Below are positions 1-64,000 of a stretch of 64,000 nt of DNA, piece by piece. Each line of letters opens with the position of its first letter. Positions within the stretch are counted from its first letter, which is position 1. The notes under the pieces are model-generated. The model was given only the letters and a program-made list of their open reading frames with translations, made no database searches and was not told the origin of the DNA. This DNA is from Alentia gelatinosa (Eukaryota > Annelida > Polychaeta > Phyllodocida > Polynoidae): assembly GCA_950022655.1 (NCBI GenBank), contig OX465579.1:135045118-135109117 (forward strand), read 5' to 3'. The position numbers were made by a program, and so were the translations under genes.

Positions 1-115
1 CTGGTATATAACTCAGTGTGACTAGATTATGGCTAGTACGGTTTTATATCTAACATTCTCTTAATGGTCTGACACTGTAACGCGCACGTCATCGAATTTT
101 ATTTTTTTACTTCAG

Positions 116-1014
116 GGAGTACAACCAGGCGCTGCAGCGACTCTCCGTGATGACTCGTGGTATCGGCGATCCACTGGTATCGGTTTACGGGCGCTGCTAC
201 TTGTGCCGGGTACGGACTTGTTGTAACACGCCTAGTTCTAGGCATGGAAATCTGGCCTTGAATTATCTTAAAATCCAGGTTATAGAATGTGGAAGTTTCC
301 ACGAGGATTTCTATGACAGTGTTTTAAGATTTATAAATGCCCAGCCCTTGTTTTGATAAAAAAAAATATGTCAAGACGTAGAAATAAATTCCTAGGCAGG
401 ATATTTCACATTGAATTACCTTCAATTTACATTAATATGGGAAGACATAATGGGTTAAATGGAGGGGTTAAAAGGAATTCCATTTTCTATTTTAGTACAA
501 AAACATAATTTATAAATGCAATCGCTGAAAATACTGGATCTGTTATCGATTTGTATAATGAACCACGCAGAGAAAGATTCTATAACTAAATGCCTATTTT
601 AAATGTAATTTTGATGATTTGCCATTAACAGGTAGGGATAGACGTAGCCCCAAAAATTCGTGATCACCTGATGCCGTGTTTCGACGACTTCCTCACCACG
701 TATGCCCAGGTAAGGGTCATGATTCATTTATTGCATTATTTATCAGTTATGGCATTATTTATCAGTCAGTGTTATGGTGGACTTAAGTGCTCTTCAAATA
801 TGGCCCTCTTGTTAATCCAGTTTCTGTTTTTAGTAACAGGGTATGGTTAATTTTAGTCTGTTAACTCGAGCTGCCTGTGCTGAATGCGGTTTCTGTAGGA
901 CTATGTGGTTTTGCAGATTCAGGCTCTTTTTTTACAGAAAAAAAGATGTTTAGGCCACTCAAAAAAAAAAAATTGTTTCTCATCACCAAGCCATGAAAAA
1001 TATGACGAGGGCGC

Positions 1015-1047
<33 letters not shown>

Positions 1048-4000
1048 GGTCAGAGATGACTTTTGAAGTGTAATAATATGGACTTCAGACACTTATTTAG
1101 GTCATATCTTGCAGTCTCACTGTAAGTTCCTAATATCTCACTCATTTTACTGTGTGTAATGGGAGATTATGTCACAGATGTTAGCCCAACAGTCAATGTG
1201 ATGGGTGAGATAAATTCCTACATATTTTTTCCGCACATCTTTTCAATTATTTTGACAATATTTAGAAAGTCTATGAATTTTGTCGCATTCCTCCTCCCCT
1301 GCATGGGAGTTCCTTAAGGCATTCATCGTCCCTGCCTGGGAGTGTTGGAGTGTGTCGGAGCGTGTCAGGCTATCTTAGCATGCTGCACTAGTGGAGGCAG
1401 GCTTCCGACAAGGGCTTAAGGCGGGCGTCCACCAACCACGACAAGGCTACGACAATGGCATTCCGACAAGGTCCACGACAGGCCTACGATTGGTGGACTT
1501 GGCGCAGCCTTGTTGTGGTTGGTGGACCCCAGTTCCCGACAAGAGTCTATGACAAGGCCATGACAGGCTGCGACTGGGAAGCTTGTCAGGGGCCTTCCGA
1601 CAAGGCTACGACAAAATCAAACATGTTAGATTTTTCCTACAACTGGACCTTTGTCATGGAGTGTCATGGCGTGTCAGGAGCGTGTGGGGTGTCCCAGGAG
1701 CGGGGTTTTACTCTAAAGGGGGGCGTCCACCAACCACAACAAGGCTACAACAAGTGCCGACATGAAGGTTACAATCGCAGCCTTGTCGCAGCCTTGTTGT
1801 GAGAAGAGCAGTGTCGGGACCGCATGGCGGGCGTGTCATAGACATTGCTGGTTGCCGTAAAAAAGGCGCCCACGGTTCCGACACACTACGACAGTGATAT
1901 CGAGGAATTCACAACACTTCACGACAAAGGTAAAGTCGTAGCAAAAATCGAACATATTCGATATTGTCGTAGCCTTGTCGGAAGGCCCCCAACAAGCTTC
2001 ATGTCGCAGCCTGTCATGGCCTTGTTGTAGCCTCTTGTCGGGAACTGGGACCCACCAACACAGCAGTGTCATGGCATGTCGGGAGCGTGTGGGGTGTCCC
2101 AGGAGTGGGGTTTTACTCTAAAGGGGGGCGTCCACCAACCACGACAAGGCTACGACAAGTGCCGACATGAAAGTTCCAATCGTAGCCTTGTCGCAGCCTT
2201 GTCGTGAGAAGAGCAGGGTCGGGACAGCGGTGTCGTGGCGTGTCGTAGACGTTGCTTGTTGCCATAAAAAAGGTACCCATGGTTCCGACACACTACGACA
2301 GTGATATCGAGGAATCCACAACACTCCACGACAAAGGTCTAGTCATAGTAAAAATCGAACATGTTCGATATTGTCGTAGCCTTGTCGGAAGGCCCCCGAC
2401 AAGCTTCATGTCGCAGCCTGTCGTGGCCTTGTTGTAGTATTTTGTCGGGAACTGGGGTCCACCAACCACAACAAGGCTACGACAAGGCTTCCAATCGTAG
2501 AGCTGTCGTGGACCTTGTCGGAAAGCCATTGTCGTAGCCTTGTCGTGGTTGGTGGATGCCCCCCTTAATTGGTTACATGACACCACTTGATGCATAACTT
2601 TTGCCAACCATATAACCATATTGAATGCATTCCTTACATCAGGAGCTTTAATTTGATACCAAATACTCATATTTTTCATGATTTCTATCAAATTTTCATC
2701 TCATCTATGAAAAAAAAAAAAAAAAAAAAATCTTCTAAAAACGTTTTTGCTGACGCGCGCGGTGATGAGAAACAAGTTTTTTTTTTTAAGTGGCCTTAGT
2801 GTTAGGCTGCACTGGGGCTACCTCTAGTTTTGACTGTCACTGGTTGGTGTCGTATTGTAGATTCAAAGTGACAGTGTACAGAACATCCTGGCCGTACAGA
2901 AGCTGGAGCTGCCGCGCTACCTGACGCTCTACTCCCCAGCGCTGGACTGGATCCTCCAGTGTCTGGCACACCGCTCGGCAGAGAAGGTCCTCATAGACGT
3001 GCTCGACAAATCAAAGAAACACTGCAACAAGTAAGGCAGCTGAACGAGTGTCAGAGCGCCGGTATAGGTTTGCCATGACTAGCCAACTAATACATGTGTT
3101 CCCGTTCACCTGGTTGTAGAGTCACTAGGTAACCTGGCCCCATTTTTACCCCTTTTTTATAGCTAATTAAGTACAGATTGGAATATAATTTCTGTTTTGG
3201 ACAGAAGGTTTTATGGCCATACAATATCTTACAGTTTTACTTAGGCAGAGTGGAAAAAGGTCTATTACCAAACCCCCAAGACACCCACTCACAATTTATT
3301 ATATATAAATCCAAGATATATGTTCATGTAGAAGTAGAGAGCCTATGTTCAATTGTACAATACCAAAAGGAGATTCAATTCCTAATTGGACAAAACTAAT
3401 GCAGATGGTCCATAACAGATAGTATATAGAGTATAAATACAGTGCAGCAGGTCAAATGTAATACATCCTAAATGTTTCCTTTGCTCTTGTAGTGCACTTT
3501 TGCTGAACTCGATCGTGTCGGCCTTCAAGCCCGAATACATTTCCGCCCGGGTTGTCGCCTTCACCGAAATGATAAAGGAATGTGAAGAGACTGGCTTTCC
3601 CAAGGCACGTGCTCCATCATTTTCCTTAGATTAACGAAAAATATCACTCGATTCTGAGTAACTACCAAGTCAGATGATCTGATTCTCGTACATGCTGGGT
3701 AGTCTCATAGCTGTAGTAAATTAGACTTTTCAGGAGACATTGCTTAATGAAAGAGCGGAGAGGAATTACTGTACCTGTATCTTGTTAGCAGTGAACATTG
3801 AAAACAAACTTTAAACTTTGAGCATATTACAATATCCACTATCTTCTCCGTTTCATTGCACCCTAAATAGGTTATCAACAGTAGACCGAGTTTCCAGCTA
3901 GAGTGTTTCCTTCCCGTATTATTTATTCATTATGGCCTCCTGTTATCCCACTACGGAAAAGATGGTCCTGCATATTTATTGTATACATATGCCTTACCTC

Positions 4001-7000
4001 TGAAATCTGCTAAAAGTAGACACATTTATCACGTGTATGTATCGTTGTATAACCGTTGCTATTTATGTTACTTTTCGTGGACAGTACCTCCTGTATCGCA
4101 GCCTGGGGCTGTGTGTCGCTCTGGCGGAACCACCTGAGAATCAGCGTCTCTCTGTACTGAACGACGTGTGGAAGGTCGTCATGAAGTTCAAACTCCCACA
4201 GGTGAGAGCGCCAATGTCGCGTGGGCTGACAAAGTAAAATGTCATTTTGTAAAAGCTTATTTATCATGGGAGATAATCGGCGGCAAACCGATTTATTATT
4301 TACCGATTACGAAGTCCCCATGGAAATATATGGGGTATAGAAACCCACTAGTAATTGTTTCTTAGCTATCTGAAACCATTGATCATGGATTTCAAATGCA
4401 TTGATAAAGTTCGTTTCAGTGTAGATGTCGAAGATTTGCATTTCAATTACAGTGTAAATATGGATTTATTGGCACTGTAAGTACTAATACAATATACGAT
4501 GTTTTTTATGGTTGGACGATCGTAAACAAGTCCGTGTTGACGTCACAATACACTTGCTATACTTGTGATATCACTTGTTGTCAACACTTCGTTGTTTACT
4601 ATCGTCCCTTCCTTTGTCTGTGGTTTAACGTCCCAAGGGACCCTGAGCTAGGGTATATAGGGACCATAAGAATGATCGCATGTTCATAACCATTGATTAT
4701 TATCTTTGTAATGTATCTACATCAAAATAATTCAAACTGGAGATATTAAAGATTGGGGAAAAGAATAAACACTAAGCTAATTGATTTATTAGCAGGTGGA
4801 CGGTTGGTCTTTAGGTTATGGCTATAGCCTACTGTAGTACAACTGCTTATAGAGTCACTAGATGACCTGACCACATTTTTGCCTTTTATAGCTAACTAAG
4901 TACAGATAGGAATATAATTTCTGTTTTGGACAGAAGGTTTTATGGTGGTACAATGCATTACAGTTTTGATATTTAGTATTTTGGTATGGATTTAAAAAAA
5001 ATAGTGAATTCAGTTTGGGGGGGGGGGGGACTTCTGTAGTCACAGGTCCATTTTTAAGAACTCCTTTATGCACATATTTCTACCCCTTAAACTGGTTCAA
5101 TCATAATATAATATGCCTCATTTGAAAGAGAATAAAAAACAGTAGGTGCTAGGAAGTGGAATTTTCTAGGTGGATTCTATATTTACTGAGATATTCAAGT
5201 ATTTGTTAAAAGTGGGGGGGATTTTCAGTGAAATTGGCATACTCAAACACATATTTACTCAATATTGATTTACATTTAGCATTAGTGCAACAATTACCAT
5301 CTCCATATGTGGCACTGACAGTTGCTTACACCCTAGAAAGTGTCATTATTAAGGTGAAATGTATATTTGATGTGCTATTCATGTATTTTTGCCAAATCTC
5401 ATAATGGGAGGGGGGGGAGGCAGAAGGTGTATGAGAAGATGTTTTATTCATCATATTTACACACAAACAGAAGTCAAAATGGTTCATAACTTTGTTTTAG
5501 GAATGAGTCAAGACCCAGTCAAATGATATTGTTTTGTAAAATCATTTGTAATGTCATTTACCACCAGATATAGGCTTGACCTACTTTATTGGTGTACATA
5601 GGAATAGAGTTTTTCCCCCCAGTTTGAGCCACATGGTCAGAGGGAAGGTCTGTGTGCACTCATCCATGAAGGTGAAACTGAATAACGTTTCCTATGTACT
5701 CAGGTCATTCTTGATTGGCAATTGAATCCCCTACAGGTAGCCAAATATAAGTGTGCATTGACCCATGAACTGCTGAGTTCACAGAGTAGTAGGGCTTTAA
5801 ATATCAAATCAATGCAGGCCCTTCCCTATTCGTAGATGCCCTCCCTCCCTCCCTCCCTCCCTCCCTCCCTCCCTCCCTCCCTCCCTCCTCCCTCCCTCCC
5901 TCCCTCCCTCCCTCCCTCCCTCCCTCCCTCCCTCCCTCCCTCCCTCCCTCTGTATTGAGTTTTAAAGGCGTCCACCTGCTCATTTGGTCTTTAAAGGCCA
6001 ATATTTCTATTTGATAATGCACTCTTAGCTCTTGTTTTCCATGGGTTCGTGATTCGAGTCTTCATTGATAACGCTCCTTTTCTACACTTCTCATTGACTG
6101 AGCATCTGAACATAAAGAAATATGATTGTGTCCTCCACAGGAATACATCAGTTGTGCTGAAGTGTGGATCGAATATGTAGTTAAGAATTTCTCGGTGAGT
6201 ATATTTATTCCATTGACACAAATAGTTCACAATTTTGTGTTTTGCTTCTAACATTTTATTCTTATAATATACCGAAGTCACTAAGATATTTCAAAAATCT
6301 CTCATTAGATATAACCTTGGAGTAGATTATCTAAATGCTTCACAAAATATACACAAAACTATCAACTGAAAATGAATAATCACCCACTCTTTTCTCATTG
6401 ACAGAAACGTGAAATCAACACAATTCTTGGTGACGTCATCAAACACATGACCCCTGACCGGGCGTTTGAGGACTTCTACCCTCAGTTACAGTTAGTCATT
6501 ACCAGGACGGTGGACAACGTCAAAGACTTCTCCATGCTCTTCTCTATGGTGGGTTTTAAATTTTTTAATGTTTGAAGTGTCTGGGGAAATGTAATGTGGT
6601 ATTGAAATTGCAAGAGATAGCACATTACCCAGAAATGTTGTATTTGAGGGTAACATGGCGAGCCGATTCTATCCTATATAACAGCAATAAATTTATAGTA
6701 TATACTAATTCTGGTTACAACAATTTTTTTCATCAATGGTGTAATTAACTTCGACCATTGAACTCTATTGAGTTTTAAAGGTGTCCACCTGCACATTTGG
6801 TCTTTAAAGGCCAATATTTATATTTGATAATGCACACTTAGCTCTTGTTGTATCAGGGTCACCCTATTATGGTGGTACAAGTAAGAGTATAAAAGGACAT
6901 CGAAACGTTGACCAATGGAATAAAAACTTTATTTGTCAAATCTGGGAGTGGACATCTCTTTATTACCGAGAGTTTGACAGGCTTCACTACATCATATGAT

Positions 7001-10000
7001 TATGAATTGTAGAAAGATAACTCGTAAACTATTTATAATACACCGACACTGACTGTCTTGTATGAATTCACTCGGTCGTGAAAGAGAATTCGCTTATTTT
7101 GAAAGAGAATATTCTTTTAGAATACCCAGAAACAGTCCTCTTAATATTCCTGGTTGTTACTTTCTAGGACAAGTTCCTCCCCTTCATCGACATGTTCCAG
7201 AAAGATTCCGTCAAGGTGGAGGTTTGCAAAACTGTGATGGAGGCTTACCTCAGGTAAGTCATACATTTCACATGTTGACCTTCATGAATATCTTAGATAG
7301 GATGTGATGTGGAATACTCGGAATATTAACGTGTACACATAATAAGGTTAATTTTTCTCGAATTACCACTCAAAGAGTTCAGTTCATGAAACTGTGTGGG
7401 AATTATTTCATGTGAAATAAGTTATTGTAGAGAGTAATGTAACAAAATGATTCTGGACATCAGCACATCCCGCTATAAATTATGAAGTGCGTCCTTTGAA
7501 CAGAATTGCTCTCTTCATGTAACCACCCAGCAACTCTCCTAGTTACCACACGCAAAGTCTAGCTTGTAGGTAAAACTCTAAAATAGTCCACCCTTTGACT
7601 TTCAGGCATCAAACGGAACCAACCAGTGACCCTGTGATAACCAACGCGTTGATGTTCATCTGTAAAACCATGCACGACTCGGTCAAGTAAGTTCTCGTAG
7701 AATGAAGTGCAGCCAACTTTCACAAGATGTTTTTTTTTTTTGTTTTTTTTTTGGCATGGCGGTGGATACAGACACACTACAAGATAAGCCTCGTTAACCC
7801 ATACAACTTTCACAAGATGGCTTGCTCATAGGCTGTGGCCATCCACCCCCTGCCTCTGCTTTGTTTTAGCAAACGTCTGATTTGGTGGCCTAGATGTAGC
7901 GACGAAGTCGAACGTAATAATACTTAAAACTGTCAATTGTGAATAAAATCTAGTCTTCTATATATCACGATCATAACCTTGATATAACCTTGCAGTGCAC
8001 TGACCTTGGAGGACGACATCCGGATAATCGGGTCTCTCATCAACGGCTTCATCCGCAGCGTGACCTTCGGCCGTGACTTTGAGCAGCAGCTGAGCTTCTA
8101 CGTGGAGGCTCGTGCAGCATTCAGTAACATTGACATCGTACTCATGTTCCTTGTCCAGGTACGCAGCTAGGATCTCTGTATGTCAGTGTATACACTAGTC
8201 TTATTAAAACAACAGTGATAGTATCCCGGAATAGCACAACACCTAGAAAATGGTCCGCCGACACGGGCAGATCGGGCCGTTTAAACATGTATTATTTACC
8301 AAAGTGCAGTGAACAGTAAAAATAATTGTAATTCGGGAAGCTGTTCATTAAAATCTTAATTCGATTAGAAATTATTGTGTTTTGTGACGTTCTCATTGAG
8401 GAATAACGATTACGGCATGGGCAGGCTGTCAGGGGGTGATTCTTTTGAGAGGTAATGAATGGTGTAACTGCTAGTTACCATTTTACTTATAGAGTGTTAA
8501 TCGCCTGTCCATGGACACCCGACGGATTGTCAAAGGAAACCATTCTAGGAAGACTGCTGCTTTTGTCCGGGTATGTGAACACTATTATTTAAATGTAAAC
8601 TACTTCATGAATAATGGTACCAAGCAAGATCAGCTGACCAGGTACACAAGTCATTATCACAGGATACATTTTCTCAAACGGATGTACTCCGTTAAAAACA
8701 GTCTGAGTTGATCTCATAGCCTGATATACTTTAGGCTATATCTAATCAATTGTCTTTTTATTACATTGCGATATATATGTATGATATAGAATTCCCTTCC
8801 TGTGTTCTGTAATACTTGAGGGAGCCTTCGTAAGTTACCTTTTCATCAGCGACACCCAGCTTCATAAATAGTGAAAAATGTGTGTGCTCCTCATCCGATT
8901 ATGAGAACGTACGGGTATAATGTAATAATCTAGAAGCATTTGTGCAATGCCCAATGTATGGGACAGGTGACGTATAATACTCAAGTAAGTAGACGACTTA
9001 TGTCTAGTCTTCTAGCAGGTGAACCGCAATGAAATATTTTGCAGCTGATGTTTAGCAGGTTATACGTAGCGATGAGTGATTTTGCTGGCTAATGTATAGT
9101 CCTCTAACAGGTGACAATACTCAAGGGATTTTCAGCTAATGTCTAGTGTTCACGCAGGTGACACACAGCTCGAGATTTTAGGCGGCTGCCGCTAGTGTTT
9201 TCCTCTGTCTAAGACTCATGGTTGTTTCTCGTCCCGGCAGGCGTGTGCGGCGTACTGTTTCATCACGACGCCGTCCTTGAATGGTATCTTCAGTCGGCTG
9301 AACCTCTACCTCGTCTCGGGCCAGGTCGCGGTGCTCAATCAGTGTTTGTCACAAGGTACATTTTCTGTCTTAAGCAGACCGCCACACCATTTTCAACTGT
9401 AATTGTCTAAGCATAGTATTGTCTAGTAGTTTACAGGGAAAATACATGATTAGATTAGAATCGTTCACTCTTGCTAAAATACGTTTACGTAGAAGAAACC
9501 GAACACATGTCCACATTGCATAATATGTCATGATTTCAAGAAGCATACCTAATAAACATGAATCATGTTGATTATGAAAGACACTGAGATTGTTGCAATA
9601 TGGTAAAAGTGTAGTGTCTATTTAATTAACGGATTTATCCAAACCCAACTCAATTTCTACACGTATCTTTTTTTGTAATGCTCATAGTTCACTTTCTGAT
9701 CGGTTTTATTTCATTTTCATCTCGTAGCCGATGCATTTTTCAAGGCAATTGTATCAACTTTAGCAGAAGTTCCTAAAACTGTTGAGATCGATGGTAAAAT
9801 ACGCTCCACAGAACCACTTGTTCTCGAATATGCGTCTAATTTCATCTCGACTCTTCTTGTGGCACCAGTGAGTATACCTGTCTGTTCTACATAAACTACT
9901 GGTACATAATGTCATAAATCAGCCGTGTGATTGTTTTTGAGATAATGATATGTTAAACTGATTTGATTGGTCCAAATTTTGTGTGATATATAGTCGGTCC

Positions 10001-12197
10001 CATGAATGAAGAAAAAACAGGTATTATCACAACATATATTAAGAAAATAGAATTGTTTTGTACTTTCCAACCTTTTGCGAGGTAACATACATCCTCAGAG
10101 TGACTTCTGCTGTTAAAAAAATACCCTAGATGGCGGCTCGATGTAGTGATGTTTTGTGTAAATATTTCAATATTTGTTTAGATTTCGAGGTATATAATAA
10201 AAGCAAAACCTTGTTTCTTTCGATAAAAATATCCAATGAGCTCGTAGCACCAAAGGATGTCCTAACAAGATCAATACGTTTTACTAAAATATCATCAGTG
10301 GCATTATTGTTGTTTGGTCAATACATTATTAGTCACATATAGATTTCATATATAATTGGACTCAAGTTTTATGCATTAAAATTGCAGGTCTTGTTTGACG
10401 TGTTAATTTGATACATGTACGGTCGCATGTTTGTGTACTAACAGGACAACCCTGAGCAAGGTGTGCTCTACGTGCTGCGTGGACTGCTGAACGTTCTCAC
10501 TGACCTGCCGTGGGACGCGCACAGTGACGCACGCATCCTCATTTACATGAACGTCCTTGTCATGTTGTCTGCGTCCTGCCAGGAGACCTTCATCTACCAC
10601 ATTGACAAAGGTCAGAGTCGCCTTAAAACATAGTTATTCAAAAATAACTAGTCAATGTGATCCCATGTAGCAATATAAATACGAATTGTTGCAAGTTTGT
10701 TATGGTTTTTGGTACACGTCTTCATTTTACCATCTAAAAGATAGAGATAATAAGTTTGGTCGGTGTTTTTTTACGTCGAAGCTACAGCCATTATAAGACG
10801 TGTGTATTGATTTCTAAGTGAGACTGGATATATGATATGAGGATGGCAGACAAGCAGGAAATAGAGCGGTGTGTTTTGAGTCCGGATGAACGGGCGTTGA
10901 TAATTTACGTACATGCAATTAGAACCTATCATTGAATAGTCCATAACAAGCCAGGTTTTGTTATTACTACTATCATGAGCAATTATCTCTAATCATTCAT
11001 GATGATGTTCTTTACAGTGGACTCGAATGATTCACTCTATGGCTACGACCCGAAATACTTGGCAGACTTGCAGAAGATCTGCCGTACTCTTCTTCAAGAG
11101 ATTCTCAACCACCTGAAAGTGCTGGATAAACCAGAAGTGAGTGCTTCCGAAATGTGTATAGCTTCAAAATGGTTTTTAAAAGAAACCCGCCTATGCTGAA
11201 ATTGAATACTAATGCCAAATAAAGTTGGTAGGTGGTTTGCCGTACCTTTTTTAGATTAGCAAAACTAAACCTTTATACCACCATACGATTTCATCATCAG
11301 GACCCTCTAAATGCTGAAAACATGACAGGAAAAGAAGAATAATAGAAAACAATGTCTTATCCAATTTGAGAATGACATTTTTAAACTCCTACAATTTAAT
11401 TGATTCGTATAACCTTTTGGCTTTACTTATTAACTTGTATAGAAAATCCAGTCTTATGTACAATTCCATGCTAATATAACCGTCGTTATAATCATGTTGA
11501 CAGCACGGTGGCTTTCCGATGAAAAATTCAGACGGTTTTGATGAAATATACCTGGTGAAGTAACCTAAGTTTTTTCCCTCTTCAGACAGGCAAACGGAGG
11601 GCTACCCTGGCTTTGGAGCTGTTCTCACGTATAGTCACGCACGCTGACCTTAACAACCCCGATATGGCAGCATTGGCCGCCAATCTGTGGGCACTGCTCC
11701 AGAAAAATGGACATGTTGACAACAAACTTAGGGTAAGTGAAAGCTGTACGTTAATGAAATTTGTGCGTAAAGATCGTGTTGGAAGAAATCGACAAACTCC
11801 GAGAACCCAAGAAGTTCAGTGATTAAGTTTGAACTCAGCTATTCAGTAACAAAGAAGTTTTGTTCCCGGAGCCAACGTTTCAATCACATATGGTCTTTAT
11901 CAGAACCTTAACTTTAGTTCCATTACAAACCTTGAGGAATTTCACGTTTTAGCATCTCTATCGCTATTGTTATTTTATCATGTTTAATATCCACCTGGAT
12001 ACCACCAACAAATGTAATAAATTATATATTCACCCATTTGAATGCTTACCACAAATGCGTTTTAAAAGTAATTATTTATTCTTATATTGTTGTTCCAGAC
12101 GAGGACCCTGGATTACCTTAAAAGGCTAGGGAAGCGTCCAGATGGGAAACCGTTCGCCGAGCTAGCAGTTAATCTGCCACTTCAGTCCAGAGCTTAG
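116..12197 (+). CDS. VPS35L: VPS35L, VPS35-like subunit of Retriever (3' 17 exons)
   Basis: Coding exons: 116-209, 632-709, 2861-3030, 3493-3604, 4085-4201, 6141-6194, 6405-6548, 7168-7253, 7606-7686, 7996-8158, 8493-8570, 9241-9355, 9728-9867, 10445-10610, 11018-11136, 11586-11732, 12099-12197 (TAG stop). All phases join, giving about 653 C-terminal residues; the family is about 960 residues, so roughly the first third lies off the left edge. Recognisable conserved segments are [53 protein letters not shown] and VDSNDSLYG, all typical of the helical-repeat scaffold of VPS35L (C16orf62). The family protein binds VPS29 and VPS26C to form Retriever, which with the CCC complex recycles SNX17 cargo such as integrins from endosomes. 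Introns are GT-AG except that after 3604, which has a GC donor. The product is soluble, with no signal peptide or membrane segment seen. Identification is firm; expression and isoforms cannot be judged here. Confidence 0.96.
1420..2564. mobile_element. piggyBac-like nonautonomous element with TTAA duplications
   Basis: The element is flanked by TTAA at 1416-1419 and 2565-2568. Its ends form a long imperfect inverted repeat of about 75 bp (1420-1492 against 2491-2564), both reading inward as GG-rich then CGTCCACCAACCACGACAAG or a close variant. Inside, a unit of about 407 bp starting near 1719 is repeated from 2126, and a related third version starts near the left end. The whole body is built from short CGACAAGG/CCTTGTCG blocks in both orientations. 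No transposase ORF is present; the open frames here are by-products of composition. It sits in the VPS35L intron between exons 632-709 and 2861-3030. TTAA duplication is the mark of piggyBac (also Kolobok); the choice of superfamily is inference. Confidence 0.75.
3115..3245 (+). repeat. Repeat family A, short fragment (A5)
   Basis: This stretch matches positions near 4850-4975 of the longer copy A1: a TAGAGTCACTAG start, then TATAGCTAA, AAGTACAGAT and GGACAGAAGGTTTTATGG in the same order. It is a fragment inside a VPS35L intron. The match stops near 3245, after which the sequence is not recognised. Confidence 0.7.
4512..4605. repeat. Imperfect hairpin (inverted repeat) in VPS35L intron
   Basis: Arms of about 40 nt face each other around a short AT-rich centre near 4560. 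The left arm starts GGACGAT and holds GTAAACAA, GTGTTGAC and GTCACAA; the right arm returns TTGTGATATCAC, GTCAACAC, TTGTTTAC and ATCGTCC. It may be a foldback element remnant. No gene is associated with it. Confidence 0.65.
4788..5835 (+). repeat. Repeat family A, long copy (A1)
   Basis: The copy begins ATTAGCAGGTGGACGGTTGG and runs about 1 kb through landmarks GGCTATAGCCTACTG, GGACAGAAGGTTTTATGG, a poly-G run near 5019, GCACTGACAGTTGCTTAC and CCTCCATATGTGG-like text, ending near CAGGCCCTTCCCTATTCG. Copy A2 at 38862 is nearly colinear, and A3 and A4 are inverted copies in MAD1L1 introns. There is no ORF, no clear terminal repeats and no target duplication, so the class is unknown. Confidence 0.85.
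5829..5950 (+). repeat. CCCT microsatellite
   Basis: About 30 copies of CCCT with a single phase slip near 5886. It joins the end of repeat A1 to repeat C. The apparent Gly-Arg-Glu open frame on the minus strand is a by-product of this tract. Confidence 0.97.
5951..6038 (+). repeat. Short dispersed repeat C, copy 1
   Basis: About 88 bp, from TATTGAGTTTTAAAGG through CATTTGGTCTTTAAAGGCC to TAATGCACTCTTAGCTC. It is nearly identical to 6764-6852, about 810 bp downstream in another intron of the same gene. Confidence 0.85.
6764..6852 (+). repeat. Short dispersed repeat C, copy 2
   Basis: Second copy of the 88-bp unit at 5951-6038, differing at a few positions and lacking the CCCT tract before it. 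It is followed by sequence resembling a degraded CGAAACGTTG motif near 6901. Confidence 0.85.
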
Positions 12198-12813
12198 TCT
12201 AAGGGCGTGGCCAGGAACCCGACAGGATTTGGGAGAAGGCAACGAGGGTTGGGGGTTATTAGATCAGACAAAGTGGATGCTTTTATTCATTAATATTTCG
12301 TGTGTATCTCTTGATCTGTATTTATACCAAGACGAAACCACTGAGGTTGTATCTCAGTCAGTTATGTCTGATGTTTATTGTTGAAGAAATTATGTTTGTA
12401 CCCACTGGAAACAACTATCGAGGTGCATCCATGAAATTTCTACTTGGTCCTGAAGGCAAGTCGAAGAGGGGCTCTTTAGGTGTACAGCAGCCTGGCTACG
12501 CCTTTATTAATTAGTTTTGTTTATGGACTAAATGTGTTCTAAGGTGCTGAATCATTCCAATAAATGATAGATAATTGAATACGCTTAATTCAGTTGTGTA
12601 ATACTCCCTAGGAACAAGAAAATTGGGGTAGTTCTGTTATACATTTTAGTTCTCAAACTTGGATTCGTAACTGAATTGAATAAAAGTTTATGACGCGAGT
12701 TATCCTAATGTATAAGACATTCATCTGACGGTCATATGTTTTCAGCATTGCTAAATCAGTGATACACAATATTAATCCTGGTGTGTATAGAATATATCAA
12801 ACAATTGAATAAA
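12198..12813 (+). terminator. VPS35L: VPS35L 3' UTR with poly(A) signals
   Basis: After the TAG stop the sequence has no coding similarity. AATAAA hexamers occur at 12559-12564, 12679-12684 and 12808-12813. The first, about 360 nt after the stop, is the likeliest signal, but the cleavage site cannot be fixed from sequence alone. Confidence 0.6.
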
Positions 12814-14099
12814 GATTTAAGGCATCAGAGAATTCTTGTTGAGACCTCAGTATTTCTAATAAATGGGAAGTCGTTTCAACCAGAGTAGGCCACAGGGGAG
12901 TAGCCAAATGAACTTTTGTAGTAAAATGTATTAAGATATGCACTTTGCCAAATGACTTCTTTATACCCAAATAAAATGTATGCCGCAGAAACTATTTTGA
13001 AACCTTTATTTTTGTATTTGTTCATTACTTTTGTTCCTTACTAATTTGTTCCTTACTTCCAATATTTTTAAACATGTAGCTATCGTATTTTCCTATCTAT
13101 TACACTATAGAGTCCTTTGTTCAGCAGGCGTTTTGCATTGGGAAGCCTTAAATAATGGTTAGTGGTTTACTGAGTAGGCCTACTCATACATTTTCAAAGG
13201 GACATTGTATTATGTTATATGATTTGAAGGAGACGGATATATGATCAGTTCTGTGTTGCCGCCGCCGTTGAGCGTATTTCGTCCTCCACTACACTGGTTT
13301 TTATAAGTAGTCATAAACGTACGATGCTCTTTCTTGGCCGCGTACTGTGCAGCCGACCCAATGGAATACACCCTCTCGTAACAGGGTCCCTAATCCTCCA
13401 GCGACAATAATGGAAGAACGCTGTTTGATGCGGCGAATTGTATATCGTCATTTTTGTTGATCAAATAATAAAAAATTAAAAAATCACTGCGATAGCCCTG
13501 CGACACCTTTGGCTTAAGTGACAAAAGAATATATCAGATAATTTGCTTGGAAAATTAATGCCATGTCATTTACCAGAAAGTTGAATATGATGAGTTTAAA
13601 GCACGCCATGTAGTTTTTTGATATTATATTCTAACCTTTTATATGTAGTGGGTAAAGATGAGGGTGTTTTTCACATAGTAAAACCCATGTCAAACTTTCA
13701 CACGATGTAGTCATTTTATAATACAAAATTAAGTATTTTAAACGATGGGTCACTCTCCTTGGTTTTGAAAGAATCAAAGAAAAACTTAATGTTATTTCGT
13801 TGGGCCTCCTAGTGGATGACTGAGGAACCACCGTAAAGTGGCGGCACCATATATCCATCTAGCGGAGAAACTGGATACCAGCATGATATGGACGAGGGAC
13901 CAGTTATAGGGGGGAGCGTAACATGAAAAAATATGTGTGACCACTAGTGGGACCCTCAATTCTCATTTACTTATACCAGCAGGATTTCATACGACAATAC
14001 CTTAATGATATCGAGATCAGTTTTTAATTACAAAATATTTAAATCATTTAGGAAGCCAACATACAAGATGAACAGGTGCCCGTTAATAATATCTCCCGC
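12814..14099. other. Intergenic spacer VPS35L-CPE
   Basis: AT-rich sequence with no open frame of recognised family, no RNA gene and no clear transposon ends. It ends in the promoter of the CPE-like gene. Confidence 0.6.
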
Positions 14100-14200
14100 T
14101 GACGTCAAAGTGAAACCACTCTCCAATCGCATGTTATCACTCAAACGAAAGGTATTGGTCGTACTGACATTACGATTGAAGAGTGTGTGTTATAAATAAA
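14100..14200 (+). promoter_or_regulatory. CPE: CPE core promoter: CRE plus TATA box
   Basis: A perfect palindromic cAMP response element TGACGTCA lies at 14100-14107 and a strong TATAAATA at 14191-14198. Transcription would start near 14220-14230, giving a 5' leader of about 120 nt before the ATG at 14349. A CRE suits a neuroendocrine prohormone-processing gene, since CREB binds this site. The start site itself is inferred from TATA spacing. Confidence 0.6.
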
Positions 14201-14348
14201 CACCGAAGTGGGATCAGTGAAGTGAGCGCAGGCTGGGAGGGAGACCAAGGGTGACAAACATCATTTTTCTTGTTGAAAAGAGACACCATCTGCCGAATAT
14301 AAGATATTTTTGAATCTAACTGCCCACTGTTCCCCTTGGGAAGCCATC

Positions 14349-17300
14349 ATGACGCGAAGAGGTTCGCTAGTTTTGGTGTTGGTGGCATTTTATGTCACAA
14401 TATGTGTCGCTACATTCGATACCACTCACCATCATGACTACGATGCCATGATCGCTGTCTTGGACGAGGTAAATAATAATCCGGCGTGTAAAGGTGTCAC
14501 TTATCGCTACGATCTCAATGGAGCTACACCCCAAGGACGTAAATTGGCAGTTCTTGTCTTCTCAGACAATCCAGAAAGACACGAACCTGGTAAGTATTTT
14601 ATATTATGTGTTTCGACTGCACCGTCTATAGATATTAGCCGAACATTTAATAGGATTAAGCAGATGGATTGACAATCAAGCGACTATAATGATAGTGACT
14701 GAATATATATTATACAATGTATATAAAAAAATTAAAAGTTTCATGTCATTTCCGTTTATTTGTATTATTGCGTTTGTTTTGTACACACATTACAGATGTA
14801 CATATACCGGTTAGTAATTGTAAATCAGTTTTATTTTTAATTCAACTCAGATCTTCATCAAACTCTACCTATCAGTGGGCTGAGTGGCAATGAATGAGTT
14901 GCACAGGTCTATAGCCACAGGTTATTTCTACTGAGTCAATAGCATACCCTCTTATGGCTCCGCAAGATAAAATGACTGGAAGCCACTAGCCAGGGCCTTT
15001 AACCAACGAGGTTGGCTCTCAATACTGTGTACATAACATCACTGCTACATACGTACGCATCTGTCAAGGCTTCATGTATGATACTACTATTACTAGCCAG
15101 TGAGTGTACCCGGCCCTGTACAGGGCTGGGTTCCTCTGCCATAGAGCCCTCTACCGGGGTCGTCATTTCATACTGGCCACCATCTGACATGTATGAAATC
15201 AAAATTGAATCGAACAATATGTACCCATTTGTCTTCGCCAACCTTCAAAATAGGTGTTTGTTGCTTTATAACTGCATATAGAGGTAGTTTTTTCAGTGGA
15301 GCATGGCTGGTTCTCAAATCCAGCCATTTTGTTCAGTCTTCCTCGCTGGTTCCCTAATTGCAAAGTGCCTCGCCTTATAACATAGAACAGCTGTTCACCC
15401 CTGAATAGAGATCAGGGGTGAACACTTTACCTAGTATGATACAAGTTGATAATGATACAATAGGTATGCTATTTATAAACATATACATCCAGTTACGGTA
15501 CCTCTGTGCCACTAGACAATACCAATATACTATTTAACTACCGGTATGTATTTTGAGCTAGAGTGGAGCTTCCCTCCTTCTCAAATCCAGCCAGTTGGAT
15601 CCTTTAATTACCGCTAGTACGGTACCCACACTACACATTACCATGCTCAGAGAACCAACACTTTACCACCATATGGTTTTACCTTGGACAGCTGTTCGCC
15701 CCTCAATAGAGATGAGGAGTAAATACTTTACCAGAGCACTTTTTTTTATTAATAGGGCTAGGCGGTGTTTCGCAAAAAACGTGCTAGATCTTGCTGGATC
15801 ATAGTACACTGTGTACGATATGCTTGTCTCATTACCCCTATTATGGAACCCCTTTTGTTGCTCACATGGAGCTGTTCCACCAGAGTAAAGTGCTGATTCC
15901 ACCAACACACAAGATATAGTGAGATTGGTCATGATTTGGTTGTCTTGCTAAATTGGGCTAGGTTTGAATAATTGTGTGCCTATTTCTCGTGATGTGTCTT
16001 TAGGTGGCCATATGGCCGTGGTATGGCCAAAGCCTGCTGAAAACTCATTAAAAGTAGTTTTTGCCTGTTAAGCGCAACTGTACAGCCGTGGAATGGGCCT
16101 GCTGATATACAGCAATTTTGTAACAGGTCTGGCAGACTTAAAATCCAACCTACCCAGTTGAGCACACCTTTGATCTAACGAGCCAACAAATCGCTCTGGG
16201 TTGGCTTAGATCTTGCATCCTAGTGGGAAAAGACCTTTATCCTACCCCTAATAAAAACACTCCATAGGCTTAAAATTGGGTCACTGTATTCGGTCTGGAG
16301 TTCAGAAAAATGAAAAATATCGCTCTAGTGGGATACACTTGACAAATGACGTCATCTGTTAATGTAGAAGTATTTTAGACGGGCGGGGTAGGATAAATTC
16401 TAAACCAAACTCGAGTTAGTTGTGTTATTGTTCATTGCACTCCGGCAAGATCGCGTATTACTGCTCTTGGCTTCACCTCACACAGTAATATGCGATCTTG
16501 CCGTTGTGCGATAAACAACAACACGACTAACTCTTGTTTGGTTTCTCCATAGTATTGGGTGTAAGGATGGGGCTGGGGTCTTTGAAAGTGAATCTATTAG
16601 TGATCAGTGCGTGGATTTCGTTTTTTTAATCGACAATTTACTAAATTCTCATGGTGATTTTTATTGATACAATAAAGTATGAAATATTTCCGGGCATAGT
16701 TGTTCAGTAGACGTCCCAGGTTTGCATGCTGGGAATAACCAGCCTTATTATCCACCTAATGCCGAGTCTCCATACTAAACCTGTGGAGTCTACAGATCGC
16801 TACTGAGTATAGATTCTGGAAAACAGGAATCTACTCAATAGTATCCGGCTTTTTCTGCCACCTTACGGGCGTGGTCTTTTCCAGGCTGCCTTAACAACAA
16901 AAGGTATCCGGAACTGTCCCCTATCCACCCACAGCTAACTCTATGTCGCCATGGCGACAGACAGCCTGGTGGACTAATTTGGCAACACTGTAAGGGGGCA
17001 CTTGTAGGCATACTTAACGGTATTCCGAAGTGTCCAGGGAGTACTTGTATCGACTCCTTTTGTACGTTATCGATGGAGAATACCAGTGTTTCTTTTAAAA
17101 ATGATAAAACACTTTGGATATCAAGTTAATATTTCAGTTTGACCTGTAGGCCAAGACCGAAATATATTAGGGGAGAGGGGGAACGGTTTTTGCGGCTTAC
17201 ATTATAATACATTAAAGTAATGTATTCTGAATAATTAGAGCCTCGATACCCTCGATACCGGTCCGCACCCGGCGACAGTAGTGTATTTTTATATATTGTG

Positions 17301-20300
17301 TAGGCACCTGTTGCGGTTCAGTGTATTTATATATATTGCAACAGGCTTCCACCTCCCTCCCTCCCTCCCTCCCTCCCTATCTCGCTCGCTCCTAGGTGTG
17401 TTCGATCCTTATATTTATGTTACGTTGAGCCTCTGACTATGTCTTGTATGCTGGTGACCTATTTGACCTGATTCCCTCGAACACGTCTGGTGTCGGCACC
17501 CGTTGCGGTTCAATGAATACCTACTAGCGGCACTCTCCCAGCAGAGATCCTGCGCTCTACTTCCTTCGGTCGCTAGCGCCACGAAAAATCTGGGGGGAGA
17601 GTGTACTAGCGGGTGGGGCCCTACAGGTCAGATGTGGTCCGCACCCTGCGACAGTAGTCTATTTTTATATATTGCGCACCCGTTGTAAGTAATGATGCCC
17701 TACATTGACTCTCTAAGTGGCACTATTATACAGAGAGGTGGAATTTATATGATCAATTGAGAAGTCTGCTATTTTCCCATCATTAGGACCACTTCGAGTG
17801 CTTCCCTCGTTAAATAATTCTCATTCGTGACGAAATCAAGATCCCTAACAGAGGTTTATGATCTTTGCCAGGGTAACGACCACATGTGATTCAATGAGAG
17901 TGTTTATGCTGCGTACCAACAGACTCAAGCGGAATTAATTATACTCTGCTTAGAAAAGGCAATGGCACACATCTATTTGAGAATACTGGCGGTAATATAT
18001 ATAAATAATGATTTGCCCTTTATAGTAAGAAAATGGGACATATATACAGGGATGCCATTTTTCAATGTTTCCAATGTAATTCATGTTTTCGTTTTCAGAA
18101 TAAATTTGTTTTTCCTTGAGTAATATTGACATACCAACTGCTAAATTACCCAATTCAGCCACAGCCCATGATCCCCCATTGAACCTCCTCACTGACCCCA
18201 TGTAAAAACTTGAGCTTTCCCTTAATCCTTTGATTACCCACTGTAGTGTGTATGTAATGCGTTTTTTCTGACCCCTGGCATCCCTGTATATTTACGTCTG
18301 AATATTTCATATTTTCATATGTATTACATATATATTTTTTGCCGTATGCTGTTATGGCCTCGTGTCTGTCATATACTGTAATTTCCCTACTGCTCAGCGA
18401 CCTTCTAACCTCGTGTATAACTGCTCTACCTAGCCACATGTGTGTTTGTCCGAGTTGTTACACATGAACTATTTATAGGCAAACTCAGAAATCATTGGGG
18501 TAAATATTAGAAAGTTAAGCCATAGCACTCATAATTTTGATGTTCATATTTTTACTAATTGTATTGAATGAGTCTGTCATAACGTATTTTACAACTCCCA
18601 GTCTCTTGCTTTGTAAATACTTCTCTGGCGATTCCCTAACCCGAGTCTCTCACAAAGCGAGAGAAAGTATTTATTACGATACTCTGCTCACATAATCCTC
18701 CCCGGGAAAGAAGTAGTTGATTCTTAAGCACAGATCGTTAACATAAATTAGGTACATTTATAGCAAGAACAAAATGTTTAGAATATGTTGCCGGTGAGTA
18801 TCTGCACCTCAGAAAGAAATAGTTATTTTTATGGAATCAGTTGTCATCTGCTTTGATCCAACCAGATCTAGTCATTATTTCTAGTCATGTGATCATTATG
18901 TCTTGTCACGTATCAAAGGCCACGTGTCCGACTGTTCCTCGCTTCTGCGCATATATTTGCCTCTAATTAATGCGATAGTGTCCATGAAAAATACTTTGTG
19001 CGCATTCGTAGTCACATCACAGGCAAACAGTACACATACTGGTGAAGGGTTTCTAATGCTACAAACATACATGCATGATAATTGTAACTATAAAATGATT
19101 ATACATTTCTTATACATGTACAGTTATATTGTATTTTGATTATGCAGCTGCAACAACTATTTCGAATATGGCATTTATGAGTGTTCTCTTTCTAGGAAAC
19201 ATACTGTAATTACCACGTATACATAATAGTTATACTGATTAACACAATATACTGAATCTATATCAACAGTTAGCGCTCCTAGATTAATTATACGAAATAA
19301 TAAAATGTGTATCTCGCATATACCATGGCTGCACAGTTCTGAAAACCTTATAATTACGCTTCAGTGTCACTGTATATGACATGATGCCCATACATGCAAT
19401 ATTACGTTTCCGTTTGTAAGTTTTTAAAAGGAACCCTGTCATAAAGGTGAATTATAAAGATTTCGTGAAATATCACGATGCTCGAGGTCGGATACGTCTT
19501 ATATACTAGCTGATATTTACAAGGTATAATGAAATATAGATAAAGCAACGGGACTGGACATTTTTTTTCATTTTATTTACATAATATCTAATGCGCATCT
19601 GACGATCCCCATGATGAAGCGAAGATGTAGACCCCAAACCTACCTGTGTTAATTTCAAGTCTTTTCATGAAGTCATCAACCTTTAATACCCCGTAGACAG
19701 AGAAAGATCAATTCTCAAAATGACCGATGTTTCGGGACCGTTTAGAGTCTCCAGGCTAGGTTGAAATCGTAGAGAACAGTGAGGAAATTACTCCTAAAAT
19801 TAGACCGCCCATATGAGCAATAATTTTGTTAGTTAACTAATGAGTGTCCATCTTTGCATATAGTTCTTAATGAAATAACAATGATGGGCTTTCAATTTTA
19901 GAGCCCCGATAATTGATGTCTGAATAATGGGTTCCATAATTGGCTAACAGTGAAAAATGGTAACAGTGATGAGGTTATAATGGCCGTAGAATCCTTGCAT
20001 GATCCCACAATGCGGGGTACGTAGAGGGTATACCCACAGAACCCTGTGACCTATATGTTTTTATCCTACCCCTCATATAAATCTCCATAGGCTTAACATG
20101 GTGCGACTGTATGCCACAGTTATGCCATAAATTATTTATATGCCACGGGTGACGTATGAGGTTAAAAACATATGGCGGGGTAGGATAAAATCTAAATGTC
20201 ACTCAATTTCATATGATTGTTTACATGGCATTCGTTGTCTACAGCTACAGATATCACTCAGCTCCGCTTCGTGATATCATTCTGCATAGACAACTCATGC

Positions 20301-23300
20301 CATATAAACAATCATATGAAATTTCGTGACATTTCTTTATAAAACCTCATAAAGATACCAAGTTAACAATAGTGTTCCTTATATACCACAGGTGAGCCGG
20401 AGTTCAAATATGTGGGTAACATGCACGGTAACGAGGTGGTAGGGCGTGAGTTGCTCCTACGACTCGCTTACACCATGTGTGAGCAATACTCGACGAATAA
20501 AGAGATCAAGAAGCTCATCGATTCCACCCGCATCCACATCATGCCCTCGATGAACCCCGATGGCTGGGAGAACGCCTGGAATTACATGCAAACTGTAAGT
20601 ACTCTTATCGGATGACTGTTGATCAACAGTGTTGAAATCCATTGTAGGAATCGATGTTTTTCAGTTAGTGGATATTTTAGACTGATGTTATCCTATTGCG
20701 TTTGGGTCAGTTCCTTTTTTTCTTTTAATAAAGATTTTCGTATATAACAAATGAGTTTGAAACAGGACTGAGTCCAGCTAGATACTATTGGGAAAACATT
20801 TTGTTCTTCGTTTCGGCCTTTTCATGTGTATGATTACAAATTGATTCCATATTTATCGATGGTTATACAGATTTTTTAGAATTACTAACCACATTTATAC
20901 CTTACTCTGGCATAGAAAATAAATACTCTGGTATCCATATCCACAAAAAGTGATGATAAACCGAAATTGCATGTAAACGCAACTCAGCATTGGCAGCATG
21001 TGTTAGTTCTAAGTGTATAAGCTGTACTTAGTGTCATATACCAAAGGAAATACACGAGCTAGAGATGGGGGTGTAGATAGATTACTACTAGAATTAAAGT
21101 CGAGGCTGACTGGTGTTCAAATTACAAAATATCCATCGCGAACGGTGTGTCCCAAAGTAATAAATACATCAAATGGTTCAACTTATCGGTAAGACTGGGA
21201 TTAATGGTGGTTTCAGCAATGGTAGTAGTACAAGAAAAGTATCACCCTGTATGGGTGAAAACAGAGTCGCCTTTAGTTCTCTGTTTATATGACCAAGGCA
21301 TCACGAAAACCAGCCTTCCGGCTGATGATGCCGTTTATTGGTTGTCTTATGATAATTGTCATACGAAAGAGAGAATATTGTAAACACGATAGACCAATAA
21401 AATATTGAAAAAAAGGGAAATAGTAAAAACAAATCTTTGTTACTAACAAGAACACAGGCCATCCTTGCACCGAAATACACATTGATGATAAAAGGTTGTT
21501 GGGTTGGATGGACCATAAACGCCCAACCGAAAGAAGTATCTCTTTCAGTAGAATCGTCCACCTGTAGTGTGAACAAAGATATTATAATAGACTAATCTCT
21601 TTGGTGTGAGCTAAGTACTTATATGCTCTACACCCTGATAAAGGCAACATCGCTGTAGCCGAAACTAGTAGGTGATTAGCAGCAATTCTCAACCACCAAC
21701 AATGAAACTGATTGTACAGAAAATTCTACCACTTAAAAAGTTCTTTCAATCAAGAAACAGGCTGGATGTTCGGTTGGTTTATGTCATTTCTCCCATCATA
21801 AATACATGTATGTATCAGTATTGTTTAGGCAAAATACCTCTTTCACTTAGAGCAAGCATCCATCAACCCCGATAAGCTTCCCGGCAAGAATCAAACAATT
21901 ATAGTCAGGAACCCTTTCCAAGTGTAGCGTTTAAGGCGGGTGGGAGTATTAACATAATTCAAAGAAAACCACAATAGCCCTAGCAGTCTAATTTACACGA
22001 TGCATATATTTGTAATCTATAGTATATTTCTTAATAATATTGTTGTATGTAATGCCCTGATGAAGGAATGCGAGTTCCGAAACGTCGGCCAGTGAATTTG
22101 AATACATAGTTCACATTGGACTTTAAAACCGTTTATCAGTCTTTCTTGTCTTAATCCAAGTTTGGGGGGTTATTATTTCTTTCACCTCTAGATATGAGGA
22201 AAACATCCTACTAAATATGGTTTATACTTTAGTACAAGTTTATAAAAAAATATATGCTTTTAGATCAGTGTTATCACCAGAAATAAGTCAAATTTACTAA
22301 TCGGGAACAATCGCAATCTTGGTGCACATTTCTTTTACTTCCGATTGGACCCCTATATGTCTCAATGATAAGAATTCTATCATAGTTAATCGGAGTTTAT
22401 TAGGAACTTTTCTTCCCGTGGTTTATCAGAATTTATCGGGGTCGGTGGTTGCCTGCTCTTAACAAAAGATATTTGCTGACGTCAGAGACTTGGCGTATGT
22501 AATTCTCCAGGTGGTCGCTTCAGGATGTGCTAACTGGTAGTAATAGAAAGCACATATCCAAGTCCGTAGAGAAAGCAATTTGATACATGGATGGCTCTAG
22601 CTGCTTCGGAATTAACACCAAGTCTTGGCTAATATATATGTGTCTACTTTTAGCAGAGCTGTGTAGCATTTGTAGAAAGCATACAATTTTTGTGCCAGGT
22701 GCCAATTTAAAAAAAACTAATAATTGTGATTTCTGCATGTTAGCTGACCAGTCAAGAGTTTTGGGAACTTGATGTCATTGCAAACATATAATTGGGTATA
22801 TATCCCGGCAAGTTTTCTCTGAATCAGAAATTAATTCCAAAACCAAGTCAGATAACGAGTCCCATGCGGAGTCTCCATTTCACTTGGCGAATCTCATACA
22901 CGTAGATACATTACGTAAGATACTCAGCCCAGGTATACAGATGTACCACACACCTGTCTCCAAGTGAGACAACACTGGGTCCTCGGGGGAGTAATTAGCT
23001 GGTTGCCAGTTTGCACACACACTTGGTGGTGAAATGCAGTTCCTATCGTATACTACAACATGAACTAGACAGCCAGATCCAATTTAAGCCCCTCTGAATG
23101 GAGAATTTAGCAAACCGTCTTGATCAAACCATCTTGATTAACCCTGGACATCATGGGCAGGTATTAAATATATCCTGGTGGTTGTAATGCGCGTATGAGA
23201 CAATGCTGAGCGCTCAATACATGCATGCTGCTCCGCCGCAGTACCTACGTGATAGGCCACCTTTAGTAGCTCGTAGGCTACATACGTCTCAGGGTGGGCT

Positions 23301-26300
23301 GACGTATTCAGATAAATCACTGATTTGCCAAATCTAAAGATTTTCTCTTATATTGATAAACATTTTGGAAACCATCTAAAGGTTTGACGCACCCAGCACT
23401 ACACCTACCGTATCAGCGGCAACCTATCAGCATGCTAATCAATCTTTTTCAAAAAGCAAATTAATCTTCTTGACTAATCTCTATACACTGTTCATATTAT
23501 ATTTCGTTTTTTCATCTAACCATGGCTTGAATCCTTGATCGTTCAACGAATCAGACCACTGTGCAAATATTAACAGTTGTCAGTGGCTTGACCATGGAAG
23601 AAAAGATAATGCATTTATTTTCGGCTGAAAAGAACACAAAATAGCATTACTTACATATCTAGTACCAAGTAACTTTTCATCATGTGATGGTCTCTATCAA
23701 CCTATCAACACACAAAAAACTACTTCTCACTGTATAAACAATGGCGCCATACTCATGTGTAATAAAAACCCATTGTTCCTACGTGCATTTCCGACTGGCG
23801 CTTCTGACCACATGTCTGGCATTCACATAAGGTTGTGTAATAGAGAGTGAGCTAGTACTGCACATCTGCGGTGGTTCATCGACCTGATGGATTTTCTCTT
23901 TGTATGTTGCTGAATGCGCAGTCTGTGGCATCAGGGTCGCAGTATTAGAGCAGCTCGCCACCATTAAGAAGGCTAAAGTGTGGGAAGCTCATCACCTGCT
24001 CAGACTTACTTACTTACTTAACGACGCCCACGGTCCAGTAACATGTCGCTTCATTTAACCCTTTCCAGGCGAGTTCCTTTAAGCAGTAGGTCAGCAGGGG
24101 CTGAGAATGCTGTGAGACGTTCTTGACAATTGTCTTTTGCAATTGAGGAAAATGTGATCACATATGTAAAGAAATGGCGGATACAAGTATATAGGTTTTA
24201 TGAGAGATTATCGATGACCATCCTGACAAGATCTCAGTCATGTGAAAACGTATAACGTTAGTAAATGTGTGAAGCTATTCTGTCTTGAGCTATCCCACCA
24301 CCATCCGTCACCTCCTAGAGAGGGTTTAACACAGTTTATACATAAGGAGGTGATTTCTGATACGCTTCAGGTGAAGTCTTTCATAAAGATCTCGTTTGAG
24401 ACTAATGCTTTTTACGCAAAATTATATTTGGTGAATTACAGCGTACATCACCTGCATAATGTAGACGGGTGAACAATAGAAATAATCATTTCTGATGAGG
24501 CATTAAAGAGAAATAACTCACAAGTAATTTAGGTAATGGTTTTGTACGGTGGACTAGTAATGAAAATCACATCTGTTTCACTACGACGTTGCAGAAAGTG
24601 GTGCGTTTTTTAAGTACCATTAATAGGGCATTAAGTCAGCCGTAAACGCCATTTGATTTCTTTAAGTGGCTTCATTTCTGTAAATGAGATTTCATTTATC
24701 TCTATAGATGTTTCTCATCACTATTAATGAGATAATTTTATTTACTCGGCTATTGCAAAAGTATCCACCATGAACCGTTGTTTGTGACAAAAAACCTTTA
24801 CATTGTGATCCTAAAACAATGAAAATGTACTATTCTACAAATTGTGCTACTCTTTTGTGAGGGAAATTGGTCAATATAAGAGAACTCAGGTGCAGTAAAG
24901 TATCCGGCCCAATGAGTCGTTGGCGTCACTCAGGGTTTGTGACATTTTGCGTGCTTGTCGCTGGGGAGGAAACTATTGAGTAACGGATATTGGTTTATCG
25001 GGATAGCAAAAGAGGTCAATGACGTCGTGAGGCGTAAGGTATTGAATCTCTTTATCGGTGACGCTTAAAGCATACCGGAAGCACTAGCCGGTCGGGCAGG
25101 ATAGAACTTGCAGTGCCACAGCGGTTACCTTGTGCAGAGTTGTTTATGTTTTTTACAAGGTGTTCCAGGTGTTTCATAATCATCTCAACAAATCACATCA
25201 GGAATGTTTGCTAAAAATAGACTTTCGTGATCGGGAACACAGAAATGTAATTACATGAGTCCTAAAGAGAGAAGGAGCTCTCTGGTCAATTTGTCAGACT
25301 CATGTGTCGTGATAGCTCAAGTTGCTGATTCTATTGATTATGTTCCTGGCGTGGGCGGCCCGAATAAACATGGCAGCTTGATAAAGCGCCGGTCAGCAGT
25401 ATACAGGCTAGAGCAGACGACTTTTGTAGATTGACGTCACGAAAACCCTACCTCAAGAGAAATGTGATTCCCTTCTATTCTACGCTGTACATCTGAATTC
25501 CTATTAAAGTCAGTTGCTGCGCTGTTTCAGGAAACAAAGGCATGAGTAATTAGTGGAACATGTTATCTTTGGTGTTATACATTTAGCCTGGTGTCTCTGC
25601 CTTATGTGAGCGCATTATGGTACTCTTAAAAGTATTCTTGACGAATAGAATTGCGCTTTAACACTTTACCTTGAGGTGAGTTGAGGGGGGTAGGTCAGAC
25701 GGTAATATGCAAGTTGCATTCAAGTTCCGGCCATAGAAGTGCTCCTATAGTTACACTAACTTAAAACACCTTGAACCTAGACCCAACTCGAGAAGAAGTG
25801 TGCTGCTTGGCTCAGACCGCCCATTTACCAATCAATAGGACGTTGCAGCAGTAGAGTCGGGACTACTTAAAACATCCTACCGCTCAACTAGTCAGTTAAC
25901 AAAAGGAAGGAGAATAAAAATATAAGCAGCAGGGAAATACACCACATGATCATGTGGAAATGCAATAAATGGAATTTTATATACATAGAATTTTCTTGAA
26001 ATGTTTTAATAACTTCTTTTAGAGAAAAATATTAATTGATCAATAGATATTTATTTGACGTTCCTGTAATGTTAACAAACATATCGCGAGGAGTTCACAG
26101 CTCCGGGACGCTGTGGTAATTCTCAATCGGGAAATAATGAGGAATCTAGTAACTTGATGTGGATATCGATAAATGAATTTTAGATTTATATACGTCACCA
26201 ATTTGGAGTTTGAATCGACACCATCCAGCTTCCATGTCACCATACAGAAAAACATACATTTGGCTTTTACAGCACTCCACACGCGACTGGCTGATCGGCC

Positions 26301-29300
26301 GTGCCAACGACCACGGTGTGGATCTCAACCGTAACTTCCCCGACCTTGATCGAATTGCTTACTCACATCACGACAACAATGGCATGTTATGGCATCAAGT
26401 GGAGACCAACAAGAAGGTAGGTTAACACCATTGACGTTTCGCTGAAGATGATGGGCAGTTTCTGCGCTGAAACGTCGGTCCTGATGATAAAAGCCATCAT
26501 TTATTGAAAGATAAGTCACATGGTTGTACTATCTTTTAACTCCTAACCTAATTTTTAGATTTTGCTTTTGATAGAATCCCCTTGAAACTAACAGCGACGA
26601 TTAACATCATCGCTGTAAAAAGAAGGATTTATAAATCAGATTATACAAAAATTCTAACTGCCAACTCAATATGAGTTGAAAGTGTATATTTCATTTGTCT
26701 GTGTGTGGTTATTATGGAGAGATAACTCAAAATAAACCTTATGGACAGGCCGAAGTTGAAACATTGTACAGCCCGAATCACCATTTTTAGGAATGACAGA
26801 TTGCGAGCATGTCTTTGCCAGCGTTGGATATAATTTCGTAGAAGGTTTTGAAATTAGATAAATGAACGGGGAACTATATGGGAATATTCCACACACTTTG
26901 AGGTTCGTTGGCATGTGTATCCTAGCAATTTTGAATGAGTGAAGAAGGGAGAAGAAGCATGCCACCACATTCTACTCACCAGTGGTGCAAATGACGATGT
27001 TGTGTAAAGGGCTGATTCCACCAACTCGATGGATTTGTCGTGATATATCTTGGTATATCTTGTAATATCTTACGGTGTCGCAATATGTTGTACATTGTTG
27101 TAGCAAAACGTAGCCGCTCAATAGCGTGTGTATGTTTTGGTGCTCCACCACCACAACACCTCAAGACACATCGCGACAAATAAGCGCGCAATTATTCAAA
27201 CCTAGCCCGATTTAGTAAGACAACCAAATCGTGACCAATCTCGCTATGTCTTGTGTGTCGGTGGAATCAGCACTTAAGACTGTCTGTCAGAGTGACTCAG
27301 ACTCAAGCTCAGATGAAGAATTAGAGTGTGGTCAGATCCACCGGGATGAGGACCAAATAAATGTTGCTGGTCCTAAAGTCTCAGACATAGTGGTCCGGGT
27401 GCTGTCATGTGTAGTGACAACATTCATGATTCGACTCACTTCATGTTAGAATGTAGCAATGTGCAACTTTCCTGGACTTACTAATTCGGGGATATGTAGG
27501 TAATCCTTTAGGATGGAAAACAAATTATTCGGACATCTTTCTTCCAGTACTACTCCGAAACTTATCAATTTTGTGACAATACTCATGACCGCTTTTATCC
27601 ACTGCCAATCTTTATTCAGTAACAATGCAATGTATTTAATTAATTTATTTTGGAAATGAAACAAAAAGTTATGATCGCATCGAATGATAAACATAGAAAT
27701 GATAATAATAAATCCCGGTAAAAAAGTAATGTCGATGTTTCAGTTGGAGCCCGAGACAAAGATGGTTATCTCGTGGATCATGGCCATACCGTTTGTGTTG
27801 TCGGCGAATCTACATGGTGGTGACTTGGTTGCCAACTATCCGTACGATGAGAGTAAGACTGGCAGTCAGCAAGATTACACCGCCAGCCCCGATGATGGCA
27901 CTTTCAGGTATAGTTTCTTGGTATTTATCTATTGGCAGTAGCTTTTATTATACACGTTGTACAAATTCCCCAATTTTCCAGTTGTTGAGACCATCAATAA
28001 AGAGGGAAAGGATCAGTCTTCCCAGACAGGATTTAATTGCCACGCTTATATTAATTTTCTTTCAAATAAATAGGGAACTGGCCGAGGCGTATGCCAACAG
28101 ACACTCAGAGATGGCCAAACCCCACAAAGCATGTGACTCAACAAGTGACGACGAGTTCTACAAGCAAGGCGGCATCACCAACGGGGCTGCCTGGTATTCC
28201 GTTGAGGGAGGTAAGTATCTGGACACCATATACTAAAAGAAGTAAATATAAATGACAACGATATTAGAAATATATAACTTCTTTTAAAAACATATGATTC
28301 CAACATATGATTCCTATTCCCCTTCATACCAAATATATTTGGTACATAATTCTAGTTGTTGTGCAATACATACTGTTACCTATATGACGATTTTTTTTAT
28401 GAACTTGTAGATTATAATTTCGAATAATATATGCTTCAATGACTATCACAGTCTCTCTCTGGCTATTTCCCGCCAAGATTTTATACCTGCAATTGAAATA
28501 CCTCTTTCTCACTGGAGATCGGGGGTTTCTAAGTGGTTAGAACCTCAAGGAAAATAGTGTAAGTGTTTATGGCCACTGCAGTATAAAACTTGTACAGTGG
28601 ACATCCGGAATAAAGGCAGTGCTCCACTACAGCTGATCCTGTGGGGATTGGGCGGAAATCATTTGGTCGCTGGCCGCTTGGCACCTAGTCGCCAATAGTG
28701 GAAGTGGAGCCGTGGTCGGCACTTGAACTTCTAGCCATCTCTAATTGGCCCCCATGTTCCCCTGATGGTCGCGCATGAGGCAAGAACAATCGGAGAACAG
28801 GTCGAGATTGGGTGAAGAGTGTTCGGAGACCAACAATCGGGACAATGGAGCACCATCTTAAAGCAGACCACAATCCCAGCGTTGTCCACTATTTTATATT
28901 TTCACTATTCATAGATTCTGGTCACTACGTCGGTGGTGTTAGTAGGTAAACAATTACCAGGTTCCAGCCACTCTAAATCAAAAGCTTTATTTTTTTGTGT
29001 GCATAGGAATGCAAGACTTCAACTACCTGAGCACCAACTGCTTTGAGATCACTCTAGAGCTGGGCTGTGTCAAGTTCCCTGCGGGTTCTTCTCTGCCTGG
29101 TTACTGGAAGAACAACTCGGATGCCTTGGTAAACTACATGTGGCAGGTATGTAAACAACCTTCCCATCTACATAACACACAGACCAAGGTCATATAGAGG
29201 GCAAAAGATAAAGTTGTTCAGCTACTGTCACTTTCTTGTCTATATACGAACAGCTACATTGTCAAGCATCCATGATCCTTATTTCATTGTCATAGTATTC

Positions 29301-32300
29301 GGTATGAATTTCTTGGGTATACAGATCACATACACGAAATATGAAAATATATTTAGTATTTTTCAAGATATTGATTTCACACGATCTATTGCTTGATCAA
29401 TCTATATACAACCAAATCAATATAGAAGTATTAATTTGGTTTTCCAAATGACTCCCGCCCTGTGCCCTATTCTCCTCTTTAGTGTCTCGTCTAGAAGTAT
29501 ATTTCATCTATTGGAGTATAAAATTCTAATAGAGTAACCAACGTTTCTCTCTTTACTGACAGTCCCACATCGGAGTCAAAGGATTTGTGCGTGATGCTGA
29601 TACGAAGGAGCCTATCACTCACGCCGCCATCAAAGTCAAGAATGGGACCAAGACCGTCAAGCACGATGTCTTCTCTGGTGAGTGAAGACCCCTGTCAGAT
29701 AGTGTGCTAAGATACTAGGATACATATTTATCTCACGCCTGGTATTTATATCCCCTAGGCTTTATGTAATGAACTTGTTTTCCATGGGGGTTGGGATTTA
29801 GCTCAGTCTTTAAGGCACTGGCCTTGTAATCTCAAGGTTATAGGACTTCGAGTCTTAAGGTGTTCGAGTCCCACCCCCCAGCAATGGTATATTTACTGCT
29901 ATATCAAAGGCATATCCTTCTCATACCATGTCTATATGGTGTGGGAAGTAAAAGAACTCTAAATCTCGGTAAATGTGTAGGGGTGAGATTTTTACCTGAG
30001 TTCATCACATAGATTTGATCACCACCCTCGTCGTGTAAAAGAACCTTAAGAAATTCTGGTAAGGACCTATAATGGTTTACTGGACGTTAAAGGAAAGCAA
30101 ACCAAGCCAATCGTTTTTCATGGCCCTTCAAGATAAATACAGAAAGCAGCCCGTTTTGATCACAGTCGTCGTTCTCAACAGCGTTTGAACGCGGCGACAG
30201 GTGAGTGAATATTGCAAAGCATTCAAACAATATGGAGAGCGACGACTGCAACCAAAACGAGTTTCTTTCTTCTGTAGTATGCAGGAATCTAAATTACGGA
30301 TATTCCAAATTATGAGGTTTTCATTTACAATGACTAAAAGTTCATATTATTATTTCGGTTTGACCTGTAGGTCAAGACCGAAATATATTAGGGGTGACGG
30401 GGAACGGTTTTTGCGGCTTACTTTATAATACATTAAAATAATATATTCTGAATAATTAGAGCCTTGGTACCCTCGATACCGGGTCCGTACCCGGCAACAG
30501 TAGTGTATTTATATATATTGCAACAGGCTTCCACCTCCCTCCCTCCCTCCCTCCCTCCCTCCCTCCCTCCCTCCCTCCCTCCCTCCCTCCCTCCCTCCCT
30601 CCCTCCCTCCCTCCCTCCCTCCCTCCCTCCCTCCCTCCCTCCCTCCCTCCCTCCCTCCCTCCCTCCCTCCCTCCCTCCTTCCCTCCCTCCCTCGTAGGTG
30701 CGTTCGATCCTTATATTTATGTTACGTTGAGCCTCTGACTTGCTGGTGACCTATTTGACCTGATTCCCTCGAACACGTCTGGTATCGGCACCCGTTGCGG
30801 TTTAATGAATACCTACTAGCGGGTGGGACTTGCTCTGGTCAGATGTGGTCCGCACCCGGCAACAGTAGTGTATTTTTATATATTGCAACAGGCTTCCACC
30901 TCCCTCCCTCCCTCCCTCCCTCCCTCCCTCCCTCCCTCCCTCCCTCCCTCCCTCCCTCCCTCCCTCCCTCCCTCCCTCCCTCCCTCCCTCCCTCCCTCCC
31001 TCCCTCCCTCCCTCCCTCCCTCCCTCCCTCCCTCCCTCCCTAGCGGCTGGGTTCCGCGGGTGACGATACCAGACACGTTGGATGGAATCAGGGACCTGTT
31101 TAATAATCTTTTTTATTTCTTAAAACATGTATACATTACTTGTTGAAACCGTAATCATGGCAATGGCATGCCAACTTATAATCCTTGTCTACAAAGCGAC
31201 CACTTCGGGCCATGTCCCTGCCGTATCCCGATGGCACCGGGCCACCTACAGGTACCAGATTGTATCTCTAATTGTCCAGAGTCCTATACTTTGGAAATGT
31301 TTAAGAGAAAGCGCTTAGAATCAACGTAACGATTACAAACTCAATACTGATTTACCTCCTTCATATAGCTCATGATGGTGACTACTGGCGGCTGCTAACC
31401 CCTGGTCGGTATACGATCATTGTGGAGAAAGATGAATATGAACCAGCAGAGAAGGAGGTAGAGGTGACCAATTCCGAGCACACAGAGGCCGTCAAGGTAG
31501 ACTTCGAGCTGAACAAGTTGCCGACTAAGATACCTGCACCCTCGAAGGCCGGAGACGACAAGGACAGCGACGCCGACCTCGACAATGCTCTCCACAAGAT
31601 TGAGGTAAATCTTAATCTGATGAAGCTCTCATGCAGACTGATATCTTTATTATCAGGAAAAGCATGTTCAGCATGATTTATTTTTAAATTATTCAGATGT
31701 CTATAATGTTTATATGTAACAAAAAAACCAAAATCTCTCTTTTCTTCAAACAATCTCAACCTAACTCTCTATGCACATGAATTTGCTCCCTTCATTTTGT
31801 CTGTCTTGGAGTTTGTTCAGATTTGCTGCTGAAATATACACTAGACATTAAGAGAGTAATGTGTACTACCTGCAACATTCCCCTCTACTGGTGGCCATTA
31901 GAATTGCTGTTTTAAGTCGTTCCACATCAACTTCAGTTTGATATGGTTTGACATACACCTTATGTTAGTGATTACATCTAGTGAAGGCTAGTGATTTTAG
32001 AACGGATTAGCTTCGTTAATATGTATTTTAATCATGCTGAACACCAACAGGGATGTCAGTATATGCATCTAACAAATAAAACATCCTCATGATGACTATC
32101 TCTTGACTTTTCCTCTAGAGAGTATATTAATTTTTATGATTTACATATGCGTGACTTTCAGATTATGATACAAATGTATCTCAAAGGAAAGGGATACAAA
32201 AACAACAATGGGGTAAGATTAAGAACCCAGTCACATGATTGTGCCATTCTTTATCAGTGGTGGAAATGCAAGAAAAATAAACGCTTTGGAGCAATTTGCA

Positions 32301-35300
32301 ATGTTCACTATGTATAATCATAATGGAATTTGAAGCCTTACCAACTAACAACACCATGATTGAATAACAGGATTTTTGGTTTAGTTTAACTACTAACGCC
32401 ACATTTTACATGTTCTAGGCCTTGTTCTGTTATTCCTGGATTTGGTTTCTGAAATATCAAACACAACTTGGTCAAACACTGCATTTGCAGACCATCAGTT
32501 AAACCTGGTTTATCGACTGCTTATTGCACTGGTCACATAGCTCAGAAAACTAAGCAGTTATAACTGACCCTTGGTCACAATATAGTCATAATAGAGCATC
32601 AACCAGTCGGGAAAACCTCATGCGAGAAAATATATATTCAATCGTCGGAGCATAGTCTTCTGAATAAACACGTATGATAAATCAGTTTTTTTTATATATT
32701 AGATTGAGAGGGAGAGAACATCATATACTCGATTTAGGTTTAAGGATTTTCCTCTCCTCTTGAAATGCCATTACCAGCATCTTGCTGGAGACAGCCCTTT
32801 TAGCCTCGTATAGAAAACATGGAAATGCCATTACCTAGATTGTATGAAACGTACAGACACAGCTATCAAGCAGTCAGGAGAGTTCAGTGTCAACCTACAG
32901 TGAAAACTCTACCAGTGCGACAGTGTATTACTAACATGTTAAATTCCCAAAACTACATTTTAAGTTGAATTGATTAGAAATCTGTGAGCCATCAGGTCTT
33001 TGAAATCCGGGAAGAGACATTTGAAACTGACAGAACGTAAAATCAACCGCACCAAATTGTGACTGAATTTGATCTAGTAAGAATCTAGTGTTTGGTAGGT
33101 AGATTATCCGGTTAGACAGTAAGGTAAGCCAACTGAACTTCAGAACTTAAGTGCCGGTGAGACGTCTCATTAGAACATTACCTAGTGGTTTAAGTACTGA
33201 GGTTTTGAAACTCTGTCTGAACTTATACAATGCTGAATCAACACCTTGGTGATCCAGTGTCAGTCAATGAACCTGTCCATCTTCAACTTAAATTTGTCAT
33301 GTTTTAACATACACCTTAAGTTGAGGATTGTATCTGATGAATGCTAGTGATAAGTAAAGGGACAATCCACATGACTTCAGAAATTAGCCTCATTTATATA
33401 TCTGTATATATATATATATATCAACTCCAGGAGGGATTTGACATTACCTATCCAACATACAAAACATCCTCTTGATAAATATCTGTTGATTTTTTCTTGA
33501 GGGAATCTATTGACTTGATGTTCAATTTACATGTTCATGACTTTCAGGTTATGATACAGAAGTATCACAAAGGAAAGGGACACAAAAACAGTCGGGTAAG
33601 ATTAAGTGGCCAATTACATGATTGTGCTGTTTTTCATTGGTGGTGGGAATACTAATCAATAATGGTTGGAACAATTTACCATTTTCACTGACAACGAATT
33701 AAAGCAGTACAAACTAACAATATCATAGTTAAACAACACGAATGTTAGTCTAATTTAACTACTAATACAGATCAAGCTAAACTATACGTGTTCTGATTTT
33801 GGTCAGCTCTATATTTGTTTTCTGGAAAATAAAAAACAACTTCTATCAAACGCTGCATTTCCAGATGATGAATGTGGCTAAACAGGAAGCAGTCCCTCAT
33901 GCACAGATAAGATATAAGATAGCTGGTAATCAAGGATTGGAAGACCTTAAACGGAACCCTCTAAATGTGGGATGGTACAAGGTAAACCTTAGCGAGAAGA
34001 CAAATCAGTATATTTTAACTATCCACAACGACTGACCACAAATTAATAGCACTAGCACTTAAGATAAAATCAGGAAAAAAATACAGTACAAGAAAAATAG
34101 ATTTTACGAACTCACAGTTATCCAGAATTAGAGACATGGCTATCCTGAGCCTATCCACTTGCAACAACAAAAGAAAAAAAATGTTAGTATCTGCTATCTA
34201 ATGAAACACTGCCTGTTTCCTGGAGAAAGGTAGTGTCAGTCCTGCTGACCATCTGCTCTTAAATTCTTCCTGCTGCTCAGATGACAAGTGGAGAGAGCAC
34301 AAGCAGCGAGTCAGAGGAGGAGTTTTCTCAGGAGGACCTTGCCCTGTTTTCAGGGCCGACTTCCGGCTCAAAGCCAACATCCATACCGGAACGCCCTCTG
34401 ACGGCGTATAAAACCCCGACCCCGGAGAACCGCGTATGGTCAGACAGGGGTTTAGACCCGGACCAGGCATGGCCGACCGAGGTAGTGAATACTAGACCCG
34501 AACACAGAGTGCAATTTGACCGAGAAGTTTCCAACTGTAGCTTAGTGACAGTGAAATGTCTAGTCTTGTCTGTTTAGAGATTAGAGTGTATATTGCACAG
34601 GAAGGGCCTGTATGTAGAGACGCCACATCACTCAGATCTGCCTACAAATATAATGTGACTACTTATGATTATACAATAGAGCTTCGGTTGCGGAGCACCC
34701 TATCCAGGGGGCTCCCCGCAACATGAGCCTCTTTGGTACAGAATGGGATCCCTTTACAGAGTGCTCCGCCAATCGGAGGTCTACTATATATAGAGTGACC
34801 CCTTTATTAGCGGTGTAAAAAAGACATGAAAAGGGGGATTGCATTCCGTGCCAAAGTGACCAAAGTTACGGAATGCCCCCGTAACTGGGTGCCTCACAGC
34901 TGGGGTTCTACTGTATGCGTGTGACTAAATATTACCCAGCACGGCCTCGCTGCAGCACCACCCACGGCATGCCCGATCCATGAAACGCGGCCTTCTTCGC
35001 TTTGAGGTCATTTTAAGTGCATTGTATCGCCGTCTCCATTAGTCATCGCAGCAACTAGAAGAATCCCGCCAGCTTCTGCGGAGCGAGTGTTTTGTCCATT
35101 GGCAGGATTGGCACTAACCACTTTTGCCTTGTGTGAAATAGGGCTTGGGGTACGGCTTTATTGTAAATTATTGATCAAATTTAAAAAAGAAAAACACAAA
35201 AAAAAACACCTTTCCTGTCCTATAAACCAGTCACCGCATGGACATTGTTTAAGTTGTTTTTTTGTTTTGTTTAAATTTGTTTTACCACATGAAAAGATAG

Positions 35301-36676
35301 TAATTATGGTTGAATTTATACTTCAGTTAGTGTGTTCATATAGATGCCATTAATTGTGTAATATGTAGCGGGAACATACTGAGTGCTGTGTAGAATACTG
35401 GTGGTAGCCGACTCTCAGTTCTTATTGAGGAATTGGAAAGCGGAGTTGTGTGTGGTTTGCTGCCAATGGACTAAAACCCATCCCGGTGTGGTGCCGAGGG
35501 CAGTAGTGGCGTAGGCACAGTGACGCACTAGACTACACCCCACGCAGAGATAACACCCCTGGTGTCGCAATAATGAACTACTGACGCACCAAGACACTGA
35601 CAGCTGTACTCTATTCTGAAGAAATTGGGCCTGGTCTAAAGCTGTAACATTAACAACCTCAAATCCAATGCTCCTAACGATTAGAGTCTTCTTGCTATCT
35701 GTCAATAAAATTAATATTGGTATTACTGATGTGGCTTTAACCCTGATATTGCTGATGCTAAAGACAAAATACCAATAACAAAAACAAATCACATTTGCTA
35801 TATCCCCAGTAGAGTGTGTCTTTTCAAGATAAGTTGAAAATATTGTGCAGGCTTGATATTATTGTGTTTTTATGATATACCTGTGTCCGATATTTTTGAC
35901 AAATTCGTTAATTTTTCAGTGATGTGGAGATACTACAATGCTAGCCCAAGGAGGCCACATCGTTATCATATCATTGTACCATTTGTCATACGTTCTCTGT
36001 TCACTTCATACTGTAGCCTTGTGTATCAGGTCAGCTCATAGATCAGGCCAACTTCTCATGTATAGGTTACACTTTTCACGTCATTTATAATAAAGACCAA
36101 CTTCACATGAAGAGATCATCTGACCTCATGCGGTCATACTTATGTATTCATTACCAATACATAACGTGAGTTGGTATATGGCAATTTTTTGGGTAACTTT
36201 ACACCTTATGAGAATAGGTTCTAAGTAGCACCAAAATTTGGATTCTTTATATAAAACCCATGCGTTTCCTTTATTTTTCAGAACGATGTTGAAAATAAGG
36301 ATTACTACCGTAAGGACATCGATGTGAGTTGCAAGTTTATATCAAGCCAACCACATATATATATCTAATCTAAAAAGAACATTTTTGTCTCTATCAGTTT
36401 TACCATGGAGGCTGTTTAAATCTATTGTAAATATCTTATCTAAAAATAGTTTTCCTATCGGTTTATTTTGTTAAGCAACAACTCATTATATAAAGACGTA
36501 TATAAGTTTCTTAAGCTCGTAGTGTTCTTGGTTTCCATGTTTACATTTACTTTCAGCAATACTTCGAGATTCCTGACGACTACGCATACTCAAGGAACAA
36601 CTACCGGAAGCGGCTAACAGACCTGCGCCGTGCCCTCTACGACTACTGGCGTCAGGCCGATGACGCAGAAGAGTAA
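14349..36676 (+). CDS. CPE: Carboxypeptidase E-like prohormone-processing zinc peptidase
   Basis: Exons: 14349-14589, 20392-20594, 26273-26416, 27744-27907, 28074-28210, 29007-29146, 29563-29677, 31369-31604, 32162-32212, 33548-33595, 33865-33981, 34281-34481, 36282-36323, 36557-36676 (TAA). All phases fit; 652 residues with every exon, 499 if the five phase-0 exons from 32162 to 36323 are skipped. The ATG is followed by a signal peptide (residues 1-23). The M14 peptidase N/E domain has zinc ligands His92 and Glu95 (HGNE) and His220, substrate-binding LNRNF (Arg168), the active-site Tyr292 and catalytic Glu314 (ITLEL). A transthyretin-like domain follows (GVKGFVRD to about residue 440), then a linker and a basic then acidic C-terminal helix that may bind membrane as in CPE. 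Known role: removal of C-terminal Lys/Arg from peptide precursors in secretory granules. The single catalytic domain argues against CPD; CPM or CPN-like naming is possible but weaker. Confidence 0.93.
15310..15760 (+). repeat. Diverged tandem repeat in CPE intron 1
   Basis: Two successive units of about 270-310 bp share CTCAAATCCAGCCA (15316 and 15583), ACAGCTGTTC near 15390 and 15700, and an AATAGAGAT hairpin core. In the first unit GTTCACCCCTGA and TCAGGGGTGAAC form a clean stem around 15392-15422. The tandem lies in the first CPE intron. Confidence 0.6.
15893..15975 (+). repeat. Dispersed repeat D, copy 1
   Basis: About 80 bp running from GTGCTGATTCCACCAACA to CTAGGTTTGAATAATTG. It is present in reverse complement at 27185-27275, in CPE intron 3. 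Confidence 0.75.
16236..16545 (+). repeat. TATCCTACCCC module plus locus-specific hairpin, copy 1
   Basis: The first half, 16236-16397, is bounded by the inverted pair TTTATCCTACCCC / GGGGTAGGATAAA and holds CTCCATAGGCTTAA. The second half, 16403-16545, is a separate hairpin with arms of about 55 nt (AACCAAACTCGAGTTAG returning as CTAACTCTTGTTTGGTT). The same first half occurs at 20060-20189, next to a hairpin of different sequence. Confidence 0.7.
17133..17690 (+). repeat. Repeat family B, copy 1
   Basis: The copy starts with a near-perfect palindrome around TTTGACCTGTAGG...CAAGACCGAAA, then AACGGTTTTTGCGGCTTAC, then a core with GGTCCGCACCCGGC, TATATATTGCAACAGGCTTCC, a short CCCT tract at 17352-17376, and CTCGAACACGTCTGGT. 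It matches 30352-31105. A palindromic end, tandem core and central microsatellite resemble bivalve pearl/Helentron-like elements, but no helicase or CTAG end was found, so the class is open. Confidence 0.75.
17530..17603. mobile_element. 74-bp hAT-like MITE nested in repeat B
   Basis: The element has inverted ends (GCACTCTCCCAG against CTGGGGGGAGAGTG) and is flanked by a perfect 8-bp duplication TACTAGCG at 17522-17529 and 17604-17611. Repeat B copy 2 has the unoccupied site with a single TACTAGCG at 30814-30821. An 8-bp duplication fits hAT. Confidence 0.85.
18047..18286. mobile_element. CAGGGATG-family MITE (240 bp)
   Basis: The ends read CAGGGATGCCA inward on both strands. The flanks TATATA (18041-18046) and TATATT (18287-18292) match at 5 of 6 positions. 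Three further elements with the same ends and 6-bp duplications lie at 39465, 42472 and 57788. It has no coding capacity. Internal open frames on the minus strand are not recognised. Confidence 0.7.
20060..20334 (+). repeat. TATCCTACCCC module plus locus-specific hairpin, copy 2
   Basis: The inverted pair TTTATCCTACCCC (20060-20072) and GGGGTAGGATAAA (20177-20189) bounds a segment with CTCCATAGGCTTAA, as at 16236. Directly after it a hairpin spans 20194-20334, with arms beginning AAATGTCAC...CATATGATTGTTTA and a centre flanked by GATATCA. This hairpin shares no clear sequence with the copy-1 hairpin. It lies 57 bp before CPE exon 2. Confidence 0.7.
20595..26272 (+). other. CPE intron 2, mostly unrecognised
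   Basis: A 5.7-kb intron with no ORF of known family. It holds the ribozyme-like motif near 22055 and a weaker relative near 21640; the rest is AT-rich sequence in which I see nothing specific. Confidence 0.6.
22053..22094 (+). ncRNA. Hammerhead-ribozyme-like motif
   Basis: The order CTGATGA, then a stem GGAA/TTCC, then GAAAC directly followed by GTC reproduces the hammerhead catalytic core. GCC before it and GGC after it can pair as a short stem I. ACGT at the GAAAC-GTC junction leaves no loop for stem III, so cleavage would need a dimer, as reported for hammerheads of Penelope-like elements. An extra A after CTGATGA departs from the strict consensus. No reverse transcriptase is adjacent. 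Confidence 0.4.
27185..27275 (-). repeat. Dispersed repeat D, copy 2
   Basis: Reverse-complement match to 15893-15975, including CAATTATTCAAACCTAG and GTGGAATCAGCAC. Related text with GCTGATTCCACCAAC also occurs at 27010-27027, so the element here may begin near 26985. Confidence 0.75.
28611..28862. mobile_element. MITE-like element E, copy 1
   Basis: About 250 bp bounded by AAAGGCAGTGCTCCAC on the left and GGAGCACCATCTTAAA on the right, which are inverted versions of each other. It shares its interior (GATTGGGTGAAGA, GCAAGAACAATCGGAGAAC, GCACCTAGTCGCC) in reverse orientation with 52018-52283. It lies in CPE intron 5. Confidence 0.7.
29786..30110 (+). mobile_element. tRNA-derived SINE, copy 1
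   Basis: The head is tRNA-like, with an A box TAGCTCAGTCTTTAAGGCA and a B box GTTCGAGTCCC, and a CCCCCCA end. It is followed by a body with AATGTGTAGGGG, TAAAAGAACCTT and a tail near GGTTTACTGGACGTTAAAGG. An inverted copy with the same order lies at 56045-56333. It sits in CPE intron 7. It is not a functional tRNA: the stretch between the boxes is too long and the arms do not close. Confidence 0.85.
30352..31105 (+). repeat. Repeat family B, copy 2 with expanded CCCT tracts
   Basis: The copy opens with the palindrome TTCGGTTTGACC-TGTA-GGTCAAGACCGAA and carries two tandem core units, each with GGTCCG(T/C)ACCCGGCAACAG and TATATATTGCAACAGGCTTCC. Each unit ends in a long CCCT tract: 30534-30694, with one CCTT interruption, and 30896-31040. 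It lies in CPE intron 7, about 240 bp after the SINE. The proline-serine-leucine open frames here are microsatellite artefacts. Confidence 0.85.
31920..33981 (+). repeat. Tandem segmental duplication carrying CPE exons 9 and 10
   Basis: Two diverged units (about 31920-32520 and 33285-33900) match across an exon and both flanks: ACATACACCTTA, CATCCTC, TTATGATACA, AAAGGAAAGGGA, GATTGTGC and TCAAAC.CTGCATTT. Offset between exons is 1386 bp. The second unit runs into exon 33865-33981. The matching place in the first unit (after 32490) reads ACCATCAGTTAA and is a dead exon remnant. Confidence 0.8.
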
Positions 36677-36720
36677 AATCCGACGTCACAACTAAAGATG
36701 AATAAAACATACAACAGCAG
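36677..36720 (+). terminator. CPE: CPE 3' end and poly(A) signal
   Basis: AATAAA at 36701-36706 lies 24 nt after the TAA stop. If used it gives an unusually short 3' UTR; later signals in the next kilobase may be used instead. Confidence 0.5.
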
Positions 36721-38861
36721 GCCAGCAGCACTGACATTGACAACAGACAATCAAGCATGACCAGTTAATCCGAGCATTTCCTAACTAACTTTCATCTATT
36801 TATTGATAGTCCTCAGTTATTTATTTTTTTCATCCTGATTCAATTGAGACGAATGTATATAGTGGATATTCATATACGAAGAGTTTAAAATGAAAACAAA
36901 AACAGATATCTAATCATCTGAGAGCATTTAACTCCATGACCTCCGAAAGAAAACTCTTGACACTCAAGGTTGAGTCATCCCCATGTTATTCTCCTGCTGC
37001 AACTATCGAGCTCTAGATGTATAGATTCCTCCTTTAATAGGTGATATCAGTTGGTGCTGCTGCTGTCTGGCTGGCAGACTTTCCCGGGAAGCACGTCTTC
37101 TTATCACATTGTCTCAAACTATGAGTTATCAGTACTCAGGCGGTACATTCCATTGATCAGATTAGTGACATTTCCATTCGATATTGCCAGTATGGTGAAA
37201 AGGTTTATCTTGGTCTTTTTTTGTCAAAGCTCGCTATAATATATATTTTTTTTATCTCTATCTAGATAAGATGACATGCTTCCTACTAACAACCTGATGT
37301 CATTCCCTTGTACTAGGGGGCAGCAGGTTAACTTGGAATTGGTGAATGCAATCTTACGTAAAGAAGAAACCCACCAGAAAGAAAATGAATACAGGTTATT
37401 TGGCGACGAAGAAACCGAACAAGTATATTATTATATATTATTTTGTCATTCATAGTGAAACTTACACTGCCCTTCGGTAAAACAATTAGTCCCGTTGTTG
37501 TTTTAGATCTGACCCGATTTATGTTGTTATTGTTGTTGTTATTGTGATAAAATACCCCAGGTATCCATGACAGTGATATCATGACATCTATTAATGATCT
37601 ACAAGCGCCGATAGCCCTGTTCTACAAATAACTTACTATATGCGATTGTAACCTATTCAAGTAGGACCTCATGCAAGGGCATGTTTGATGTTAAAGTTGT
37701 ATGTTAAAAGGGAATGGTACCAAAATGGAGTAAACAGATGTTGATTAAATGGTTGTTAAAGAAGTGACTAGATCCTCTGCTGGTAACAGAGTATCACATT
37801 TCATTCTATATGTGAATGCATAATAGTTTAACATGTAAATTCATTGAAAACCCCATGGATAAATTTCAAAGTTTTAAACATTTCACATTGCGCAAATCTT
37901 TCTCATCAAGTTCAGTCTTCCTTAGTACAAATTAATATCATGGTATTTACCAAATGGTTTCTTCAAAGCACATTGCAATATGGCGTCGGTTTGACATAGT
38001 AATCTACAAAATATCTGTGTACGTGTGTCCTCTAACTAGGCTATGGTAGCGTAATTATATTATGATATCATACAAGGTGACGTAGAGAACTGATAAAAAG
38101 GTTCTTGTGGTGAAAAGAAACATGGAGGGGAAAAAGTAGAGAGATGGCATAGATCGTTTGATCTTACACTTTTACCCTTATGTAACTACTATAGCAAGTA
38201 ATGACACAGCATGTATGATGTGAGCCACTTATGTGTTTGTGTTTACATATATACCGCACATATCAAGGCAACTAAAACATGTCAATTACTTCCAGGAATA
38301 ACTGAGTCTAAAACAGCGATTCTTTAATCATAAGATAACAAATTTTTGATTGACCAGAGAATAGACCAAAATCATCACGGCAATATTATTCATTACTCAA
38401 GTAACATAACTTTAACCTACATCATCAGACCAATATATTTTGACAAGTTAGTTAATGTAGAAAAATAACCATTGGAATCATTTGGAAATAAAGTATTGTG
38501 CAATAGTCATTATATATTGGTTGTCTCTTTACAAAGAATAATAGATATAAAAGAGTTCAACAGGCCACAATCTGGGTAAGTAGATTTTAAAAAGGCACCA
38601 CAAGTAAATCAAGATTTCCAGTGTACTGCCAGTCAGGACTGTTAGTGGACTAGCTGTCGGTGAACTCCCTATCCATCTCTGTCCATCAACCTGTCTCCCC
38701 ACCCAGCCATCTGCCTCCCCTACCTCACTTCCCATCTGACTGTCAAGGAACATCACGGCCAAACTAAATGACTGCTCAACTTTCTGACATAAGGGCAGTA
38801 ATCAAAAATTGGTGGACAGAAATGTATGTAGGATGCTTAATATGTATTCAGATGGGCAGTT
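36721..38861. other. Spacer downstream of CPE
   Basis: AT-rich sequence with a GTTGTTATT microsatellite near 37522-37545. No gene, RNA or transposon end is recognised. Confidence 0.6.
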
Positions 38862-39464
38862 ATTAGCAGGTGGACGGTTGGTCTTTAGGTTATGGCTATA
38901 GCCTACTGTAGTACAACTGCTTGTAGAGTCACTAAGTGACCTGACCACATTTTTGCCTTTTATAGCTAACTAAGTACAGATAGGAATATAATTTCTGTTT
39001 TGGACAGAAGGTTTTATGGTGGTACAATGCCTTACAGTTTTGATATTTAGTATTTTGGTATGGATTTAAAAGAAAATTGTGAATTCAGTTTGGGGGGGGG
39101 GACTTCTGTAGTCACAGGTCCATTTTTAAGAACTCCTTTATGGACATATTCCTACCCCTTAAACTGGTTCAATCATAATATAATATGCCTCATTTGAAAG
39201 AGAATAAAAAACAGTAGGTGCTAGGAAGTGGAATTTTCTAGGTGGATTCTATATTTACTGAGATATTCAAGTATTTGTTAAAAGTGGGGGGGACTTTCAG
39301 TGAAATTGGCATATTCAAACACATGTTTACTCAATATTGATTTACATTTAGCATTAGTGTAACAATTACCATCTCCATATGTGGCACTGACAGTTGCTTA
39401 CACCCTAGAAAGTGTCATTATTAAGCTGAAATGTATATTTGTTGTGCTATTCATGTATTTTTGC

Positions 39465-40023
39465 CAGGGATGTCAGTTCTCCGGGGTTCTCCGGGTTTCC
39501 GGTGTTTTTTTTAATATTCTAAATTAATCAAATGAAATGTAGTATACTAGCGGCCGGTAGCAGAGGCCATGCGGCCGGTAGCGGAGGCCCGGAGGCCGGT
39601 AGCAAAGGCCCGGAGGCCGGTAGCGGAAGCCCGAAAGCTGTTAGTGCAGCCCCAGCCTTGTGAGCACCAGTCCCGGGCCTCCCATAGGACTCAGTGGTAG
39701 ACAAGAAGCACCGGTTTAACGACTGGGTTTTCCCCGGAACTCTCCCTGTGCGCATGGTGAACTGCCATAGGCTCCCAGCTAACCCCGGAAACCTGGAAAC
39801 CAAACCTGTGCCGGGAGAGTGATACGCCTGGAGCTCAGGTATCTGACATATATTCTTCCTGTGCTTGCCTAGATTTGTTCAAGTCTTTTAGGCATTTTTT
39901 TTTAAATTTTCAAATTCAATTTTTTTTTATTGGATTTGGTATAATCGTTTAATAGTTCTAGTTGGTGATAAATGGGGGTTTAAATATTTACGGTTTTTTT
40001 TCCAAACCTCACTGGCAACCCTG
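39465..40023. mobile_element. CAGGGATG-family element (559 bp) nested in repeat A2
   Basis: The left end is CAGGGATGTCAGT and the inverted right end is CAGGGTTGCCAGTG. Flanks TTTTGC (39459-39464) and TTTTCC (40024-40029) match at 5 of 6, and copy A1 shows the uninterrupted TTTTGCCAAATCTC. Inside is a GC-rich minisatellite (39550-39640) built on GGCCGGTAGC units. There is no transposase. Confidence 0.85.
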
Positions 40024-40377
40024 TTTTCCCAAATCTCATAATGGGGGGAGGCAGAAGGTGTATGAGAAGATATTTTATTCATCATATTTACACACAACCA
40101 GAAGTCAAAAAGGTTCATAACCTTGTTTTAGGAATCAGTCAAGACCCAGTCAAATGATACTGTTTTGTAAAATCTTTTGTAATGTCATTTACCACTAGAT
40201 ATTGGCGTGACCTACTTTATTGTTGTATATAGGAACAAAGTTTTTGTTGGACCACATGGGCAGGCAGCATGCAGACAGGTCTGTGTGCACTCATCCATGA
40301 GGCAAATTGCCAATTGAATCCCCTACAGGTAGATAAATATGTGTGTGCACTGATCCATGAAGTACTGTGTTCACAGT

Positions 40378-42291
40378 TTCTTTTTTTTGTTTTTTTGTTT
40401 TAAGTGCTTTATTGCATTCGATTACATAGTATCGCTCTTCCAGCAACAGCAGATGACAATTATGACTGAGCACATGAATGTGGGTATGTACAATGAAATC
40501 GCTCCTTCAAGCGTAACATCTTTAAATAGCTGACGTTCAAGCGACAACTATCAACCAGTGAACATTCTCATTGCGGATAACGTATATAATTCTTAGTATG
40601 CCCATCAAATTTACTCAATCTAATCTTTTCAGTGTTTCGTAACCGTAATATTACGACGTAACATATTTACACAATACCATATCTTAAGCCTTAGCGGTTT
40701 TTACAGCATAGTACTTGACATACAGGCTCGAACAATACATGTTTCACTTACATCCCATACTAGCGTATTAAAGCTTGGCCATAGCCTCCAAGACCCCTTT
40801 TTTAAATAACAATTTTGAACAATTGTAATGTAGCTGTGCGGGCAAGGTGTTCCAGAGGCTGATTCTGACATAGACTGCAGTCTTTCTAAACTTCTTTTCT
40901 TTGGTCGTGGTAAGTATAGGGAGCTCTTAGCCATTGCTCTCGTTTGTATCCGTTCCTTTCCCAGAGTGACCTTTTTGATTAGGGATAGATCATTTAGATT
41001 CCTAATTACGCCCACCAAAAGTAGTCTTCTTCTAGTTCCAGGCCGTCTAACCTTACATTTCCCCAGCAACTCGTCTGTTGATATGAACTTCCCATCCCGA
41101 AAGGCTTATTTTCTTAAAGCTATTCTCAATGCCCTAAAGACACCGCGATCTATCTTAGTTTTAATTTTGTTAGTGCTCCCCTCTAGCAGGAATAAACAAT
41201 GATCTAGCAATGGTAACAGGCACGTTTTAACGATATTAAGGGCTTTCTCCCTCTGTATGTATTTTATAACCCTTCGAAATACTGCGCACTTGTCATTTAA
41301 CATCCCTAATAGCTTCATACCATGTTTATTAAAGTTTAGTTCGGTGGCTATTGTAGCTCCTAAATAGTTCATTTCGTCTACTGATTCCAGTGTTCTGCTG
41401 CCTAATAAGAGGCGCCCTCTAATATCCCGTTTAATTTTAGCTTTAGGTCCGTGATACATTAACTTTGATTTGTTCACATTGATGGTTAGCCTGTTAGATC
41501 TGTACCATGCATCTAATTTATTTAACACGCACTGCATCCTAGTTTCAGCCCCTGGAAGGTTTGTGTCATTGAGCACGACCACCAGGTCATCCGCATACAT
41601 AATTACAAAACAATTTTCCGGGAGGCATCTGGGCAGATCATTCACATAGATTAGGAATAGCAGAGGGCCCAGGATGGAACCCTGTGGTACCCCAAACTTT
41701 ACATCTCTTCTATCTGACTGCCCATCGCCGTATCTAGTAAAACAAGACCTTCCATGTAAGTAGTTCTCGAACCATCTTATAGCCTTCGGCCCTATCCTTG
41801 CTTCCGACAATCTATGAATTAATAAGGAGTGGTCGACACAATCAAACGCTTTTTTTACGTCAATATATGCAGCTATAGATATCCCCTTAGCGTTGTCTGT
41901 CTCAGATAGATGCTGCACTAATTTAAACACAGCCTTGCCTGGGACCGGCAGTACCCACACCGGGCGCCAATTTCCTATATCGGCCAGGTCCCCAGATTTC
42001 GGCATAGGCGTCAACCTTCCTTCTTTCCAGTTTTGTGGGAAGTCACAATCAATCACTAGTTTTCACATAACACAAGCGAAGATATCGGAACAAGCCAGTA
42101 ATGAATTTCTTAAAAGACTGCATTTTATGCCATCCATTCCGGAAGACTTATCTACCGGTATTCTTTGCACCAATTTTATAACTTCCTTATTTATTATATT
42201 CTCGACACTAAATAAGGAATTTGTAAAATTGGTGCAAAGAATACCGGTAGATAAGTCTTCTGGAACAAAGGAATAGGCCATTAAATAGCCA
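40378..42291 (-). pseudogene. 5'-truncated LINE with decayed reverse transcriptase
   Basis: Reading on the minus strand, the main open part 42056-41106 encodes reverse transcriptase blocks PMPKSGDLADIGNWRPV, AYIDVKKAFDCVDHSLL, KFGVPQGSILGPLLF and the catalytic YADD. Upstream, 42290-42063 holds DKSSGMDGI and ends in an in-frame TGA (42065-42063). An in-frame TAA at 41108-41106 interrupts the C-terminal part, which continues to about 40740 through a frameshift. About 30 residues that usually lie between the first two blocks are missing. The 3' end has AATAAA (40414-40409) and an A-rich tail ending near 40378. The element is a dead CR1/L2-like copy inserted into repeat A2, lacking endonuclease and ORF1. 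Confidence 0.9.
42139..42263. repeat. Fold-back at the 5' end of the truncated LINE
   Basis: Arms 42139-42193 and 42210-42263 are inverted copies of the same LINE segment (the part encoding LVQRIPVDKSSG), with few mismatches and a 16-nt loop. This is the kind of junction left by twin priming or template switching during LINE insertion. Confidence 0.85.
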
Positions 42292-42471
42292 ATAAATGCA
42301 GGTCCTTCCCTATTCATTTAGACAGACATTTGGGTGAGTGGGCATTCAGATGAGCAGGTAGTCGTAAGATATTACATAACAGGATATCAATAGGTATAAA
42401 TAGTGAATTGTTTATTACAATGGATACAGTATTGGACCGAAAGTAATTCCTGGGTGTAATATTCAATACGA

Positions 42472-42624
42472 CAGGGATGTCACTTGGGGTCAGTAAAAAA
42501 CAAGGAAATATTGTTCATGACAATAAAGCAATTGTTATATTCATTTTACACAAGGAAAAGGGAATTTCATACTTAAAAATAAAAACACTGATTTCTTTGG
42601 AAACAAGGTAAACTGACATCCCTG
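42472..42624. mobile_element. CAGGGATG-family MITE (153 bp), perfect 6-bp duplication
   Basis: The ends read CAGGGATGTCA inward on both sides. ATACGA flanks the element exactly at 42466-42471 and 42625-42630. The interior is AT-rich and noncoding. This copy gives the clearest evidence that the family makes a 6-bp duplication. Confidence 0.9.
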
Positions 42625-42630
42625 ATACGA

Positions 42631-43659
42631 CACGGTGTCCAGACGAAAATTTTCTTTTTTTAGAACTGGACTTAAATCGTGTATGATAAGGCAGTTGTCC
42701 GTTACGGATCTTCAATATAGAAAAGTGGCTAGAACGTCAGGCCAAGTTTGTTTAAGCATCACTAGCTCCCACCTTGTAACTGTATATATTAATGCTTTGG
42801 GGGATTCCTTAAATATGTATGGTTTGAGATAGGTACACATCAACAATGCGGCACATGTTTTCACTATATCTAGAGAGGTGTTCAACCTATCCTCGTGCTG
42901 GCCGTTTTAGAGATACTGATAGTTATATCGACGTCAAGTTCTAGCCACTTTAAGATAAAAGTCCTACAAGTTACAAAATTCGACTAGGCATATCACAACA
43001 AACTTGGGTACGTTCACGCTTGTTTGTTAAGTTCAAGTCATCCTGAATTCACCTCAGCATAACCAGGAAATTCGATCATGTTCTTGAATACGTCGTAGTA
43101 TATTAATAGCCATTGTGGGACTCCCACCCCCTCCCTACCATTTAACTTCCGTGCCATCCTATCAGCAATTACATATGATTTCCTTTCAAATTAATAGATT
43201 TCAAAGAATTAGTAGTACATGCATAAGATTTTTTGTTTATAGATTTTTTTTTATTGATATTGTTCGCCAATGAAGTAGGCTACATTTAGCGGTCTACCAC
43301 TATACCCTTTTATGCTTATACTTCAGTTCAATGAGGTACATCTAGATAGCCCCATCAGGCATGCAATTCATCTGTCGATTATATTTTGACTATTAAATAA
43401 GTATATAAGTATAAGGAATAATGAAAGCATAAATATATACATGAGATACATCTAGATAATATTATACAAGTATAATGGATATAATATAATAAGCTGATAG
43501 GGTGAGTAATGAAATGAGATGATTATTTTTCGTTTTCAAGTGCTTACCCATGTTTAGGTAGTGATTATAATACATTCTACCGTATTATGATTTTCTTCCG
43601 AGCAGCTAGCAAAAGTAATTCATCAATCACAACCCCATATTTAGGATGCGAAAGTATAT
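42631..43659. other. Spacer between LINE copies
   Basis: AT-rich sequence, in places with ATAT microsatellite character (43390-43500). No gene or defined element is seen. Confidence 0.6.
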
Positions 43660-43713
43660 GTACCTATATTGTTATTATTATTATATATATTTTACTTTCG
43701 TCCTTTCAGTGTT

Positions 43714-46712
43714 TCACATATCATGATCTTTAATAGCTCGTTTAAAAGACAGTTTAGTGGGTAAATGTTTTATGGTTTCTGGTAGATTATTCCATAAGTT
43801 TTTACCTCTATAACCTGGGCTTTTTTTCAGAAATTCCGTTTTCGGTCTTGGCAGACTAAAAACTATTTTCTCGGACAGTCTAGTTTTTTCGATTTGTAAT
43901 AGTTTCATCAACTTGTTCAGCTACTAATACCGTATTTAGTACTGTACTGTCTTGTGTAGGGTTATGTTCTGGTGTAATAGGTTGTGTTGGTAAGATGCTG
44001 GATGAGATTGCTAGTTTACGCATATATAGGTAGCTGTCAGCTCGTATCTACGTTGATTTAACAATCGAATCGCACACTTCTTGTGCAACTCCAATGTTGA
44101 AATACCTTTACTCTTATGCAGTAAGCATATGCGTAAGCCCCTATTCTGGATACGCTGTAGTTTAGCTTTTAATACACTAGTACTGGAGTCATGGACGATT
44201 GAGGCATAGTCAATAATTGGCATAATCATCTGCTTATATATTCTTTGTGCTATATTTAGAGAAAACTAAAATTTTCCTGTTCAGTTTCTTCATTACATGT
44301 TTCATGTTTTTATCAAATGTTAATCTATCATCTATAATAACTCCTAAATAATTATATTCGGTTACTTTCCTGACCATGTTAATCCCAATGAATAGATCCG
44401 GTAGTAATGCTTTCTTCAATTTATTACTAGAACCATGCCATACTATTTTGGTTTTTTTCGTATTAATCGATATCAGGTTTTCACAGGTCCAGTCATATAG
44501 AGCATCTAGGCCCTTTTGTATCTTTTGTGCTATTTCTGTCGGGTTATTGTCATGGTAATAAATTACTAGGTCATCTGCATACATTTTTATAGAGAGACCT
44601 AGGTTTGTTAGTCGCTTTGCGAGGTCGTTTATATAGAAAATAAAGAGTAAAGGTCCTAATACAGAGCCTTGTGGGACTCCGTATCTTACATGTGCGGGAT
44701 CTGATGTATGACAGCTGAACTTTGTCAATTGGCTCCAATATGATTCTATCCATCTCAATATGTTATCTTTCAAGCCTATCTTGCTTAATTTATTTAATAA
44801 AATTCCATAATGGACCGAGTCAAAGGCCTTACGGAAGTCTACATACACACTGGCCGTAAGTAATCCAGTATCCCTTGCCATATAAAGATCTTCTAACAGA
44901 AGGTAAATTGCATCTATCATCCCCCTTTCTGGGAGATACCCAAATTGCTCATTAGTTAAGAGGCCGTTTTCCAACAAATTTTTTAACAGTATACCATGGA
45001 CTCATTTTTCTATTACCTTAGTTTGTAGTTGTAGGATAGATATGGGTCTCCAGTTACTGGGGTCAGACAGTTTGCCAGACTTTGGGATTGGTGTTATACT
45101 TGCTATTTTCCATTCATTAGGAAAAATCCCTTCATCTAGTGAGCGTTGATATACGAATTTCATCTGGGGTAATAGTAGTTTCATGGAATCCTTTATTATC
45201 TCACTATGAATATTCTTAATTCCGCTCGGCTTATAGATACTAATATTGACTATCAATTTCAAGAGGCAAGCTTCATCGATCTCATACGATTGTTCTCTTT
45301 CTTCAGATTCTCTCTGCTCTTTTACATTATGGTTATGATTTGCTATAGTAGGGTTTATTTCCATGGCTAACTTTTCACCTATCTGCGCAAAATAATTATT
45401 GATAAATCCAGGGGAGTTTTGGGGGTGGATGGTATTGTTTGTTTCTGGGTCTACAATGGTCGGTGGAGTGTCACTAGGGGTTTTATTTTTCCAGATAGTT
45501 TTTAGACCTCTCCAGAATCTTTTTGGGTTATTTTCACTTTCTTTCAGTTTTTCCTTCATAATTTCAGCCTTAGCCCTGTTTGTCATTCTGCCAATTTTGT
45601 TTCTTAATTGTTTAGCCTTCTTCAAGTTACTTTTATTCTTTGTCTTGGTAAATTCTTTTATATGGTGTTCCCGTTCTTTTATAAATGACAAAATTTCATC
45701 TGTCATCCACAGTGATCGTTCCTTCTTGATAACCCACGTCTTTATAGGACAATAAAAGTCAAGAAAGTCTGTGATTTCTGTTACAATATATTTCCATAAT
45801 TTAGAAGGATCTCTCTCCGTCCAAAAAGAGTCCCAGTCAACTAGTCTGAGCCATTCTCGGAGTTAATCGGTATCATATAGTCTATAATCCCTACCAGTAA
45901 ATTCGGATTGAACATTTTTACACTTCAGTTTTTTCCTGCAAACGAAGACAGGGAGGTGATCACTAATTGATAAATTTAATACACCGGAACTCTTAATATT
46001 GTCACAATTTGTGTATATATTGTCTATACAGCTGCCTTTGTTTCCAAATGGTCTTGTACATGTATTAATCAGTCTATGACAGTTAAAGTCTGCCATCGCT
46101 TCAGTTAGTGACTCAGCTTCTTTAGTATTTGGTGTAAAGTAGTTGATATTGAAGTCGCCCAATATCCAGAGCTCCATCCTCTTAATGTTTTCGATGTTTG
46201 CTAAGGTCTTAATAAAATTTATAGCTAGGGTTCGACTCCCTTTTGGCGGCATGTATATATTACAAACTAAGACTGTTCTTTGCCCTGGGGGGGGGGGGGG
46301 TAATTTGGATCACTTGAGATTCAAGGTTATAGGTAATAACAGTGTATTCTTCTAATACTAGGGCGTGTTTTGCTAGGTATGATTTTAAATAGCAGGCAAG
46401 ACCGCCTCCTGACCCTTCAGGCCTATCATGTCTGAACAGTTTTCTATCTCCCCAAGCAACCATGTCGTCTGGGTGTCTATCCTTCAACCAAGTTTCACTG
46501 AAAGTGCAGATGTCAAAATTTTCAAGTAAAGGGAACAACTCGTTTTTCCTTTTAAATAAGCTCCAAGTATTGTAGTGCATGATTTTCAGCCCATTCATCT
46601 GATTAACCTTATTAATATCCATTGTCATACCTATAAATAACGATTTGGTGAACAAGGATGATGAAAGGTGATATAGATGTAGAAGTTTTACAATGCAATA
46701 CAAAACTCTCAC
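43714..46712 (-). pseudogene. LINE ORF2: endonuclease-reverse transcriptase, broken
   Basis: Reading order on the minus strand: 46712-46260 begins the APE-type endonuclease (KIMHYNTWSLF, FDICTFSETWLKD), which is thrown out of frame at a G12 run (46288-46299). It resumes at 46252-45863 (LWILGDFNIN, GSCIDNIYTN, SISDHLPVF). Then 45706-45002 has a linker and the first reverse transcriptase block (PIPKSGKLSDPSNWRPI), ending in an in-frame TGA at 45004-45002. In the same frame, 45001-44234 gives VYVDFRKAFDSVHYG, YGVPQGSVLGPLLF and catalytic YADD. Further frameshifts precede 44229-44011 (PIIDYASIVHD) and 43911-43714 (GKNLWNNLPETIK, a usual LINE C-terminal motif). A full ORF2 would nick DNA and prime reverse transcription; this copy cannot make it. 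Confidence 0.93.
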
Positions 46713-47461
46713 AAGACTGATCCTCGTGACGTGAGAGAGAAGGCGCCTGGTGTGCCAGGGGTAACTGGGCTTAGCCTCCAGGCGTCGGAGAGATGATTAC
46801 TAGGTGAAGCAGAAGCTTGTTATATGAAGCACATAAAGAATTGAGAGAGAGGTAAGTAGAAAAACTGTGTGGTGTTTTCATTTCAACAAGAAAAAACATA
46901 TACATATTGAGATCAATACTGACAAGCAGAACGCAATTTAATTGTCTCATACTACTATGTCATCTTCTCTATATATGCTTAAGTGAGTTCAAGTCCAGAT
47001 ATCTAGTGCCAAATACTGCCAATGTTAGGCAGTGCGGTTTCAAGATATATCTGTTCATTTCAGTTCAGTTCAGTTCAGTACTGCCCATTTTTAGGCAGTT
47101 CAGTTTCAGTATCTTTCCAGAAATGACAAAATGGAGACAATCCAGAACCTGGCTAGGAGGCCCAGACATGATGTAATATATAACATGACATATGATAACA
47201 TAAACAAGATCAAGCAATACACAGAGTTATTTTGTAGCGATATATAATATATAATGTATCATATTAACCGGGTAAGTGGTGACCAGATGTTTTGACCGAT
47301 TTTCTTGTGCTTATATTTCATTTATATAACAATCAGGTACATAACATTTGTCAGCAGAAGTCATCACCACTCGTTTTTAAGTGGCGTATAGTCACTAATT
47401 TCATTGGGAACTATCCCGTGTTTAGGATAGGTTGAATTTCTGTCTAGACTATTCCAATGCA
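46713..47461. other. Unexplained segment between LINE ORFs
   Basis: About 750 bp with no ORF continuing either neighbour. It has a short CAGTT tandem (47066-47085). It may be an inter-ORF spacer or a later insertion; no inverted ends or target duplication were found. Confidence 0.4.
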
Positions 47462-48227
47462 CTACTTGTGATACAGGTGCAGGAACTCGCTGATCGTCTT
47501 GGCATAGGCAGAGGCCAGTTTATCTAGCTGTAGATAATCCGGGTGGCAACCATCGTGAAGCTTTGGCTGGAAGCGGAGATGGCCTAGATAGGCCAGCACG
47601 AAAACCAAAGCTATTTTTGTTCTTCCTGACCTGATGAAACAAGTAGTCCACCCGAGGGGTGGGGTAGCCTGCTTGGTTATTGATATGCACGATGTCAGCG
47701 TTGATCCACCTTATCGCCTGGTTTACATCCGCTTGAGCAGGATGCAATGGGTACTCATATTCCTCGCGATTATAGCGGTTTAGATCAATCCCGTAGTTTG
47801 CAGACAGGATACACTTAACTCTTGGGAATGATGTCTCGATGCGGTCCACTGCCGATTCTAACTCCCTGTGGATGGTTTCCCGGCAAGATACATCAGAAGC
47901 GTGGTCAAAAGAGCAGTTTTTCACAAGGTATCTCACCTCTTGGTCTGTATCCTCAACTACATAAGATAATTCCGTCTTTTCTATCTTGGTCACATTGCAG
48001 ATGGCGGCTGCTAGAATTACCACGTCATATTGGGTATCTCCCGCATTCACTTTTCGTTGCAGGTCGTATTCCGCTACATGGACAGCATCTTCTATGCCTG
48101 CCCCCCCTAAAGATACAACCTTGGTTTTCACAGGTAAATACGTTGTCTTTAGCCTTATTAAGTCCTCCAGCTGGGACAACCTGGAATCGCCTATCAACAA
48201 GAAGTGAAACATTCTCGAAGTTGCCAT
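47462..48227 (-). pseudogene. LINE-borne SGNH/GDSL esterase ORF
   Basis: The likely start is ATG at 48227 (MATSRMFHF), 82 nt after the NADAR ORF stop; the frame is open further upstream to 48350, so translation as a downstream ORF or by frameshift are both possible. Block I is LLIGDSRL with the nucleophile Ser in GDS. VVILAAAICNVTKI gives the middle strand. The final block DGCHPDYLQLDKLA supplies the Asp-x-x-His pair, but only after a one-base frameshift near 47615. Length about 250 residues suits the family. Esterases of this fold are established in ORF1 of CR1-like LINEs, where their role is not settled (lipid or acyl-ester targets are proposed). It ends with TAG at 47464-47462. Confidence 0.85.
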
Positions 48228-48309
48228 ATTGAACACAGGTAGTGACAGAGATATACAACGGGTATAATGGAACAACCGGCTTGTGTGAAGTGTACAGTGT
48301 CCTTGCTCT

Positions 48310-50315
48310 TCAATGGTCGCAGGGGTTTTGTCCAAACATAGCGCGCACATTCATGGTTAGGTGCCCCTGCCTATTACGGCCAGGGAAAGCACTTGATTTC
48401 ACCTCATACTCAACTGCCTCTATGGGGTTACCCCCTCCCCACGTTTTACTGGCAGTCGCCTCGACTAACTCCGCTCTCCCCGTATTTAGTAGACGTACTT
48501 TCAGGCTCGTGTTTTGGTCATATTTTGCGATCATTAAGGTTTGCATTACTCTCTCTCGTTTACGATACCAGTCATGCTCAGGGGTGAGTGGGACCGATTC
48601 TCCAAACATTTTTATATCGGAACCTCTCTTGATCGATAGTATTTGTGTTGCCTTTTCAGTCCTACCCATATCCAAAAAGCGGGCATAGAAATAAGCCTGT
48701 TCTAGGCTCACAAATTTGATAGGTTCTTGGTTCTGTTTCATGACTATACTCATCTGGCACGGGTACCAATTGCTCAAGTACGCTGTGTCTCCTGCATACA
48801 GGATCTTACCATCATTTGTTACTCTTATGTTTTCGCTCTCACTAGTGGACGGTATTTGCGATACCGATGGTGGAGGTTGTGTGTGTACATGCGATTTATT
48901 TGGTTGGTGAGGCCCAGGGGCCATTGGTGGGGTAGGTATATCCATAGATTCCACTTTTCTCATTTCATTGACGGCAGCATTATCTGGTATTTGCATGGGT
49001 TTCCTGGCATTTTTTCGTTTTCTCCCTACAGTGGGGTCATATGGTTCAACATAGGTGGTCGGAATTTTATCATGCTGTTCCGAGAGATATCGAATCCCAT
49101 TGATTTCAAAGCCCTCTTCAAACAACTGTGCATTTTTGCCCAGCTTTTTTGCTTTGTTCACTGCTTCTCTCGCTCGTCCCTTGGAGACTCTCAGTTCCCG
49201 AGATTCATCATTAACAATCAAGACATTTCGTCCGTAGTTTAGTTCTCTCAAGCGCCATTTGTTGGTAAGAATCCTATTCTTTATGGATTTGTTGCTACAC
49301 GATACCAAGATCGGTGCTTTGGGATTGTGATGGTGAGCTTTGGGCGATTGCAGTCGGGTTGTGTATAGGAAATCATCTCCCATGAATGATACTCCGATGT
49401 CCTCGCATATGCTGTTAAGGACATTCCACAGATTATCACTTTGGTCCAGATATAGGCCACGAATCACAAAATTGCGATCAGGGGACTGTACACAATGTTT
49501 TACTGTGTCCATCTCAAGTAGGACAGCAGTATAGTTTGCTTTAAAGTTTGTTTTTGGAGTCAGATTGACCGATGGATCTAATTCCGATAATGTGCAAGGG
49601 TTTTGTTCATTATCACCATGTCTTTGAGGATATCTGCATTGTTTCGGGCACAGTTATCCTTGAGATTTTGTGTATTTACTTTTAGTTCCTGCAAGTCTGT
49701 GTCAAGTTTAGTCGTTTCAGTAATAAGGTTGTCAATAGATCTATTGCTCTCTGCCACTAGCCTTTTAACATGGGAAAATTCGTTAGTTTTCTGCATGTTG
49801 AGTCATCATTAACTTGTAGATTGTTTTCAAATCTGGTTCTATATCAGGATCTACTGATGGGCATGCTTTACGTGGTTCAGGATTTACTGGTGCTCTATTA
49901 TCAGTGTTAGCCTGCATGTTTATAGGCCATTTCTGTGCAGTGTTTACTTTGTCGACAGTCAGGTTGAGTAGGTCAGCGCAGCTAGCCTGCGGTACGGGCC
50001 TGGGGTGTGTCTGCTGGCTGCCGCTTGCGGCGGGGAGCCTTGAATAAGCATATTTGAGATATCACTTTCTTTAATCGTTGACATCGATAATGTAATTGAG
50101 TCATTTAGTATCGGTTTCATCTTTTTTGGATCAGATGTGCTTGAATTACACGATGAAGCACTTAGACTTCTAGACCTTTTAGAAACTATGTTGTCCGGTC
50201 CGTCCGCGTCTGTATGTAGACTACCTGACTTGGGTTTGTTTACCCAGTCGCTTAGCAACGGGAAGGCACGCATTGAATGTATGTTCGGTGAAGACATTGA
50301 TACAAAATGGATCAT
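48310..50315 (-). pseudogene. LINE ORF1 with RNA-binding region and NADAR domain
   Basis: The intact part, 49512-48310, is 400 residues. Residues about 14-150 (FVIRGLYLDQSDNLW, APILVSCSNKSIKNRIL, FEINGIRYLSE) follow the layout of the RRM and C-terminal domain of LINE ORF1 proteins. Residues about 150-230 are a Pro/Ser-rich linker. Residues about 235-395 are a NADAR (YbiA/DUF1768) domain: AYLSNWYPCQ, SLEQAYFYARFLDMG with the conserved Glu, VMQTLMIAKYDQN, LLNTGRAELVEA, WGGG and the end motif GRNRQGHLTMNVR. NADAR proteins of bacteria act as N-glycosidases on riboflavin-pathway intermediates and some remove ADP-ribose from DNA. Upstream, 49796-49578 (a coiled coil) and 50315-49959 belong to the same protein but are split by frameshifts near 49985, 49800 and 49590. 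The N-terminus is poorly defined. Confidence 0.85.
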
Positions 50316-50340
50316 ATATCACTTACTTGATTCATAAGAC

Positions 50341-51631
50341 AGGTGATCTAATGATCATTGAAGTCACAATACCTTTATAGATGACTCTGTTACTTTGATT
50401 GGCAATCCACTGTCTTTAGATTCATATAATGCGGTATCTACCACGGAGCTCCACAGGTCCCCTCTCTAGCCGCGCATTGTTCAAAGGTATAGATTTTATA
50501 GCCTGACACGGAGTTTACAATATACTGGAAACAGCTGCCAGTATCTCCAACCATCAAGTCACTTGTCTGGGATTTTAAGCTTATAGAGTACAGAATAAGG
50601 CATATGAAATAGGTAAATGTTTATTTACTTAACACAGAGCAATAGATTAACAACCTCTGACAAGTGAAATGCAAATAGAAAATAGATTAATGTGATGGCA
50701 ATGACATAATTGATTTCGTTTATTTTGTTGATTGCTGAACACTTTTTGTATTTAATTACATACATCTTTAAATGCCAGATACAATTCAATGACTAAATAC
50801 TTTACAAGCTCTTAGACCTGTCGGCCCATTTAGCCGCCTAGCTACTGAGGTTATAGGTCCTAATCTGTGAACAAAACAATTAGCTTTTCCCCTCATGGAT
50901 AATGGTGCCTTCTCTGCAGAACCTTCGCCACTTCTGCCTGATTATAAACGTGCCACCACTACAGCTACCACGGCTATGGAAGCATACAGCTGTAAAGTGA
51001 CCCCCCGCCCGCCTTCCCCCAAAAGACAACCCAAAACAGAAGTAGTTGCTCCCTGGGTTTCTCTATCCTAAAGTGGTTCCAGAGGAAGAATTATTCTTGT
51101 AACAGATATCGTTAAAAAAAACCCATAAGATTTAGGGGGAAAGCTGTTCAGAACTATGGGGTGCACATACTGTATATATACAGATCACGTAAGGAGGCTC
51201 ATTTACTTAACGATAAGTTACCCCAGGCAATCAACTGTCTCTGGCAGGGCCCCAACAAGCGGCCTCCCGCCTACCTCATCTCTAGGTCCACAAAACGTGG
51301 CCCACTCAAAGAAGCATCGAGCGTATAGTAGACGCTGCCGGCAGATCTACCAATACACAGAAATGAACAGAATATCCAGGTTAGATAGCCAACGCTATCC
51401 CAACCAAAGAGAAAAAAGGAGCACTTTAGACCATCTCCGCTTCCAGCCCCTTCCAAAGTTCCTCCCATACTTCCTGTTCCTTAGCCTGTGTCGAATACTT
51501 TCTCAGGGTTGCAAATGTATATTCGGCACATTTCGGCGGTCTCGATAGCACCTCTCAGTGACATGTCTGTGACATGTCGGTGGCCTGGTAAATACTGCGC
51601 GATTTGTACAAAAATCTCGAAATTTCTGCTA
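50341..51631. other. Spacer between LINE and MAD1L1 3' end
   Basis: May include the LINE 5' leader at its left end. No recognised gene, RNA or repeat; short open frames have no family features. Confidence 0.5.
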
Positions 51632-51637
51632 TTTATT
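51632..51637 (-). terminator. MAD1L1: MAD1L1 poly(A) signal candidate
   Basis: AATAAA on the minus strand, about 130 nt after the MAD1L1 stop at 51772-51770. It is the nearest consensus hexamer noted. Confidence 0.5.
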
Positions 51638-51769
51638 GAAATACTTGTATCCCTGCTTCCAGTTTCCCGTGCATACATATTACGATGCCACCTCAGTTAT
51701 CTCACACAGCATTACTTATTAACCACATCCACTTGAAGTACTGTACATTGGTCGTGTGAGGCGGTCAGG

Positions 51770-54700
51770 TTAGGGCACGACCATGGACTGCTGAAGTGTG
51801 GTTTGTCTGTTAAACAGCTGCAGTGTGATGCTGGAGAGGAAGGCTGGGATGCTGTCTGCATGCTGAAGGTATGTCTCGATCTTGTCGTCCAGACAGGTGG
51901 AATAGTCCGTAGATAACAGTTGCATGACGCCCGACTCGCTTTGCTGCAAATAACAACAAAACATCACTATACACGCACATGTATATATATTCCACAGTGT
52001 AATTTGAAAGAAGGGAGTTTAAAGGTGGTGCTCCATTGTGCCGATTATTGGTCTCAGAACAATCTTCACCCAATCTCCAACCGTTTTCTGATTGTTCTTG
52101 CCTCATGTGCGACCATGAGGAGAACATGGTGCTGATTACAGACCGCTAGGAGTTCGAGACGAGTGTAGACCGTAGGTCCACTGCAGCTCCACTATCGGCG
52201 ACTAGGTGCCAAGCAGCCAACGACCAAATGATCGCCACCCAATCTCCACAGGATCAGCTGCAGTGGAGCACGGCCTTTTAAAACCACATTATCATGATCT
52301 TCTATGTTTACTTATGACTGTCATCTAGAAATTGCTTTCGTCTTTCTTTTGTCTTCTTTGTGTGAAAGCACTGACCAAAAGAGGGATACCATAAATTCCT
52401 ACGCAAGACGCATCTCTTGAATAAGACGCACTCTGACTTGGGGAAAATCCTATAAGACCCTGGGACACACAGGACACTGCTAGTGTATCATTGAGTACTG
52501 CCGGGTGACCACCACCGGTTCCCAGGTACAGGAACCCCGATGCCCAGCGACGGGTCCTCTAGACTGGCCGCCTATAGACTACATTTCAGTGGATTTCATG
52601 GACATGTTTGAAATTGAATAAAAACAACCGGAAACCGGAAATTCCCTGAGAACTGTCATCCCTGAAGAAAACAGGATTTCAATCTCGACTCAATCCCGTG
52701 ACCTTAGAATCGAATGCGCTACACTCCTGTCATGTAAGCTGCATACAAGCATGTCATTACGCTAATATGACATCATATAGTTCATCAGTTTTTCACTGCG
52801 TCTACCCTGAAAATAGGATACTGTAACGATCGTGTATCCGGAATGACAACAACACTGAGAATTAAAGTTCAACACGTTCAACACGTTATATTGTAGCAAT
52901 AGACAGTTACATTCAGCAGTCATGAACAGGCAATAGTCCAAGCTGGTCTACATTACAACAGGTAGAGAGTGCTCAGTGCTCAAGGTGGAGACCTCGCCTC
53001 AAGGGCTGGTACACCAAGTTTCTCGATTGCGGGAAGACTGTCCATATTTATAGTGGTCCATGTGACGTCATCTCTCGTGGTCTCACGCTCTCCCGAGAAA
53101 GCCCGAGACTGCACATCCCCGGAATGATCGGAGAGACCATACCCCCGGATCCATCGGAGAGGGAGTCGGATACATTCATTACACTACTGAATTTCTATTA
53201 CCCTCGAAATTGTCTATGTTAGAGGTCGTCTACTCAATCAGCTCACCTGAAACATGAGGAACTCGTCGGGAGACTCGGCGTAGATGTTCATCAGGCGGTA
53301 CTGGTTGTCGGTAGGTATGTCGATGCGGTATCCCAACAGCTGGAAACACACCTCCCGGAACTCCTGTGACTTCTTCTTAAACGCCTCCATCAGACGTTGG
53401 TTCTTTAGCTCGGCCGAGTTCAACAAAACACGGATTTCTGTATTCATATCAAGAGGAATACACATGTATCTGTCATATTACTCAGGGTTTTACACATCTT
53501 TAGCTCTCTCGAGTCTTTTGATAATACCAAGAGGTGAAAATCTGTCACGTCATTCTACAAAGTTCTTCATATTTACAATTTGTTTGTTGTCTGTTTGTTT
53601 TTGGTTTAACTTCACAGGAGACCCTGAGGTAGAGGGATCATCATTGATTTCAGCTTTTCACTATCTTAGACTTTTGTCAGTCAATTCTCTTAAATGTTTT
53701 AAGTATTTTATAAAAAATCAAAGAGATTGGTTTCTTTCAAAAAGCTGATAATATCTTTCTTTGGAATAGTCTCTTTTTCAAGTACTTTCTTCTATTTTCG
53801 TCCACCCTTTCACAGTTTGAATCAACGTCTTCTCCCATGGTCAGTAAATCATTTATAGACAATAAAGAGACTACCATCTCTACTCTCTCAAGATATTAGA
53901 CAAATTACAATTATGAATTGCCCCATGGCACTTTCATAGCGGTATTAAGTATCAAGTGTCAATAGGGTTGTCGGTAGGTATGTACTGGTTCAGAAACATT
54001 AGTTGTATATTTCCTTTGAATGAACCTGTGTCTGCAACTCGGTACCTTGCATCTTTATCCTTACAACCCATATAATAGGAGAAGCAAAGGCAGCCACATG
54101 GTCCAGATGGTTTGTCTTGCATGCAACACAAATATTATCACTATAGGGAAAAAATATTTCCATAGGAAAGATTGCGCCACTTATTATGTTACACTAACCG
54201 TGCGCCACACTATACAGGTAGAACGTCTATGTGACATTCAATATGTTTCAGAATCCATGTGAGACTCACAATATATCACCATCCCGAGACACTAGCTGTG
54301 CCAATGCTTGGAGAGTGGTAAAAACCAAAGCATGGTTCTGGTGGAAGTTGGCTGCATTACTATGCCATAAGTTTCAAAGATGGTGGACCCCCCTCATATT
54401 AGGAGATTAGACAAAAACACATGCCTCACTGGCCAAATATAAGTTTCACCTAAATAATGATACTTCATAGGATGTAAGCAACTGTCAGTGCCACTTATGG
54501 AGATGGTAAATGTTATACCAATAGTCATTGTAAATCAATATTGAGTAAACATCTGTTTTAGTATGCCCAATTCACCTAAAATTTCACCCTCCCCGCTTTA
54601 ACAAATACTTAAATATATCTATAAATATAGAATCTACCTAAAAAAGTCCACTTCCTAGCAACTACCTTTTTTATTCTCTTTCAAATGAGGCATGTTATAT

Positions 54701-57700
54701 TTTGATTGAACCTGTGACTCAAAAAGTGACCCCCCCCCCCCCCAACTGTTATCTTTTTTTTAAATCCATGTCAAAGTACTAAATACTAAAACTGTAAGAT
54801 ATTGTACGGCCATAAAACCTTCTGTCCAAAAAAGAAGTCATATTCCTAGTTGCATACATTGAAATTGACTCACCTCTACTTAGTACATGATTTTTACATT
54901 ATTTTGATTCAATGTGTGTTGTCTCCAAGACGTCCATTGTGTGCCACTAATTGCCACAAGAGTATAATATCCATTTTTTTTTTTTTGGCGTCGCATGCAG
55001 CCCTGCCACATGCCATTCAACGGTATGTGCATATGAGATCGCATAGACACGTCTTACCCACCTCCCTACCTATCCTCTACTGTCTCCCCACCAGCATGTC
55101 CACCCATTAACCATCCTTCATCCTATTAACACGCCAATCTGCTCACCAAACAGATTTCCCACCCATCAACCAGTCAGCAGCCTGCCCAATGGCCTGCCTG
55201 CCAGTAGAGTGTTTACCCGCGGATTATCTGTCAATTCACTGCCTGTGATCTGGGGTGGGCTGGGGTGGGCTGGGGTGGGCTGGGGTGGACTGGGCTGGGC
55301 TGCCTGCTGGACATGCAGTCTGGTGTATTCCTTGTTATTTGCATATCACGGGGCGTACTTTTATTGCGTTTCTCCCTTATCTAACGAATGGAATAACTAA
55401 TACGAAGTACCAAATAACACCAAAGATACACAGGGATATAATTGCTGATACATATATATCTACTTATTTTGCAACACATTACAATTCTTTTTCATGAGGT
55501 TGTGTTATGTATGCGTATAAAGCATCTAGCTTACAACTCCCTACTCACTTGTTTGCATATGGGCTAACCCACCGCCTTATTGCGTATGTACTTGATGGAC
55601 GGCCCCTCTGGGCTCATCAAACATTACTGACTGACCATCTGGTTAACATACCGTAAATGAGCACAAGAAGACTAATATATATCATGTACACAGTCCTCAC
55701 CTTGGATCTCCTGACTTGAGGACGGCTCTGCCAGCTTCTCCTGCACTTTCATCGTGATGTCGGCAACCTGACCGCCGGCCTCCTCCAGCAACTGCAGCCT
55801 CTCCTGTAGGGCCTCCTTGCCCTCCCTGAGGTGGCGTATTTCAGCCGCCCTCTGCTCCTGGGCCACACTGGAGGGGTTAACCTTCAGGTGGATCACCTTC
55901 GTCGTTGTCGGGTCGTAGTCACCCTACGAAAACACAGACGGTCTATGTAAGAAGTACTACATCAAATTAATTTGCAAGAAAAGAGAGATTAACCAGAATA
56001 AATGTTAATGAGATAGAAACTAGTGACATTCCACCTTTGCTTTTAGGTTTGTTGATGCTTTGATTTAACGTCCAGTCAACCATTACAAGTCCCGACTTTC
56101 TCAAGGTTCTTTTACACCACAAGGGTGGTGATCGCATTTATGAGATAAATTCTGGTAGAGATTCCAACCCTACACATTTACAGAGGTGAGGATTGGTCCT
56201 TGATAAAGCAGTAGATCTACCATTGGGGGTGAAGGAGAAAAAGTGACGGCAGTGGGACTCGAAACTACAGAGTACTACAACCTTGGAGTTACAAGTCCAG
56301 TGCCTTAACCACTGAGCCAACTCCCAACCCTTTAAGTATTTTGGCAGTGTGAGTCTGGGGGTAGTTTAATAATGAATAAACAATATTTGAAATTATCTCA
56401 AGATGGTCCTAGGACAGGTATCGTTTAACAGAAGGTTTGCATAATTCAACAATGACTATTGGGCGATAAGAAACATGACCAAGTTGCCTCTAATATCATT
56501 TAATAAAAGGTGACACATATCGCCAATAGTCTTAACTCGTCGAAAACACTCCTAACCTACAACACATGGGGCGTCGTGGGGGGAAGGGGGCGTCGTGGGT
56601 GTAGTTTTAAAAACTAACTAACCAATGTTAAAACATATAAACTATGGTAGAAACAGAATACATCCGTGAAAATTGTAGTTCATAAGGTGCCACAAAGATA
56701 CCAATGTCATTTTATCAATAGAGTAAATTTTTTGAAAATTTCTTGTGCTCCCTATGGTATATGTTGGTACTATTTCGCCCACCTAAAATGCCTTATCCCT
56801 ACAACACCTCGTGAACTGTCGTGGGGTGGATGTAGCTTTTCAATTAGCTATCTAATGAAAAAATATTTATCTGTTGGATTCAGCTTAATCTATAAAATTT
56901 CAGTTTATGAACTGATAGAATGACGTCCAGGTCCATTTTTTTTTTGGAAGGTGGGGGGGGGGGGGGGGGCACCTAGAATCGATTCCTTGAAGCAATGTAA
57001 AGGGCTGGGGGAGACGAAGGTACATAGCTCCTAAATGTATCGTACCTGAAGGTGGCGCTGTTCGATGCGGGCGGCGAGTACATCCCGCTCCTCCATCACC
57101 TTCTCAAGCTCCTTCTGTGCCTCAGCCACCTGCTGCCTGTCAGTTCAATCAAAATACAAATCAGAACACTTCACATCAGTTTATATTGTTTGATGTAATT
57201 AAAAGTTGTAACTTGAACCTAGAAAAAACTGACAAGGTGCGGTTAAGAGTCTACTGTGGTCAATTATATATGAAAAATGAAGAAGAGGTTTACCACACAA
57301 AACCAGACTCGTTCAAATTCTGAAACTCGTCTATCTGAAAAACTCATGCTTTTTGTGAGAGATACTTTACACTAATAACAAAAAAAACCAAAAAAAACTT
57401 AAAGACAGCCTATCATCGCACATGACATACCTGAGTGTAGCTATAATCTTCTGGTCAGCTTCTGATGTGGATCCAGAAGGTTGCTGCGCCACTCGAGTTT
57501 CCAGCTCAGCTTGTAACTAGAATTGACAATGTTCAAAGTGATAACAATATCTTTTTTCTCTACAAGCATAACTAGCCAAGTTGTTACAAAGTCAATCCAG
57601 CGTATAAACACACAATTGAAGTTATATCCGACTTTCATTTCTAGCTCTGATTCAGATCTGATGCCGAGTTTGGAAGATACTTATCCAGGGAAGGGAAGAG

Positions 57701-60700
57701 ACAAGGTACCCTGCCCAGTGTTCTGTGAACATAATGCAATTACAAAATGTACATACTTGCATTTATAAATTTCAAAGTATATTTAGTCAGGGATGAAAGT
57801 CGGGACTGATGAAAAAGTCGGAAACAGAAAAAAACTGGGGCGTATTCGGGGGGGGGGGGGCACGCCCCCCCCCCCCCCCCCCGTGCCGTCAAACAAAATT
57901 TCGGCACTTGACGGAACTCTGACGGCAGTGTCAACGGCCCTTGGCGCGTTTAACTGCCGCCAAAGTATTGACTGCCGATTTCCCCGGGGTGTGCGTCAAT
58001 TTTCATACTTTGTTAATGATCATATTTCAAGCTGCAGAGATTTCTGATTGCCGTCAATTGTCGACGAACTTGCATCCCTGTTTAGTTAACTGAGTAGCAA
58101 TCGAGTGACAATGTATATAGTGACTAGCGACTTCGTCGAGTCCGAAAAATATAGAAAAATGAATCAACAGACTGCCGACAGCAGGGTTCGAACACCCAAT
58201 GTTCGCATCCGGAGTCGAAGACTCTTCCGACTGCTCCACAAAGATAAGTGCTGTAGTGAGGTCAAATACTTAGGCTATCGGCAGAGGACAGAGCTCTGTT
58301 GGTGGGTTGGGGAATCAGCGGAGTTTCGAAAGGGGTACCAGCGAAATCTTGCGATCTCAGTAGATAAGAAAACTACAATACTAAACTTTGATTTTGGCAT
58401 GGCTTGAAATGAATCATAAGAGAAAAGGTATATCTATGCATAGTTCTACAAAACAGAAGAACAGGTTCGAGTTTTTCCCTACACGAGAATCTCACTCCCG
58501 TGGGGCTTCAATCTCCCACCCTAGATCGGGTTCACTCTGTCCCTATGTGCGGAAGATTCTCCAAGCGGATTCGACGAAATTCTACCGTTTTAAATATAGT
58601 AGGTAAATATTCATCAGCATATGGGATAGACATAGCCTTGTCTTTTCAGTCAACATTCAATAAAGTTTCGAGGTCATGTAATTCTGCGCTTTTGAAAGTT
58701 CTAAATTAACTAGATTTGCTCGATATTTGAGGAAGCAACTTCACTTGTATTTTAAAGCTACAGATGAGTGCCCTACTGACCTGCACGACCTTTTCCTCGG
58801 CCGCGTAACGCTGGGACATAGTTAACTCCACCATAGACTCGATCTGCGCCTCCTGGTTCCGGTAACCTTGTAGCGTCTCCTCCAGATGGCGCACGCGCGT
58901 TGCGCCCTGACTGGTGTGGGTGTTCATTGTGACGTCATTCTCGTAAGATTCAAGTATCTGCTTGTATCCATCTCGCTCCTGAAAACATCTATCAACGATC
59001 AGAAATACTTCACAGAATACCTTGATTTGAGGAGCTTTTTCTCGATGTGTCCACACATTGTGTCACATACATACACAACATTGACTGGTTTCAAATACTA
59101 GCTGTTGTATGCTCCGAGGAGGTGACGCGTAGTAATATCTGAGCGCATGCGAGGATATTGTGCAGAGGCAACTCCGAGGAGCATACGACTGCTTTTATCT
59201 GAAACCAGTCTATATTGTTTTTATTATCAACCCAATGTGTGCTAAATTATACACAGACTTTTGATTGTGTTTGTTTTACACTAAAGCTTGGGGTTAATAT
59301 TTATTACCCAAATTGTTTAGTAGTATGACAATGAGTTTGATTCAACTAATTGCAATTATAGCAATGATATATGTACAGCAAAACAAATAAGAAGGTAGGA
59401 ATAAATGCCTCACTTTTTTGAGTAGGAGAAGTTTGCGTTGAAGTCGTTTGTTGAATTCGGTGTTCTGGCCCAGCTTCTGCTGCTCCTCGACTAGACGCCG
59501 TTTCGTTAGGTGAATCTCGTTCTGGGCTTCCCACAAGGCCTGGCCCTGTGAGCTCGCCGTGGCTTGTAGCTCACCTTGCTTCTCCAGTGTGAGTAGGTTA
59601 CTCTGCTGTAGGTTCGCCATCTGCCGCTTCACCTGCGTCGGTGAACTAAAACCAAGAGCTAGGGAGTCACAAACAAGAAGTGGGAACATTTTCTGTGTGG
59701 AATTTGTTGCCGAGAAAACATGTCCTTGTCAACAATGCCTTAGGGTTGAGTGTCTATGGGGAGGTTCAAACCATTCTATTGACGTGAATGAGGCTCAATT
59801 AATATTACCTTTGTTTTATACAGAGAAAATGAACTTAATATATTGGAAATGAATAGGTGTATTTCTATAGAAAAGTGGAAAGCTGACATCTTTAGAAAGG
59901 TTTATATTGATGTGGTAAATGAAAAAACACTGATTAGCAGTTTTGTTCCCTTTATCTGAAAATCAGGGATGCTTATTGAAATATTCCATTAATCGAAATG
60001 CTTTGTTACATTGATACACATGTGAAAGATATCTTTTTTGCTGGTTGCTGTGATCCAATGAAATCACAAGGTGAATCACGTCTGAAACTGTATACGAGAG
60101 ATCGAGTTTAATTTCCCCATCATCATATTTTTTTTCCAAGTTTAACTTTCATTTTTCTTCCCATCGACTGGAGTCTAATTGGAAAGTGGCATTGTACCAA
60201 AAGTTACTTTCTATAATATATTGTGTTGGGTTATTTCCCTTTGTACAAATCATAAGATGAAGTTAAACAACAATGAATAACTGGACCTACCTCGGGCGGT
60301 TATTTCCAGTAACCGAACAAGACTCCCACTTCTCAAGTCTCTTTTCTAAGTCCTAGTAAATGAATAATCGTTACAGAAACTTTGAATAACTATTGACGCA
60401 AAACGATTGAATGAGTAGATATATTCACACTGGCAGATCACACAGAAATCTGCCCACGTTGCCGCCGCATTTTTTTTGGGCCGCGACACTAGCGCCGATT
60501 AGCAAAAAACGTATACCCTATGGGCCTCAACGAGCGACTACCTACTGTTTATCAAAAGTAAAGAACAGTTATAGTGTATGAGAAACACATATTCAGGAAA
60601 AAAACTCTTACGACAAATTCTTAGTCCATTTGTTTATATATGTAGCACTGAACCTATGCACGATAGCGATATAAATTGTCCATCAGAGAGGCGCTAGTCG

Positions 60701-63700
60701 TGTCACATGAGCTGCTCACTCCTACAATGAATCACGATAGATTTGTCAATTGATCAGATTTTTTAATTCTTGAAGGTGAGCAACAAATACAAAAACAATT
60801 ATTTTGCGTACATCTGACGACTGACATACAAACTAGATTAGTAAGAGTTAATATAATGGCGCGTACTGTACTGTACTATGATTCACTGTTGAAAGTAATG
60901 AATCACAAAGCGCTGGTTCTTACCTCACACTTTGCCTGTAATTGAGCTGCTTCTGCAGCCCTGCTTTCTGCTCGCGTCAAACGTTGTGTCGCACTCTCTA
61001 GTTTCTCCCGCAGTAAATGCACGTTCTCTTTTGTATTTCTGTGAAACAAAATCATCATGTTATTTCTCCCCTGATTGTTCCTTGGTATAATATCTTTTAA
61101 TTTGGGGGGTTTATTTTTGTCTTTTTCCCGTAGATACGTTTTTACGTGTATAGACCATTCCTCTTACAACCGATGCCTTATAAAGCTGATGTCACCAAAA
61201 GAAAATTGTATTCAATGTATAACCTAAATCGTTTATATTACATCTCTTTATCCGATTTGTTGATTTTATCCCCTTTTGTCTCAAGTAAACGAAGTCTTTA
61301 AAGGTCCATGACTGATAAAAAAAAATTAATGTCCCGCTTTGATGCCTGTGATTACTCTGGTGCAGTAAAAGCTATTAGGATTTGCAATATGGTTCTTACG
61401 AGCAGTAACTTGTCATGCAACTTACTTGCAGTAAGTGTTTTCTTCTCGGAGAGTTCGATTTTCCCGTTCCAGTTCTGATAAGCGCTCTAACCGATTCTTC
61501 ATCGCCTTGGTTACAACAGCATCCTCCTCCATTCTATTTAGTTTGGTTTGTAGGTCCTGCAACAAACGAGTGAAGTGTGCATTAGACTTACAATTAGTTT
61601 AAAACATGTTGAAAATTATTAACATGAAATGATATCAAATTAAACATAACAGGACCCAAGACGTACCCTTGAGGTAATCCATAAGTGACCCTGGCCCAGT
61701 CAAATTTCTCTGACCCAAATACTTTCCTCTGTTTACATCCACTTAGATAAGGCAAAAACCAATTTAGTAATGATGGCAGATGATCAAGGTAGGACAACTT
61801 CTCCAGTAAGCGGCCATGATGAACACTGTCAACAACAGCTCATACGACTTCACCTAGATCACACACCAAATAAAACTTATTTGTAAACTCATTATTTGCA
61901 TCAAGAGTCCCTATTCCCGATCTATAACTATATTGAACCAAAACATGATTAGGAACAATTCTGACTTTATTTATCTGTAAATATGCTGAATGAACCAACC
62001 ACTTATTCACCTGCTGCCTCCCCCCATTATGAGATTAGGCAAAATTATGACACAAATAGTACATCAAATATGTTTCCCCTAAATAATGACACTTCCTAGG
62101 ATGTAAAAAACTGTCAGTGCATTTATGAAGATGGTAAATGTAACACCAAGGCCCAATTTAAACCAATATTATGTGAACATCTATTTTAGCATATGCCCAT
62201 TTCACCCAAACACCTCCCCCCTTTTAACTAATACTTGAATCTCTGTAAAAATAGAATCTACACAGAAAATTCCACTTCCTAGCACCTACTGCTTTTTTAT
62301 TCTCTCTCAAATGAGGCATATTATATTATGATCGAGCCAGTTTTAGTGGTAGACATATGTCCATAAACTAGTTCTTAAAAATGGACCTGTGACTCAAAAA
62401 GTCCCCCCAAACTGAAATCTCTCTTTGTTTTTTTAATCGATATCAAAATACTAAAACTGTAAGTTGTTGTATGGTCATTCTGTCCAAAACAGAAATCATA
62501 TTCCTTTCTGAATTTGTTAGTTATAAAAAGGAAAAATATGGTCAAGTCCACTCGTGACTCAGAAGCAGGTGTATTACAGTAGGCTATACCCATAACCTTA
62601 AGACCAACCGTCCACCTGCTAATAGCAGTATGAAACAGCCCCCACCCTCAGGTGGGAACACACCTGACAGATAGAAAGTGCACATCAAATCAAAATCGAT
62701 CTCACAGATTTAAAGGGAAATAAACCAATGGGAAGCTCTTACTAGGGTTAGGGAAAAACAGGTGCAAAGATGAGCATGCCCTAAAGGATTTCTCTCAAGA
62801 CGTGCACGTGTCGTGATAGGATCTGGTGCCATGTTCAGCTATGTCATCATTTCGTATTAGGATGTTTTAAGTAAAGCTTTACCTTTACTTTGTATTCCGT
62901 GTTGAATGATTTCATATTTTGCTCGTCTAGTTCTTGCAATCTCATGTTCAAGTCGTTACAGCGCCTACAACAAAACAATTATACATAGGTGAGCTTAAAT
63001 AGAGAGTGCAGAGCTGATCCACTTAACCAGCAGTGGTGTGTAATCTACAGTGCAATTTGCACATACAATAAATCAAACTTTAAAAAAACTGAGTCGGGTT
63101 AATTTACTCAGTGTGCAGACCGTCAGCATATTATTATGCTGCCAGGAGCCAGGCCTGGCTGGACCACGGGCCGGGTGGTAAGTCTCTAGGCATTAATGCA
63201 AAGTTTAGTAACTTTTAGTCTATTTAAGATATCAGAAATCGCCTGTCTCCCCTACAAATTGATATAAAGCACTTGTAAATCAGCCTGGGGGATAGGTAGC
63301 ATCGATATTTTAAGGCCTGCTCAGAATCGGGAACAGTCGGTGAAAGTGCGTAAGGATGGGGACAGTCGGTCATTGGGTCGGATCTATTGGGCAAAGGTGG
63401 AATCAGCCAGTCTATGTGTCGATGTCATATAGGCTTAATGCAGTGGTGGCATTTTGTGCAATATTTCTTTATTCTTCATCTGTTTTTAAGGATTTGTGAT
63501 TTATGAGTTTTCTCTTACATAAAACTAGTGGTGAGATAGGTCTTAAATTGCTGACATAAATTTTGTGACTCACTTTCCGGGAACGCTGATTATAGGTAAG
63601 GTCAGAACGATGATAATAAAGAAAAATCATGTTGAGCAACAACAGCGGCACTGAAAATACATTGTACATATAAGCAACAGTTTACCACTCATCACTCACT

Positions 63701-63824
63701 TCTCAGAGGCCGCCAGCAGATCTTGTGCCTCGAGTAACTCACTCCTACAGTTGTCTATCTCCATTTGTTGATGCATCTTCTCACTCTGCAGTTCAATTAT
63801 TTCTGCTTGTGAAGTTTGCTGAAG
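51770..63824 (-). CDS. MAD1L1: MAD1L1, spindle checkpoint MAD2 receptor (3' 12 exons)
   Basis: Exons in reading order: 63824-63700, 62964-62883, 61556-61426, 61038-60924, 60352-60291, 59645-59414, 58978-58781, 57516-57431, 57136-57046, 55923-55701, 53437-53247, 51943-51770 (stop). Phases are consistent; 569 residues are visible of about 720 usual, with the N-terminus off the right edge. The first eight to nine exons are near-continuous coiled coil rich in Gln, Glu and Leu. Exon 55923-55701 carries the MAD2-interaction motif KVIHLKVNPSSVA. Exons 53437-53247 and 51943-51770 form the C-terminal RWD-like domain (SQEFREVCFQLLGYRID, YAESPDEFLMF, SIPAFLSSITLQLF). MAD1 recruits MAD2 to unattached kinetochores and templates its closed form. 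The RLK motif that binds BUB1 in vertebrates reads RLM here. Strong family match; no sign of decay. Confidence 0.95.
52018..52283. mobile_element. MITE-like element E, copy 2
   Basis: Bounded by TTTAAAGGTGGTGCTCCA and the inverted TGGAGCACGGCCTTTTAAAA. The interior is a reverse-orientation match to 28611-28862. It lies in the last MAD1L1 intron. The ends make a DNA transposon likely; the duplication cannot be separated from the AT-rich ends. Confidence 0.7.
52560..52662 (-). mobile_element. CAGGGATG-family fragment
   Basis: On the minus strand the end CAGGGATGACAGTTCTC, followed by CCGGTTTCCGGT, matches the left part of the 559-bp element at 39465. The other end is missing or too diverged to place. 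Confidence 0.6.
54391..54850 (-). repeat. Repeat family A, inverted partial copy (A4)
   Basis: In reverse complement this matches the middle of A1: GGACAGAAGGTTTTATGG, the poly-G tract (C14 here near 54730), AAGTGGAATTTT-type text and GCACTGACAGTTGCTTAC. It lies in the MAD1L1 intron between exons 55923-55701 and 53437-53247. Confidence 0.8.
55250..55306 (+). repeat. GGGGTGGGCT minisatellite
   Basis: Four to five tandem decamers of GGGGTGGGCT decaying to GGGCT units. Its closely spaced G runs could form a G-quadruplex. It lies in a MAD1L1 intron. Confidence 0.9.
56045..56333 (-). mobile_element. tRNA-derived SINE, copy 2
   Basis: On the minus strand: GGGTTGGGAGTTGGCTCAGTGGTTAAGGCA-type A box region, B box GTTTCGAGTCCCA, then the same body as the copy at 29786 (AATGTGTAGGG, GTAAAAGAACCTTGAG, GGTTGACTGGACGTTAAA). 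It lies in a MAD1L1 intron. Confidence 0.85.
57788..58080. mobile_element. CAGGGATG-family element (293 bp) with perfect TTTAGT duplication
   Basis: The ends are CAGGGATGAAAGTCG and the inverted CAGGGATGCAAGTTCG. TTTAGT flanks it at 57782-57787 and 58081-58086. Inside is a G12-CAC-GC18 tract (57850-57882) and several CTGCCG/TGACGGCA blocks. It is noncoding and lies in the intron before MAD1L1 exon 57516-57431. Confidence 0.88.
59082..59215. repeat. Large imperfect hairpin in MAD1L1 intron
   Basis: The left arm starts GACTGGTTTCA and holds GTATGCTCC; the right arm returns GGAGCATAC and TGAAACCAGTC. The arms are about 60 nt and the centre GCGCATGCG is itself palindromic. No terminal duplication was seen. 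Confidence 0.75.
61594..61990 (-). pseudogene. Reverse transcriptase fragment of another LINE
   Basis: Minus-strand reading gives IVPNHVLVQYSYRSG, DSVHHGRLLEKLSYL and VTYGLPQGYVLGPVMFNL, matching middle reverse transcriptase blocks. A stop lies near 61841, before the DSVHHG block, and the YADD block is absent. It is a short dead fragment, abutting inverted repeat A3 in a MAD1L1 intron. Its sequence differs from both larger LINEs, so it is a third lineage. Confidence 0.8.
62014..62624 (-). repeat. Repeat family A, inverted copy (A3)
   Basis: Reverse-complement match to A1 from the start ATTAGCAGGTGGACGGTTGGTCTT (here at 62624 downward) to CATAATGGGGGGAGGCAG near 62020, with several internal deletions. 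It lies between MAD1L1 exons 62964-62883 and 61556-61426. Confidence 0.85.
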
Positions 63825-64000
63825 CTGAAATCCGTCAATCTTAAGTTAATTATAAAGGTTTATTTCATGATATTTCACGAAAATAAGGCTGCCCTTGGTT
63901 TAAGAGCATAAACTCTGCAGGATTATATATTTCTTATTCATACATCTTGATCACGCTTGGAGCATTAACACCGAAAACCAAAGGTAACATAATGCATTTA

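Follow-up and report, generated by a model that had tools for sequence, protein, structure and literature searches.

In the 64,000-nucleotide window, the whole stretch of Alentia gelatinosa DNA that was analysed, a LINE copy on the minus strand carries what looks like an ORF1 in which a NADAR domain is fused in one frame to the part upstream of it; both glutamates of the NADAR active site are kept, and three phosphate contacts are changed. The copy is dead and decayed, and the 447-codon stretch that holds the fusion is its longest open part. The explanation put forward here, held tentatively and at somewhat below an even chance, is that the ORF1 protein of this LINE ended in NADAR and was followed by a GDSL-like ORF, and that the NADAR domain, held on the RNP, would bind and probably cleave ribosyl adducts. 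Compared with the original prediction of a NADAR domain joined to the RNA-binding ORF1 of a LINE in an architecture not known to be established, the observation is confirmed in part and the interpretation supported in part: the NADAR fusion stands and the novelty of the architecture does not.

Layout of the locus

The pieces of the LINE are given below in the order in which they are read.

49962..50318, minus strand: N-terminal piece of ORF1 in its own frame, ATG near 50298; stop-free, presumably ORF1 from its position
49786..50061, minus strand: next piece, in another frame, probably of ORF1; stop-free, no Pfam match up to E 10
49581..49802, minus strand: coiled-coil piece of ORF1, in the frame of the 49962..50318 piece; heptad pattern and weak, below-cut-off coiled-coil Pfam matches
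48310..49653, minus strand: 447-codon open frame, the main one of ORF1, with its ATG at 49512; encodes the RRM-like and CTD-like part, then a Pro-rich linker, then NADAR
48340..48786, minus strand: NADAR domain, residues 243-391 of the 400-residue ORF
47523..48350, minus strand: ORF resembling GDSL/SGNH; overlaps the stop of NADAR and probably starts at residue 42 (about 48227), some 80 bases beyond that stop; assigned from a GDS motif only, presumably the GDSL one
47465..47710, minus strand: C-terminal end of the GDSL-like ORF, shifted into another frame, with DGCH at 47543-47554
46660..47464, no strand: about 0.8 kb without coding signal, from the GDSL-like ORF to ORF2
46263..46796, minus strand: ORF2 piece, start of the endonuclease; PF03372 E 0.0054 for 46263-46712
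45866..46309, minus strand: ORF2 piece in another frame, remaining endonuclease; PF14529 E 6.8e-7
45005..45862, minus strand: ORF2 piece linking endonuclease and reverse transcriptase (RT), still in the same frame beyond a stop; nothing in Pfam above cut-off
44237..45001, minus strand: ORF2 RT piece, same frame after a stop; RVT_1 E 1.3e-25 for 44237-44977
44014..44265, minus strand: ORF2 piece past the RT, another frame; resembles the window's second RT element
43714..43880, minus strand: C-terminal piece of ORF2 with stop at 43714-43716; reading frame, presumably like CR1/L2 C-termini

Upstream of 49653, ORF1 is broken into pieces in other frames (49962-50318, 49786-50061 and 49581-49802), so at least three frame changes are present. 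The GDSL-like ORF loses its frame ahead of the D-x-x-H piece, and ORF2 contains frame changes and in-frame stops from 46263 to 44014. A chance ORF as the account of the NADAR-ORF1 frame was rejected, as was a plus-strand reading of the locus. No match was found in an Rfam search, and in the search for target-site duplications three pairs of flanks gave one common 11-base word and four 10-base words, which is about chance by our estimate.

The LINE sits 3' of the MAD1 spindle-checkpoint gene, a C-terminal exon of which (53241-53477, minus strand) matches PDB MAD1 chains at E 1.3e-19; a further C-terminal exon, as we take it by eye, lies at 51773-51950 (minus strand). Elsewhere in the window, a zinc carboxypeptidase exon occurs at 20373-20612 (plus strand; Peptidase_M14 E 6.1e-24), with further pieces that seem to reach about 31 kb (this exon and that of MAD1 are in keeping with an animal genome), and simple repeats at about 5840-5980 and 30470-31050 read as PPSL/GREG repeats in several frames.

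NADAR domain and its active site

The uninterrupted frame that had been predicted to join an ORF1p-like region to NADAR was borne out, since one frame runs through the ORF1-like part, the Pro-rich linker and the domain. NADAR is supported by profile, sequence and fold: PF08719 gives 81.9 bits against a cut-off of 35.1, covering positions 10-160 of 163 of the profile, and the predicted model has the NADAR fold, being poor just past the WG motif (block means 44-45). In the alignment with the P. nicotianae NADAR (8bau), E43, K50, R79, W89, R93, E125, D130 and W133 correspond to E271, R278, E305, W315, R319, E351, S355 and W358, respectively. E271, W315, R319, E351 and W358 are therefore kept, and the phosphate contacts at R278, E305 and S355 are changed (Lys to Arg, Arg to Glu and Asp to Ser). 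A glutamate at the E125 position is the rule for the YbiA subfamily, to which E351 assigns the present domain; residue roles were also taken from PMC11543638 (in excerpt).

The three changes are at positions that are nearly invariant in the sets compared. Among the best 120 of 1933 NADAR matches, the usual residues in P. nicotianae numbering are present at E43 in 98%, K50 in 100% (120/120), R79 in 98%, W89 in 100%, R93 in 99%, E125 in 99%, D130 in 100% and W133 in 100%. Because these 120, from a search with a two-row alignment, form a narrow group near the weak relative P0001, ten more diverse references (six from phages and four from the 120) were added, of which 9/10 have E at 271, 10/10 K at 278, 9/10 R at 305, 10/10 E at 351 and 10/10 D at 355. 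To restore the usual residue, at least 3 (K to R), 2 (R to E) and 2 (D to S) bases would have to change, which makes late random decay of one copy an unlikely cause.

It has been reported that, in an E. coli NADAR, a K-to-R change retains hydrolysis in vitro and loses the rescue of cells, and that the counterpart of E125 is Asp, the change of which cost efficient activity (both PMC11543638, in excerpt). Residues of the NADAR domain are important in SNA-3, a protein of RNA processing, where the mutated YbiA-critical residues include the counterpart of the Asp at 355 (PMC9303266, in excerpt). Judged from its sequence, the present domain is neither plainly intact nor plainly dead, with the two glutamates present and part of the ADP-ribose phosphate pocket changed.

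The same residues bear on a different account of the domain, namely that NADAR has lost its enzymatic role here and instead binds ADP-ribose, a nucleotide or RNA, helping the RNP to assemble or to localise; this would be compatible with one or two elements. The multi-base changes at three sites where the usual residue is found in all, 98% and all of the best 120 of 1933 matches, and in 10, 9 and 10 of the 10 diverse references, argue for it, but both glutamates and both tryptophans are kept, of which a purely structural role would have no need. We regard this account as a serious candidate that falls clearly short of an even prospect.

Upstream part of ORF1

In the numbering of the 447-residue frame, the predicted structure upstream of NADAR comprises a helix at 73-85, strands at 96-100 and 115-119, helices at 122-130 and 132-137, a strand at 144-147, a helix at 158-170 and strands at 175-178, 181-184 and 187-191, the block means for these elements being 43-76. 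This succession of helices and strands is what we take to be the order expected for an ORF1p RRM followed by a CTD. In addition, the heptad statistic of 49581-49802 (minus strand) was equalled in 2/1000 shuffles, which points to the coiled coil of a LINE type II ORF1, here in another frame. Up to E 10, the RRM-like and CTD-like fragments matched nothing in Pfam and the upstream part matched no PDB sequence; the fold comparison of this part gave no clear fold, with no L1-ORF1p chain among the rows shown. The predicted label 'RNA-binding ORF1' is accordingly matched by structure order and coiled coil and lacks a Pfam, PDB-sequence or clear fold match; it may be called a reasonable reading.

GDSL-like ORF

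In the GDSL-like ORF, GDS occupies residues 54-56, a GG pair 82-83 and N 119, and DGCH follows in a different frame. The ZfL2-1 esterase has its listed residues in the same order, S, G, N, D-x-x-H (PMC3905857, in excerpt), with shorter spacing than in the present ORF. Searches of this ORF against Pfam, NCBIfam and PDB gave no support for it as SGNH, and its single-sequence model (pLDDT 37.6) is unusable. The predicted series of SGNH and endonuclease-reverse transcriptase (EN-RT) ORFs beyond NADAR holds for the common strand and for the clear EN and RT domains, the SGNH part having no library match. A stretch of 22 bases from the end of the GDSL-like ORF (47565-47586) recurs with one mismatch on the opposite strand at 51427-51448 (plus), with a score of 39 against a best of 28 in 200 shuffles, and is perhaps a scrap of another copy.

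ORF2 and the number of elements

Both domains are clearly present in ORF2, which is putatively of CR1/L2 type, the endonuclease by PF14529 and the reverse transcriptase by RVT_1. The RT motif GVPQGSVLGPLLF is presumably of the CR1/L2/Jockey sort, unlike that of L1/Tx1. Two further RT fragments lie in the window:

40704-42317, minus strand: second RT fragment, truncated LINE; 35.6% identity to the first RT over 222 columns
61597-61935, minus strand: third RT fragment, small remnant; 34.5% identity to the first RT over 119 columns

The EN-RT part is possibly of the same element as the NADAR-ORF1, and one element and two neighbouring elements are held about equal. With two adjoining elements, to which we give a nearly even chance, the NADAR-ORF1 and the GDSL-like ORF would make up the 5' part of a LINE that may be Tx1-like, like those of oyster, and the EN-RT part would be a CR1/L2-type element in its own right, about 3.3 kb long and without an ORF1. 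Such a division is suggested by the 0.8 kb without coding signal between the end of the GDSL-like ORF and ORF2, where the sense A/T skew is -0.04 against +0.23 in ORF1, +0.09 in the GDSL-like ORF and +0.18 in ORF2, and by the GC3 of the two parts, which is 282/623 codons (45%) in one and 325/873 (37%) in the other (p 0.002). The published NADAR ORF1s, as far as excerpted, sit in Tx1, and the RT here has a motif that we take to be of CR1/L2/Jockey type. It speaks against the division that NADAR-ORF1, GDSL-like ORF and EN-RT share one strand and stand in the proper order, that ORF2 begins at its own start and not at a random truncation, and that no other ORF2 fit for the NADAR part was found within the window; moreover, loss of the 3' instead of the 5' part is unusual for LINEs. 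On the side of two elements, the EN-RT part alone is about the size of curated bivalve L2 and CR1 elements (mean 3991 and 3791 bp; PMC10294476, in excerpt).

No RT recognisable as Tx1-type was seen among the RT pieces of the window, and ORF2 may have been lost from the NADAR element. A nested insertion, in which the second RT (40.7-42.3 kb) would supply that ORF2, was rejected: this RT has 35.6% identity to the first and no adjoining endonuclease piece was seen, and it is therefore taken as another, truncated element.

Copies and relatives

With the NADAR-ORF1 ORF as query, the viral contig collection gave 14 pattern matches, none confirmed, and with the RT query 2 matches, none confirmed; a collection of prokaryotic genome contigs gave 67 matches, likewise none confirmed. 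Because the collections are viral and prokaryotic, these searches say little about animal genomes. No second NADAR copy appeared within the window. A protein search with the whole ORF found the one weak relative, P0001, a search with the NADAR domain alone found no relatives, and NADAR relatives in phage (110) and plasmid (31) records were all below 60% identity.

That a single copy was seen, in these collections and in the window, would fit a one-off capture, in which a host or foreign NADAR gene landed in one LINE copy and is not a family trait. Against this stand the single frame that joins the ORF1-like part to NADAR through the linker, the GDSL-like ORF directly after the NADAR stop, and the several oyster families published, in excerpt, with NADAR ORF1s, and we consider such a capture very unlikely.

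Possible function and significance

In the explanation preferred here, an RNP-held NADAR, the ORF1 protein with its coiled coil and its RRM-like and CTD-like parts would coat the RNA of the element, and NADAR would thereby be tethered to the RNP. There it may bind, and probably cleave, ribosyl adducts, such as ADP-ribose on guanine, located on the RNA or cDNA of the element or on compounds near the RNP, which would be of benefit to the element. NADARs, including those of YbiA type, have been reported to remove ADP-ribose from guanine (PMC11543638, PMC11125620, both in excerpt). As the best explanation it is favoured by the NADAR evidence, the one frame, the ORF1p-like structure order, the upstream coiled coil and the same-strand GDSL-like ORF, EN and RT, as well as by the kept E271, E351, W315, R319 and W358 and, from excerpted literature, the removal of ADP-ribose from guanine by NADARs, the presence of NADAR in other LINE ORF1s and the importance of NADAR residues in SNA-3; the upstream part without homology match, the three changed phosphate contacts, the poor model past WG and the single dead copy count against it.

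That the domain answers a host NAD- or ADP-ribose-based defence is one version of the RNP-NADAR reading and is speculation. It has been reported that human LINE-1 retrotransposition is not reduced by PARP1 overexpression (PMC4441479, in excerpt), which counts against the RNP-NADAR reading, and a restriction of LINEs by ADP-ribosylation is thus not shown by these data. A bolder form, which we think unlikely, is a three-gene LINE of CR1/L2 type encoding ORF1p-NADAR, a GDSL-like hydrolase and EN-RT, in which NADAR, obtained by exchange with Tx1 or independently, would have been taken into the RNP and, with a rebuilt phosphate pocket, would act against ribosyl groups that the host attaches to the RNA or cDNA of retroelements; if true, NADAR capture would be a recurrent counter-measure of retroelements, like that proposed for macro and NADAR domains in RNA viruses. 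Reversal of nucleic-acid ADP-ribosylation has been shown in bacteria. A retroelement keeping NADAR on an RNA-binding protein would mark ribosylation of its nucleic acid as worth undoing in invertebrates and would supply a protein for testing the reversal, while the pocket changes, if family-wide, may indicate that this NADAR has acquired a new substrate or acts as a reader.

Comparison with known systems

The original prediction had not recognised the fusion as an established LINE architecture, but in Crassostrea gigas several of the Tx1 LINE families recorded in Repbase have ORF1 proteins that appear to contain or be YbiA-family NADAR domains (PMC12477816, in excerpt), and the present NADAR-ORF1 is therefore not the first. 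The same excerpt suggests a role of retroelement NADARs in processing RNA intermediates and describes a conserved YbiA-family NADAR in the Pol of one Ectocarpus Gypsy lineage, likewise retroelement-borne. Beyond PMC12477816, the titles and beginnings of abstracts that were listed brought up no other LINE with a NADAR. The present locus adds one more case to this little-explored kind of fusion, and its active site is altered. It shares a YbiA-family NADAR within a LINE ORF1 with the oyster elements, compared here by their excerpted description only, and differs from them in that the adjacent RT is CR1/L2-like and a GDSL-like ORF follows.

With the LINE type II ORF1 (coiled coil, RRM, CTD; PMC4120745, in excerpt), the upstream part shares the coiled-coil piece and the predicted order of RRM and CTD, whereas it carries a C-terminal NADAR and has no homology match to the solved L1 type. 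In CR1, L2, RTEX and Penelope-like elements, esterase ORFs have the same order of S, G, N and D-x-x-H upstream of EN-RT as the present locus (PMC3905857, PMC5408684, both in excerpt); unlike these, the GDSL-like ORF is a separate ORF after ORF1-NADAR and is SGNH only putatively. It has been reported that LINE lineages exchange ORF1 modules (PMC4120745) and that esterase ORFs move between retroelement types (PMC5408684), both from the excerpts above, and a NADAR-ORF1 shared between Tx1 and CR1/L2 is therefore plausible.

NADARs of RNA viruses and large DNA viruses have been surveyed, and the RNA-viral forms were proposed to target host-made ADP-ribose adducts (PMC9503650, in excerpt); our fold search of viral models recovered proteins of gill-associated virus, yellow head virus and Ingleside virus together with many large DNA viruses and phages. 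As in the present LINE, the NADAR fold in invertebrate RNA viruses and large DNA viruses belongs to proteins of genetic parasites, but the viral domains lie in replicase polyproteins or stand-alone proteins, without a reverse transcriptase.
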